The translations under genes were made by a program, and so were the position numbers. Positions 1-64,000 of a stretch of 64,000 nucleotides of DNA are shown in pieces; the first letter of the stretch is position 1; every line of letters begins with the position of its first letter. Source of the DNA: Rhypophila decipiens (Eukaryota; Ascomycota; Sordariomycetes; Sordariales; Naviculisporaceae); NCBI GenBank assembly GCA_033297075.1, contig MU858152.1:1-64000 (forward strand), given 5' to 3'. Below the pieces are notes generated by a model. The model ran no database searches and was not told where the DNA came from. It saw nothing but the letters and a program-made list of their open reading frames with translations.

Positions 1-112
1 GAGATAATGGCGGATTTGGATGAACCGAATGTAGTTAGCGTGCATAGGCCCTTTAGGCTCAGTGCCTCCGGGCGAAATAAATTCCATCCATCCATTGAGT
101 GGATGGCACCCA

Positions 113-533
113 TTACCATCCCCCCAAAAGATTCCCCATCATCACCGACAAAACCAACATGGTGCACAATAACAACGCAGCTCCTTCCAGACGAAAGGAT
201 GGCGCATTGCTCGCACTTTCACTACAGACTTTCTGTTCCTCCATGAAATTCTGGACCTCATCGGGTAAGCAGTCTGTGCAGTCGCAGAATGCCGACACTT
301 CGCCGGCAGCGCAGCCCAACATGGTCACCACATTGCCGGTCGCTACCGCGCCAATGATACAAGCTGAGTTAACAGCCAGTCCGATGCATGATTCTGCCGC
401 GCAAGTGTCTCGTAATTCGATGTCTGCGGAAAAGGGGTTAATAACCGAGGCAAATGGTCTGTTTGGGTGGTGGTGCAAACCGACCTGAGGCTTGTATTTG
501 GGTCTCTGCGGAAGAAAATGGCAGGATAAACAT
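113..533 (-). CDS. small cysteine-rich, possibly GPI-anchored protein
   Basis: I do not recognise the family. The solid part is the last exon (423..113), opened by a TTTTCCGCAG acceptor. It holds eight cysteines in about 60 residues with a CDCTDC core, then a hydrophobic C-terminal tail of about 20 residues (LLLCTMLVLSVMMG) ending in GGW, like a GPI-attachment signal. The 5' end is uncertain. An ATG at 533 could give a short first exon joined by a GTCGGT donor, but it gives no convincing signal peptide, so another upstream exon may be missing. The cysteine spacing (C-x4-C-x8-C-x15-C-x8-C-x-C-x2-C-x14-C) does not match CFEM. It is probably a cell-surface or secreted protein, by inference only. 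Confidence 0.45.
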
Positions 534-565
534 TGATAGGATAACGAGGAGGTGGGATAGGGCAA

Positions 566-990
566 ATTACGATCCCATTTGGCTTGATGTAATCTTCTGT
601 TCAGTGACTTGAGGAAATAAAGTTGGCAATACTCATCCTTCCATCAATATTGCGACTTGATTTTCGTCGACACTGAGTGATATCGCTCATATTATACCTA
701 AAAACGACGGGTCTGGATATCCCTGAGGAGCCTGATGCCCGTTTATCCCTTTTACGTTCACCGACAAAGGTGCATTTCTAGCCCCAGCCTCTGCAGTAGC
801 TGAGGCATCAACACACCGTGCCACCACCACGAGGCATTCCACATGTCAGCCGCAGTTAGGCTACCTGTTCAGAGAGGCAATCTTTATAAATAGGTGCCAG
901 GTGGTGCTCGCATATGTTTGCTATCTCCGACGCCCGGCTTCCATGAGGACTTGGGCTCAGCTGCAAGAGGCTGGCTCACGATTTAAGGCC
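566..990. other. intergenic, no gene seen
   Basis: About 425 bp between the cysteine-rich protein and the disrupted TPR/ANK gene. There is one TATA-like stretch (TTTATAAATAGG, about 889-901). No other structure was seen. Confidence 0.6.
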
Positions 991-1644
991 TCACCTCAAC
1001 AGTCCACACTGTCTCTCTAAAAACATGACCTTTGCTCGATCGCTCTCGTGAGTGAGCTTCGTGCCTGCCAGTGTCAGGCGGGAAATAGGCTCCATGTATC
1101 GTAATTCCCAGCGCCCAGATTCATCAGGAACCTGTTGGAACCAAGAATGCACGTGATAAATTTCCCGCAGGGTCTGAGTCAACAGCGCCTCGACACAACA
1201 CCACGCCCTGTCAAAGTAGTCGTCGTCTTGGAGGGTGATTACGGCGTCGCATTGGGCAATGATCAAGGGCAGGGCTGAGACCCCGGTCGAGGGGTTGTCT
1301 TGGTCTACACAGGCAAAGTCCTGGGTGACGTTTGGTAGTTAGCTTAAGAACATGTAGGGAACAGGCGTAAAGGTCGACCTACCATCCAGATGTGCAACTT
1401 CTCGGGTGGGATATCAGGCGTCTCCTTGTGAGCGAGGTAACTCTCGACCGCGGCAATCATCCGCTTGTACTGCGTCTGGTTGGCATCGTCTGGCGAGTTG
1501 GCCCCGGGGTCATGGTTGATCCATCTGTAGGAAAAGAAGATGATGAACTCATCACCACCAGTCCGTCCTTTTCTAGAGTCCATCAGCGGCATGGCCAACC
1601 CATCACTAGACCTAGGTAATCTCCCAAACTGGGCGAAATCACTA

Positions 1645-1690
1645 ACGTACATGCATAGCGAGCGACGCATCATAGCGAGCGACGCACTTT
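1645..1690 (+). repeat. left terminal inverted repeat of the transposon
   Basis: 46 bp, identical to the reverse complement of 3460-3505. Inside it a 15-bp word (ATAGCGAGCGACGCA) occurs twice, at 1655-1669 and 1672-1686, likely a double transposase-binding site. Confidence 0.9.
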
Positions 1691-1751
1691 TCACCAACCT
1701 CCCACCTTTCATATAAGTCAATCCAACCACACCACACAAAATCAATTGAAA

Positions 1752-3407
1752 CTACATATTATCCTCTTCTTCAGAGGTCTCCCAAACTACCTGACAGGTT
1801 CGCGCATTATGTCCGGTCTTTCCGCAGTTGCCACAACGCCGCGCACGCGGTTCGCCTGCCTCCGCACGACTGCCCCCCCGCTGTGTATTTTCCCCCCCAG
1901 CATCAACGATGCCCTTCTCAATCCGAATCGCCTCAGCTTCAGCTGCATTAAGTGACCCTCCAAGACGTAATTGGTTTTTTTTGGCCCTTCGGCGCTTGCT
2001 TAGTACCTCATTTGCTGTACGAAGTCCACGGTTCTCGGCCTCCAGAAGAGCCATTCTATGCGCTAACTTGGAAATACCTTTAGCCTGCAAGTCCACTACC
2101 TCGTACAACGCAGTCGGTGAGCTGTCTTGATGTTTATCGATCCTTTCCTTAAGCGAATTAGAGCTTCGAATAGCCTCATACGCAGTTGTGGGTGTTTTCG
2201 GGTCCCATGAGCTCTGACTGCCAGGCCGTGAGTTGGATGGTGTAGGCGTCTTTGGTTTGAAATCCAAGCGGGAAATGACAACTTCAGGGTCGAATGGTAC
2301 AAGGCCGGCCTGCCTAAAGCCAGCTTGTACGTTTTCCTCGCCCATTACAGCAAAAAAAGCTGCTTTAAACGCAGGAAAGAAGTCATCCTTGGTGATATGT
2401 GTGATATGCATCCGCATCATCTTCTCGATTTCCTTGCCGTATGCGGCCTTTAGTGGGCCAAAACAACCAACATCGAGAGGCTGGAGTTCATGCGAAGAAT
2501 GAGAAGGCATACACAAAGCGATAATGTTGTGTTCCTTGCAGTAATCATCAAAATCGGTAGACTTGTGGTTGTTATGACCATCGAGGATTAATAGCCGAGA
2601 AGCACCGTTTGTACGAGACTTTGTACACTTGTTGAAATGCTTTAACCAATCAAGAACAATTTCATTTGTAGTCCAGCCATTTTCGCTCGGTTGGACGCGC
2701 CATTGGGCTGGGAATTGGCCATTTGTATACCATGAGAGGAGGTGATATTTGCCCTTGACGATGATGTACGGAGGTAGCGCCCACCCGTCTGCACAAATGC
2801 CCTGAATCACAGAAACCCGTTCTCGATTGCCAGGCTGCTTTGTGCGAGGCCTTCCACGGCGGTCAGAGGTTGTGACAACCTTTGCGTGCGATAGCATTCC
2901 CATCAAAAATCCAGTCTCGTCAAAGTTGTAAATATCCGACTCGAGGATACCGTATTTCGCAATAACGTTGCGTACAAGTGCAAACCAAGCGCCAATAATA
3001 GCAGGATCTTCGGCAAGTGCTCTCTGATAGTCAATTCGGCGTCGAAAGCGCATATTGAGTTGTGGTTGGCGTCGTACGAAGTTTTCTGCCCATCGCGGGC
3101 CGACACGCGTCGCGTCGCGTACCCCAAGGAGACGATCGGCCATATCTCGCACATCTTCGAGTCGTGGCGGAAATCCCCGATCGACTAGGTCAATGATCCG
3201 TTCAAGAATCACGATCTCTTCTAACGTAGTCAACTTCATCGAATTGGCACGCTTTTCATGTCGTGGCAGTCGTCCGGCGCGTCGCTTGCGGAGTGTTGCT
3301 TCGGGGATATTGTAGATATTGGCCGCTTTTCGTACGGATAATTTTGGGTCGCGTTTGATAGCGTCCAGTGCAAGGATTATACGACTTTCGTTTGAAGAGG
3401 AGGCCAT
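1752..3407 (-). CDS. pogo-family DDE transposase
   Basis: A 551-residue transposase that cuts and pastes its own element in the nucleus. In order it shows an N-terminal psq-type helix-turn-helix (KLSVRKAANIYNIPEATLRKR), a CENP-B-like second DNA-binding helix region (to about residue 130, ending near NFVRRQPQLNMRF), and a DDE_1 catalytic core. Candidate catalytic aspartates sit in NFDETGF, LILDGHNNH and LQPLDVGCF (a DDD triad). Near the C terminus there is a CCHC zinc knuckle (CGNCGKTGHNARTC). No stop or frameshift was seen. The start is the ATG at 3407 just inside the right repeat. Length and architecture fit fungal Fot1/pogo transposases. Confidence 0.93.
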   Translation of the reverse strand: MASSSNESRIILALDAIKRDPKLSVRKAANIYNIPEATLRKRRAGRLPRHEKRANSMKLTTLEEIVILERIIDLVDRGFPPRLEDVRDMADRLLGVRDATRVGPRWAENFVRRQPQLNMRFRRRIDYQRALAEDPAIIGAWFALVRNVIAKYGILESDIYNFDETGFLMGMLSHAKVVTTSDRRGRPRTKQPGNRERVSVIQGICADGWALPPYIIVKGKYHLLSWYTNGQFPAQWRVQPSENGWTTNEIVLDWLKHFNKCTKSRTNGASRLLILDGHNNHKSTDFDDYCKEHNIIALCMPSHSSHELQPLDVGCFGPLKAAYGKEIEKMMRMHITHITKDDFFPAFKAAFFAVMGEENVQAGFRQAGLVPFDPEVVISRLDFKPKTPTPSNSRPGSQSSWDPKTPTTAYEAIRSSNSLKERIDKHQDSSPTALYEVVDLQAKGISKLAHRMALLEAENRGLRTANEVLSKRRRAKKNQLRLGGSLNAAEAEAIRIEKGIVDAGGENTQRGGSRAEAGEPRARRCGNCGKTGHNARTCQVVWETSEEEDNM

Positions 3408-3459
3408 TTTTGTACGTGGAGAAAAGTTGTTGTGAAGATGAAGGGTTGAGAAACGGGGG

Positions 3460-3505
3460 AAAGTGCGTCGCTCGCTATGATGCGTCGCTCGCTATGCATG
3501 TACGT
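3460..3505 (-). repeat. right terminal inverted repeat of the transposon
   Basis: 46-bp perfect inverted copy of 1645-1690, with the same doubled 15-bp word, ending at the TA duplication 3506-3507. Confidence 0.9.
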
Positions 3506-5252
3506 TATACCGAATTGCCCTAAGTTGATCAAACATTCTCTCCCCGTCTGATTCCCGGCCCACAGCTAATGCGTCAGCATACGCCTTTCTCAAGGCGAGG
3601 ATAGTATCGCGACGCCGGAAGTCATCATACATGATCCCCGTCGTCATGTCATCGGGCACAAGTGTATCATCGCCGGAGAAGCTTCTAATGGCGGCGATAG
3701 TCTCCCGACGCAGCGCAGCCTTGACGTCCTCAGAGGCATATTGCCAGTTGTGCCATCGCCTACGACTCTGCAACATGATAGGACGAAGCTTCTCCTGGAA
3801 CATCTCGCGGTAGCCTTTGCGAAGCCTTGCTTCAGTCCGTTGCTGTTCGACTTGGGCCTCGACGACGGCATCCTCGTGCTCGCCCGCCGTGCAAAGGAAT
3901 TGCTGGCGGAGACCGTCTAGGATGATGGACTCGGCCTCAGAGTCACCGGCAAAGACTGCGTAGTCGAGGGCTGTGTATCCCGTGTTCGGGTCGAGACACG
4001 TTAGGTCGGCACCTGCTGCCACCAGTTCGCCGAGGTATCCGCGATGTTCGGTCGAAGGCTCCATGGCGAGCGCTATAGCCGGGGTGATGGTCTGGGGCGT
4101 GTCGGTGTTGTTGAACTGCTCGAGTGCTTTAGCCTTCAAGTTTGGGTCGTTATTTTCCTCGGCTGAGTGGAGGAGCGCCCTGCCGTAGAAGAAGCGCGAT
4201 AAGGGCAGCGCCGATTCCTTGTGTGAGGTCGGCATATCCACACCGTCTTTGGCCGCCTTTACTGCTTTATCCATCCAGTAAGCCTTTCCTTCCTTCGGAT
4301 CCAAATCCGATATGGCCGTGTAGCAGAGCGATCACCACCACGACAAGGCTTGGTAGGTACGGGACTTGGCCCCGTGTCCGCGAAATTCATAGTAATCTTC
4401 TTCCATTATCTGACCGGCTAGATTGATCCGCTGCTCGAGCTGGGAGATGGCATGGTCAATGTGATAGCGGGTCTTTTGCTTGATATGCGGATCGTGAGGG
4501 TCTAGCTGGAGGGCGCGCTGGTAATTTGCCGTGGCGAGGTTGCCGATCGCACGGCAGTGAACGCGCCTCCATGCCACGTCCTCCTGCTGGCGGACTGTCG
4601 CGATGGAGTATTGTCGGCCAAAGACTGCCTCGGCCTCATCATGCCGGTCCATCAGGCGGAGGACGGTTCCCAGTTCCGACTCGATCTGCGCTCGAGTCAT
4701 AGTGTTTGAGTCGCCCGCGGCATCAGCAAGGGCCAGGGCCTCTTGGAGGTGCTCGGCGGCGGTCTGGTAACGGCCGGCGAGGCGGTTAACCCATCCGAGG
4801 TTGCCTAGGACCTGATATTTGAGAGGCGCGAGGACTGAAATGGTCTCGCATCGGCTGAGGGCGTTAGAAAAGATTTGAAAGGAGGTTTCGAAGTGGCCGT
4901 GGTCAAGCTGTTCGCGGCCTTCGGCCATTTGTTGCATCAAGGAGGACCGGAGGCTTTGGTCCGTTTCTGCCTGTGATTGAGACATGACTGTTACCGCTAA
5001 TGTTGGTTTTTGATTTGTGAAAGGTTGGACGCGGTTAAGGGAATACTAGTACCTGAACTCGGAATTTTTGGCTACCTAGAATATGAAACAAATCAGCAGT
5101 CCGTCTCGCACAGCCCCCTTTCACTGCTCCTGCTCTCATACTAGTACCCTCCCCCGCTTAACAATTCATAAGCAATTATAGACCCTTGTCTAGCGTACAG
5201 AGCCCCGATTTATTATGTAACCACCCATCTGCCCCAGTCAACAATATTCAAA

Positions 5253-6077
5253 TCACCTCACCTTCCTCAAAATGCCTCCAAACCAAACTCGGACCCCAAT
5301 CCACTTCGCGGCCCGCGGTCCGAACAGCTCGTGATTCTCATTCGTAACCATCTTCTCCTCAAAGCCGTCCTTCTGTCCAAGTGATAGCATCTCAAACCCG
5401 AACCTCTCCGCCTCAGACCGAACCTCGTCACAACTATACGCATAACTCTCCAGCGGACGAATCTTTTCCCCAGTTGTCGGATCGACAAATCCGGCCTGGC
5501 TAATCTTGCCCATATCTCCGTGCATATTCGTTAATAACAACAACCCTCCTACTTTCAACATCCCTGCCGCGACCGGGAAGTAGTCCACCAGTGGTACATG
5601 TTCCAGCACCAAGGTCGAGATAATTGCGTCTGCGGTTTTGGGTACCTTTTCTCGATCTGAGGGGTTCATCACGTTGAAGACTTGGAATTTGACCTTTTCA
5701 GCAACTTCCCCGGCTCCGTAATTCTTCAGTCGTTCCCGCGCGAGGTCCAGCATTCGTGGTGATAAGTCCAGCGCATAAATCTCGTCCACATCTGGCGCTG
5801 GTAAAGAAGCGAGGTGAATCGTGTTTCTTCCTGTTCCGCAGCCTAGATCGACCAACTTCCAGGGCTTAGAGAGAGCAGGGTTACTGGATTCAAGCGTTGA
5901 GATGAGCTCGGGGAAAAGAGTCTTCATCTCGAAGCTGTCGAGGGCCTGCAAAAAGTTATTGTCGGTGTCGTAGACGCTTGACCAGAGATCGTAGGCTGAT
6001 GCTGTGTCTAGGTACTTGATTTCTGGCTCTGTTGAGGTGGATGAGCCAGAGGGGACAGTGTCGGTGGATGAAGCCAT
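5253..6077 (-). CDS. class I SAM-dependent methyltransferase
   Basis: A single-exon, 274-residue protein with a seven-strand methyltransferase core. Motif I is VDLGCGTGRN (about residues 76-85), which binds S-adenosylmethionine. An acidic residue in YALDLSPRM (about 104) would contact the ribose. The post-II/motif IV region is ADAIISTLVLEHVP, followed by a GGLLLLTNMH strand. No signal peptide is present, so it is likely cytosolic. The substrate cannot be read from the sequence. The start is the first ATG (MASSTDTVP). It lies about 370 bp downstream of a FAD monooxygenase on the same strand. Such pairs occur in small tailoring clusters, but no synthase gene is nearby, so a shared pathway is only a possibility. 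Confidence 0.85.
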   Translation of the reverse strand: MASSTDTVPSGSSTSTEPEIKYLDTASAYDLWSSVYDTDNNFLQALDSFEMKTLFPELISTLESSNPALSKPWKLVDLGCGTGRNTIHLASLPAPDVDEIYALDLSPRMLDLARERLKNYGAGEVAEKVKFQVFNVMNPSDREKVPKTADAIISTLVLEHVPLVDYFPVAAGMLKVGGLLLLTNMHGDMGKISQAGFVDPTTGEKIRPLESYAYSCDEVRSEAERFGFEMLSLGQKDGFEEKMVTNENHELFGPRAAKWIGVRVWFGGILRKVR

Positions 6078-6445
6078 CTTGTATCCGGTGAGTCGAGCTG
6101 TTTTGTGGCGACAGTGAAGGGCTGACCTGATCTGAGGTTGAGTTCAGTAGGAATTCGAAATACTGGCTATGGGTCGGGTTTAAAACTTGATGGGCCTGCA
6201 GTTGGATGAAAGCCATTGCTTGGATTGACGCACTGATGAGTCACCGGCGAGGATGAATCGGTAACTCCAGTCGCATATCATCGGCTCAGGCTTGAAGATA
6301 GCGCGTTCCGAGGCCTGGGGATACCAAAAGACACTGGCGTTCACTTACACACTGTTAAAGAAACGTGGCCGAACCGACCTGAACTCCCCTTCTCACTTAT
6401 AAATTCACCCGCCTTCCTTTGACCTACATCCCCTACATACTCATT
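6078..6445. other. intergenic, no gene seen
   Basis: 368 bp between the FAD monooxygenase stop and the methyltransferase start. It must hold the methyltransferase promoter. No clear motif was recognised. Confidence 0.6.
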
Positions 6446-8080
6446 CTACACCTGTGCCTCCTCCTGGTCTTGTCTACCATCAGGACTAACATTCACCCAC
6501 GGAATGACCCCTTTCAGCTTGCTCCTTTCCGGCAAGAAGTTCAGCACATGCCCAAGATGCATCTGCGGACCCAGACCATACACCATCGGCTGAATCTTAG
6601 TAGCCCACATCAAAGTACTCACCGTCGTCTGAACGTGTCTGTTCAAAAACCAATACCACCAGCTATCCCAAGCCTGCGACCTCGCCCAGTTCATCGACGT
6701 CTCAAGACAAGCCTTGGATAGCGGGTACCGCGTTCTCTGATACTCTGTAAAAAGCACATCCAGCCCTTCGACGGTCACAGCCTGTTCGTCGTCCTGATGT
6801 GACTTGCTTTTTACCAACGAGCTAATCAAGTTGCTCAACACCACGACGTCTTGCACACAGCAGTTCCATCCATGCCCCATGTTGGGCGTCTGTTTACTTG
6901 CCGCATCGCCGACCAGGACCATCCTCCCTGCTCCGCCCGCGTGCCAATGATCCACGATGCCCTCGTGCAAGTCCGAGAGAACCGTCCAGCAACTGGCTTT
7001 GTAGAGGTCATTCACCTTGACCGAACCAGTACCATTCGCCTGTTTATCACATGAGGCAACAGGAAAATTCCCAACCTGGAGCATGAACTCTTCCACGTCA
7101 CTGAATGTATATCGCCTTTTCGTCTTTCCCGTTTCAGGGCCTTCAGTCGACCTATTATTCAACGTCGATGGCCGGTCCATCTTCTGGTAAATCATGAAGC
7201 CCGCCTTATCCCTAAAAGTGAAAACCTGCGACGAGGCTCCAGTGCTGTGCATCTCGTATATCTTTCTCGGTTCCAAGCCAGGCAGGAGATGGGCAGTGTA
7301 CCCGAATACGCACCGAAACTCTGCCACGAACGGATCATGTTTCTCCCTGATACCGACAGCACTTTCCCCTGCTTTGTTCATCTTTGCCGATTCCCGCATA
7401 ATGACCTCGCGCACCTTGCTGTGCACACCGTCAGCACCAATCACGATATCACCCCTTTTGATGGTGCCATCTGAACAGGTAACGACCACGCCTCCGTCTT
7501 CTTGGTCAGGGTCGGTCTGGATATCTGCGAAGGCCTTGCCGGTAATAATCTTGTCCTGAACACCAGGAGGGAGACTGTCATACAGCAACCGCAGAAACTC
7601 GGCCCGATGAAAGAACAACGGATTGGCACCATGTCTGTGTATGTATCCATGTCAATACTTATTACCAGTGCTAGGAAGTAAAAAGAGAGAGTGAACTCAC
7701 AAACTCCTCGTCCAGTCTTCCAGTGCCAGACGATGGTACTCTCTCGCACGGGCGTCACAGACCTTCAGCTCGTCTGTCTCAACGCCTATCGCTCTTGCAC
7801 CCTCCAACAAACCCAGCTGATCCATGACCCGCATAGTATGTGGCCAAATCACCAGCGCAGCTCCATGTTCTGGCCTTGCGATTTCTTCCCGGGATCGTCG
7901 TTCCAGGACGATAAACTCGATCCCGGCTTCGACCTTGCCTTGAAGCTGGGAGAAGATATGTGCTAGCAGGAGTCCTGTTGGCCCTGCGCCGATGATTATG
8001 ATGCGAAGTCTCGTCTTGTTCTTGGATGTCTGTTGCTCCGGACTAGAGAAGCTAGGACTGTTCGATGGTGAAGACGACAT
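6446..8080 (-). CDS. FAD-dependent monooxygenase (flavoprotein hydroxylase type)
   Basis: Two exons, 8080..7701 and 7634..6446, joined across a 66-nt intron (GTGAGT..ACACAG), give 522 residues. Seen: the FAD Rossmann motif IIIIGAGPTGLLLAH (GAGPTG about 31-36), a glutamate ending the second strand (IVLERRSR, about 60), the DG motif GADGVHSKVR and the GD motif GDAASKQTPNMGHGWN. These are the three signatures of the p-hydroxybenzoate hydroxylase/UbiH-like superfamily. Members hydroxylate or epoxidise aromatic, polyketide or terpenoid substrates with NAD(P)H and oxygen. There is no signal peptide or convincing membrane anchor. The next gene on this strand is a methyltransferase. The substrate is unknown. 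Confidence 0.88.
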
Positions 8081-8947
8081 GTCGCTTATTGGTCTAGTTG
8101 TGAGCTTATTCGGGTGCTAGGAAATGGGTAAGCCTCTAGCGCCCCGGAATATTGTGCCGGGCGTGAGGTTGTCATAATCTTGCTCGAGTCGGTAGGTAGG
8201 TTCAGTGCGGAGGTGTTGTGCGCACCACTTGGTGGAAGATCGGAAGTGTGATCCATGTCCACAGCCGACGTGTCGGGAACGAGTTGTCACCCGAGCACAT
8301 CTATCGGTCTTTCTGGTATTGTGTGAGTGAACTTGCATGTTCCACAACATGTTTCTCATCTGCGTGGCGTCTCCTCAGATTGTGTTTATCAGAAAGACCA
8401 TTAATTACCACGTACCTATCGTGGCTCTATAAACTAACCAGGGACCAGTACACCCAAGATTGCCAAAACAGGGAAAAAAAAAGACACATATAATAAATAC
8501 AACAATCGTAAAAGCAAATATGGGCCATAACCTTCGTATCTGTATAAAATTCTGTCTCTGTTTGGCTCCTGGAGATGTTCCCTCCAAAGCCGGCCAGCAA
8601 TCGATGTAGACTCGACAGATTCCAAGGCCATCAGTCAAAGTCCATCATTCACCTTCTCCCAAGGTCTGACCATATGGTGATAGCGTGAACCATAACACCG
8701 GAATGGCCGTGTTGCGCTAAAAAGTTAGCCCAAAGGTTGGACATCTCTGTTCGGTCCAACCTGTGGGCCATGACACGAAGCCATGTCATCATTCTCCAAC
8801 TGTGCTGCAGGTTTCTTTTGCCGCACTGCTTGGTGAAATCCCTCCACCGTCCGTCACCCTCCCTCTTCGCACCCGACATGTCCATCGGCTTCCTCGACTC
8901 GATCTTCATCATCAGTTTACCCTCCCGGATCGCCGCTGCGACCCAAC
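8081..8947. other. intergenic, no gene seen
   Basis: 867 bp between the monooxygenase start and the 3' end of the GT90 gene. It probably contains the monooxygenase promoter and the GT90 3' UTR. No repeat or RNA gene was recognised. Confidence 0.55.
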
Positions 8948-10855
8948 CTATTTGGTCTGCAAGTCCTCGACAAAGCCCAGCTTGTCCCTTGCCTCGTCGC
9001 AAACCCGAGCGAACTCGAGCAGCAGCCTAAACACATATAGCGCCATATCCTCACGACGAAGAACTTTTTCTCCCCACAGCTTGCCCGCCTCGGCGATCAT
9101 TTGCGCCGCCGAATCCCCTTGGCGGTCCCGAGTGAAGTAGTCGAGCACGGCATACATATCGGCAAACGTGTTGTCCAGCGGGGCAAAGTGCAGCCATGGA
9201 ACGAGACGATCATCATGCCACTCGGCATAAACCGTGGCCTTGAGCGGGAGACTGGTGCTGAGCATAAACCCGCGGAAACGAGCAGAGAACGAATTGCCAT
9301 CGGCGTCGGGAAGAAACTTCATCTTGTACTGTTCCTTCATCTTGATACTCTCCAGCTCTGAGAAGTAGGGATCGACATAGTCACACTTGTTATCGCGACA
9401 GTTGCGGCCTACAAAGCCCGCGTCGGCAAATTCCTTCAGCCATTCGCCAATCTTGCGCTCGTGGAGACGAGAAAAGTCGTACTCGGAGTCGAGGGGCATC
9501 TCGAACGTCAGGGCCCGCGCGCCGTTGCGCTCCAGTCGCGACACAGTGGTCCCGTTGAGCATCTCCACCAGACGGTGGCGCTGGAAGTGGTGAAAGTTCT
9601 CGCCATAGTTGCGGCCACCGCTGGCAACACCGCGCCAAATGATCTTGTCTATCTTCTCGGCCCATGGCGGACCATGTGAGTTTCCACCCGAGTAGAACTC
9701 ATGGTCTGTGATGTACATGGCACCCGGGATGAGCAGCTCATTGTTCTGAGGAAGCTTGCTGCCGCCAAAGAGAGGGAACAGATCGGTGCTGGTCGACATG
9801 CTAACTGGCTCGATGAAGGAAGCGTGGTACGATCGCAGGTGGGGCTGGAGGCAGGCGTCGCTGGCCGCAGTAAAGTTCTGAATAAAGCCACGGTATGCGT
9901 ACGCCTCGGAAAGGCCGTGGGGGTACTGGGGTATCAGGGCCGGTTCGTCCATGGCGGGTACGTCTCGGCTGGGCGAGCCAGGAGGGCAGGTGGCACGAAG
10001 GAAATCCCAGTACAACTTGGGCGCATGTGTAAACTTTGGATCTTCGGGCTTGTCCATCTTGTCGATCTCAGCCAGCCCCGTGTAGTCGGAGACGACCTGA
10101 CTGGCGGGTGGCATTGTGCGGGTAGCTTGCTCCTTGGCGACGTATCTGGTGATGTCCTCGAATGGCACTAATAGCCTTGACTCGTCCATGTAGTTAATCG
10201 GCATGTCGACGTCGGGGAGGTGCTTTCCAACGTCCGAGACCAGCTTTGCCCAGAGCTCAAGCCAAGGAACACGGCCCTGAGTGTCGCCCACTTGCTCGGT
10301 CTTGCCGCCGCGAACACGTACGATATGAGGCCATTTCGCGGCTTGTAGAGCGATCTTCTTGGGGTCAAGCCCCCAGAATGGCGCAATATCCTTGTATATG
10401 CGATCGAAGTAGTCCTCGACAATGATGGCGTCGTTCTTGAGGGCGTATGCAACCCATCTGTCGAAGCCCGGGGGCGGGTGGCGACCGCGCCGCTCACGAT
10501 ATCGCTGGGCGGCCGAGGTAAGGTCCTCAGAGCGCTTCAGCAGTCTGGCATCGTGAAACTCTCGTGCGGCATTGATCAAGGTGTCGATGGGGTGCACGTT
10601 GGACGCGGTGGTGTTGGCGAGGTTGAAGTAATCGTAGTCTTCTCGAGAATCTTGGGCCGGCGGCGACGGGCGGAAGATGGTTCTGGGGTCGGGGACGGCG
10701 GCGGGATATCGAAAAAAGAGGAGAGAGAGCGAGGTGCCCACAAGGACGAGGATAGATGCAATGAAGCCGTATCGGGCAAGGACGAAAGCTGACCGGCCCG
10801 ACAGTGGCCAGCGCTCGACGCAGATGCGCCAAAAGTCCTTCTTCTGGGAGAGCAT
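8948..10855 (-). CDS. GT90/CAP10-type glycosyltransferase, type II membrane protein
   Basis: A single-exon protein of 635 residues from the ATG at 10855 (MLSQKKDFW). The codons just upstream are open but have no ATG. There is a short basic cytosolic tail, one membrane segment at about residues 30-48 (FIASILVLVGTSLSLLFF), then a large lumenal domain, the layout of a Golgi type II glycosyltransferase. The C-terminal half matches the CAP10/GT90 family: KIIWRGVASGGRNY, an MKFLPDADGNSFSARFRG segment (usually K.ll.ldG.s.s.Rf), and LVPWLHFAPLDNTFADMY. Known fungal members transfer xylose to capsule or glycolipid, but the substrate here is not readable. Confidence 0.88.
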   Translation of the reverse strand: MLSQKKDFWRICVERWPLSGRSAFVLARYGFIASILVLVGTSLSLLFFRYPAAVPDPRTIFRPSPPAQDSREDYDYFNLANTTASNVHPIDTLINAAREFHDARLLKRSEDLTSAAQRYRERRGRHPPPGFDRWVAYALKNDAIIVEDYFDRIYKDIAPFWGLDPKKIALQAAKWPHIVRVRGGKTEQVGDTQGRVPWLELWAKLVSDVGKHLPDVDMPINYMDESRLLVPFEDITRYVAKEQATRTMPPASQVVSDYTGLAEIDKMDKPEDPKFTHAPKLYWDFLRATCPPGSPSRDVPAMDEPALIPQYPHGLSEAYAYRGFIQNFTAASDACLQPHLRSYHASFIEPVSMSTSTDLFPLFGGSKLPQNNELLIPGAMYITDHEFYSGGNSHGPPWAEKIDKIIWRGVASGGRNYGENFHHFQRHRLVEMLNGTTVSRLERNGARALTFEMPLDSEYDFSRLHERKIGEWLKEFADAGFVGRNCRDNKCDYVDPYFSELESIKMKEQYKMKFLPDADGNSFSARFRGFMLSTSLPLKATVYAEWHDDRLVPWLHFAPLDNTFADMYAVLDYFTRDRQGDSAAQMIAEAGKLWGEKVLRREDMALYVFRLLLEFARVCDEARDKLGFVEDLQTK

Positions 10856-11457
10856 TCTACCGAACCAGGAGGAAGCAATTGGCGTTATAACAACCTGTCG
10901 CACATTTGACCAAGGCCGTGATTGTAATGAACGAAAGAAAACGAGAGTCGGATCCGTGAAGTTGGCGTCGATGGAAACGGTGCCAAAGGCAAGCCAAACA
11001 AATTGTGAACCAACAAGATTGACAAAAAGGAGTCGCTGACACGGATCATGCCTTTACCTGGAAGTCTTGGCATCCATGTCGGAAGGATTCGAGCCAGTGA
11101 GCATCGAGATGGGCTGAAATTGATCCTGGCCAATCTTGGGACGTTTGACAGGGTCGTGGGGGACGGGTAGACCCACTAACTTGCCATTTTAGCGGCCCTC
11201 GTTAGGGGGCCTTCATGACGCGGCCCGCTTACACGTTACAGCGGCTCTCGTAAAAGTTAGTGGAACGATTCCTGTTGCAACAGAACCATATAGAGACGCG
11301 AATAACAAAATGGCATCAAGTAACACGTCAATACGGATACCTATATCAACCTAGAAAATATAGTGAATGCAATCAACTGTAATTGTTCTAGTCACAAACC
11401 AAAAGCAAACAGTTTTATGCGGTCAGAGTCAAGTCAAGCAAAAAAATAAATGAATCT
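10856..11457. other. intergenic, GT90 upstream region
   Basis: About 600 bp upstream of the GT90 gene, running to the tRNA-Leu gene. A run of seven A on the plus strand (11440-11446) is the Pol III terminator (T7) of that tRNA. Nothing else was recognised. Confidence 0.55.
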
Positions 11458-11556
11458 GACGAAAGTGGGGTTCGAACCCACGCTCTCTTTCGAGAAGTTG
11501 AAAATCAAGTAAGCAGGTACTTAAGTCAACCGCCTTAACCCCTCGGCCATTTCGTC
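11458..11556 (-). tRNA. tRNA-Leu(UAA), intron-containing
   Basis: A type II tRNA read on the minus strand. The acceptor stem GACGAAA pairs with TTTCGTC. The A-box is TGGCCGAGGGGTTAAGG and the T arm GTGGGTTCGAACCCCAC. The anticodon stem GTTGA/TCAAC encloses a loop CT-TAA-G, giving anticodon TAA. An intron of about 17 nt sits after G37, the canonical site. The long variable arm (CTCGAAAGAG) fits leucine. A T7 Pol III terminator follows at 11446-11440. Confidence 0.93.
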
Positions 11557-11837
11557 ATTGGTCAGTTTTGATCTATCGCTTTTGCCACCTCATATTGCTT
11601 ATCACCGTAGCAAATTTTGGTCTTTTGGCTTTCCAACTATGTCAACCTCCTTTTATTGTCAAACTTGTAATTACTGACTTGTCTATGTATTTATTATTGT
11701 CTCATACTACCACTACCACGCCTATAACATAAACTCCAATCATCACGCTTGTGGGTTACCTCAACTTCACAAGCAGTTACATCCGTGGCCCTGAACCAAC
11801 CACCTCTCAAACCGGCAACTTCAGCTACTCTGTTGAA

Positions 11838-13568
11838 CTACTGATGCCATTTGACTGACTCTATAGCTGCCGTCCATGCTTTGCCCCTCGTTGTCGCGCA
11901 TCTCGTTTCGTTCGAACCTGCGACCGGTTGGCAGGACAGATCCGGGATGGTATGGTCCGTGATGCCGCTGAAGTAGATTCTGTCATGGTGTGTTCACAAG
12001 CCGTCAGTCATACACAAACGCCCACTCACAACAGAAAAGAAGAGGACTTACGGATATTCTCTATCCAGATCGCGACAAGTCCAGGTGGCATTCAATGCGA
12101 GCGTCTTTTTGCTGGCATCATATAAGAACGTACACGCCGTCAGGTGCTCGGGCTGTTCGCCCTCAGGAAAACCACAAGTATACCACTCCCCATCCTTTTC
12201 TTCCCCCTTTCCTTCCGTATTCTCGTCATTCCCAGAAAGCTTCTCCCAGCTCTGGATGATAGTAGCAGGGTAACTACCCGGCGTATCACCCGTCGCCAAC
12301 TCAATCTGAAATGTCAACGAGCCCACACTACCGCCCGGGTTCGTATTCGCCGCTAGATTCCCAATCCTCCATGCCGGGGAGAGAACCGACGAGACTGTAC
12401 AACTATCTGCATTAGGTAATGGGTCTTGAAGCGACTCATAAGCCGGAAGATGTTCCTCGCCTACGAGTGTGCCATTCCAAACCGGGTTTGTATCTTCGGA
12501 CCCGGTGCAGAATACAACCAGGTCTTTGCTCCCTTCTATTGGGAAGTCTTGACATTCTAGTGGGAGAGAGACGTGGCTGGTTGCTGTGAATTGGATACTG
12601 GACTTGACCGTCAGCTTGTCAATGGACATTTGGGCCGAGGGATAAGAAACGTACGGAGCAGTAGAAGAAACATCATCGCAAAACCAAGTCTCATTCAGTA
12701 CCAACTCAAACTTGTCCTGATCAAACATGGCCTCCGTCTTTACCCGATATTTATCACGCGGCCGGTAGGGAGCTTGCTCCTGGCAATCCATCACTTGAAA
12801 GCCCCCGGCGCGAGAAAAACTTTGTATGAGACAGCCCGTCGCAGACCCAGTGACGTAATTCGTTACCTGAATAAAGGCGTTTCCACTCATGGTTGTCGTC
12901 CCGTCCGAGTTGAAGCTCGTTCTCCGGGCGATCTGGCTGGCGCTGAGTTCCCAGCTTGGTGTCCTCGACAGAGCCGCGCATCCTTCGTTGTTGTGGCCTG
13001 TGGGGCCGCTTCCGTAGGATGGAGTGATGGATACTGGTGTACGGAGGGATCCCTTTATCAATGTCGGTGGCGGGATAACGGTTATACAGATCTCTGAGGG
13101 CGCGCAGATGGATGAAAGGAGGCCGCTTCCTGTTGCCGTGAAGGTGAGACTGTGAATCGATCTGTTAGTGGGTTGGGTTCGCTGTATAAGAAGCTGGGAA
13201 CGGGTTTGACCGTACGGTTTGACATCGTAGCATGACCAGGTCTGGTTGAGCAACACCCGTGAAGATGTGCTGTTCACGGGCTGGAGAGAAACCACAAGTC
13301 CTTGGTCTGCGCTGCTGCTGCTGGCTGTACAGCTGCTCGTACCATCGGAACCTGGTGTGGCCTGACAGACCAAGTTCGTAGTGGTGTTTGTTGCCCGGTT
13401 GAGGACGCGGAAGCTTGCTCGGGAACCTGTAGTCGTGTAGTTTTCTATGAGCCAACTTGGAATAGTGAATGATCTCGTGTTGCAGCCATCTGCAAGAGCG
13501 GCGTTGGCGGCAATGGCCGAGCTGGCCAATGCTGTGAGAACAGCCAGATGAGGCATCATGGTCGCCAA
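11838..13568 (-). CDS. secreted protein of three tandem repeats, unknown family
   Basis: Four exons (13568..13216, 13149..12655, 12597..12052, 11979..11838) with 66, 57 and 72-nt introns encode 511 residues. A signal peptide is visible (MPHLAVLTALASSAIAANA). The product has many N-x-S/T sites and no membrane segment after the signal, so it is secreted and probably glycosylated. The chain is three copies of one unit: a cysteine, a P-S/A-W motif, a variable core, then TWSCYD, TWFCDD or TWTCRD, followed at once by an intron and an F-T/S-A/G strand. All three introns are phase 2 and split a proline codon (CC|T, CC|T, CC|A). Tandem duplication of an exon-bearing unit is inferred. I do not recognise a named domain and assign no function. 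Confidence 0.85.
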
Positions 13569-14564
13569 TCTTCAATGTTGGAGACTGGTGACGATGAAAA
13601 TTTCTAGGGCTACAAACTGCACTGTCGAGAATCTTTCCTGATGATGACTAGAGGCGAAGAAGAAGGGTTGTGTTCTAGAAACCCTATAACACACCACCAA
13701 CGATCGTTTACGGATAAGGATCATTGATTATTACAAGCATGAGGGGGCATATGGAGATGATATCGACGTACCGGTGTGTAACTTGAAAGCTATATTGGCA
13801 GATATCGTCCCAAATTGTTAACGTCTGTGGTAGCTCTTGTCGTAAGGGCCTTCGAAGTACCACTCTCCCGGCCGTCTGCCATCATCCCATGTTATGCATA
13901 TGTTCTCATTGAGGCAGCTTCAATAACGTCCCCATGTTAGCCGGCGGCGGTGTGAATGATGACTAAACCTTTCTGATATTGGACCCCGCAGGTCCTCCTG
14001 TGAATGGGGTCCTGCAATAACTGGGGAAGTCTATTGCCTAAGATTGCTGGACTCAATCCATCCAAATTGCAGTTGCCGGCTTTAATTCATGTCCCTGCCA
14101 AGCCGGTCGGTACATGCAGGACTCTATATGCCAGGTACCGCGAAGATATCTGGATCACACTCAGCCGGCGTTACTTGAATACGCGAAGTACTGGCATCGA
14201 CATGGCAAACCTGGAGGTGCCCAATTCATGATTCCTTTCTAGACTAGAAAGCATCCTAACCCATTCTTGAGTAACTCGCAGCGGTAGAGGTCTAGAGGAC
14301 AATCCAGTTCCCCGGCTCCTGATTTGTTATGGCAGAAAAATGCAATGTCTCCTTTCCCAAAGGATTGAGATTGCTTATAGCCAATAAACGATGACTCGTT
14401 TGTACAAAAGTTTCACTCCTCGCTGCTTGGAGTAAGGAAATTTAGGAACTAACAAGCCTAGGCCAGTTCCGAGGCTATGGTCCAGTTTAAAGGAAAATAA
14501 AAGCCAAGAGAGCAAGAGAGAAAAAGGTTGGAAGGTTAACCCCCAAAAAGAAGTGTCAGAAGAA
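13569..14564. other. intergenic, no gene seen
   Basis: About 1 kb upstream of the secreted repeat protein, running to the initiator tRNA. Only short reading frames without codon bias or splice support are present. A run of five A at 14545-14549 is a possible weak terminator for the tRNA. Confidence 0.55.
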
Positions 14565-14636
14565 TAGTTGGAGCTCGTTTCGATCGAGCGACCTCCGGGT
14601 TATGAGCCCGGCGCGCTTCCGCTGCGCCACCCAGCT
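14565..14636 (-). tRNA. initiator tRNA-Met(CAT)
   Basis: On the minus strand the gene begins AGCTGGGTGGCGCAGCGG. The anticodon loop CTCATAA sits between CCGGG and CCCGG. The GGG/CCC pairs in the anticodon stem, A1-T72 and an A54-type T loop (ATCGAAA) are hallmarks of eukaryotic initiators rather than elongators. The acceptor stem shows one C3-A70 mismatch and a G7-T66 wobble. No intron is present. Confidence 0.9.
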
Positions 14637-14949
14637 GTTGTCTCATTGTTGAAAGGATTTGTTTTGTTCAAGGTTATATCCTTATATCTTTTATGTGAAA
14701 CCTTATTCTGGTCCTTGTTTGGTAGGTGAACTCTATGAGTCAGAGTCCAACTATACAGTGGTGGGTGCTATCCGTCCTCACTTGCTTCGGTGGAGTGACC
14801 AAATCAGGGTTAGGAACGTCTGGTTGTTTAACCTAACAGTCCCTTACAATGTCGTATGGTGGTGTAGATTTTCTGATAATTCCTGGTATGGACTCTATCA
14901 ATCATTGTTTCCTGCTTGAACCCGAGAAGACGTACCCATGTGCTTCCAT
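14637..14949. other. intergenic, no gene seen
   Basis: 313 bp between the initiator tRNA and the 3' end of the P450 gene. A short plus-strand frame here lacks support. Confidence 0.55.
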
Positions 14950-16888
14950 TCACTCTCTGGGCTTATACCTCAGGTAAATCGGCCGGTCATCAACCTCCAA
15001 GCGATGCGAGTTGGTCGACCAAGGAGGCAAGGCACCATCGGTCTTTGGTCCCCCGTCCTGATCGGACAACTCAAAGTCAAAGTTGACTAGCATGTGCGCG
15101 ACCGTGATATAAACCAGTAATCTTGCCAACCGTTGTCCAGCTGATTGACGTTGTTTTGTTAGCTGGCACCAAAGACAAATGTAGGCTGTCAGCCAAAGCA
15201 TAAACGAAGAAAGACTCACCACAAGCATGCCTCCCAGAGCCCCAGGCCAAATAAGTATGTGGCTGCTGTCCTCCCCTCCGAGAATCATCATCATCCAGCC
15301 ACCTCGACGGGTCATATTTCTCTGCGTCGGGATAGATCTCATTGTCCATATGTGTATCAGCGACAGAGTAGACCGCGTACGATCCTGCAGGTATTATTTG
15401 CCCTCCTGCGTTCTCATCATTAGTAGCACTATCAATATGAATTTCCTTTCCCGAGATATTCTTCCGAAACATAGCCCCCGGCAGCAAGATCCTCAGACCT
15501 TCTTTCAAGCACGCCGACAAGATTGGAAACTCGGTTGCTGATTCCCATTGTTGAAGGGTGAGCGTGGCCAGTACCTCATTGTCGGTTTGCTGAGCTGATG
15601 TTCGGTGTCGTTGAATAGCGCGCTGGACTTCTTCCCGAGCTTTGACTTGCCATTCCGGGTATCGAGCTAAAAGGATGATCATCCATGATACTCCAAATGA
15701 GGTTGTCCCCAGCCCGGCAATGAACAGGAAAAAGATGAACTGCATTATCTCAAAGTTGGAGTTGCCTTTCTGAATAAGCAGTTGAATCGCATCGTCATAT
15801 TTGGATCTCTCTTTCTCAGGCACTGAAGCCCGGGATCTGGCTTGGGAAAGCCGTCGAGCAGAAAGGAGACGGTGCATGTCTAGCCAGATCCGCCCGGCGA
15901 GGACGCCCTGGATAAGGTAACTCGGTGTGATGAGCCAGGGAAAGATGATGTGCGCACTACTGGTGTTCTTTTCGAAGCGGTGGTAGAAGTTGCGGGTCTT
16001 GCGTATCCTGGACGGGGAGTCGGCGATCTCGGTGAAGCCCACCGCTCGGTGCATCAGTTGGAAAGCGAGAGGCGGGAAGGTGGTATAGATATCTGTTGTG
16101 CGCCACTGGGGACTTTATATGGGTTCAAGGTTAGTGGGTTGGTAATATGAATAATTTGATCAATGATGACCAGTACATGACCTGAGAGAATGAAGATGAG
16201 CCATGGGGGTCATGGACGGACTGACTTTGACTTTGACACTGGCTGGACGAGGAGATTCTTTGTGAATGCGTCGACGTCTTTGCAAATGTTTGGAACGCGC
16301 TTGGAAAGCACATGGGATTGGAGCAGGGCAGAAAGCGGCCGGACGAGGTAGGTCAGACCGTAGTCATCAGGGTTCTTGAGAGAAGGAGGTTTTCCCATGA
16401 GGAGCTCAACCGATCTGATGATGATCAAGTAATATGACGAGATTGTTGGTCAATGAAGAAACTTCAGAGAATGTATGGCGCAACGAGACTCACCCCTGAG
16501 CCAAGTTCAGGTTCCGGTTATCAAAAAAGGCCTGCCGGCCCTGCAATCCGCTGAGAGCAACGACATGCTTCGACCCGACGAAGAAGCTAAAGTAGCGGCC
16601 TGGAACTGTGTCACGGCCCTCGAGGATCATATCCTTCCGCTTGGAAAAGTAAGCGATGCTGGACCCGATGATGGGCAAGTGATATGTTTGCCAGTGCTTG
16701 GGAACATTCCCGGATTTGAGTTGAGATGAAGTGCTGGAGAAGAGGGAGTGTACGGAGAGAATGAGCACGAGAGGGATGAGATAGAGGATGATGTTTGGAA
16801 TGGATTGGACCTTGGAGGTCCAGTCGGGTGATACTGGTGGCTTGAGAAGCTGGTCGCTCCCTAGAGGGACAGGATGGGTGTTATTCAT
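14950..16888 (-). CDS. cytochrome P450 monooxygenase
   Basis: Four exons (16888..16494, 16414..16222, 16105..15220, 15140..14950) encode 554 residues. The second intron's GTCCGT donor is the least certain boundary. An N-terminal membrane anchor (IPNIILYLIPLVLILSV, about 31-47) places it on the ER face. The I helix reads AGLGTTS, the K helix EGLR (ExxR), the PERF region YDPSRW. The haem loop WGSGRHACAGQRLAR is built by joining exons 3 and 4 and supplies the Cys ligand. The exon junctions are supported by recovering this motif exactly. The usual acidic residue before the I-helix Thr is replaced by Gly. The substrate is unknown, and neighbours do not suggest a cluster. Confidence 0.9.
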
Positions 16889-18800
16889 CGCTTTTGTGGG
16901 GACCTTTCAGTACAATAAGCGGAAATTCCTAGATAAATCACACCAGCAGAGGTTGAAGAGATCAAAAAGAGCAGACCAGCACGGACTCGGACGGGGTGCC
17001 TGAGAGAAAGCCCCTTCTTTATGTGTCCGCCTTTGGTACCCATTGATCCCTGGCTCCGGTAACGACAGGGCCATGATTCCCTCAGGGTCCCAACCATCGA
17101 CCCAGACAGCAATGCCCCTTTTTAGTTTGCGGTCATCTAGACTTCCAGGCGTAATGCCTTATCGTCTTCTTCCCCATATCAGCCACATGGAAAAGAGGAA
17201 TAGCACATGGCATCTGCTGGGCTTGTCGTCGATAGTGTCTGTCACTACCCGAACCGAGCGGCAAGATGACATTCAGTCTTGTCACTTTTGGTCTAGCCAT
17301 TCCCGGCAATACCTAGAGATATAGATAAGTCATGAGGTGGTGTCATGGCTGAGCTGATGGCTCTTGTGAGACCGGCCGCTCTAGCCGCTGAGTAGAACCG
17401 TGGACCCTTGAACAGTTATGACAACTTGAATAGTAAGTGGGTATCTCCTACCTTGTCAGCCATCAAGCTCTAGGCGGATATCTTAAGCGAGCCTCATGAT
17501 TGTCTCCCCCACAATGGTGATGTATTCGGTCACGTTTTCACAAGAAATGTGCCGGCAACAGAGAATGGTGACACGGCCTTTGGACTACGCCGTGCTTGAT
17601 AAGGACAAACTCCATCTTGGCGGTTCCCTTGGCAATCTTCTATCTTGACTCATAGTCCTACAAGAGATTCGTGTGGCTGAATTCATCTTCATTGGCTGCA
17701 AGCCCGCATCCATCAGGACGTCACTTGATCTCACAGTCTGAAAGGGTTGAACACTTACACACCAGAACTATGTATGCAAAGCGCGTATCGACCCTCGTAA
17801 GGAAACCCCCCATTGGGTAAACAGGTCAACAGTTCTGACACAATTTACAAATACCTCGCCGTCCGCCACAGTCTTAGCCACAGTAGTGTAAGCCTATCTA
17901 ACTATAATGTAATTAGTAGTATCAGCACTTGTTCGGTAAAAATATCAAGCCGAGACTAAGCATGACAGAGTGGCATGACATATGGAGAATGTGCTTATGT
18001 TTGCTCTCTTTGGTCTGAGTATTGCTCATCATCTGCCCGTGGTATGGGGGCGACACATGAGAATAACCTGAATACGGTATTGTCAGTTCCTGGTACTAGT
18101 AAATATTTCCCGATATCCAAAGCCCGCGGGTGATGGCCAGCTGCTCCGGTAAGGGTGGCTCGGAAAACAAGCCAATCATACAAGTCCGGGCTGCGATTGC
18201 TGTGGGCTGTTCCGAGCTGGTTGCGATCCTTGTCCCTATCTCGAAATGGAAGCATTATTGCATTGACGATAGCAATGATAAGAATCTTTCGGCCGGAGTG
18301 ATTGCCTCAACCAAAGATTGTTGGAGACTTTGAGCATCCAGACGTTCCTCCCATCACGGGAATACTGCCGCGAGCCGCCGCTTACACGCATCTGCGTAGT
18401 AACAGTAGACAACCGAGCTATCACCGAGCTGATTCTGTGGTTCAAAAGTTCCCCCTTAGCAATTGAGATATATGGGACCCTCGTATCTTGGGATGGAGTC
18501 AGTGATGTGGGAATTTGAGAGTTGTGCCTCGTATTATACACCTTGTCCTTGGGTAAGGATCTGGAAATGGATCACCGGTTTAACCTGATCGTTGAGATTT
18601 AGCGTGTAAAATCCCTGAACTTGACGGTTGGATTTAACTCGGACAAGATCAGGTAACATTATGATTAGGTTTTGTGCAGGGTTTTATTAACAAAGTGCTG
18701 ACCTCCTGTAGTGTGTTACGTGTAGTAGACGTTTGGCTCGCCGTATGATGACGCGCACCGAGCGGCCGCAATGCTACTTGACATCGGACTTAAAAAAGGA
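16889..18800. other. gene-free stretch of 1.9 kb
   Basis: It lies between the P450 start and the 3' end of the membrane-protein gene. I checked both strands and found only short unsupported frames, and no tRNA boxes, terminal repeats or long direct repeats. It includes the P450 promoter side. Confidence 0.5.
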
Positions 18801-21163
18801 TCAACGATACAACCTCCCCCTCTTGAGCCTCTCGGCTCCATCATGCTTCAAGCCCAGAGCAATCTTGCCGACCTCAGCATGCGGCTTGACATCCTGCACC
18901 ATGACCCTCATATCCCCAATGAGCCTCGCCCTCTCGCTGCCACTCATACTCATAGCCCCCGTTGGTCCCCCCGCGGTTTGGGAACCGGCAGTACCGGCAG
19001 TGGCTGTCTTGGGGAGGTGAAGATGCCTATTGTTTCTCGCCAGAGTTGAGGCGTATCCGAGGATATCAGGCGCTACGAGCATGCTCTCGACAGCAACGCT
19101 GGCGATTCCTACCATCCAGAGGACCAGGACGCAAGCCAGTAGAGTCCAGGCCCAGGGCCAGGATATGGCAAATATTAGACCGGGCGGAGAGTATACTCTT
19201 GCGGCTAGGCCATCGTCGCTTGAAGCTGGTTTGTACAGTTCGCGTGCTGCGGGGGGAAGCCGAAAGTCGTAGTTGGTATATGGGTCCACTGGGGTTCCGG
19301 GAGGTACGAGTTCAGGCGCGACCGAGGTAATCCTAAAACTGTTGACGCACTCTGGACAGTGGGCGAGTGTGAGGAAGGTGTTGAATATGTTGGTGAACCT
19401 CTTGGCAAAGTCGTTTGGCGGAGTGGCCAAGGGCATCAGCTGGCTCTCCAGGTCAGACGCACCGTCGATCGTATCTGAGCTGCCGAGAAGGATACTCTCG
19501 AGTGAGGTATGAGAGTTGATAATCGAGTACGGATTGGCCCCGAGTACGAGCTCCTCAGAAAAGTCGGTCAAATTTGTGTGCCATTCGGGAAAAACCTGAT
19601 CCTTGGCCAAGACAGTCATGGAATCCATGAAGCAGTGGAACGAACGAGATGGTCCTTCGCGCCAGCAGGTCACGCTGCTGCTGTAGAATATTTGCTCAAG
19701 GCTGCAGCCGATTGTAGCGTAATCCCAGTTGAAGTCCACAGTTGTGTTGTCGGCGAGCACGGTGCTATCGTCCAGCACTTTGCCACTGTCCTGGAGGGTT
19801 GCAAACTGAATCCAGTCGATGCCTGTACTTGAAGCAGCATTGTTGGTTGAGAATTTCAGGCCCATGGTTTGGGATATGCTAAAGGACAAGGACTCGTCGA
19901 TATCTTCGCGTTTGGTAAGCCGCCAGTCGTCACAGGTGAAGTTAAAGACGGAAGAAGTGATGGGGAAATTGATGGTCTCAAATTGAGCACTGCCTCCAGT
20001 CGCCTCTTTCTTTTGTTTCGACTCAAGGGACTCGTCATATTGAACGGCGGGAGGACTCAACACCACCGGAAGACCATAGTGCGAGAAATACTGGATATCA
20101 CTGCTCGACTCGTCCCATATCTTTCGCGGGTAGGGGTGGCCGAATCGATCCGCCTCGGACGATTCCGGCTCCGTCAGCATCCTTTCCCCCTCGGGGATAT
20201 AACCGGCCATGAAGTAAGTAAGGGCCATTTGCCAGTGCTCAGCTATGTTGCTCGCATCACGGAATCTGTCTCCTGCCCCCGGGGAAAGGAGTCGGTTCTC
20301 GCCCAGGAGGGGGACGTAGAGAACGGGAGCGTTGTCGGAAACAAGACCGCGATCAAGGGTGTAAACACGTTGCAGAGCTTGAGATCCCAGAGGAGACAAA
20401 GACCATATCAAGAATATGAACAGTGTTAGTGCATCGAGGCGACGGAGGAAGAAGGGCTGTTTCAAGGCGGAGCCGACTGAGTGGCTGCCGACGAGCTGCT
20501 CCAGCTCCATCAACCTGACCCCTCGCTCGACTCGGAAAGTTGCCCACGTCTTGAAGGCCTGGGCTGTGACAGCGGCGAACACGATCGGCCAGGCTGTGAC
20601 TGAGATCTTGATGGGGTCGACCATGCTGCCCCAGTTGGACGAGTCTGACTTGCCGTCCATGGCTATGATGAGGGAGGTCAAGACTGTCGGGAAAGATGCC
20701 AAGTGGTCAGTGACATGTGCTTGACTGATTAAAACATGCCCAGTGGAACTTTACCTAGAAATAGCACAGGTAGAAGAATACTCAGGCAGGCCATCAGGTA
20801 GAATGTAAGCTCTGTCCATCGGCGCCGGATAGGACTTGCTCCTTGTCGTGGGTCTCTGGCCTTTGAGACTGGGTGAGTGCGGACTCTTGAACCTGTCTTT
20901 TCCTCCGAAGTCCGCTCCGCCATGACCGTGTCCATCTCGGCGGCAGACACGACGGTGGCTGTCATATCTAGGTATGGAGATCTGGTTAACACAACAAAGC
21001 GTGGCAATGGAAATAAAGGCACTTTACCTTGGTCTGCTTCATGTTTCATATCAGAGTCACTGTCAGTGACATCGTCCGAGTCATAATCTTCCGAGGAGAT
21101 GGACATATCACGGCCAAAGACTTGAAGTTCATTGCCATCCATGAGGTCTATATGAGACGACAT
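18801..21163 (-). CDS. polytopic fungal membrane protein, unknown function
   Basis: Three exons (21163..21028, 20967..20755, 20683..18801) with 60 and 71-nt introns encode 743 residues. An acidic, Ser/Asp-rich N terminus (SSEDYDSDDVTDSDSD) precedes several membrane segments. One pair lies across the second splice junction (FYLMACLSILLPVLFL, then TSLIIA). Others are ISVTAWPIVFAAVTAQAF, LDALTLFIFLIWSL and, after a loop of about 350 residues with N-glycosylation sites, WAWTLLACVLVLWMVGIASV near the C terminus. The large loop is probably extracellular or lumenal. The start is the first ATG in the open frame (MSSHIDLMD). I do not recognise the family. Confidence 0.82.
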
Positions 21164-21845
21164 TTTTGCGCACTTTGAAGCCCCAAAAACACTGAAAAGG
21201 TTTTGTTTCTGAATCACGCCGCCGAAGATCCAGAAAGGTGTCCCCGAGAATACTGGGGTGTCCACGGCTCTTATAAATTACCACGGCCGCTTAATCCATA
21301 TCCACGGAATCCCACTTGCCTCCCACGCTCCAAAAAGATCAAGCTATCGATTCATTAGGTTGTTTATCTCCGCGACTCCAGCCAGCCATAACCCGGCCCA
21401 CAATTGTGTTCCTTGCCTTGGCGGCTAAGAAGGATAATATTGGGCCTGAAAGTTGAAAAAGCTGCACCTCTTGTACATACCTCGCTAACCAGGGCTTCCG
21501 GGAGCCCCCTGATACTGAACCTGCCCAGCTAATCTAACCCCTGAAAGCCCCCTTGTAAGTGTTATGACTCGACTTTGTGCCTGGGAACACCTTGGTTCAG
21601 TAGTGCAAGATACTGTTGGAATCTAGACCACCAACCCCCTGCAGCGCCAAGGCGGCAGAGGTCAATATTTAGATTCAGCTGGCGCCTCTGCCGATTGACG
21701 TGATGCACGCGAAAGGAGCTAGACACAAAACCGGTCGGACTTGACGCCGATAAGGAGACCAGATTCATGGGTGGGTGGGTGACACTATTGAATACATCTC
21801 TATTTCACACTGGCTCATTCTTGATATAACCTCTGTAGATCCTGT
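21164..21845. other. intergenic, no gene seen
   Basis: 682 bp between the membrane-protein start and the end of the cysteine-rich secreted protein gene. Only short unsupported frames are present. Confidence 0.55.
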
Positions 21846-22842
21846 CTAGAGATCCTCTTGTAGTTCGGGGGCTTCTGTCTGGACGACCTTTTCCAGTGTT
21901 GTCTTTGGTGGCAATATGTTCGGAGACCCTGCCGCAGCGGCATTCTTGAGCGCCTCTGCTGCGTCCGTTGCTCTAATCATCATGCCGATGTCGGTAATGG
22001 ATAGGAAGGAGGTCATGTCGACGGGCGGAAGAGTTTCCTGTTCATTATCAGGTTGAGGTCATGTCAGCTCAGAATCAGACAAACAGAATGACACCTTGAC
22101 AAGGAGAAACAGGGCCAAGTCCAACTCACCGAACCGGTCCAAAAGTACGAGCACTCTCTGTACCCCAAAATGTTGGACTCATGGGCAGGTTGAAGATAGC
22201 AGCTGACGTTGCCGTTGTACTGGCATTCGCTGAAGAGCGAGTAGATGGGTTTCTGGCACGCGCAGCTGACGAAGGAAACGCTCGATTCCGGGAGCCAACT
22301 TTGCATGCACAGGTTGGTCTAATAGTCTGCCCTGTAGCAGCTCTCGGCCAGGCGGAAACAGTCATCGGAGTTCATCGTCGCGGTAAGGGTCGGTACAGGA
22401 GGGGGCTCGGTCACCCTTGTCCGAGGGTCGCAAAGTTGGTGCCAGTCGTTCATGTTCTGGTCGAACCAGCTGTCGAAGACGGCCATGTTGATGCATTTAT
22501 CGAGTTCGTATTTGCATCTGGACGAGAAAGGAGAAGCTGTCAGCCCTTGATGGTGATAATGCAGCACATCAATGGGGTGGCAGGCAACATGGTTACATAC
22601 GCTCGGTACGAGTCGAGCAGCTCTTGGATACATGCGCATTTCAGTTTCTCCTCGACAGACCCGAGGACTTTGCAGCTTTCTGTAATTTTCACCATCGCCT
22701 TGCAGCTGGATAGCTCTGTAAGACCCGATTTTGGAAAACATGCCTCGGCCAACGGCACTCCGTCGTCTCCGACCGGGATCTCAGGCCACCCCAGCATGCT
22801 CGCAAAGAGCGCAAGCTGCGCGACTAGCAGGGAGCCAAACAT
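21846..22842 (-). pseudogene. cysteine-rich secreted protein gene with an in-frame TAG
   Basis: Three exons (22842..22601, 22517..22130, 22037..21846; introns of 83 and 92 nt) form a 274-codon frame. A signal peptide is visible (MFGSLLVAQLALFASMLG). The body is rich in paired cysteines (CKCACIQ-type clusters, CFRLAESC, SCACQKP, ECSYFW), as in secreted or surface proteins. One codon breaks it: TAG at 22321-22319, between a Tyr and a Thr codon, in a stretch whose cysteine pattern continues on both sides. A CAG to TAG change would explain it. No good intron removes the stop. It is either a recent nonsense allele, a sequencing error or a truncated product of about 145 residues. The family was not recognised. 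Confidence 0.65.
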
Positions 22843-23289
22843 TGTCGTGTACGGAGTAATGCTTTTGATCAAAGATGGGCTCGATTGAAGGATTTGGCGG
22901 GCAATTTGGGGATGACTTGGGATGGATTGGGGAGATGTGGGCGATGCAGGTATTAGTAGAGCCTGATAACCCGTATGTGCCAGGTTGAGCGGGATCCCAT
23001 CATGAGATTCAGCAAATGTTTGTGCAGCTTCACACCCTCTTCCCTCAAACAGCTACCGCCCATTTCAGCTCATGGGGGTTGCTGCCATCCATGAACTGAT
23101 ACGAGTTTTTGCTCAACGCCACCAATGCTACCCCAACCCTCGCCCTCAGTGTTCATTCACGGATTTGGGAGGGAGAGTTGCTGTTGCTCAATATATATCC
23201 CAACGCCCACTACCTGCGCTCGCAGCTGTCCAGCAACATGTTTGACTTGTCATGCTCCTGGTTCAAAAGCACCGTGATACCCGAACAAG
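22843..23289. other. intergenic between divergent genes, no gene seen
   Basis: 447 bp separating the minus-strand cysteine-rich gene from the plus-strand DUF3433-like remnant, possibly a shared promoter region. Confidence 0.5.
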
Positions 23290-24849
23290 ATGGATCCAGA
23301 TCCGGAACGAGGGACATCACCAGTGCCATCAACGACAGAGCAGTCGTCACAGCTCCCAATTGAAACAAACTCGACAAGCAACCTGCTCGTCAATGCACAT
23401 CCACCAGCCATAACTCCAAGTTCTCCTTCTCGGCCTGTTGAGGAAGCTGAGGAGGCCAATTCTACGGATACTCCTGAGCCTGAACCTACCAGTTCGACCC
23501 CTGCGCGACAGACATTTGAGTTTCGACATGCCACAAACATATCTCGTCCTGGGTCCAGGACTTGGCGATGGCCATCATGGATTCTTCACTTGCCGCGGCT
23601 TGTTCCAGGCTGGAGATCTCAAGTTGAAACGGAGGATAATCCTAGAGGTGGTTCCAATTCACCCGACTGCCGGTCACGGTGATGAGGCCCATCTTCCCAG
23701 TACTGCTGACTGGCCAGAGTGGCGATCTTCGAGACTTCGTTTCGACTTGCTACTGTTACAACTCATCTTGACCATCGTCATTGGTGGCGCAATCCTTTGG
23801 CTCGCCCAGTATTCCCGAGTCCACGATGGCTTCATCAGGCTTGGATCGCCTCCGGCCTTCATCTCAGATAACCCGGACCTCATGAAAGCTATATGGACGC
23901 AGAGCTGGCAGTACACCACTCTGCCCGTATCTCTCATGACATTGTATCGTGTCTCGTGGGACGGTGTCATCGCAGCCATCGCCGAGCGCCAACCTTATGT
24001 CGAGCTCATGAAGGTAGATGGCAGCCCGCCAGCAAAACACTCCTTTTAGACTACCGGGCCGACTGGCAAGTCGTTGCCATCTACAAGGCGTTGAAGCTGG
24101 GACATTGGTTCTTGGGGGTGTGCATGTCCATGTCTATCGTGTTATCCTTGGGTGTGGTGCCGTCGACCGCTTCCTTGTTTTCGACAGATGCAGCTTCTCA
24201 TCGGTATCCTGTCCCTTTTAGTTATACATCGACGATCGAGTATTCGGCCATTCGTCGCCCAGAACGTTGTGGCCCCTCAAGCGGAACAGCACTGGAGTGG
24301 GCTGTTGTCACAAGCCACGGCCTCCTGAACGCTCCTTTCACTGCCCTGGACAAACGGGACCAGCGCCTACCCGACCTTTAGCCTCCAAGCCCCTCCGCCC
24401 TGACCAGATCCTTGGATAACTTGCTGCAACGGTCATACGCCGCCGTGGCAGCTACGATGCTAACAACACCACTCCCGCCGGATACTGAAGGCCGAGAGCG
24501 AACTGGATATGCCTCCATAAGCGAAACGCGGATTGTAGTCCAGCAGGGCGTCTCATACTTTGTCATGTCCATGCTCTCCATCGTTGCGGTGCTTTTGAGC
24601 GTCATAATCCTCTACGAGCGCCACAAGCCTTCGGCCTTGTTTGAGGAACCCATCGGACTATTCGGGGTTGCAGTGATCACCCAGCGTAGCACGCATCTAA
24701 AGGAAGAGATCACAAGACTTACTGACGATCCAAGGTGTCGTGGAAAATATCGCGAGAAGGCACTCAAAGACACCGAGTTTATGGGAACGCACTGGGCCTT
24801 TAACTCTTACAAGAGGTATATCCGTGAGACTTCCCGGGGGGACGGTTAG
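23290..24849 (+). pseudogene. decayed DUF3433-like membrane protein gene
   Basis: A Pro/Ser/Thr-rich N terminus (ATG at 23290) leads to a membrane segment (LLLLQLILTIVIGGAILWL). Then comes a stretch typical of fungal DUF3433 proteins (TLYRVSWDGVIAAIAERQPYV, then LLLDYRADWQVVAIYKAL). These lie in different frames. The N-terminal part shifts frame near 23650-23700 (an intron is possible there). A second shift near 24030-24045 has no intron-like flanks. In the last frame a TAG stands at 24379-24381, with coherent sequence and a further membrane segment (VMSMLSIVAVLLSVIILYE) beyond it. Family members are usually about 1,000 residues with two such domains, and here only one is left. Best read as a degraded copy. 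Confidence 0.6.
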
Positions 24850-24997
24850 TGGGTTATGAAATGATCTTAATATGGGTCTGGACAAGAAGGGTGTTCAATC
24901 CAGTTAGCTACAGTAAAATGTCAACCAGTTACGTATTTACAAATCAACACCATGCACCTCTCATCTCCAGTCCATCTGACACCTTTCAACCCTTGAA

Positions 24998-25542
24998 CTA
25001 AGCAGCAATATTGTTGCTCTCAGCCGGAACAGGGACAATCCAAATCGCCTTGGCAGTCCCATGCGTGGTCCAATGATGCGGACAGGTCTCAGCATAGACA
25101 TCATTCGCCGACCCGATGCCAATACTAAACTTCACATCCTTTGCCGCGCTCCACTGGATGTTATCGTTCGCGTCGATCGACCAGCCCGCTGACCCGCCCG
25201 ATGTGGTCCCGGTAAGCTTGGTCATGTCTCCGCCGAACTTGGGGAATCCCTTGCCACCGCACTTGATCACGTCTGGTGTGGCAGCGACACCTGTGGTCAG
25301 CTCGCAGGTTAGAGCCTTTGTTTCGTCTTTTGTTCCCGCTCCGTTGCCAGCTAGGTAGTAGATTCCCTTTGTGGGGTCGTTGACTTGGAACTTGAAGGTT
25401 TTGACCTCGCGCGGTCGGATGGCGGCTGCGTTGGCGCTGAGGGAGTCAAGTTCGTCAGGATAGGTCAATATATTGTCATGGGGATGTCAGTTTCATACCT
25501 AAAGGCCACAAAGGCAACGGAAAAGACGACTGTGAAGAGCAT
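24998..25542 (-). CDS. small secreted protein, unknown family
   Basis: Two exons (25542..25499 and 25436..24998) joined over a 62-nt intron (GTATGA..CCTCAG) encode 160 residues. The short first exon holds most of a signal peptide (MLFTVVFSVAFVAFSA), which decides the start. The mature part is compact with Gly/Thr-rich strands and three cysteines (LTCELT, IKCGGKG, ETCPHHW), plus a TCPHHWTTHGTAKAIW segment. It is probably extracellular. I do not recognise the family and assign no role. Confidence 0.75.
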
Positions 25543-26427
25543 GATGATTGTATTTGGTTCTCTCGCGTAGCTCGGTTGCAGTGAATTCCAACTCAGATTA
25601 GAGGTAGCAAGTCCCAGTCAAGTTCAACTTACATCCAGGACAGTCCTGCCGGCCATTTCATGACTTATGTAGCCCCGCAAAGTCAGACAGAGTCTACCAC
25701 ATTTCACATCGATATCCCAACAACAGTGCCGAACGTTCATTCCAGGTAGTCATCTTCGTCATGATCGGCAATAAGGCACATATATTACCACCAATGAACC
25801 CCACTCGAGCATTGGCCGGGTTTATGTCCATCCGTGCCTTCATGTCTGCTATAGAGTCAATTCTCTATGGCTGAAAGAGTGCAGTATGTCAATACCGGAT
25901 AATCAAGAACGGCTTTGGCTGCCGCTGCCGTGTTTTTGCCCCCTCGGCAGTTCAGTCTTGTATCACCATGGGAACATTGCTTGGGAGGACAGGCACGATG
26001 TTCAAGATGACTCCACGGCACAAGCAGCTGGAAATACCGCCCTATGGCTTGGTAGTTCCCATATTGAGCATCAGTCTTGTACATGCAGGTAACTCGGCTT
26101 ACCTAATCAGGGGTCAACTTGGACAGTGGCTTCCGATTTGTGTGTTCGGGTCTCATGAGTCCTGGTGCCATTGAACGAAACTTGAAGAAAACCAACAATT
26201 TTAAGATCTACAGTCACTTTTAGCAGGAAATGTAGATTCTGCAAATTAAACAAAACTAGAGATGCTACTAAGAAGTTATACCTTTAATGAAGTCATCGAT
26301 ATATAACGGAGAGGGGAGAAATACGTGTAGTGTCTGTTAGTACTGATAACAACACACCAGAGTCCAAAAACAAAAAAGAAAGTTCAGCCACCAAAACGCT
26401 ATACAGCAACGAAGAAACACAAAATGA
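25543..26427. other. intergenic, no gene seen
   Basis: 885 bp between the small secreted protein and tRNA-Leu(CAG). It includes the promoter of the secreted-protein gene. No repeat was recognised. Confidence 0.55.
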
Positions 26428-26531
26428 TGACAAGAGTGGGATTCGAACCCACGCCCTTTCGGACCGCCAGAGGAGTGGAACCTAGATTCGCATCCTGAAG
26501 ACGGCGCCTTAGACCGCTCGGCCATCTTGCC
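26428..26531 (-). tRNA. tRNA-Leu(CAG), intron-containing
   Basis: A type II tRNA on the minus strand. The acceptor stem is GGCAAGA/TCTTGTC, the A-box TGGCCGAGCGGTCTAAGG, the T arm GTGGGTTCGAATCCCAC. The anticodon stem CCGTC/GGCGG encloses TT-CAG-G, and an intron of about 24 nt follows position 37. A four-T stretch lies just downstream. Confidence 0.92.
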
Positions 26532-27896
26532 TTAATGGTTGTTGTGCTCATAACGCTGAACACGTTTGATCATATTTCATATCTCGAATCAAGGTAATGC
26601 TATGTTTAGATGGTACAAAACAATGTCCCTTCCTTCCATTTTGAGATATGCTTATTTTCAAGCTAACATCCTAAACTTGCATTTTGTCTGTTCATTATGA
26701 CCGTAGTTTATGAGTGTTTGCTCCAGCCAAGAGACCCAGGACCTTGAGCCATAGCAAAACTCACCCATTTACACAACGATGCCGCCTCAGACTGAAAGCC
26801 AGCTGAGATTCGGATCTGCCCCGAGGATACGACTTCCAAGGACCTCAAACCAAAAGGTCCGATTACTGATTTTGACAGCAATATTTTACCGCTTCATGTT
26901 CAGGTCGCGATGGAGTCGAGATAGAGTCAAGATCATCAGGGGGGCTGAACGTGCTGGGCTAGCCCTGCCCAAAAGGGAAATGATTCTCGCGGGCTGTAAG
27001 TCGACAATCCGGGGCAGAATAACGTCATTGCGACATGTCCACATATCTCAGCACTAGCCTCGCTGGTAAACAAGCTCAACTGATCGATCGCGACATCGGA
27101 TCTAGACCACATCTTGATGAGAGAGTGTCGATCGGTACCCGGCAGGAATCATGCACCACAGCAGTACTATTGAACGCCCTGCAGCCTTGGAAATCAGCAG
27201 GGTGCTTGCTAAAATGCATAAACAGAACGGCAATCTAAGATGAGGAACGGCAGTTAGCTCTTGGAGGTCTGGCCAAACCCAGGTTGAGCTGAAAATTTCT
27301 GTCGGTGAGATCGGCACATATCCCGCAACACCTTGACGCTGACCGTTCCTTATTCTTCGCATCAGAGACCAAGTCAGTATGTCATCATGGCTGACTATTG
27401 CCCATGACTGAGACAGACATGAGCCCCCAAAGCTCACGTTCTCGATTCAACTTGACCAACACTGCAGTGAGCGACGATCACTGCCTCAACGAAGCAAACC
27501 TCCAACTCCATCCGGTTCTGGATCATCACGAGCATCCCAATATAGACATTATGGACAATTTTCTTCTGGTCAAGATGGTGGCGGACGGGCTCTCGTCTCG
27601 TAAAATCAACCATGTTGTCGAGAAAAGTGTGAATGGCATCATCTTTCTCATCAAGCACGAGATGCCATCCCACGACGAAGAGGGCGATGGTGTGTCAGAT
27701 GGAGGCGTTGAGGATCATGTCGGGATCAGGCATCAACCAGACAGAGGCAAACTTGTATATATACCGCGGTCGACGACCTCAGCGTGACACTCGAAACCAG
27801 CTCCAATCAAGCATCTGAACTCAGACATCACCAAATCAGAAGTTCAAACCTCACTTGTTCCCCGTCCTTGCATCAATAGCAATCTTTATCTCCGCC
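26532..27896. other. intergenic, no gene seen
   Basis: 1.37 kb upstream of the SBP56-like gene. A TATATATA box-like run (about 27752-27760) lies roughly 140 bp before that start codon and may be its promoter element. Short frames on both strands around 27.4-27.8 kb overlap each other and lack support. Confidence 0.5.
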
Positions 27897-29468
27897 ATGC
27901 ACTCCGGACTCGTTGGGTTCGCCCTCTTGGGCAGCCTCGTCAACCACCTCGTCCAGGCCACACCCACGGGCGCCAACGACAAGCGCAGCCCGCTCGGAAT
28001 CAGTCTCCCTCCTCTGATCCCCAAAATTCCTGGCGTGACTGAGCCACTCTCGGAGAATGCCATTCCGCTGCCAATCCTGCAGCTTCCCACTCCTCCTTTG
28101 CCCAGCATCCCGTTCCCCGTCAAGGACATCAAGCCCAAGAAGATTGGCTACATCTGGACGGGAGCCGGTGACAACAAGCACGCTGATTTCCTGGCAACCA
28201 TCAGTCTTGACGATGTAAGTCTACTTGTCCAATTTGATCTCAAACACATCTGATGATGCATTCTCCAGGACACCTTTGGCCAGTTCGTCGCCATCACCGA
28301 CGTCCCCACCAGCGGCAACTCTCCCCACCACCTGGGCGTGAGCTACGACGGCAAGACCCTCGTCGGCGGCGGTCTTCTCTCCCTGCTCAAGACCCAAGAC
28401 ACGGCCTTTTACTTTGACACCAGCGACCCGTACCAGCCCAAGTTCTCGCACAGCAACCGGGCCATCTTGAGCTCCATTGTCGACGAGATCCGCGCCAAAC
28501 CAGATGGGTAAGCTTGCTCTCTCCTTCCCAGTTTCCCGTGATACAATCCACTGACCACCCATGTTCACACCAGCGGCTTCTACATAACCTACATGGGCTC
28601 AGCAGTAGGAACCTCGCCCGGCAAGCTGGTCGAGACCGACGCAGGGGGCAACATCATCGCCGAATGGCCGGCCGTAACCGACGTCCCCTCGACCCTCAAC
28701 ATCCTAACCCAGCAATTCTCCCCCCACGGCCTAACAGTCGACTACGAGCGCCAAATCGCCCTAACTTCCGACTTCGTAGTCCCCCTTTCAGTCCTGAAAC
28801 CAACCCTCGGAATCCAACGCGCCAACACCCTCCGCCTCTTTTCCCTAAAGACGCACTCCATCCTCAGCACCATCACGATCCCCAACGGCCAGGGAATCCA
28901 AGACGTAAAGTTCATCCCCAATAACCCCGAAGCCGCCGCCCTAGCAACAGCAGTCGGATTAGGCCAAGTCTGGATCATCTACCCCCTCCGTGTCAACCCC
29001 CTGACCGGCAAGCCCGGCGTGGCCAAGCTCCTCTACGACCTCGGCCCAAAGGCAAAAGACAGCATGGCCATCTACTCTGACATCTCTCCCGACGGAAAAT
29101 TCGCCTACTTCACCCTGACACTAGGCAACCACGTCGCAGCCCTTGACATTTCCGACCTGAGCAACGTCAAGAGACTGGATGATCCCAACGAGACACAGCC
29201 AATCATTGGACCGCACTATGTCAAACTCTCGCCCGATGGTAAGAATCTGCTGGTCCTGGGGTATTTCGTCCAGGCGGGGGATATCTCTGTTCTGAACACT
29301 CCAGGCGATTATAAGCTCCATTGGCTGGATATCTTGCCCAATGGGGGGATTAGGTTCAACCGGAGTATCGATTTTGAGCAGACCTTTACACGGACTTATG
29401 GTGGTGCTCGGCCGCACTCTGCTGTCTTGTTTGACTTGACTGATCCTGCTAAGCCGGTCTACTATTGA
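27897..29468 (+). CDS. secreted selenium-binding protein (SBP56) homologue
   Basis: Three exons (27897..28214, 28269..28507, 28574..29468; introns 54 and 66 nt) encode 483 residues. The C-terminal two thirds match the SBP56/methanethiol oxidase family, a seven-bladed propeller: HHLGVSYDGKTLVGGG, FSPHGLTVDYE, GPHYVKLSPDGKNLLVLGYF and GGARPHSAVLFDL. The histidine-bearing loops are those expected near the metal site. Characterised relatives oxidise methanethiol to formaldehyde, hydrogen peroxide and sulphide. Unlike the cytosolic animal protein, this one starts with a signal peptide (MHSGLVGFALLGSLVNHLVQA), a likely KR processing site near residue 29 and a Pro-rich linker, so it is probably secreted or vacuolar. 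Confidence 0.87.
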
Positions 29469-29766
29469 GGTTGTGCACAGTGGAGGTGTTGGAGCAGAGG
29501 TGTTGCGTGGACATGTCACATGGAGAGAAAGGTCATGTTGGTGAGGTCGTTTTGTATGGTATTGAAGGATCGACTAGCAGGGTATAATCTTGGCTGATGT
29601 TGATAATGTGGTGGGCTTGGAGGCCACGGTGGTGTCTTTTGGTACTCTTGTGGTTCTGTTTCTATGGCTCTATATAATAATTTCAGTTAGCTGAGCATCA
29701 AGCCTTCTTAATGATCCATTATACCTCGAAATCATCCCGACCAAGGACATATTTCCGCCACCTCCA

Positions 29767-32700
29767 CTACACCAAAGGCTCATAGGTAATGTCCTTGAGT
29801 AACTCGTCCAGGTTCGATGGCTCGGTGGAGGGGTCATTCTCTTCCCATCTCGCAAGCCACTCCAAGTCTGAGTGTCGTTGGTCCTGGAGCATTACGGGTG
29901 GTGAAGGTTGGGAAGCCGGCTGTTGGCCTGCTGCATGGTTATCGGCCGGTCGCCAATTACCGTCTATAGTCCATGTTGTTGCAGATGCCTCTTGATATTC
30001 CAGCGTCCATGGTGCGCTGCTGTTACTGCTTGGTTGAGAAACAGTCGAAAAGATTGAGGAGGATGCCAGAGCGAGACCGCTCCCCGTGCTAGAATCGCCT
30101 GATGTGTCCCGTTGCAGAGGTTGGACGATGGAATGGCCGCTACTACCACCATGCTGACTGGCGGACTCGTGGCCTAGAAATGACGAGTCGGCGGACCGTT
30201 CTAGGCAGAAGTGCTCAAACATGTAGTCCAATCCTCTGGAGAGAACACGGTGCAAGGCTTGGTCAGAAATACCGGGACGCAGTAAAAGCCCACTAGCTCG
30301 AATCTCGTCCTGAAGTATGGATACACCTTGCCGCTGGCTGAACTCTCGCATAAGACAAAAGTCCTTTGACTGGTCCGAGTCAATGTAGATGGACAAGGGT
30401 CGGGGCTCGGTGGGAAATAGAATATCCCACATGGCAAACCACTGGTTCTCGAGGGTGCCCTTCGACTTTTTCAACAGCTGTTTGCTCTGTGTCTGAGAGA
30501 TACCTTCCAGCTTAGCTTCCCTGGTACACGAGGCGGCTATGACGTGATGGTCATATACTGGCTCTGTTTCGAAAATGGCAAAACACCGGTGGCAGTAGAA
30601 GGTAGGGGTATGCCGTCTAGCCAAATGCTGTTTGACGTAGCTTACAGTCGTGGTTCTCCTAAAGAAACACTCCCAATGCTTTGAGGGGTCCAGCTTCCAG
30701 AAGGGACAAGCGAGGAAGCGTCGCCTTGATGGAACTTCCTTGGGCTGTTGGGCTTTTAACCTCTTCCCCCCGGGTTGGTCTCGTTCGTGATCATCATCAC
30801 CATCACGCTGCCGTTTTTGTGGAGCTTGCCGCGACGGACGCAAAAGGACACGACGGGTGGGTAGACTTTCCTGGCTGCTACACTGCCTTTGTGTGTCGCC
30901 TGTCCCGTTGTGGTCTGGATTGGTGCCTTCTGTCACCCCTGCTTGGTATTCTAGCAACAGGCGACGGGTAATGCGTCTGAAAAAGTGAAAGCCCGGACTC
31001 GTCCAATTTGGGTCCTCGAGAACAACACCCGAGTTACTCTGAATGGAGAGCATATCCGGGTCTAAGGATGATCCCGTCGGAGACAACGAGCTGTCAAGAA
31101 AGCACTCCCTGGCCGTCTCGGCAGCGCCAGCCTCTGAGGCAGGGGATTGGCGTGGACCGCATGAGACACGACTGCGGCACTCGTGAAGAACATGACGGCC
31201 TGCGGCTAGGTCAGAGTGAATGTTGGCCAACCCAGTTCGCCAAAGTAGCCATGGAACCGAAAGGCCGCCAGTCAAATCGTGATTGACACAGTGCGACCGC
31301 TCGTCGGGATCTACCAGCTTGTGCCAGCAAAAGACGTTGCCCTGCTTGCGCACCAACTCCAGGCGTACGCGTGAACCGTGCAGAAGAACAGATTCATTGA
31401 CAATGCTAGTCTCCTGGGCATCGACTAGAGCGAGAAGAACTTCGAAAGGCAGCTCAATCCCAGAGCATAAGTTGTCGGGCCTGCGTGCCGTGGGAAAGCC
31501 CTGAACGAAGGTAGGAGCTATGAGACTACCGATCAGTCTGCTCCACGTCTTTTCGTTGGGTCTATCGGGATCCAGTGCCGGTGCTTCGACAATCTCGATA
31601 TCAAACCTGGTGAGTTGGGACACTTTATCTTTGCTTTGCCTCGGCCCTTGTGGTTTCTCCTTTTTTCGATCCTCGAGGACATGTTGTGCAGGGTGGTTCC
31701 CGTCATAGGTCTCGGTCACTCCGAGCCGAGGAGTTGTGTAGATGACCGAGTTGACAGTGGGGGGAAAGAGCGCAGCAGCTAGCCAGGCCAGTTGCTCACC
31801 ACACTCAGCAACTGAGTAGGCCGGTCCAATTATCATGATGAGTAGCCAGGATTTGTCGATGCGCGCAATCAGTTGCGTCTTATCCTGAAGGACCCCTGGA
31901 CATAGACCGGCGTTAGACGAATGAAAGAGTTCAGCAAGTATGGAACGTGCGTACCGGAATGCCACCCTGAACCACCTACAGTTGCACCATCAATGACACG
32001 CTGCAGGAGCATCAGTATTTCTGGCCCACTGACAGGCCAAGTCTGATTGAAGTACTCACGAACAGTGGCTATCTGCCCCTGCTCTAAAGCACCCGTTGCG
32101 GTGAAGATCTCGGAGATTTGAGACAATGTCGACGGGGTTGCATAGCCGCTTGTGCTTCGTTGCGAGAGGCAAGCTTCCAGCCCCGGCCACGGAAGCCTGA
32201 ACTCGGCCCAGTTTCGACGAGGCATATTTTTCTTGCTGATGATACCCCTGGGCAGTCGGGTAAGGATTCGGTTTCGGATATCCTGGACCATTGTACGAGG
32301 TTGATTCTCCTCCCAGTGGAAGCAACACTCTTTTCGAAGATTGGCGATAAACCACTTGTAGGCAAAGCTGTCCAGAATAATGCTGTTGTACGCAGGCAGT
32401 TTGGCGTTATCCACTAGCTTGGCATATTCACCATCGTCGCTCTCCTCCCCGCCGTCGCTGTCATTTTCCATACCTTGGAAAAGCTCTTCGGGCAGGACTT
32501 CGGGCTCGGCCATCCCGGCCTTGCTGTTCCAGAGTGTGATCTTGTCCCCAAGAGACATTTTGTCTGGGTCCTGTTTCCCAGATATTTCATCAACAACGCC
32601 ATTTCCATGAAGAATGAGGTCTTCTAACTGGGTAGCAATCTCCCTGAAACTTGGTTAGCCAGAGGTGACCGGTTCTGCATCTTGATGAGTGTGACGAACT

Positions 32701-33575
32701 TACAGATGGCGCTTGTGAATGAAATACATCATCTCTCTCTTGCCATCCTCGGCGAGCCTGATAGCAAATGCCTTGACAAGTTCCGGAAGCGAGTCGAAGA
32801 GAACCGACCGATCCTTGAGGGCCAGAGCATCTCCCAACTGGCTGTATATGTTTTGGACAAGATCAGCCACATGGCGTTTTGCATAGGCAGGGGCTATGGT
32901 CGTTGCCGTCGAGTACATGGTCCGAGAATCCTCGACGTCTGTGTCCTCCCGATGATGCTTCTGTGCATTTGCAACCGATGAACTCTTCAGCTTTGGTGCC
33001 GATGCATATCCAGAGTCTGTAAAGACTATGTCATCTTCCCTTACAAGCGTCGTTTCCCTCGATCCACCGATCGGAAAGTCGTGTTGCTGAGTACCCACGG
33101 CCCTAAGGTCAAGGCTTGACCTGTTGTAGAACTCTTCACCAGCTCTATTGTTCGCGGTCAGTGTTTCGGTCTGGTGGCCGAAGTCCAGCCATTGGGTTCT
33201 TTCGCGGAAAGGTTGACCATGCCAGCTGTCATCGGAGGGCGGCGTAGGGATGTGAGTGAATGCCGGTAACTGAGGTTGGTAGATGCCGGCCTTCAAGTCT
33301 TGAGGTTCACGCTTGGACTCATTGAAGAGAAATTCAAGAAACCCCCGGGGCATCCCAGCGGGAGGTGTTTTATCCATACCATTGCTGCCAAACACCGGGA
33401 CCGACAAAAGGCCGTCCACTTCAGACTGGCCATTTTCGCTCTTCTTGTCAGGGCATTCCGCGTCTGGGTTCCGCGGATAGCCAGAAGATACCGTCTTCTC
33501 AACCTCTTCACGGGTGGGAAGTGAGATGGGGATAAATGGGCTTCCGCCTTCCCATGATTTCCCAGGGTTCGTCAT
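29767..33575 (-). CDS. large fungal C2H2-like zinc-finger protein
   Basis: Three exons (33575..32704, 32643..31955, 31895..29767; introns 60 and 59 nt) encode 1,229 residues. The N-terminal third is polar and low in structure, ending in a helical stretch (ADLVQNIYSQLGDALAL) seen in many fungal proteins of this type. Around residue 910 come paired degenerate fingers: ACPFWKLDPSKHWEC, a KQHLARRHTPTFYCHRCF bridge and a second C/H set (YDHHVIAASC). Then follows an E..RWF.MWDILFP-like segment (here NQWFAMWDILFP). The last 200 residues are Ser-rich, and a KRQRDGDDDH-type basic/acidic stretch precedes the fingers. It is likely a nuclear or nucleic-acid-binding regulator by inference. The exact role is unknown. 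Confidence 0.8.
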
Positions 33576-35020
33576 AGATGCAAAGCTTGGAAGGATGGTT
33601 AGCTTTTCAGCTGGGGCCTGGTTTCAAGATCGCACTGAGGCAGTATTGTTGAACCCTGAGAGTATGCTTATGAACAAACCAAACCATGAAGCCTTTGACA
33701 TGCTGAGCTTTCCGAGCAAATGCATCAAAGCCTGCTGATCTCCAGAAAGTGTCGGAAAGTGGCGAGACGTGAAGCGGGGTTCAGTCCCAGGCAGCAGAGG
33801 CCGCAGGCTAAATGTGTGTCGTTCTATTTTGCGGCAGGTACGCTGCCCGGTCCAAAGTCTTTTCCCGGTAACCAATCATACAAAACAACACAGTTGTGGT
33901 CTTGGGATTCCGTCCAGCGAATGTGGCTTTCCACCAAGTGTCTCCGCCACAATGACCTGCCCACACTCTCTTGCCTATCGCTATCTATCGCACCCTCTAC
34001 GTTGATCGCGTCCCCTTTTGTTTTGTGTACTCAAGTAAGCGTGGCGTCAAGTTAGCTGTGTTGTACCGACTCTCCAAAAATGTAATCCAATGTATAAAAA
34101 TCTGGACATAGAAACCCGTAAAGGCCTTGTAGCCTTGTTAGTGGACTTGAAAAACTCAGATTTAACAAATCCTAAGGAGTGTTCTGTCTCTCTTCGGCGT
34201 TCCTAGTATTTACTTGACATACCGCCTTCTTCTCAACCCTAGGTAGTTAGCGGGTTTGTTCTTGCTATGGCCAAAAACCCGACTGTTCCGGGTCCCGTTG
34301 TGACACCAAAAACAAGGTCAGAAAGCCTGTCTTTTCGGTAACACTCTTTCATCTACCGCAAAATCACAGCTAATGTACCCTGAGATTTAGACAAAAGGAT
34401 GCCTCTCGAGCTATGCTGGACTTGTACATTGCCGGCACTCCCAATGTCCCAGAGCGCCTCGCCTTCCCAAGCCCCGGTGATAATCGAAAGAAATTCATAG
34501 CAAAGAAGCGAGACGAAACGAAGATACTCTTGGCGGAGTGGCAGACCACGTGGGAGAATGGCAGCAATTAATCTATGTCATAGATTGCTCGTCTCTGGCA
34601 CCAGATATATTACATTGCAAAACCAGCCTACAATTATTCTTAGGTGGGGTCGGAAGAGATTTGAGGCGATTCTTGACTTTGCATATGGACAAAACTGAGA
34701 AATCTACTTCCCACTCATTTCCAGGACCGAAGAAAAGAGAGATGTTGTTCACATTGGCACATGATAGTCTCCTATGATGTTTCTAGGGAAAGGATTCACT
34801 GCAATTACACATAACAGCTATGGACAATTGGAGGAATCCGTCATCAGTCCTCCGTAGTCTGACCGTCTTTGACGAAGGTGATGATTCGGTTTCGTTAGAT
34901 CATCATACAGAGCCTTGGCTTCCCACCTTTTCTTCAAATTAGTACGAAATGAGGACCGAGGAAAAGAGGTGCTGATTTGTCTTCGTTGCAGGTTATTTCA
35001 TTCATTAATCTATCTAACGT

Positions 35021-35090
35021 ACTCCAAGTTCTTTTTTTTCTTGTTCGCGCGACTCGCTTATCATGCACGTTACTCCAAGTTCTTTTTTTT
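35021..35090 (+). repeat. 19-bp direct repeat pair
   Basis: The word ACTCCAAGTTCTTTTTTTT occurs at 35021-35039 and 35072-35090, 51 bp apart, each preceded by an ACGT-like word. Function unknown. Confidence 0.8.
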
Positions 35091-35791
35091 ATCGGCGGAA
35101 AAGAATGAAGCAATATCCGTACCTTCACAAACCGTGATGATGTTCAGGCATGTTTGAGCGACATCTAAAATTTCCTAAAGCGGAAGCAAGCTCTCCTGGC
35201 CCCTGCCTGCCGCCAAGACTGACTCCTGGACGGGCCATTCCGCTGGATGGATGAGCTTGGCTGCGTTCTGAAACAGGGGTGCCGCCCGTACCCCTGAAAC
35301 GAGCATTGTGGGCTGCACTAACGGAATTGCTCAAAGATTGCACCTGCTGATGTTAACACATCTCGAATTTGCACAGCCCCCGTTCAAATGATCGTCCCGG
35401 GTTTCGTCCTTTCCCAAGAAGGACAACGACGAGGACCGGAACAAAGGATCATTTTCTTCTCTTTCATCCTTTCTTGTTTCCCTTGTTGGCGTGTACGCGT
35501 GATGGCTCGGATTGTGTTAATTATAGTAGATGTAACTTCTAGATGTCTTGATGGGATGATGGTCACGAATGGTCTAGACTTTCAGGGTCCATTCGAGCTA
35601 GGAAGCCAAGAGACTCAAGCTTTGATCGAACTTTTTGTCGCCGATACACATACAACGGCTAACAGGATTACCGTTACTTGGCTCTTGGAGTCTTGGAAAC
35701 CACTTCAATCGCAGGTCTGAACCCTCTGATCGATCTGATGTGTCTGTATCCGTAACTCGCGTAGAATACGGATGACACAGGCCCTTTCCCT

Positions 35792-35811
35792 GATGCGATG
35801 CGATGCGATGC
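35792..35811 (+). repeat. GATGC microsatellite
   Basis: Four perfect tandem copies of GATGC in non-coding sequence. Confidence 0.85.
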
Positions 35812-36838
35812 CGTTGATCTCAGACAGGCAGACGGCAATTGCATTCGTCCCCGGGTTTTCTTGGCGATCATTTCGCTGCCCAACCTGGTCGGCCACTGCA
35901 CTTTTAATTTTCGAGCCAGTCGACTTCTTAGTGGCGTCTAATACGAAGACTGTGGGCCCCGAGCTCTGATGAGAATGCAACTGTCCAGGACTTCATGATG
36001 ATTTGACAAATTGATCGACATCCCGTCTTCATCAGCATTACTTTGCTGCAGAAAATAAATAGAATAGCTTACAAATTTTGGCGCATAACATACCACCTCT
36101 CTTCATGCCAATTTCTCACGCTTCAACTCGATCCACGTGTCCAACCACTGCTGAAAGGAATCAGCAGCGCCTGCCACTGGCAGTCGACCAACCTGAATTC
36201 GGCGTGGTTAGCTCTTGGCAGCTTCGCGGGGGATGGGGTCCAGAACGGCCTTTGGTTTTTGGCTCCAAAGATTTTGTTCAACTGGAAACATTTTGGCTCT
36301 TTCCCCCTAGCACTTGTTTCAGCCAGCCCCCACCAATGCTGGCCAAGTGTTTGGATTTGTCTCTTTCCTTCGGTGCTTTCTCACGCGCCTTCTGCTGACA
36401 CGTCCTGCACTGACCCAGGGAGAACCGCTGACAGTTCCTGTTGGCAAGGGGCAAAACCAAAGGCAGGGGGCAGGGTGACATCGTGACTTGTGGCAGGGGT
36501 GAAAAATAGAAAGAACAAAGGGGATCCCGCGAGCTTTCAACGTCTCTTGTCCTCTTTTTTTTTTTTTTTTCTTGTCCCAACTTGCATTGAACTTCATTCT
36601 CCCAATTGGAATTTTTGGCCTCTCGAATATCGGTGATACCCTCTCCCGCCTGTCGTTCTTTAGCAATTCTATTGTTCTCGTCGCTCTCTACTTTTCCACC
36701 TAGTCGATTTACCAATATCTCATTATCCAATCGGTGTCGCGTGCAAGCTGGATTGCGTTGGTCGCGATCTTGAACTTGGCCATCGAGGTACCCATTTTCC
36801 CGAGGTTTCACCAACATCACCACCACAACGAGCCAATC

Positions 36839-38402
36839 ATGGCCGAAGACGGTCATCATGCACCCTCTCCGGTGAGCGAGCCTGTGCCAGTGCCGGGCCA
36901 GACAAACGGCGGAGGGAAACCGGGCGGCATCAACACCAACCTGCCCCATTTCGACGAGGCCTCGCTTACATCCCCTCGGGTCAATACCCCGAACCCATTC
37001 AGCCGAAAGAACACTTCTTTGGATCTGGATGATTATTTCAGTGGCCCTCGCGATATGCAGAAGCACTCGAAATGGCCCATCTTCTTGCAGCTGCATGGTA
37101 GTATCTTGCCCAAGATGATTCTTCCGTTGCTTTGGATGGGTGCCTGGGCTTCGGCGATATGGGCGATTCACGAATTTCACGGCCATGTTGATATCGACAG
37201 CATTCTCCTGACTGTATTGGGTTTCGTCGTCGGTTTGGGTCTCTCCTTTCGAAGTTCCACGGCATATGAGAGATACAATGAAGGGCGCCGTTACTGGGCT
37301 CAGCTTGTACTCACCTCGCAAAATCTCGGCCGTGTCTATTGGGTTCACTCCAAGGAGCGCGAAGGCGAGGAGGGAAAGAAGGACCTGCTGGCCAAGCTGT
37401 AAGCTTTTTGCCTTTCGCAACCTCTCATGAGAGTAACATTAACAAAGTGCTAACTACCTTCCTTCGAACAGCACTGCCCTCAATCTTCTTGTAGCATTTG
37501 CGACATCCTTGAAGCACAAGCTCCGCTATGAGCCTTACACCTGCTATGATGACATTCAGAGCTTGGTTGGCCACCTCGACACCTTCGCCCAGCGCGCGAC
37601 CCGCGAAGAGCCCGACGATTCACTCAAGCAACTCAAGAAGCCCAACTTCTTCAAGGCCGTCGGCGAGTATCTTGGCGTATCTTTCGCTGCAAGCAACCCT
37701 CGCAAGATGATCAAGAAGGCCAGCCGCCCGCTCGGCAACCTGCCCCTGGAAATCCTGTCATACCTCGCCAGCTACACGGATGAACTTGTAGCAAATGGAC
37801 AGCTTCCTGTTCCCATGCAGCAGACTCTTGCCTACAACAATTTGGCCGCGCTGAACGACGTCCTCAGCGGCACCGACCGTGTTTGCAACACGCCGCTCCC
37901 CATCGCCTACTCTATCGCCATCGGCCAGATCACCTGGGTTTATATTATGGTCCTCCCCTTCCAACTGCTCTCCCGACTCGATCCAACCTTTATCATGATC
38001 CCTGCGACGGTGGTGGCTTCGTATATCATTCTGGCCTTCCTGTTCATTGGACGTGAGATTGAGAACCCCTTCGGAACGGACGTCAACGACCTGCCCCTGG
38101 AGGCATTCTGCGCACAGATCGCCGCGGACCTGGACGTGATCGCCAGCCGCCGGAAGCCCAAGACCAGCGAGTGGGTTGAGTCAGTCGAGAACCGCGTCAT
38201 GTGGCCCATGTCCAACTCGGGCTGGCATGTCTGGATGCACAGAGGCGAGGACAAGATTCGCGAGGCTGTGGCCAGCAAGATCGAGACGCATCTGGAGAAG
38301 AAGAAGGAGTTGGACCACCTGGCTGAGCACGCTGGCATCCTGGGCAAAGTCCATTCCCACAGGGAGAAGGTGACAGTCAAGAGCGCCGAAGAGGCCGTAT
38401 GA
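36839..38402 (+). CDS. bestrophin-family anion channel-like protein
   Basis: Two exons (36839..37398 and 37472..38402) over a 73-nt intron (GTAAGC..GAACAG, branch GCTAAC) encode 496 residues. The Bestrophin/UPF0187 core is clear: KWPIFLQLHGSILPKMILPLL, a LGLSFRSSTAYERYNEGRRYW segment (family hallmark), a middle helix region with LPLEILSYLASY, ITWVYIMVLPFQLL, then IGREIENPFGTDVNDLPLE, the conserved acidic NPFG-D motif. Four membrane segments are expected. Fungal and bacterial homologues form pentameric channels in the plasma or organelle membrane. The start ATG sits in a good context (AATCATGGCC), and the preceding open codons are probably 5' UTR. An acidic or His-rich N terminus is specific to fungi. 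Confidence 0.92.
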
Positions 38403-39178
38403 ACGAGTAATTATCACCGTCCGGTGAACGGATGAAACACGGTATATCGTGCATCGACTTGCGACAAAGCAAAACAAACAAAGGGAAAAGGGAAAAGGGA
38501 GGTTTGATATGCAAGCAATGGCACATGGCCTGCATCCGGTTTTGTTTATTTCTATCATTCTGGATTATTTTGGGTTATTGCGACGGATATCCTCTGGTTT
38601 GGGAGTTTGTGTAAATCATCTTCGAAAGACGCTGGAAGCATTTTATTGCAACTTGAAAACAAGTAGCCCCTTTTCTGGAGCATTTTCTCCGTTCGAAATC
38701 CTGGTTCTCGGATTTGTTGACCGTGCCGCTTTCAGCTCGCCCGGGAAACGGGGCCAATGACCAAAATGGACGCCCGGGGCTGCTAGCTCAAGCTGCTGTG
38801 AGCGCCGCCTCATCAAGCCCTTATCGCCCAGGTAGTTCTACTCCGTAATTGCAATTAATAGTGCTTATTCTTGCCGCTGCCCTGGCTCCCTTGTGGGTCC
38901 GGAAATCAATATTCGAGAACTGAGCAAGCCTAGACCATTATTTGCTGGGTGATCCATGGATGGAATCCCTGGCAGACAAATCGCCAAACTGGGGTTGCAA
39001 ATACACAATGATGTTTTATAACAGCTCAATGAGCTGCATCAAGAGACTCTTTTCCTCTTCCCTTTCTCGTTCCCTCCCACGTCATCTGCTTTCTGTCATT
39101 CTTTGTCGTCACTCATTTAGTTGTTTCCTCGGAAACTAGCCACTCATTTTAACCAATCCCAAAATCCTTCTCCCGAAC
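38403..39178. other. intergenic, no gene seen
   Basis: 776 bp between the bestrophin gene and the Ser-rich secreted protein. A pyrimidine-rich stretch (about 39040-39075) precedes the latter and may belong to its promoter. Confidence 0.55.
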
Positions 39179-40672
39179 ATGAGGGCTTCCGGACTCGGCA
39201 GCTGGGCCGTTCTAGCCGCAGTTGCTGCCGCCAGATGTGGCCGGCCCCCGGTGACCTCGGCCGCAAGCTCCGGCCTACCGGTAGTCAGCTCCTCGTCGAT
39301 TGCGAGCAGCGAGATGCCACCCAGCAGCTCGGCCGTCAGCAGCTCGGTCGTCTCTAGCTCGATTCCTTCTAGCAGCTCGGTCGTCATCAGTTCCGTTGCT
39401 TCGAGCTCGATTCCCTCTAGCAGCTCGGCCGTCGTCAGCTCCGTTGTCTCCAGTTTGGTCCCCTCCAGCAGCTCGGTCGTCATCAGTTCCTTTATCTCGA
39501 GCTTGATCCCCTCCAGCTCGGCGCCTACGTCTTCCACCCCCGTCAGCTCATCGTCGAGTGTCATCGAAACGTGCGGTGGCAATCAATGCTTTGCAGCCGT
39601 CACCGCCGAGCCAGCCATCGGCGAGAGCTTCTGTTCTTCCTGGTTGTCCCAAACACCCGAGACCACTGTCATCACCGAGACGGCCACTGCCACCTCGACC
39701 CATACTAGTTTGGAGACTGCGACCACTCTCTTGACCCTGACTACAGCGACAACCACCGTGTAATGATATCCCGCACATTGACTCGTCCTGTCCCGGCCTT
39801 ACTAACATGAACCATATATAGGATCACTGGTTCGACCACGCACTTCTTGAAGCGCCTCGCTGCCTCCTCTGTCGCCCAAATCTCCTCGGCTCCTGCTCCG
39901 TCGGCGACTATCCTCAGCCAGTGCGCCTCTGACAATGACCGGGTCAGCAGCGCCTGCAGCTGCTACCTCTCCACCACATCCACCGTAACTGTTTACGAGA
40001 CGGCCACCTCGACAGTGGTTGCCGAAGTCGCGGTATGTCGCTCTGCTATTCTAGTCCCTCATCCAAAATGGATTCTCACTGACACTCGTGATATCCACAC
40101 AGAGCACCGTAATCGCGCCCTCCACCACCAAAGTGATTGCCACCGTCGAAGCTCTAGCAACTCAGACCGTCCAAGCCCAGCCTATCGTCAACGCCGGCCT
40201 CGAAAGCTACTTGGCCAGTGGCAACCTTCTCCCCTGGACAGATAGCGTGTCTAGCACCGGCGGACAAATGCAAATCATCAACGGCGTCAATCCTTGTTCA
40301 AGCAACAACGGCGTGGTCGAGTGCGCCGGTGGGCAGGTCGTCGTCCGCGCGTATCCCCCAAACACAGCCGCGCGCTACGTGTCCCTCAAGCAGACCTTCC
40401 TTGCAAAGCCCTCGCGCACTTATAGTCTGAGCTTCCTGTACCGGTGTCTCAACTACGATGCCAACACCAAGATCGAGGTGTGGTATGCTGGGCAGCGCGT
40501 GGGCTCGACGGCCAACTGCTTCAACTCTGCCGCGTTCTTCAGACCCACGGGCGGTATCCAGTTCACTACGGACGCAACCGGCCGCGGCGAGATCGAGATT
40601 CGATTCGTATCCAGTGGGGCCACCCCGTACTTGTACTTTTACGCTGATGACTTCAAGGCGACGCTTGTCTAA
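39179..40672 (+). CDS. Ser/Thr-rich secreted protein with a C-terminal lectin-like domain
   Basis: Three exons (39179..39759, 39822..40032, 40103..40672; introns 62 and 70 nt) encode 453 residues. A signal peptide (MRASGLGSWAVLAAVAAA) is followed by about 100 residues of imperfect Ser-rich repeats (SSSIPSSSSVVISSVASS and variants), probably densely O-glycosylated. Next come Thr-rich spacers with a few cysteines and a C-terminal domain of about 150 residues. That domain (NAGLESYLASGNLLPW, a buried C..C pair, FVSSGATPYLYFYADDF at the end) looks like a CBM4/9-type jelly roll. By layout it is an extracellular or wall-associated adhesin-like protein. Carbohydrate binding is inferred. Confidence 0.82.
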
Positions 40673-41109
40673 GAAGGTCATGTGAAACTCAGCACGAAGG
40701 ACAAGTTGGCTTGACATTCTTACATATACATAGACCACTCTGATGCATATAGCCCCAAGGTAGACTACATAATAGATGGGCCAGGCTGAGCTTTGAGCAG
40801 TGTGATCTAAATGATGGAAGTATGTCGTGTCTAATGAATCGATTCAATATTATCGAAGAGTTAGGATGTACCACATGAGGATTTACCATTCCCAATCAGC
40901 ACCATCGAAAACACAGTACATTGCAAGTCTCTGTCTCCAAACAGAAATTGCTACAAGTAGCTGCATTTACTGGCTGGCTGGGCTGGCTCTCCCATTTTCC
41001 ATATCGCAGTGGATCGAAGTCGTTATCCACCTTCCACCCAGAGCTTTAACTAGCTCCGGCCCAAGTAACAGTCTCTCCCTCGGCTCTCATTGAGAGTAGA
41101 AGAGAGGCT
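40673..41109. other. convergent intergenic region, no gene seen
   Basis: 437 bp between two convergent genes, expected to hold both 3' UTRs. Nothing else was recognised. Confidence 0.6.
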
Positions 41110-41759
41110 TTATTTCTTCTTCTTCAAGTATTCCTCCTCCTCTGCTTGCAGTTGGGCGTCGATCTTTGCCCCGCGGGAGGGTTCGTTTCCGTGGCTTTTG
41201 GCCTGATCACCGAAACACGTTTGTCAGTTGATGTTTCAAAGTCAGATTCGGCCTCAAGCTTCTCTCAGGGTATCCTCCCCCCCAATCCACGTAGATCATA
41301 GCAGGCAGACACCGAGTCCGCGATCCAGATGCAAACACAAACATGACAAGTGGACGGCCAATATGCGCCCTACCAACTAGGTTGATCAAATAAGCAACGG
41401 AAAGGCGCTTACCGGCAGAGTGGGATCTTGTTTGCGCAGCTCATCCTCCTGGTCTCGTGAGTTGGAGTTGGAGCCTGAATTGTCGGCAGAGTCGTGTTCT
41501 GCGGCTGCGAGTCTGTTTGCGATGGAACGTTGGTCCTCTTTGTGCTCGAAAAATGCATTGTCAGCGTTCTGGAACCTTGTAAAGATGGGAATATAGGAGA
41601 GAGTGAGAATGACAATGGGAAACACCCACTTGAATCATTGAGGTTGTGGGAGTTGGCCTTTCCCTCGTGGAAGGGCTCAGCATTGGAACCCTCGGAGGCC
41701 TTCTTGGTCCGCTGGTCGCCCGCTTCGTATACTTGGGGGTTTCCGACGTTGGAGTTCAT
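41110..41759 (-). CDS. small hydrophilic conserved fungal protein
   Basis: The first exon starts at 41759 (MNSNVGNPQVYEAGDQRTKK) and runs to about 41640. The second ends at 41413 with QDPTLP. The last is 41202..41110, reading AKSHGNEPSRGAKIDAQLQ and ending in KKKK. The 210-nt intron 41412..41203 is phase 0. The first junction is unresolved: candidate donors GTGGGT and GTGTTT lie at about 41639-41634, and only the weaker one keeps frame with the AAG acceptor. The product is about 110-120 residues, charged, without membrane or signal segments. The GDQR, HEGK, PTLP..HGNEPS..GAKID..L pattern is one I associate with a small protein widespread in ascomycetes, but I cannot give it a function. Confidence 0.65.
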
Positions 41760-42207
41760 TGTGACTGTTGTTTAGATGCGTTGGGAGTTGTTTTGTTGGT
41801 GGATTGTTTACGAGAGTGCAGCCAAATCGGTTTGTCAATAAGTAGGATGGTTGTCGGAATGATTGAAAGAAGGGAGCGGTTCAAGGTATCGATGGTATTT
41901 TTGACATATTTAACTGCACGCTCGGGACGTAACACAAGACGTCATCACGACCCACAACTAAGGAAAGATGAACGATTTCGATGGTGGTCCGATTAGATTT
42001 TATGGTGAAGTAATGGTGCAGATGCAGCGGCAGTTCCTGCATTGGCGGTGGGCCGGTTGCGGTGATCGTCGGGAATACGTCATGGACGGACATCTCACAT
42101 TGAGATCAATTCTTTGGTCCGATACCCGTAGAAAGTCTGTTCTTGTTGCCAAAAGTGGAGTATATAAGACCCCAAAAGAGGATCTCGAAACATCGGATGA
42201 AATAATC
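41760..42207. other. intergenic, no gene seen
   Basis: 448 bp between the small conserved protein and tRNA-Arg. It holds the promoters of both divergent genes. Confidence 0.55.
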
Positions 42208-42294
42208 GGTCGGGTGGCGAAATGGTATCGTGTGGTCCTCCTAATCAATGGGAGGTCAAGACTGAGGTTGTGGGTTCGAGTCCCATCTCGATCG
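42208..42294 (+). tRNA. tRNA-Arg(CCU), intron-containing
   Basis: The acceptor stem GGTCGGG pairs with CTCGATC, with two G-T wobbles. The D arm is GCGAAATGGTATCGT. The anticodon stem TGGTC/GACTG encloses CT-CCT-A, followed by a 15-nt intron after position 37. The variable loop AGGTT and T arm GTGGGTTCGAGTCCCAT complete the fold. Confidence 0.9.
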
Positions 42295-42301
42295 TTTTTT
42301 T
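42295..42301 (+). terminator. Pol III terminator of tRNA-Arg
   Basis: Seven consecutive T directly after the discriminator base. Confidence 0.9.
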
Positions 42302-43223
42302 GCCATTCAATCATTCAGATGGTTCCCTTTTGGAGGACAAATTATGCAGATGTTGCAAACGATAACGTAAAGCATTCCTTGAGTCGATGCAATATTTTTT
42401 TCTTTTTATCAGGCATGTGACAGAGTCTACAGCTTTGAGCTCCGCGGCGTTCGTCGAACAATACTATCAGCCAGCTACTAAAAATGTACAAGCAAGCGCA
42501 AAGAGTGTTAACTCTGTAGCGCTATGCGGTGCATGAAGAACAACCGGTTATTTCGCCCTCTCCAAGTCAATATGGTCCTTCATGTGGATGAAGAAGAAGC
42601 CGGGAGACCGACTGAAGAGTCACAGATATTGCATTTCTCTGATGGTCACTTGATGCCTGGGACTGGAATGAAAGTCGTAACAGGGCTGGCCTTGCGGCAG
42701 TACAGTATACTGCATCTGGAGATCCGGACTAGACCTCCGGACATGAGATCATTGAGCCATCATTCGATCTGACATCACTCCGGTCTCCCGCACTTATATA
42801 TGCATCACACGTGTGTGTCAGACTTTTGCCGGGTGATGTTTAACCGAGCGCTTCACGCAGATATGTAATATCACTTACATGTATTTGAACAAGAAAGAGC
42901 AATCGCCATAAAAGTCGGGAAATAAATGCCAAATATACTTATTCAACCTGTCATCTACGTTTTTATCATTCTCATTCCCCCTCAAAGCTCGAGCAATGAA
43001 AGAACCATCCTGCATCCTTAGTAGCTCATCATAATACACCCAATCGAGTAGCACCCTCTAACCGACTTATTGACATGAAACAAGTCGAGTGCGAGCGACA
43101 TTTCATCTATATAAGAAGCTTTCCCATCCGATGAGAGGATATCCTTTATCATATCTATGAATACAGGTTGGGCGAGAAAGTGAGGACACATCAATCATGA
43201 TTCTATTAGACTGTGATAACTTA
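42302..43223. other. intergenic, no gene seen
   Basis: 922 bp between tRNA-Arg and the end of the HET gene remnant. Only short unsupported frames are present. Confidence 0.5.
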
Positions 43224-43671
43224 TTATTTCAACCTGAGAAAAATCTTTCGTGCCTCGCTCCCACATTCCCAAGCCATGAAAAATCGTAACCTACCAGACT
43301 GTGTCTCTTCATACCCAAGGCTCCCTGCGAATAAGACCGGACTGAGCAGTGTAGCCGCGACAACAGGAGTGTTGTCCCGTATGTACTCTGGTCTATCTTC
43401 CCTGAACCCCACCAAAAAAGGCATGTAGAGGCCATATATAATTACTATTCTTGCGTTCTCCGTAACGATCTTGTCTCGACAAATACCAAAGGCACAAACT
43501 TTGTCAAATTCGGGCTTTGAAAAGTCGGGCCGGTGTTTGCAGTAGAAAAGCTGTTTCCGGCCCTGTGCGAAAGCTCGACAGACTGCGATGTGAGTTTGGA
43601 ATATGCTGGGCGAGTGCTTCATTCTCTGCAGAGCCATCTGCGGGTCTGTTGTATGTTGTTGTTGTTGTTGT
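43224..43671 (-). pseudogene. detached C-terminal part of the HET protein gene
   Basis: This minus-strand frame continues the HET gene after the second copy of the 56-bp repeat. A CAA run (poly-Gln) is followed by about 130 residues (IAVCRAFAQGRK..FGICRDKIVTENARI..) of the kind found at the end of HET proteins. The 265-bp shift caused by the insertion (not a multiple of three) puts it out of frame with the main exon, so it is probably no longer translated as part of the protein. Confidence 0.65.
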
Positions 43672-43727
43672 TGTTGCAATATAGACTCAGCTAGTCTTGG
43701 TGCGATTAACGTTTTACCGGATGACAG
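43672..43727. repeat. 56-bp direct repeat, left copy
   Basis: Identical to 43937-43992. On the minus strand it encodes SSGKTLIAPRLAESILQ. The two copies bracket a 209-bp insertion. Confidence 0.95.
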
Positions 43728-43936
43728 GTTATGAGCCCGGGTGGCGCGTTTGGTAACCGCTACACTCTTCCAAACTGCTATAGAGCTTATAAGCCCAGCG
43801 GAAGCGCAAGAGGTAGTGTGTTCGATCCAATCCGCAACCGAAAGAAAAAGACCTCTAGAACCGGCCACTAAGACTACAAAGTTGTATTCATACACATAGA
43901 ACCTATAGAGCTCCAAGACTATTGAGCCCGGGGGAG
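43728..43936 (+). mobile_element. 209-bp insertion with Pol III box-like motifs (SINE-like?)
   Basis: Non-host sequence between the two 56-bp repeats. It begins GTTATGAGCCCGGG and ends ATTGAGCCCGGGGGAG, so GAGCCCGGG stands near both ends. The plus strand has an A-box-like stretch (TGGCGCGTTTGGTAACCGC, about 43742-43760) and a B-box-like GTTCGATCC about 80 nt later. It contains words shared with the initiator tRNA gene at 14.6 kb (GGTTATGAGCCCGG, AGCGGAAGCGC). No poly-A or simple tail is present. A tRNA-derived retroelement is possible. A template-switch duplication is the alternative. Confidence 0.45.
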
Positions 43937-45795
43937 TGTTGCAATATAGACTCAGCTAGTCTTGGTGCGATTAACGTTTTACCGGATGACAGTTGTTGCT
44001 TTTGCAAGAATGTGAGCCATTTCTTGACCTCTTTGGGACTTTGCTCGGTGACGACCGATATCAAATGCTGTAATTCTTTGAGCGTCTCGGGTTCGTTTAC
44101 GTAGGTTCGACAATCTCTTTTTGAAGCTTGAAGAAGACCAAATATACGAAGGGCTGCCTGTATGTTGCGCATGTGGACGGCGGTCTGCCCTGCCGTCTCA
44201 TTGGTATCAGTGCAGTCCTCGAAGCTGATGGTCGACCATTCCGGGTTGCGTATCTCCCACGAAAACACCTGGAAAGAATCTCCCACAAGTTCTGTCTTCC
44301 TCTGCGTAATCTGCAACGAGTGGTCCAATGTTTCGCGGTCGTTCAGATGTATATCTGGGGACAGCCATGTTGAATCGATCTCAGCCGTCCAATCTGGCAT
44401 CCAGCATGGCTGTCCCGTCATGGGGGCGAGCGCTGCAATGTAAAGAAGCTGCTGATGTCCAATGGCCGTCAAGATCTGGATGTTGAGTTCTCGAAAGACG
44501 TGTATAAGCTCCTGTTTGTAGTCTGGGGTAGAAAACTCCAGTGGCACTTTGGCTAGTTTCTGGAGGATACTCTGCATCCCGAATGCCTTGTCATGGACGT
44601 ACTTGGACTTGCGTTTGAGTGCCAGGTCGATGATGTTGACCGAAGTCAGGGATTCAACTCGGAGTTTATCCAGACCGCTGGGCTTGATCAACGCGCGCAA
44701 GGAAAGCCGGAAACAGCCCCACCACATGAGGCCAGCGAATATGAAAAATACAAGCCATGCAGCCAACGTCCATACAACACCCCAACAGAACTTGTAGTTA
44801 AAGCTTGAGCGATCCCGAGCATTCCCACTGGCGTACATGCCTACGGCGACGAAACCGCATATTACAAGAGGAATGATTGGGAGAGAAGCCAAGGCGATCA
44901 TCGGGATCAAAAAGGTAACGATGCCCAATTTTTCGATTTGACGCGCAGTACGCTTTACGTCGTCCATAAATTTGCTACGTCGTCGGATGGGAGACGGTTC
45001 CGGAATTTGCGTCCACACTGTCGCAGGATTGTGTACTTGATCTCGTGCCAGAGCGAGATTGAACCAGATGTCGACAGAAGTAGTATAATCCAGGGACCCG
45101 ACACTGATGGCAAATGTGTCCCATTCAAGGTGATAACCCCCATAGACGAGAATCGGCTTGCGTGACAAGAGGAGCTCCTGATACGTCCAGACTCTTTCCA
45201 CCCACTCGTTCTGTAGCATGACTTCAATATCGTCCATTGTTGTACTGAAGGGCAGAGTCCAGAAATGTCGGCGGGCCGGCGATCGAGTGCTGTGCAGTTT
45301 AAATCTTTGGCAGATGAAGGCGAATGCGGCGGAATAGTACATCCGGGGCCACCTAAGTCGTCCCTCTTCATCCTCCATATGTCTATTGGCCTTGTAGAAG
45401 CGTTCGAATGGCGGACGAGAGAGATACTTGAGCGCCCGTCTCACTCGCGCATCTCCAGCACCTAGCCAGATATATCCTGACTCGGCCTTCGAATAGATTT
45501 CCCCCATGAGAGGAATCTGCCGTTGTTTTTCATCGTCGTCGTCTTGATTTATGCAGATGGCGTCTATCCAGATGGTGAACCTTCCCAATTTCTTGCGGAG
45601 TGTTTTCAAAGATGAGTAGCCATTTGGGAGCAGTGGTATTTGGTGCGACCCGCAGTGAACAAACTGGCGCTCTCCCCCCGAATCGCCCCATACATATGAT
45701 AGGGTTGAGAAGACGGCATTCAGGGTCAGGTCGATGGTTCTGAGCTCTCCTTGGACTGGCTCATTGTGACTTTTCAGAGGGGCGTGAACATCCAA
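43903..45795 (-). CDS. HET-domain protein with internal membrane segments, C-terminally truncated
   Basis: A heterokaryon-incompatibility (HET, PF06985-type) protein of about 630 residues. HET hallmarks are in order: FSTLSYVWGDSG, LGRFTIWIDAICINQDDDDE and MGEIYSKAESGYIWLGAG, then NEWVERVWTYQELLLSR. Midway two strong membrane stretches occur (VTFLIPMIALASLPIIPLVICGF and VVWTLAAWLVFFIFAGLMWW), unusual for HET proteins and suggesting membrane anchoring. No ATG opens this frame (it starts with TTG). The true start probably lies in a further upstream exon, with an acceptor near 45815 (TTCTCAG). The C terminus runs into a 209-bp insertion and stops soon after the first 56-bp repeat. HET proteins trigger cell death on non-self fusion. 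Whether this truncated form works is unknown. Confidence 0.8.
   Translation of the reverse strand: MDVHAPLKSHNEPVQGELRTIDLTLNAVFSTLSYVWGDSGGERQFVHCGSHQIPLLPNGYSSLKTLRKKLGRFTIWIDAICINQDDDDEKQRQIPLMGEIYSKAESGYIWLGAGDARVRRALKYLSRPPFERFYKANRHMEDEEGRLRWPRMYYSAAFAFICQRFKLHSTRSPARRHFWTLPFSTTMDDIEVMLQNEWVERVWTYQELLLSRKPILVYGGYHLEWDTFAISVGSLDYTTSVDIWFNLALARDQVHNPATVWTQIPEPSPIRRRSKFMDDVKRTARQIEKLGIVTFLIPMIALASLPIIPLVICGFVAVGMYASGNARDRSSFNYKFCWGVVWTLAAWLVFFIFAGLMWWGCFRLSLRALIKPSGLDKLRVESLTSVNIIDLALKRKSKYVHDKAFGMQSILQKLAKVPLEFSTPDYKQELIHVFRELNIQILTAIGHQQLLYIAALAPMTGQPCWMPDWTAEIDSTWLSPDIHLNDRETLDHSLQITQRKTELVGDSFQVFSWEIRNPEWSTISFEDCTDTNETAGQTAVHMRNIQAALRIFGLLQASKRDCRTYVNEPETLKELQHLISVVTEQSPKEVKKWLTFLQKQQLSSGKTLIAPRLAESILQHSPGLNSLGAL
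43937..43992. repeat. 56-bp direct repeat, right copy
   Basis: Perfect copy of 43672-43727, 265 bp apart start to start. This copy is the one still in frame with the HET exon. Confidence 0.95.
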
Positions 45796-47096
45796 GACGC
45801 GGATGAGCTGAGAACCAGGTGTTATTGGTATTTTTATTTCTGCATGGAGCCGGGTCTATGGTGTTGGTCAGCAGCTGGAATCTGAACATGATATCCGCCT
45901 TCCTAATCAGTTCATATGCTGCGCCGTATCAACCGGAAGGCCGGAGTTAAAGAGTACCAGATGGGAAGCGGCGGCCGATACGGTGCCGGATATGCCTTGC
46001 AAAGCATAAGTCGTCAGACGTACGGAATAGCGTAGTAGTAGGATTGTCTGACTGTTAGATGAAGGGGGAAAATGATCGACACCATCGAAACTCTACCACA
46101 CGATAAAGTATTCTCACGTTTCCATTCTAGCAGAGGAATCTCAGGTCGTCAATAGAAAATATGCTTGTTACGGATACCTTTGTCATATCCACAAGCGAGT
46201 GAATGGACTGCATCTGGTCAAACACGCGTAATCGGTCCAAGGACAGCCAGCCTGATGTACCTAGTCTAGGTCGGGTGTGATTTCTCCGTCAGCCGGGAAT
46301 CCTGCGGGATTTGGGCGTCGTACCCGGTAGATGAACAGGCCATGAAAAGCTTGTCTAGAAAGCATTCAAACTCCAACAACAACTGTCAGCAAGTCCCAAA
46401 GGCCCTTGCATGTGCAGCAGTTAGTTGCTACTCTAATATATCTCCGGGCTACGACAGGATCCTTACCTACATAAGAACACCTCATGATTGCATTATGCAT
46501 AAATCTCTAGGCATCTACATAAATAGATTAAAATCATTCATTAACCGGGAGGGCTTTGTCGCACACGATATTACTCAATGGCATAATGCTCCCCAAGCAT
46601 AGGCAGGTCTCTCTCTCTAATGTAACTCTACCTGATATATTACTGTCAGTCGGCTGATCTGGATGGATGAATTAGGTATTTCCGTAGTCGAACCCCGCGC
46701 AAATACGTACTGTGTACGCACCTCGTACAACCATCAGCACCAACATGGAAGAAGGGTTCCTAATATACGCATGCAGTGTCTTTATGTCGTTCGAGACTCT
46801 ACTGGTGTGGTGAGAAAGACGGTGGAGAGACTGACCGGCCGCCCGCAATATCCGATTGGGGGCGGCTTGGAATCAAGACTGCATGGTAGGTTAAACGACT
46901 AGTTGTGGTTGGGAAAAGGGGACATTGCAGAGTCGTCAGAGGCTTCGGCTTCTACCCAGAGGGGTTTAAAGCCTCGACGAATACGGTCCAGAGCGCCAAG
47001 TGAGAAGTATAAGAGAACCATAATCTTCTCTCATCTGTTGTTGTGTTTGCTTCAATCATCAACTCCCAGCAAGCTTTCCAAAGACCGGATATCACA
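45796..47096. other. intergenic between divergent genes, no gene seen
   Basis: 1.3 kb between the HET gene and the Kex2-type secreted protein. A TATAAG box-like word (about 47007-47012) lies some 90 bp before the latter's start. One short plus-strand frame at 46342-46602 has no support. A further HET 5' exon could lie here. Confidence 0.5.
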
Positions 47097-47817
47097 ATGG
47101 TCAGGTCTTCTTTCGCCGCAGTCGCGGTCCTCGCTCTGATGAGCCACGCCGTTGGAGCCGTCCCAACCGTGGCTGAACGAGCCCCAGCCCGCTTCTCCTT
47201 TGCCAACTGGGTCGAGGAAATCATTGCCAATCCCGATGGCGCTTTGTCACCCGAGGAAGCCGTAGTTGCTTTCTATGCCACTGCCAACAACACCTTGTCT
47301 CCTGGTACGTCCCCGTGCTCCTTATCACTTTTATACTGGGCTTTACTGACAAAAGGATACAGAGCACGAGAGACGTGATGGGCTCCAGAAGAGAGCTAGA
47401 TGCTACGAGCAGCCCAACACCGACGCCTATGTAAGTTGCCATAGCCAGACCAAGACATCTAACAACCTTGTCAACTCATTTTATTTCTAGCTCCCGGATG
47501 CCGTAGCCTGCATCAACCAGATAGCCAGCCGGGGCGGGGCCAACTGTCCCGACTATGCCCTTTGCGTGATCGGCCATGCTGCCATCACGGCTGATGGTGC
47601 GCACACCTCATCTTGGTGAGTTTTCCTTCACTCACTTGTTCTTTGTGTTCTGAACCCCAGATGATCACGAACTAACCTGTCCTCTAGCAACGACTGTGCT
47701 CGTGGCGCTGGCTTCGTCCTTGACGCGTGCACTCGACCGGGCAGCCAGTTTGTCGAGGGGTCCGAGTACGCTTATGGTAATGGGAACGAGCTCATTCGGG
47801 TTCGCGCGCCTGGCTAA
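47097..47817 (+). CDS. small secreted protein with Kex2-type processing site
   Basis: Four exons (47097..47304, 47363..47430, 47491..47615, 47688..47817; introns 58, 60 and 72 nt) encode 176 residues. A signal peptide (MVRSSFAAVAVLALMSHAVGA) is followed by a pro-region of about 60 residues. A dibasic site LQKR-ARC marks where a Kex2-like protease would cut. The mature part of about 95 residues has six or more cysteines (ARCYEQ, VACINQ, ANCPDYALC, SSCNDCARG, LDACTR) and ends with an EYAYGNGNELIRVR segment. The architecture is that of processed secreted fungal proteins, including candidate effectors, and I cannot name the family. Confidence 0.82.
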
Positions 47818-48770
47818 GAGGGGCTTATAAGGAGGTGAGGTCTGCACATTTGGAAGAGGAATTCGCGAGGAGGAGGATGATGATATGATGACGATGATGA
47901 CCGGAAGAAAGAACGAACCAAAGGCAACAGTTAGCAGTTTTATGGGCAATACTCTCCTTCAACAGCATTAAGATAGTTAGGTACCTAGATGATTACACAA
48001 ATGACAATGAAACAAACAGAGAAGACAATGAACTTTTTCAAGTTAGGAGCGCAACAGGTTTAGCATTCAGATTGTACTGAAGGCTCAGCTTGGTACCGGG
48101 TACCAGGATAGGTACCTAGGTAGTAGCTAGGTCTCCATCATCTATCTAGCTATCTTCCTGCCAAACCCATGCGAATGACCTCGTACCGAGAAGAAATGAA
48201 AACAACATACACGACGGCACTCGGACTGAGCCTATTGAGCAGATATGCCCGAGGTCGTGAACCACCAGAACAATACAAGGCCGCAGGAGAGAAAGACCAC
48301 GAGTGTCCGCAATCTATGCCAGACATATGGTCCGTCCGACAAGGGTATCTACCAGTGAGGCAGACAAAAGCAGTGCCGAGACTGTCGACATGTCCGCCTC
48401 AGGTACCTACCGGTAGGTATCAAGGGTAGAGTCGGAGGGTGGCGACGTGGTACCCGAAAGAAGCCCGAAACAAAGAGAAAAAAAGTTGGAAAAAACAGCT
48501 GAGGATGATGACGGTACTAGGCTGCGGTACCAGAGCCTAGATCCAGAACATGGTGCCAAGAGGGCCGGAGGGAGACCAGCGGAAGCCGAAAAGGTTGACA
48601 AGGCGTTCTCGCCAATGATGATACATAGGTACCTATATATCATTCAGTACATAAAATCCAGCTGTACATGTACCAGATAGGCAAGGAACGTTCACTGAAG
48701 ATGACACAACGTTTCCCTCCATTCCCGGAACTAGCCAGCCTAGTATTAGTCGTTTTTGTTGATCATCAAG
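47818..48770. other. intergenic with a cluster of GGTACC palindromes
   Basis: 953 bp between convergent genes. GGTACC occurs eight times (47980, 48092, 48099, 48111, 48402, 48449, 48526, 48628), often as TAGGTACCTA. No gene was recognised. Confidence 0.7.
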
Positions 48771-49948
48771 CTAGAAGAACCCAGCCTTCTGCAAGCCACG
48801 AATAGTCCCTTCAAAACCAACGACATCACTTTCCTCAATCCCCAGCTCCTTCCAAGAGACAAACTCGCCCTCTCTCCCGTCCGAGCCCCAAGGATCCACC
48901 ATCTCGCCAAACTTGAACTGCCATGCCAATTCCCGGCCCGCAGGACCCCAGATATTTGTCCAATCTTCCTCAGAGACTTGCATGACAACACACCTCTTGC
49001 CTGTAATCTCCGTCCACTTCTCGGCCATCTGGGAAAATGACCACCTCTCCAGCGCGACGTTGGTGTACTTGCCCATTACCGGCTTTCCAGTCTTTAGGAT
49101 CTGCCGGACCCAGATGCCAGGATTGACAGACATGTCGCCTGCCAGGAGGATTTTAGCTTCCGGGGAGGAGGCGATCAGTTGGACGTGTTGGCCATATGCC
49201 CCAGGCTGTTAGTTTATCGTCCATATTGTTAGCTAACCATCTCAACCCAAAGAACCCAAGAACAGCCAAAAGAGCTGGCTGGGTGTAAGAAACTTACCAG
49301 CTCAAACGGTTTCAAAAGCGGAAAGAAAGCCATATTCTGCGGGTAGTACCCAAAATAGAGATACGTCGTCTTTGCCGCCAGATCCGGGAGTTCCTTACGA
49401 ATCCGCTCATCAACCTTGGCTTTGTAGTCCATATGGGGCACTTCGAATCCGCCCTTTCTCTGCTCCTCCGTCAGACGCAGCTTGCTGCTCGGCTGCGTCG
49501 ACCACAGGTAATGTTCCAATGTCGAGATGGAAGCTGCCGCCCGAGCGAGGTTCATTCCGTGGCGTTCCTCAATTTCTCCGGCTTCGTGCTGCGTCTTTTG
49601 CTGGAAGAGGGGTTCCCACCAGTTTGTGACTGCAAAGATTGCTGATACCCCCTATATCATGATTGGTGAAAGTCGGGGTTAATTGGTTGGTGGACGGTTG
49701 AATGGGGTCAGGAGGATGGGGATATATACCTCCATGGCTGCTTTTAGAGAGGCTTCATCGTCAAAGTCTGCTTTTACGACCTCGACATTTTCTTCTTGTG
49801 CGAGCTTTTTGGCGGCTTCGCTCTCTGTGTTGCGGGTTATGGCGCGGACTTTCCATCCGGTGGTCTTCTTCATGATGTTGACCACGCCGCCGCCTTGGGC
49901 TCCGGTGGCGCCTGTTACGGCGATGATCTTGGCCTTGGAAACGGTCAT
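48771..49948 (-). CDS. NmrA-like NAD(P)-binding protein
   Basis: Three exons (49948..49730, 49651..49298, 49205..48771; introns 78 and 92 nt) encode 335 residues. The N terminus is a Rossmann fold (IIAVTGATGAQGGGVV, about residues 8-23; VRAITRNTES next; DFDDEASLKAAM). Further on are YLWSTQ and YYPQNMAFF segments typical of the NmrA-like atypical short-chain dehydrogenases. NmrA proteins sense the NAD(P) redox state and often regulate transcription factors. Others are isoflavone-reductase-like enzymes. No classical YxxxK active site is visible, favouring a sensor or regulator. The start is the first ATG (MTVSKAKI). Confidence 0.86.
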
Positions 49949-50591
49949 GATGGGCGGTTGAAGGAAAGAATCTAGAGGTGGTTCGGTGAGGGCCTTGGTG
50001 AGAAGTAAGGATGTGCTGGGCGACGGGAACTTATATACAATGAAGGGTCATAAGTAAGCAGAAGGATCAATACAGTTAGGGTAATGTAGCCCCTGAAGGA
50101 AGTTAAAACCGGCAGTCACTCGGCTTGTCTTTTTACTGACCATGTAAGAGCCGCGGCATAAGAGTCCAACTCGGGGCCGTAAGACGATGATGTGCAAAGG
50201 AGGGTCGCATACATGCGCATATGCAGCACGAGTCCCAGTCTGGTGGGTTGTGTGGGTCGTCTTATCTTGACCTTGCCAGCAAATGGGAAGAATCCTGCAC
50301 ATTGATGGTATGATACCCCGTACATGGGACTATTCATATGTATGAGGAATCACTGCATTGCATCATCGACGAACCATTCCGCATTCCCACTGCCGAGGAC
50401 GAGTGCCTAGAGCGGGTGCATACTTGGCGGCTTATGAAGCCAGGCTCTAGTGTCAGATCGACTAGTCAAATTCCCATATCAAGCTACTATTCCCGTTTCC
50501 GATACGACCGTTTAGCGGGGACCTTGCATTCCTATACGATCCTCGCAGTAGCGTGCCCTATCCAAGTACAAGTGGTTTGAAGGGTCCATCT
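49949..50591. other. intergenic, no gene seen
   Basis: 643 bp between the NmrA-like gene start and the SDR 3' end, both on the minus strand. No supported gene or repeat. Confidence 0.55.
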
Positions 50592-51694
50592 TTACGTAAA
50601 TCCCACCTTGAACTCATCCGCACGCCCCAAATCTTCAGTGTTCCCCTCGGGCGGTCCTTCCAGGGTCCACTTGGGCCCCAGGTCGCTCCTTTCGCCGTGC
50701 ATCATGGCGAACCACGGATCGTAGACCATCCGGGTGCGGAGAGTCACTTTTCCGCTGGGAGCTGGAGTCTCGTGCCAGAGGAGCTTGTCGTGGACTGTCT
50801 CGACTGCTTCTCCTGTGCGAGAGTCGTCGTTGATGAAGACGTCGTACGCCTCACAGATGGTGGCGGGCTTTGTGAGACTTTTGATGGTAATTTGGCACAG
50901 ATTAGTATTAATTAGTAACAAAAGATGATGCTAGTCATAGGATACTACTCACTGCTCAGGCTTGAATGCCTTGACGAAATTCGGCATGACAGGAGTCGCC
51001 ACGGCACCCATCAAGACGGCATTGATGGTGATATTGTCCTTCTTCTCCAACAGCGGGGCCATGGTCCTCACCCAGTGCAGAATGCCCGCCTCACTGGCGC
51101 AGTACTCTGGAAAGGTCGGGCACGGCTGTTCCGCAAGGATACTAGCGGTAGCAATGATCTTGCCACCGGCAACAGGGGTATTATGGCGCATGAAATGCTG
51201 AGCCAGCAGAGTCCCATACATGACGCCCTTGAGATGGACGTCGGTGCACGAAGTGTTGGGCTCGGGCGGGATATCGTCCACCCCGGCTCCCCGTGCTCCA
51301 AAGTTGTACCATGAGACTTCGTCGACGGCCCCGGCGTTGGGGATCACGAGGTCGAGGCGGCCCCATTTGGCCCAGACGTTCTTGTACGCGGTTGCTTGAG
51401 CCGAGTAGGACGATACATCGCACTGCTCAAAGATGGCAGTCTCGCCGGTAGGGTCGAGCGCTGAAGCTTGCTTCTGGCCAGCCTCTGGGCGCCGGGCAAA
51501 GATAGCGACGCGCCAGCCCTTGCTATGTAGGTGACGGGCGAGGGCCAGGCCAATGCCGCTCTGCGAGAGTTCACATTGTTAGCTAGGTGATGTTTCTGAT
51601 ATTGATCATTGTGTATATTGTAGTATAAACATACCGAGGCACCAGTGATAATGGCAACCTTGTCGTTGGTTTGTAGTGACCCCATAGTTCTCAT
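50592..51694 (-). CDS. short-chain dehydrogenase-like protein lacking the catalytic lysine
   Basis: Three exons (51694..51635, 51560..50953, 50877..50592; introns 74 and 75 nt) encode 317 residues. The cofactor motif is formed across the first junction (VAIITGAS then SGIGLALARH), and IPNAGAVDE is the NAG motif. The catalytic Ser is in IIATASILAEQ and the Tyr in PEYCASEAG. The lysine of YxxxK is replaced by Glu (codon GAG), and the usual PG turn reads LMGAVATP. Classical SDRs need that Lys for proton relay, so this protein may be inactive or repurposed. The fold is otherwise complete, close to fungal 15-PGDH-like SDRs. A second ATG at 51685 is an alternative start. Confidence 0.85.
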
Positions 51695-53314
51695 TAAATT
51701 CTTATTTCCAGGGGTGGACAGATTCTTTCTTTTGCCGAGTAATTAGGTCGCTATTTTAATTCTGAGTGTCGAGATCAAGATAGATTATGAACTAATGAGA
51801 ACCAAAAGGGTCTAATCTTGAACTTTTACCAGGAGAAGGCTCGCTTAAATCCTTTCAAGGGGGTGGAGGGTGTTGGAAAAACTGGAAGGGACTGGCCTTG
51901 GCGGCTCCGTAACCAATCCACTTTACTGGCGAGCAGAGTTTTCTTGCTTTAAGTCCCATCACGGTTCGTTAACCCGGTCGTCTCGGTAGTTCTATCAGCT
52001 TAGTAGTTGAGAGCTAAGGCTAAAAGAGACAACAGTCCAGGTATGATCTAGACCAAGACGCATCGTCCCTTATGTTGTTTGGGTCATGTAATGCATGGGG
52101 TGAGCACCTGCATGCATTATCGATCATGTACTGGACCAATCCGTCCGAGTCAGTCCCGTCACACCATTCTCCGAGTAGCCACAGGTCCTTGAGCATATTA
52201 ACCCCGTATTGGGAGTAATGGTGCTTCTTGAAGATGGCGGAATTATTGGCCTCTCTGGGTTGTTTGCAAGTGGCTTTGACCCCTTCCTGACTGAGGCTTA
52301 CCAGGCTTTCCTGCCCAATGCCCTCACACCACCCTTTGGTGGCCGCATGTCCTTGATCAAGTTCTGTCGAAGGGTCGCTTTCAAGTGTGCAGATGGCGGG
52401 TTTGTATGACCGGCTTTTGTATCCATGTTAGCGCCCTTGTATGACTTGATGACCCGTGATATGAGGGGTCAGATGAAAAAGAAGGGTAGATCTGACTTAC
52501 ATGGCGGCGTCGTGATCACCTAAGATATCGTATATTGTGCCAATCTTTTTGTTGGATCAAAAGCTGTAAGCGAAGGTTCTGGCAGTGGCCAGAACCATGT
52601 ATTTGTAATAAGTTGCCACAGCCGCGTAAACTGACGCGTAATGGCTTGCCACCATTCACAACTATAAGAGGCTCTCTGGCGAGGCCAGAGAACCGAGATA
52701 GAAAAAGGAAGAACAACAGACCTGATCACAACGCATAACAGCCTGCCGCAGCAGTAGGCCTCGTGCAACGTGATCTGGGTCCGTGACTTCACCACTTCAG
52801 ACGTCTTTACATTAAATTGCAACCAACACTTTTGTAGTGAGGTGGCGAGAACATATTCCGTTGCGCTGGTTTTAGTGCGTAGCTTATATGCCTCCTTGCG
52901 TATCTTAAGCGCTGCTGTATTATCTTCTCGGGCTAGCTTGATGTTGCCTTGGATGTACAGCCGGCTATTATTACATCGAGTTAGACATCTCGGTCAGTGT
53001 GTACTCATACAGAAACATGAAAAGCTCCACTGATACTGGGAACGTTACTCCCTGTACCCGTGTCCTTTTTCTCAACGGGGCTTAGAACACCTCACATTTT
53101 GGGGCAATAAGAGATTCATCACAAATCATTCCTCTAGTATTTCCACGTTATTAGTCTGTTTCTACAGGATCCTAGTTCATTTCACCTTTTTAATAGAGAT
53201 TCATAATCATGCCCGATTTCCATTGTATGATGTAATGGCTCCTGGACAATATCCCCTCTGTGGCGGCAGCGAACAGCCTCAGCTATTTAACCTTCACTAG
53301 GAAGAAATATAATC
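51695..53314. other. gene-free stretch, possible solo LTR
   Basis: 1.6 kb between the SDR start and the 5S gene. A TG..CA-bounded stretch at 52550-52740 with a TATA-like word resembles a small LTR. The rest shows no gene. Confidence 0.45.
52550..52740 (+). mobile_element. possible small solo LTR
   Basis: 191 bp starting TGTTGGATCA and ending ACGCATAACA, as in many fungal LTRs. It has an internal CTATAAGAGGCTCTC promoter-like word and two hairpins (GGTTCTGGC/GCCAGAACC and CTCTGGC/GCCAGAG). No target-site duplication or internal retroelement genes were found, so this is weak. Confidence 0.25.
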
Positions 53315-53433
53315 ACATACGACCATAGGTACTGGAAAACTCGGGATCCCGTCTGCTCTCCCATAGATAAGCCAGTAACCGCTAGACTAGTAGTTGGGTC
53401 GGTGACGACCAGCGAATCCCTGGTGTTGTATGT
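53315..53433 (+). rRNA. 5S ribosomal RNA
   Basis: 119 nt beginning ACATACGACCATAGG and ending GTTGTATGT, so the ends pair as helix I. Conserved internal words are all present: GGAAAACTCGGGATCCCGTC, GCTCTCCCATAG, TAGTAGTTGGGTCGGTGACG and CAGCGAATCCC. The TACTGG/CCAGTA arm pairs perfectly. A TTTT follows for Pol III termination. Filamentous ascomycetes carry dispersed 5S genes, and this one stands alone. No disabling change was seen. Confidence 0.93.
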
Positions 53434-53807
53434 TTTGCCATTTCCACCTTTTTGCCCCTTTTTCTTTTTCGCTGCAGCAACTACAAATAACATCTTCATC
53501 CTCTTGCAAAATGGCATTTTTCCAGCCGGCATTTTATTTTTTTATTTAGAACTTCCTTGATTATATTATATCAGCGGTCCATCGGGCTTTTACTACCTAT
53601 TTTGTAATTCTTGTCACTCTCGACATTTATATCGCTATTATCCATATCAGGATTCATCTCACGATCTGACCCAACGGTGAGGATTAGCGAGTATGATCTT
53701 AGCTTACTCAGCAGCACTTGCCTTTATAGATGGATTGGATAATATTGAAAAGATCTCAAATAACTAGGAAGTACTACTAAATTGTCCAACAGTCATGTGC
53801 ACCGATC
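53434..53807. other. intergenic, no gene seen
   Basis: 374 bp, AT-rich, between the 5S gene and the end of the kinase-HET gene. Confidence 0.55.
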
Positions 53808-56800
53808 TTAGTGAATGATAACCGGAGAGCCTGGTTCCTCGGTCACAACATGTCTCTGGGCAACTCTCCCAACCCCAATCCGTTTCCATGTCCCCATACT
53901 TCCCGCACTCGGGGCAGTTGACCTGATAACGACGAGAACATAGCAAACCAGCTGATTCTGAGTAACACCGAGCACAACACACTTGGCCCCGGGCGGTAGA
54001 TGCTCCTCGCCATTGTCGAGTAGAAGACCATTAATGTAGCTACTGGTGAAATCGAACACCGGCGCCCCTAGGAACAACGACTCCGGGTCATCTCGATTGG
54101 CGCCCGTGGGTGGTGACAACCAGCCCACCTTGGGGTTCCAGTCAACTGTTCCTCCTGGTATGTCTCGCATGAACTCGATCCCCCCTTTCCAGGCCATCCA
54201 TGACCAGGTGGGCACGGGTCCACCTGAGAACTCTTCAATCCCCTCGAGTGGTTGCTTCCCCCTATGCCAGAGCAGATAACGGTGGAGGTGGTTCTGGAAG
54301 ACGCCGTATCCCCCTTGGCCGCCGACGGTCTGGATCAGTCGAGTCTCGAGTCCCTTGATGGCCACGGGTCTGTCCTTGGCGAATGATAGCTTCTTGTTGG
54401 AGTATTGCTCGTACAGATCTTGGAGGAGCTTGATCTTCTTGCCCTTGGACTGTGAGACGGCGTATGCGGGGAAGTTGCTGTCGCCGAGAAAGGATGCTTT
54501 GTCACTAATAAGGTGATTATCAGTACGGATTCATTCTTTCTAGGTTGGGAGCATACAAGCCGAATGATCTGCCGCGTTGGTGAACTCAACTCACTTGTTC
54601 ATTCTTGTCAGTGTCTCACATCGCACACCGCTTCCACATTCCCAGTACGTCTGGCTTTCAGTGAAGTGAATGGTACGTCTGGCAAGAGCTCTCTCCTGTA
54701 AAACCCAACCCCGGCTGTTGATGTCACTGCCATCGACGTGGCCGCTGAAGTCGTTGATCGCCTCGCAGACATAGTACGAGATGCCGCTTTTGGCGTCCGT
54801 CATTGGAATCGCCTGCCGTTCGGATCTGGGCTTCAGAAATCCATCGTCCGTCCCGGAGGCACATGTCGCGGCAATGACACAGTACGCGGAGCTGAAGACC
54901 TCTTCCATGCGTTGAGACTCGCGGCGCCAGTCTTCTCTGTCGTCCTGGATAATACAGAGAGAGTCGATCCAGAGAAACCGGTGGCCTAGACTGCGGGTCA
55001 CTTTGATCGCGTCCAAGAAGGTCTTGGGAAGATGATCGAGAGGGATGACCCATTCTTTCCGACCTTGGACATTTGCTTTGAGTGTCTTTAGAGTCTTTTG
55101 ATGGTTGGGTCCCCACATATGTGAGAGGGCAATGTACTTGGTGCCTTGGTCGATGTGGCTGGTGTCACAGACGAGACGAACACTTGGCGAGGAGTCGCCC
55201 ACGACATCGATGAGGCGTGTTGGAAAGAAACTCATATTTCGCGGGCAGCAATTGTGAACCTCGTCGCATTGGGTAAGCCAGTGAGAGATGACGCTCATGT
55301 GGGCTTTGCTGCCGGCTTCAGGAAGACGAGGGAATCCGAGTTGGATGCCGCGTGGGGGATAACCTGCCGACAGATGTTAACAACGGACTTGGCATGATAC
55401 TTCAAGGGCGGCAGCCAAGCAACATTCATACCTTTATCCGCACGACAAAGAGTTGCAACGCCTCTTTTTTCATCTCCTCGAGCAGCAATGCGAGCTTCAG
55501 CCCTGAAAAATCCGAATGTCGTACCCGCCGCTTCGTCCCTCCCGTTGCACCACGTGAGCAAGAGACGACATAGAGTGCAATTTGATACGCCGATCCGTGA
55601 CTCCAGCGAGAATACCGTATCACTGAACTCACAGTTGGGTGATAAGAGATCCAGGCCTTTGCATCGAGTACACAGTGATGTGCTTTCGTGGGGAGGGAGC
55701 ACTGTGTGGACATCGATAGTTTGAAAGATCTGACGTGCGAGGCCTTCGTCGGGCGTGTATTCCCAAGTGTTGTTGAACTTTAATGACAGTCAGTAGAGTC
55801 ACACGTTAGCAGTAATACTGGAGTGTTGAAATACCTTCTGTTGACGAGGAAGAGAGCTTAAGCTAATGTGAAGTCATCTTTGGTTTCGTCTAAGAGCACT
55901 CACCGTCTGCCGGCATTATTAGTAGATGACAACGAAGCCATTGGTGCTAACTTACCGACTAATGCGTTCCAAGCCAGATGTCGTGTCAATCTACGAGGCG
56001 CTGGGAATTGGAAAGTTGAGAGCTTGCTAGGGGGTTGACTGACCATCTGGCCCGTATATGAGATGTCAGATTAACCGCCTAACAAAACTCAGAGACTGTT
56101 CAATTAACCCACATACTTGGAAGATTTCACTCAGCTGGTCAGCAAGATTGCGAGTTTTGAGGGCAGTTGGAAGCAAGCACTTACATCCTGTTTGTCGTTT
56201 TTATTAGTGATAAAATAACCGTCTGCGTGGATTCAAAAGTGTTGCGTGGGTCATCGACGTACATCCTGAAGCGAACAGGTATTAGTAGGGAATGAATGAC
56301 CGCAACGTCCAGATTTCCGAGCCACGAAACTCTTTAATATACCATAGGGTTCCTGTTGCGAGCTGTTTGGCCGCCTAGAGAGTTTCTTCTGGCATCTTCA
56401 ACCGACAGATGAGCCATCGAGGTGGCGAGTGAACGTGCTGTTGACGTACTCGTTGTCAGCTCAAGTCTGTAACTGCCCACCTTCACATCACGCAGAATAT
56501 CGGTCATTATATCGTCAAACTCCTCAGCGTCAGCTCGAGCTGGCTTGTTAATAGGCCGCACGTCCTCATTCCATGTAGCAGTGGTTAGCTCGACTCTGGG
56601 AGCAGTGTTGGATGCGGAGCTCCTGGCTTCCGAAGCGTCCGCTGGCTGGCGCAGAGCTCGCTGCGTCCTTGTGTTTCGGTCCGGAACGTTGACAACCAAT
56701 AGCCTGTCTTTAATGAGCCTAACCAAGCGATGTAAGGGCGATCCCGGCTTGTGGTCATCTAGGAGATATTTAATCGTTTGCTTAACAACAGGGCGGAGGT

Positions 56801-58263
56801 CATCGGACGGATTGTCGGACGGATTGTCGTTCCAGAAGGGCACGGGCGGCTTAGAAGGACCTCCGCCTCTCACCGCCGTTCGAAAATCTTGGAGCCCACC
56901 CAGTCCGTGAGCCAGCCAGATGGCAAATTCGAGGAAGACACATCCAATTGACCAAATGTCGTAGAGCCGTGAGGCAGGCTCATCGCGTCGAGCGTCCAGA
57001 TCAAACTCCGGTGGCATATAGGTAACCGAGATAGCGGTCGTCTTGGTTGCGTGGCCTCGATGTTGGGTGATTTCATTGTGAACTTTGGCCAGACCGACAT
57101 CGGCGATCACCAAACGCATCTCGTCAAGGGTTTCGCCATTGCGGCGGAAGCAAAGGATATTTGGCGGCTTCAAGTCACCATGACGGCAGTTCTCGGCGTG
57201 TAGCATACGAATACCCGAAGCAAGGCCCTTGAGCTGCTTGAAGGCCCAGCAATGTGTGGATGACAGCGTCGAGTCAGTCTTGGCCCAAAGCTGCTCCAGG
57301 TTGCCTTCTTCGGTCCAGGGGAACAGGAGAAAGTGGTTTTCAGCTTGTGTGTAGTATGCTATTCCCCTGATGAAGTGACCATGTCCAAGCCGGTTCATGT
57401 GCTCAAGGTTCTTGGCTTCGTTTTTGGCCACCTCCACAAATCTTTCAAAGGACCAACGGTCAGCTTTTATCAGCTGCTTCTGGGCCACGCAGAAGTATCG
57501 GACACCATCGATATCCTCGTATTGGAGGTCTCTCTTGAGACAGGGCGCGCGTCAGTGTCTGTAGCACAAAAATAGCCAACCAAGTAGTACACAATGTATC
57601 AGGTTTGCTTACCAGAGTGTCCTCATCGGCCACTTGAAGATGGTCACCATGCACCAACTGCTTCTGTACTAAACCGTAGCCGCCTTTGTTACTGTCTGCA
57701 GCTGCTGTGTCACGGGGACGAAATGGAAGTGTCGTGTCGGTGTGAACCTCGTAATCGAAGCGAAGACCAGGGGTAAAGACCGGCACTATAAGACGATGCT
57801 GCCAGATCTCTACTACGAGGTGGAGAATACCTGGCAGAAGTTTGCCAAGCTGAAACTTGCTAGTCCAGTCTTTAAGCTCCATTCTGTGTGGTGAGTTCTT
57901 CAACCCGTCCCTGACAGCATTGTTGAGCTTATCCCGATTAAACGGAAGCTGGTTGTCCCCGTACTTGGTCCAGTAGAGAGCAACGATCAATTCCGGGGTG
58001 TTCGTGAGCACAAGAACGGCAAAAGTCTTGGGCGCGTCCCGCAGAATGAAGGTAACCAGATCCTGAAGTCTAGGGTCATCCAGAATAGAGGGATAGGTCG
58101 ACTCCAGCTCTGTCTCCACGACCTCACGAGACAAGATAGCCTCCAATTGCCGGGCAGGCAGATATTCATGTCGCGGTCCGTTCACCATGCATCGTTTGAG
58201 CTGATTCTGGAACAGGGATGTCTCCGACTCCGTGTCACTCGAATCCTCGTTGATGACGCTCAT
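53808..58263 (-). CDS. protein kinase-HET fusion, with a one-base frameshift in the HET part
   Basis: Exon 1 58263..57614 carries an N-terminal domain shared with the neighbouring kinase (EYLPARQLEAIL, then RDAPKTFAVLVL). After a 79-nt intron, exon 2 57533..56343 is a kinase: RHGDLKPPNIL (HGD instead of HRD), IADVGLAK (DVG for DFG), a PPEF APE-like motif and YDIWSIGCVFLEF. Seven one-codon exons then lead in frame to 55777..54595. That exon opens with NNTWEYTPDEG, has a C..C/C..C motif, then the HET core (KYIALSHMWG, RFLWIDSLCIIQDD, SRGWVLQERALARR). The last exon is 54504..53808. Near 55300 the frame shifts by one base between KPAAKPT and SVISHWL. Likely role: kinase-linked recognition or incompatibility signalling. 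If the two halves are separate genes, the HET half lacks an upstream start codon. Confidence 0.72.
55778..56342 (-). other. ladder of seven candidate 3-nt microexons
   Basis: Minus-strand order: GAT 56265-56263, GAT 56187-56185, TAT 56115-56113, ATG 56046-56044, TCG 55958-55956, ACG 55906-55904, AAG 55837-55835. Each is preceded by AG (CAG, CAG, AAG, CAG, TAG, CAG, CAG) and followed by a GT donor (GTACGT, GTAAGT, GTGGGT, GTCAGT, GTAAGT, GTGAGT, GTATTT). The eight introns are 77, 75, 69, 66, 85, 49, 66 and 57 nt. Branch-like words include CTACTAATA, CACTAATA, GCTGACC, TCTGACA and GCTAACG. All introns are phase 0. Confidence 0.6.
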
Positions 58264-59284
58264 GTTGGACGGCGGATTGGTTGTTGCTTTCAGTCGGGGA
58301 AAAAACTGGCCCAGGCGGAAACTTGACAAGCCTCGGATCAGTAGATGCTTCTGTGAATATCAGATGTGATCCGTTCAAGTTAGCGAACTGGGGCTTATAA
58401 AGCTGGATCGTCAGGGGTTCGGGAACGAACACGGATGCGACAATAGAGCAAGCAGAAAACACGGCACAGCCTGCAGCGTGGGAGCCGCATCGCTGCAGAG
58501 TCGGATGGTCTAAGAGACCAAGACGTTGCAACAGGGGAACTGCCGACAGCTTCGAAAGCCAATCGAAGACGTGATGGCGATTGGTAGATTTCGTCAGTTA
58601 TCTGAAGAGACATGCGCTGCACTCGGACGACTGCTGTCGGAAGCTGCAGATAATAATGGAGCAACTCCATTATGAGAGGCCAGAATCCAGCGGTGTAACT
58701 TCCTCGAGAGCCCAGACAGCTGGGCCTAGACTCCAGCTCCTTCCTGCTCTCGCGTCATGTTCAACCTTTGCCCCACCCAGCCTTCTCACCGTTCTTAGGC
58801 CCTCAGGACCGACCCAGCCCCTGCGCAACACACCCTCTGCTCGATTTCTGATCAATGACCTCTGACGTATGTAAGGCTCCGGTGCGGGGTCATGTCGGGA
58901 AGTTCAATGATGCGCCGTCCTCAACTCGACGGCAGAATCCTGAAGGGGGGAGCGGCAGCGCCCGGCAGCAGTGCGCCCGGCGACTGATTGGACATCGTTT
59001 GAGGCTCCGGGCAAATTTTCAGTCATGCTATTAACGCCACAGAGGCACCAGACACCCACCTGCCAGGCTTCTTTTCTTCACCTTTCCACCCCTCAATCGG
59101 TCAAGGCCACCCAGCCATGACCAAAAACAATCACGGATCAGACCGCCAGACCGAGGAGATTCTATCGGCAACTTGCTTCGGATAAAGAGAGGGCCGCTGC
59201 ACTAAATTGGACATGCCGACCGCTTTTCTACGTGCCATCGGGCACTCCATATTTACCTTGCAACTTCTTCCTGTTTCAGCAGCC
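58264..59284. other. shared upstream region of two divergent kinase genes
   Basis: About 1 kb between the start codons of the kinase-HET gene and the second kinase, so both promoters lie here. A pyrimidine-rich tract (about 59067-59095) precedes the plus-strand gene. The frame upstream of each start stays open for some codons. An ATG at 59213 in frame with the plus-strand gene is an alternative start. Confidence 0.55.
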
Positions 59285-60999
59285 ATGGGACAAGGCCCCA
59301 GCACTCCTACGGACGAACAACGACAGCAGATGGAGGGCAGCATAGACGAGCTTCACGCCTCGTTGAGTGACGAACAGTTCGAAATCCGGTGTCCCATCAC
59401 TCGAAACAAATGGCTGCTTCCAGAAGTCTTGAAACAGAACATCACTGCGGAAAGAGTGCAGGCTTGCACCTCATACAGAGACTCTATATGTGACGAGTTT
59501 GAAGCAGAAGACATTGTCACCAACGCAAAGAGGGTATTCGCCATCCTCATACTCTGCTATTACGACCGCAGCATCATCGAAGAGCTACTTCTAAGGGAGG
59601 GCCTGACTGATAGAGACCTCCCCTTGGAAAAAGCCCCCAACACTAGCTCGCTGATAAGCCCCACGAGCGGCAAGGAGTTCAAAGCCTTCGGAAAGTTCGG
59701 AAAGTTCGGAAAGCTTGCCAAGGAATTCCTGGAGTGTCAATGGCGCGTCTCGTCGCCCGTGTTCGACGAGCCTTACAACAGCCAGCCGGCCGAATCTCAC
59801 ATCCGTACACTCAGCGTCAACTGTCCATTGCCGTTGAGAAACAAAGAGCATCTCACAAACACCCAGACAAGCAGCGTGTCCAAGTGCGAGCTTCACCCAG
59901 CGCACTATCCTTTGGCAAATGAGGTGAGCACCAAACTGCTGACAATCAGCCTGAGATACATGACCTACGATGCTGACAACCCTTGAAGAACGCAAACCAT
60001 GTCCCCGTGGCTGTCAAGGAGATATTTGGCAAAGATGCGGATGACATGTTCAAGAAAGAGATTGACACCCTCCTTAAGATGCGTCAGTTCAACAATCCTC
60101 ACTTGATCAAGCACATCGCTGCGTGCCGTGCCGAGTCAGACCCTCCAATCCGCTGCATCATCTTTCCTTTTGCAAGCGGTGGCGACCTATGCGCCTACTG
60201 GGACTCTGGTGACACACAGCCACGAACTGCGGAGCTGGTGCAGTGGTCACTGCAGCAGATGCACGGCCTGGCGACGGCTGTGCATGACCTCCATGGAGGT
60301 TTCCCTGATGACCCACGATCCAACGTTCGACACGGAGATCTCAAGCCTCAGAATATCCTCATCTTTGAGGATCCGGGCGAAGAAAAACGACTGGTAATTG
60401 CCGACGTGGGAATCGCAAAGGTCCACATGGGACCAACAGCCGTGAGAACGCAAAAGGCGACGGGGACCTTTGCAACAACAAGATCCTACGAGGCTCCCGA
60501 GGCCCACCCGGATACCAAAAAGAGAGATGAAAGAAGATCGCGGACGTATGATGTCTGGTCGCTGGGATGCATCTTCCTCGAGTTCACAATCTGGCTGCTC
60601 TTCAATGTCCGGGCGGTAAACGACTTTGCGGCTCATCGTCCCAAGATATGGACTGGGTATGACGGGCCTGGAGGCTTTTACGAGATATCGCCTGAGGGAA
60701 TTCCGTCTGTATGCAAGGAAGTCCAACGAGCGCTGGCTGATCTGCTCGATGATGATCGCTGTGGTGAAGATACGGCGTTGGGTCAGCTTGTGCGGCTTAT
60801 CTCGCGCAAGATGCTCGTCGCTGAGGTGGCTGGACGCTGTGATGCGGAGAAGTTGGTAGAAAGTCTGAAATGTATTTTGGATGGGTCTCGTGACAAGGGC
60901 AAGGACTATTTCCTGAGACCGTCGGGGAGACGTGTGGTGACACCAGAAATGTTTTGTCCGGTGCGTAGGGGATCGAGCTCGAATTCTATTACCAAGTAG
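59285..60999 (+). CDS. Ser/Thr protein kinase-like protein, paralogue of the kinase-HET kinase
   Basis: Two exons (59285..59923 and 59989..60999; 65-nt intron) encode 549 residues. The N-terminal domain of about 200 residues resembles the one on the kinase-HET protein (LPEVLKQNI, AKRVFAILILCYY, DRDLPLEK) and holds a triple FGK repeat (FGKFGKFGK). The kinase shows VAVKEI (lysine present), KKEIDTL (alpha-C Glu), VRHGDLKPQNIL (HGD for HRD), IADVGIAK (DVG for DFG), YEAPE (APE) and YDVWSLGCIFLEF. It ends after the kinase with no HET domain. The start at 59285 is chosen for its context (GCCATGG). It is probably cytosolic. Divergent arrangement with its paralogue suggests an old inverted duplication. 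Confidence 0.85.
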
Positions 61000-61297
61000 A
61001 ACAGTGGCTTTTATAGAAGAGATAGTATGGCTTTTTGTATCTTGTTCGGTTTAACGAGTAACATTTGTTTAATGTCCATATACCCTGTTTATGATGACTG
61101 ACTAAGGATAAGACATGGATGGAGATTAAAGAGTTGCTGGTGACTGGGGAGAGAAGAGAGAGGCCGATAAAGAGAAGAGGGCAAGACCCCCCTTATATGC
61201 TTGTCTCCTGGCTGACTCCGATGACAATACAAGACATGGATTATATTCACCACGATTGACTGGAGCCATCCTGTAATGACCTAACCAGTATAAGATT

Positions 61298-62326
61298 CTA
61301 CTTTGTCCTCTCAGAAAGCCAGTCGACCAGAACTTCCAAGCTGGTGCACTTGATGACCAGTTTCTTGGATTCGTCATGACTCGGACTGTTGTCTCTCAAG
61401 ACATCTTCCAGGCTAATACCGGCAATCGAACTGGCATCCAACGAGACAACATCAATGTCTTTTCCCTCGACATCATAATGACTATCCGGGCGAGGAACCT
61501 TATACCCCTGCCCAGTCTGATCATCCATCTCCGGAATCCAGACAGGGATCCAGCCGGCTCCAAGAGCCCCCTCGACATCATGTTTGTATTCGTCTCCCAC
61601 ATGTATTTTGACCCAGTTACTCGATTCCATGGTTGCAGTTTTCTTCAAGCCTGTGAGGCCTTTTGCCAGTCCCTCGGCAGCCTCAAAGATGTTGGTATCA
61701 GGCTTTTCATGACCCACGTCGTAGGATATACACGTGAAGTCGATGTCATCAGCGGTCCGAGGGTCCTCTCTTGCTTCGCGTGAACCAGTCCCAAATCGAA
61801 GCGGACTAACCCGCAGCCCAAAAGAGGTCAAAATGTCTGGGACGCGATCATCCGAGTTGGTGATGGCTCCGACAATGACTTGATCAAATGGCGACGCTTT
61901 TGTCGAATCAGACGAGATCGATCTCAGACGATGGAATAATGTCCTCAAGCCGGGTGATGGCTCCTGGTATCCGTCTGCAGACGAGAAGCGATGCAGTAAA
62001 GCTGGTGCTAGGCCGGCAGGAAGAGGTGTCCTTTGTTGTGATTGAGGCAGCAGGGGCGTGAACGTGTCGGTGATGACCTTTGTCCACCAAGCCGTGGCAC
62101 CCATTCCGACGGCCCTTCCATAATTAGGATATTCCTTTGCAGAGCTCTTGAACGCAGCTCGGAAAGAGGAGCGCACGTCGGCCGAGTTGAAATGATTTGT
62201 TCCGTCGGGGTTGATGCCGACGCCAAATTTGTGCGCAACCAACGTGTATTGCTCTTCGACGGATCTCTTGGGTTTAAAGAGTGTGCCAAAGGCGTCGAAG
62301 CAGATGAGGAGGTTACGTTTGGTCAT
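61298..62326 (-). CDS. HAD-superfamily hydrolase-like protein
   Basis: A single-exon, 342-residue protein. Motif I is LLICFDAFGTLF at the N terminus (nucleophile Asp; the second Asp of the usual DxDxT is replaced, as in the HDHD3-like subgroup). Motif II is in VGAITNSDDR, motif III Lys in VGHEKPDTNIFE and motif IV in HVGDEYKHDVEGALGAG. All are spaced as in Cof/HDHD3-type phosphatases. No signal or membrane segment is present. Yeast has a homologue of similar build with unknown substrate. The start is the first ATG (MTKRNLLICFDAF). Confidence 0.88.
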   Translation of the reverse strand: MTKRNLLICFDAFGTLFKPKRSVEEQYTLVAHKFGVGINPDGTNHFNSADVRSSFRAAFKSSAKEYPNYGRAVGMGATAWWTKVITDTFTPLLPQSQQRTPLPAGLAPALLHRFSSADGYQEPSPGLRTLFHRLRSISSDSTKASPFDQVIVGAITNSDDRVPDILTSFGLRVSPLRFGTGSREAREDPRTADDIDFTCISYDVGHEKPDTNIFEAAEGLAKGLTGLKKTATMESSNWVKIHVGDEYKHDVEGALGAGWIPVWIPEMDDQTGQGYKVPRPDSHYDVEGKDIDVVSLDASSIAGISLEDVLRDNSPSHDESKKLVIKCTSLEVLVDWLSERTK

Positions 62327-62875
62327 GGTTGCTGGTGATCATGCAAGGGATTTTAGTGATGACTGAATTGCTGACTCTCATCCAGAACTGCGGGGAAAGT
62401 GAGACACCGATTTGTAAACAAATGAATGGGCCAGATGCGGTTGTAAACATCGATGTATCCAGTGCAATTGGCTTGGTAGACTTTCTGTATTGTTTTGGCT
62501 GTTGTGTCGTGGCTTTTTGGACAGATTTTTGGTGTTGTGGTGCATGAGTCTTGGCTTGTCCTTCCTCGACCTGATGTCAAGTTGTTACTCGTGGCTACCC
62601 GGAAACAGTTCTGTTAGTTCACTGTCCCCAACTGGCGAATACGCCGGCAAAGCAGGATAGCTCACTAACAGCGATGTTCGGACTACCTAAAACCCTAACC
62701 CTGGCTGCCTTCGAGATCAGGGGTCGATGGGTCAACAAAGCAAAAGTAAAGCAAAGTAATGCTTCTCATATTGCTATTGCTTATTACTAGGTATAATGAT
62801 GCTTAAAATGCTATCCCGTCCATCGTGTCTCGGCAAAAAAAGAAAGAAAGAAACCTTGACCAAAATGTATTATAC
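62327..62875. other. intergenic, telomere-like word
   Basis: 549 bp. It contains AAAACCCTAACCCTGG near 62688-62704 (a short telomere-like word) and an AAAG run near 62836-62851. No gene was seen. Confidence 0.55.
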
Positions 62876-64000
62876 TCAGATTAAATCAGCCGCATTTGAT
62901 TCGAACCCATAATCGCCGTACGCCTCCTCTTCTGTTTCCTCGTACGTGTATGACGAGCCGTCAATATATGATATAGCATTCTCGTTGGCGCGCATGTTCA
63001 TCATGTTGGCAAAATGATCTGCCTCCATTTGAGCCTGGGCGTCAGCGAGTGCGTTGGCGTCGTCTTGGCCTCCGTCGTAGGCATAACCATCATCTCCATA
63101 ATCGGCTCCGTCATATCCGCCGCCCTCGTAGTCGGCTCCTTCGTAGTTTTGGGCGTCTTCTTCGGCGACATATCCGGCCTCGTCACCTTGGCCTTCTTGT
63201 CCCTCAGCGCCATAGTCATCCTCATTTCCTTGGCCTTCGTCACCACCATAGTTGTCATCATAAACTTGTTCCTCCTCGGCCCCAATGTAGGTTCCCCCCA
63301 CCTGGCCAGCTTCTTGGGTCCAGCCGGCAGTGTTGTTCCATGTCTCTTGGTCAACGTAGCCACCTTGGCCGGCACCAGCGTCGCCTCCAGCATCGCCTCT
63401 TTCTCCTGCTTCTGCTCCAGTCTCATCTCCGCCAGTCCAGGTGAACTCGGCATTATACTGAACCGTGCCGTCTTCCCCGCCTTGCTCAGCACCACCATAG
63501 GTTTCTTCTCCTGTGGTATGTTGCTGCTCATTCCCGGTGTATTGCTCTCCTCCACCAGAATGATCCTCGCCGCCGTATGCATTCTGATCTTGTCCAGATT
63601 GATCCTCCCCACTGTGGTTTTGGCCGGTTTGCTGAGCCTCTTCTCCGCCCTGGTCATCGTGACCGGTGGCGTACTCTTCCCCTCGACCTTCTTGACCACC
63701 AGAGTACTGCTCCTCAGTTCCAGTTGCCTGATTTTCCTCGCCGCCTTCCTGATACTCGCCAGCACCAGTAGCTTCCTCCTGAGCTGTATACTCGAACTGA
63801 TACTGGTACTCTTGGCCTCCCTGGCCTTGTTCTTGTTCAGCGCCGGCGCCACTGTACTCCTCACTGGCCGTGTGTTGCTCTCCACCCTGTTCCTGATCCT
63901 GTTCACCACCAGTATACTCCTCGCCGCCTGTGTATTCCGCCTGAGCAGAATACTCGACCTGATATTGATACTCTTGCCCTCCGCCTTGCTCTTGCTCAGC
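62876..64000 (-). CDS. Gly/Glu/Gln/Tyr-rich disordered protein, 5' part outside the window
   Basis: The frame is open from the window edge to a stop at 62876, giving 374 residues without a start. Composition is dominated by G, E, Q, Y, D, A and T, with imperfect repeats such as EQEQGQGGQEYQYQFEYTAQ and a sister copy nearer the edge, plus EEQYSGGQEG-type units. Toward the C terminus the chain becomes Asp/Gly/Tyr-rich (YEGGGYDGADYGDDGYAYDG) and ends with a short ordered-looking segment (ALADAQAQMEADHFANMMNM). No membrane segment was seen. Low-complexity, aromatic-spaced sequences of this type often form condensates or prion-like assemblies, which is inference only. A second minus-strand frame is open for 900 bp in the same stretch, an effect of the repetitive codons. 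Confidence 0.72.
   Translation of the reverse strand, partial: AEQEQGGGQEYQYQVEYSAQAEYTGGEEYTGGEQDQEQGGEQHTASEEYSGAGAEQEQGQGGQEYQYQFEYTAQEEATGAGEYQEGGEENQATGTEEQYSGGQEGRGEEYATGHDDQGGEEAQQTGQNHSGEDQSGQDQNAYGGEDHSGGGEQYTGNEQQHTTGEETYGGAEQGGEDGTVQYNAEFTWTGGDETGAEAGERGDAGGDAGAGQGGYVDQETWNNTAGWTQEAGQVGGTYIGAEEEQVYDDNYGGDEGQGNEDDYGAEGQEGQGDEAGYVAEEDAQNYEGADYEGGGYDGADYGDDGYAYDGGQDDANALADAQAQMEADHFANMMNMRANENAISYIDGSSYTYEETEEEAYGDYGFESNAADLI

What the first reader, a model, noticed from the sequence alone, without database searches (positions are those of the whole stretch)
55778..56342. Seven consecutive one-codon exons may link a kinase to a HET domain
Seen: seven AG-NNN-GT modules on the minus strand, at spacings that leave introns of 49-85 nt. 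Most have fungal branch words, two of them near-perfect TACTAAT. By chance AG-N3-GT should occur about twice in this length. Both the kinase exon end (CCT ATG|GTATAT) and the HET exon start (AAAG|TTC AAC) are phase 0, so the chain reads through. Without it the HET half has no ATG, since a TGA lies just upstream in frame. Serial 3-nt microexons would challenge exon-definition limits and standard gene finders would miss them.
Basis: partly seen in the sequence, partly recalled or inferred. Interest (0 to 1): 0.88.

Follow-up and report, generated by a model that had tools for sequence, protein, structure and literature searches.

The report
Seven one-codon exons in kinase-HET gene
A fungal gene that joins a protein kinase to a HET (cell-death) domain appears to spell seven amino acids of its linker with seven separate three-letter exons, and sister genes in the same genome spell the matching linker either in a similar shattered way or in one unbroken piece.

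Summary

Other exon lengths 1-15 reach at most 22.5, about 528 kb of other strand sequence 16.7, and 0 of 1000 shuffles match it.

A diverged paralogue (L002, 35% identity) has its own seven-microexon array at the same place (61.0), and a third (L011) a partly fused one. The peptides align: DDYMSTK, LDYKHPK, ETYKHA-R. L010 and L015 encode matching residues contiguously with the HET start: QDYTFPV, TDYGNSR. The natural register scores 46; the best of 33 shifts scores 9.

The public model of the same gene (P0001) skips all seven codons.

Weak points: no transcripts; microexons 5 and 7 could be longer exons.

Tandem codon-sized microexons are reported for Tuber melanosporum nank genes, so this is a new variant of a known kind. 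The switch between shattered and unbroken linkers is the surprising part.

The parts
57613..58263 (-). Exon 1, ATG and N-terminal region of the kinase-HET protein
   Evidence: Assembled frame open with one final stop, 1224 aa; similar N-termini, by eye, in P0194, P0195 and P0197.
56343..57533 (-). Kinase exon; ends ...AGG AAC CCT ATG in phase 0
   Evidence: Pkinase PF00069 E 2.1e-21; junction residues RNRNPM as in P0001.
56266..56342 (-). Array intron 1, 77 nt, GTATAT...TACTAATA...TTCAG
   Evidence: 9.1 bits, weak donor (1.8); retention meets a stop at codon 3.
56263..56265 (-). Microexon 1, GAT (D)
   Evidence: AG|GAT|GTACGT; translations of P0003 and P0196 (RMYV) fit AG-GAT-GTAYGT, and P0197 keeps D with intron 1 apparently absent.
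56188..56262 (-). Array intron 2, 75 nt, GTACGT...CACTAATA...ACAG
   Evidence: 19.3 bits.
56185..56187 (-). Microexon 2, GAT (D)
   Evidence: AG|GAT|GTAAGT; D at the same place in L002, L010 and L015, T in L011.
56116..56184 (-). Array intron 3, 69 nt, GTAAGT...TGCTGACC...CCAAG
   Evidence: 24.7 bits.
56113..56115 (-). Microexon 3, TAT (Y)
   Evidence: AG|TAT|GTGGGT; Y at the same place in L002, L011, L010 and L015; in L003 only if the slightly lower-scoring of two acceptors is used.
56047..56112 (-). Array intron 4, 66 nt, GTGGGT...ATCTGACA...CCAG
   Evidence: 19.1 bits.
56044..56046 (-). Microexon 4, ATG (M)
   Evidence: AG|ATG|GTCAGT; residue not conserved.
55959..56043 (-). Array intron 5, 85 nt, GTCAGT...CATTAG; weakest link of the array
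   Evidence: 8.6 bits with a poor acceptor and branch (1.7); an acceptor at 55991, giving a 35-nt exon, is preferred when exon length is free.
55956..55958 (-). Microexon 5, TCG (S); least certain
   Evidence: AG|TCG|GTAAGT; equal spacing in L002 and L010 favours 3 nt; one search gives the 35-nt alternative.
55907..55955 (-). Array intron 6, 49 nt, GTAAGT...TACTAATA...GGCAG
   Evidence: 18.1 bits.
55904..55906 (-). Microexon 6, ACG (T)
   Evidence: AG|ACG|GTGAGT; 3 nt also in the free-length chain.
55838..55903 (-). Array intron 7, 66 nt, GTGAGT...CAACAG
   Evidence: 11.8 bits.
55835..55837 (-). Microexon 7, AAG (K)
   Evidence: AG|AAG|GTATTT; K in L002, R in L011 and L015, V in L010 at this place; a 126-nt intron skipping it or a 22-nt exon score slightly better on splice signals alone.
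55778..55834 (-). Array intron 8, 57 nt, GTATTT...TACTGACT...TAAAG
   Evidence: 16.3 bits.
55432..55777 (-). HET-side exon 1 (FNNTWEYTPD..., with a CxxC motif)
   Evidence: W-E motif shared with relatives.
54595..55363 (-). HET-side exon 2, HET domain
   Evidence: PF06985 E 1e-31.
53808..54504 (-). Last exon, C-terminus and TAA
   Evidence: Frame of the assembled 1224-aa protein.

Best explanation
One gene encodes a 1224-aa protein with an N-terminal region, a kinase domain, a short linker and a HET domain. The seven linker residues next to the HET exon are encoded by seven exons of one codon each. SHOWN (sequence): a chain of eight compact introns (49-85 nt), all phase 0, runs exactly from the kinase exon to the HET exon; one paralogue carries an equivalent full array and another a partly fused one; two others encode matching residues contiguously. 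INFERRED: each short intron is recognised by intron definition, its donor paired with its own branch point and acceptor. Splicing factors cannot occupy sites 3 nt apart at once, so neighbouring introns must be removed one after another; once one is gone its microexon is part of a larger exon. The normal mRNA includes all seven codons and the protein carries the conserved D-Y linker. Any skipped microexon leaves the frame open (linker of 0-7 residues); retention of 7 of the 8 introns meets an in-frame stop inside the intron, and the eighth shifts the frame.
For: Genome-trained chain 55.0 at exon length 3, at most 22.5 at other lengths 1-15, background maximum 16.7; 0 of 1000 shuffles; a textbook model gives the same chain. 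L002: 61.0, eight introns, seven 3-nt microexons CTT GAT TAT AAG CAT CCA AAA. L011: GAG ACA TAC AAA CACGCT, 49.0. L002 and L011 share Y-K-H with only silent differences (TAT/TAC, AAG/AAA, CAT/CAC). L010 QDYTFPV and L015 TDYGNSR are contiguous with the HET start. Random AG-N3-GTNNGT triplets (pool of 95) equal the joint fit of the three arrays to those two linkers in 0 of 200000 draws; register 0 scores 46, best of 33 shifts 9. Of 72 homologues, 23 had the W motif my pattern sought (one of them, P0072, probably spurious), and 9 of these 23 have [DE]Y within 14 residues before it. Relatives P0003, P0196, P0197 support microexon 1. Retention: stops in introns 1-4 and 6-8; intron 5 has none but is 85 nt, a frame shift.
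Against: No RNA was available. P0001, 99% identical, is annotated with 56343 joined to 55777, and the Echria relative P0002 likewise shows no linker insert; P0001 starts at an internal Met, so the model is imperfect, but it is evidence. With exon length free and the frame kept, the best chain is 3,3,3,3,35,3,22 (62.2 against 55.0, with no charge for the choice of length). Intron 1 donor and intron 5 acceptor are weak. Residues 4-6 of the window linker (M S T) are poorly conserved. 14 of the 23 W-motif homologues lack [DE]Y there. In L003 the higher-scoring of two acceptors (19.6 against 18.2) leaves the Y out of the exon. The fit of the L011 array alone is weak (p 0.03), and I chose the two reference linkers after seeing the D-Y match.
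Confidence: 0.84

Rival explanations
1. The array is spliced combinatorially: microexons are included or skipped by regulation or at random, so that one gene makes many linker lengths and sequences between kinase and HET, as reported for the codon-sized microexons of Tuber nank genes. Compatible with the best explanation; differs in saying that variation is the function.
For: All seven microexons are 3 nt and phase 0, so every subset keeps the frame (2 to the 7th possible products; the full and the empty form checked). Tuber nank precedent (passages). Introns 1, 5 and 7 score lowest, where skipping would be expected; the public model is the all-skipped form.
Against: D-Y stands at the same distance before the W in window, L002, L010 and L015, and seven residues separate the kinase-side intron from the HET start in window, L002 and L010, which suggests that full inclusion is what selection keeps.
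Confidence: 0.25
2. Only part of the array is one-codon exons: microexons 1-4 and 6 are 3 nt, but the fifth and seventh exons are longer (35 and 22 nt).
For: Frame-kept chain with free lengths scores 62.2 against 55.0; intron 5 acceptor is poor.
Against: The comparison charges nothing for the freedom of length; the longer linker would not match the spacing of L002, L010 and L015, whereas the all-3-nt reading does.
Confidence: 0.12
3. One 565-nt intron is removed in a single step; the AG-NNN-GT sites are unused, perhaps a relic.
For: Public model P0001 and the aligned relative P0002.
Against: Does not explain the chain score, the arrays in L002 and L011, or the match of their codons to contiguous linkers.
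Confidence: 0.05
4. Two separate genes: the kinase ends at the TAA at 56336-56334 and the HET half starts on its own.
For: In-frame TAA after the kinase exon; no ATG in the HET frame between the TGA and the exon start.
Against: 62 of the 72 listed homologues carry both a kinase and a HET domain in one protein (the query itself joined both, and only the 7991 candidates sharing most words were scored); six kinase-HET pairs on one strand were found in this genome.
Confidence: 0.02

Closest known systems
[quoted passage not shown] 2012, not read; seen as cited in PMC3689799, PMC4986451, PMC10197012, passages)
   Same: Multiple one-codon exons in a fungal gene of the non-self/cell-death kind.
   Different: There NLR genes with reported alternative splicing; here the linker of kinase-HET genes in a probable Sordariales fungus, seven exons, with contiguous paralogues that show the codons to be conserved.
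Trichoderma Xlr2 20-nt microexon (PMC11121469, passages)
   Same: A fungal microexon missed by gene finders.
   Different: A single 20-nt exon with RNA evidence that switches the product by glucose.
Schistosoma micro-exon genes (MEGs; PMC10526429, start of abstract in a listing)
   Same: Genes with runs of short exons, from 3 nt upward.
   Different: Long introns (up to 5 kb) and secreted proteins; here introns of 49-109 nt in the two full arrays and one linker only.
Arabidopsis APC11 single-nucleotide exon (PMC4674806, passages including the abstract)
   Same: An exon far below exon-definition size; the authors find intron definition, combined with recursive splicing, more plausible.
   Different: One isolated exon, shown by experiment.
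Stwintrons (search listing with starts of abstracts only)
   Same: Closely packed fungal introns removed in sequence.
   Different: In stwintrons an internal intron splits a splice signal of an outer one and, by that definition, no exon is left between them; here three nucleotides remain at each step.

Membership tests
Tandem codon-sized microexon array (Tuber nank kind) | Several consecutive exons of one codon | tested here: met
   Seven in the window and seven in L002 by chain score; in silico only.
Tandem codon-sized microexon array (Tuber nank kind) | Microexons present in mRNA and alternatively spliced | not testable with these tools
   No transcript data held.
Tandem codon-sized microexon array (Tuber nank kind) | Host gene is NACHT-ANK | tested here: not met
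   Host gene is Pkinase (PF00069) plus HET (PF06985).
Kinase-HET fusion family | Kinase and HET domains in one protein | tested here: met
   Both domains found in exons of one assembled frame; 62 of the 72 homologues listed carry both.
Stwintron | Internal intron splits a splice signal of an outer intron and leaves no exon | tested here: not met
   Each step leaves 3 nt, and those codons match contiguous paralogue linkers.
Introner (mobile intron copies) | Introns are near-copies of each other or occur elsewhere in the genome | tested here: not met
   DNA search of the 565 nt finds only itself, though that tool skips simple repeats and very common words; best of 120 intron pairs z 3.7 (100 shuffles) with local score 20, i.e. 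little more than ten matched bases.
Schistosoma MEG | Secreted protein built mostly of short exons with long introns | tested here: not met
   Seven 3-nt exons in a 3675-nt CDS; introns 49-90 nt. Secretion not tested.

The most novel reading that the evidence does not exclude
The linker between kinase and HET is a spot where a coding stretch repeatedly passes between an unbroken exon and complete codon-by-codon fragmentation without changing its length. The arrays fall in separate clades of the kinase tree (least three changes, two forced by starred branches, over the 16 rows with a state), so either fragmentation is ancient and was undone several times by exact intron loss (L011 and P0197 as half-way states) or it arose more than once. 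Kept in place, the array could act as a gate on a death effector: an unspliced or half-spliced message never yields the HET domain, while skipping tunes linker length.
Probability: 0.25. Interest if true: 0.88.

Novelty: new variant of a known kind. Interest (0 to 1): 0.74.

Why it matters
If transcripts confirm it, this is a natural case of seven consecutive exons of three nucleotides, flanked by short introns, with good controls in the same genome: a second complete array, a half-fused array and unbroken versions. That makes two questions directly testable: how a spliceosome handles sites three bases apart many times in a row, and how introns come to lie between every codon of a conserved stretch, or are lost exactly. 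It also means that public models of such immune-type genes can silently lack conserved residues: P0001 lacks all seven. A gene finder that allows 3-nt exons might reveal more in fungi.

Tried and rejected
Branch-site pattern count in the whole genome: 8 matches against 10 for the reversed control; uninformative. A first automatic training of splice models (68 introns) was noisy and not used. A second (185 introns) drifted, and I kept only its 86 introns scoring 16 or more outside the window minus strand. Introner origin: no copies, no strong similarity among 16 introns. Stwintron reading: rejected because codons are retained and conserved. Longer exons for numbers 5 and 7: kept as a rival. A weak 4-intron chain on the window plus strand (20.2 at 2017-2374, introns up to 130 nt) is taken as chance: shuffles of a 570-nt piece alone reach 23.2 (introns up to 95 nt). 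Chains on L004 (21.4) and L016 (20.7), seen only with introns up to 200 nt, likewise. Intron-naive relatives covering the HET side were sought (120 of 299 hits listed, 6 opened): none shows a readable array; P0080 runs upstream of its W without [DE]Y within 14 residues. 14 of 23 homologues lack [DE]Y before the W; I cannot tell lost motif from missed microexons. Paralogue count: 6 kinase-HET genes from 47 kinase matches and the HET matches listed (151 matches, 150 of 266 candidates scored), so a lower bound. Of the 47 kinase matches 20 were fetched as loci and scanned for arrays; 27 were not. For 14 of the fetched loci I looked for a HET side only in the open frames of the flanks.

Full report
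What is there. The minus strand at 58263-53808 carries a gene for a protein with a kinase domain (PF00069, E 2.1e-21) and a HET domain (PF06985, E 1e-31). The closest protein in the search is P0001 from Rhypophila decipiens (99% identity), so the window very probably comes from that species or a near relative. The host genome G000 is 45.7 Mb in 408 contigs.

The observation. The background rate is 2.13 per 565 nt for AG-N3-GT and 0.141 for AG-N3-GTNNGT, of which six are present here. I trained donor, branch and acceptor matrices on 86 introns from the window plus strand and 20 stretches of the genome, leaving out the window minus strand, and asked for the best chain of introns (44-95 nt) separated by exons of one fixed length. 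No other length from 1 to 15 exceeds 22.5, and the other 528 kb of strand sequence examined gives at most 16.7 for length 3. With introns up to 130 nt that maximum is 20.2. None of 1000 dinucleotide shuffles reaches 55.0; their maximum is 23.2. A textbook matrix that knows nothing of this genome gives the same chain (78.4, next of lengths 1-12 36.6, background maximum 24.5).

A second and a third array. I scanned the 19 other kinase loci fetched for the same structure. L002 (G000:C86:35142-36182 and flanks) gives eight introns and seven 3-nt exons, CTT GAT TAT AAG CAT CCA AAA, score 61.0 with introns allowed up to 130 nt. They run from the end of the kinase exon (...RKQRL) to the start of its HET exon (LDYEWET...). 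Its kinase is 35% identical to the window's. L011 (G000:C24) gives GAG ACA TAC AAA and then a 6-nt exon CACGCT before a HET exon that begins CGC TTG GAC (RLDTTWEY), score 49.0 with exons of 3-15 nt in steps of 3 and introns to 140 nt. Its first donor and second microexon have alternatives, one of which holds a TAG. The other 17 loci reach at most 17.3, or 21.4 with introns up to 200 nt among the 12 of them scanned so.

The codons mean something. Aligned to the tryptophan of the HET exon, the window reads D D Y M S T K | F N N T W, L002 L D Y K H P K | L D Y E W, L011 E T Y K HA R L D T T W. In L010 one phase-0 intron follows ...KERNL, and the next exon reads Q D Y T F P V L D K D W (an alternative acceptor 3 nt on, 11.8 against 12.7, would drop the Q). 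In L015 the open frame of the HET start reads T D Y G N S R L D S D W; its kinase lies in another frame, so an intron lies upstream, whose place I could not fix. In L003 two acceptors compete: the higher-scoring one (19.6) starts the exon at P M S D Y W, the other (18.2) at Y S V E P M S D Y W. Y is therefore at the same place in 5 of 6 kinase-HET genes found, in the sixth only with the lower-scoring acceptor, and D before it in 4 of 6. L002 and L011 share Y, K and H with silent differences only. The fit of the three arrays to the contiguous linkers of L010 and L015 scores 46 in the natural register and at most 9 in 33 shifted ones; 0 of 200000 draws of chance AG-N3-GTNNGT triplets (pool of 95) did as well, although singly the p-values are 0.004 (window), 0.0003 (L002) and 0.03 (L011, six columns). 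The scoring reference is only two sequences, and I chose it after seeing the D-Y match.

Relatives elsewhere. Of 72 homologues, 23 show the W motif that my pattern sought, and 9 of those 23 have [DE]Y within 14 residues before it, at varying distance; the other 14 do not. Proteins predicted from metagenomes, apparently without regard to introns, read into the first array intron: P0003 and P0196 both reach R-M-Y-V (as AGG ATG TAY GTN this is AG-GAT-GTAYGT, as in the window), after 19 and 24 codons of otherwise unlike sequence, and P0197 goes from KKPL directly to D-V-R, as if intron 1 had been lost and the D codon kept. P0195 and P0193 stop too early to tell; P0199 reads QEVQMCV, which does not fit an AG-GAT-GT module; P0194 and P0198 I could not line up at the kinase end.

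Against. There is no transcript. P0001 is annotated without the seven codons, P0002 from Echria macrotheca likewise; that is expected of a gene finder that cannot make 3-nt exons, but P0001 might also reflect RNA. With free exon lengths and the frame kept, replacing microexons 5 and 7 by 35- and 22-nt exons scores 62.2 against 55.0. I prefer the all-3-nt reading because it keeps the spacing seen in L002, L010 and L015, but microexon 5 with its weak acceptor is the least certain.

How it most likely works. Introns of 49-85 nt with their own donor, branch point and acceptor are the usual substrate of intron definition in fungi (general knowledge; the median of my training sets was about 72-76 nt). 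Sites 3 nt apart can hardly be engaged together, so the introns must be removed in turn (inference). For a constitutive 1-nt exon in Arabidopsis the authors reached a similar view (PMC4674806, passages). Retained introns end translation before the HET domain in seven of eight cases, and the eighth (85 nt) shifts the frame; skipped microexons only shorten the linker. Whether skipping is used is open.

Evolution. On a kinase tree of 36 rows, 16 of which have a known state, the three array genes do not form one clade; three changes are the least, two forced by starred branches. Warnings: long branches, a part-filled L015 row, shuffled labels need as many changes, and the unbroken state of the outside homologues rests on their annotation. 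The window gene sits with P0193-P0199, Echria and Cercophora; L002 and L011 sit with genes of unbroken linkers. Either arrays are old and were lost several times by exact intron loss, or they arose more than once. The array is not made of recognisable copies.

Known or new. Multiple codon-sized microexons have been reported for the nank genes of Tuber melanosporum (Iotti et al. 2012, which I did not read; cited in PMC3689799, PMC4986451 and PMC10197012, passages). The papers listed by my searches (most lists are capped) include none whose title or abstract start concerns microexon arrays in HET genes or in Sordariales; subscription journals are mostly not held. I therefore file it as a new variant of a known kind.

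Noticed in passing
window 59977-60996 (+), with 59186 onward: A second kinase-like gene (PF00069 E 1.5e-17) lies head to head with the kinase-HET gene. In Echria macrotheca the homologue P0002 and a kinase-only protein P0246 are both listed with a contig of 241557 bases, so the pair may be conserved.
   Followed up: partly
window 45175-45711 (-): Another HET domain in a 650-aa frame, about 9 kb from the one studied.
   Followed up: no
G000, whole genome: The genome is rich in HET genes: 151 matches reported with only 150 of 266 candidates scored, and 74 NACHT matches.
   Followed up: no
P0001 against the window gene: P0001 is annotated from an internal Met and has a different C-terminus (TFTKIGAHDCWTI), so the public model of this gene is doubtful at both ends as well as in the linker.
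   Followed up: no
P0004 (Cercophora newfieldiana): Its model lacks the WEYTPD-to-CxxC stretch right after the kinase end, as if the gene finder failed at the same linker.
   Followed up: no
P0022 and P0028 (Colletotrichum): Both models hold an odd insert in the linker that may be read-through intron, at the same place.
   Followed up: no
L010, acceptors at 3040 and 3043 of the reverse strand: Two acceptors 3 nt apart (CAGCAG) could add or drop one Q before the D-Y motif.
   Followed up: no
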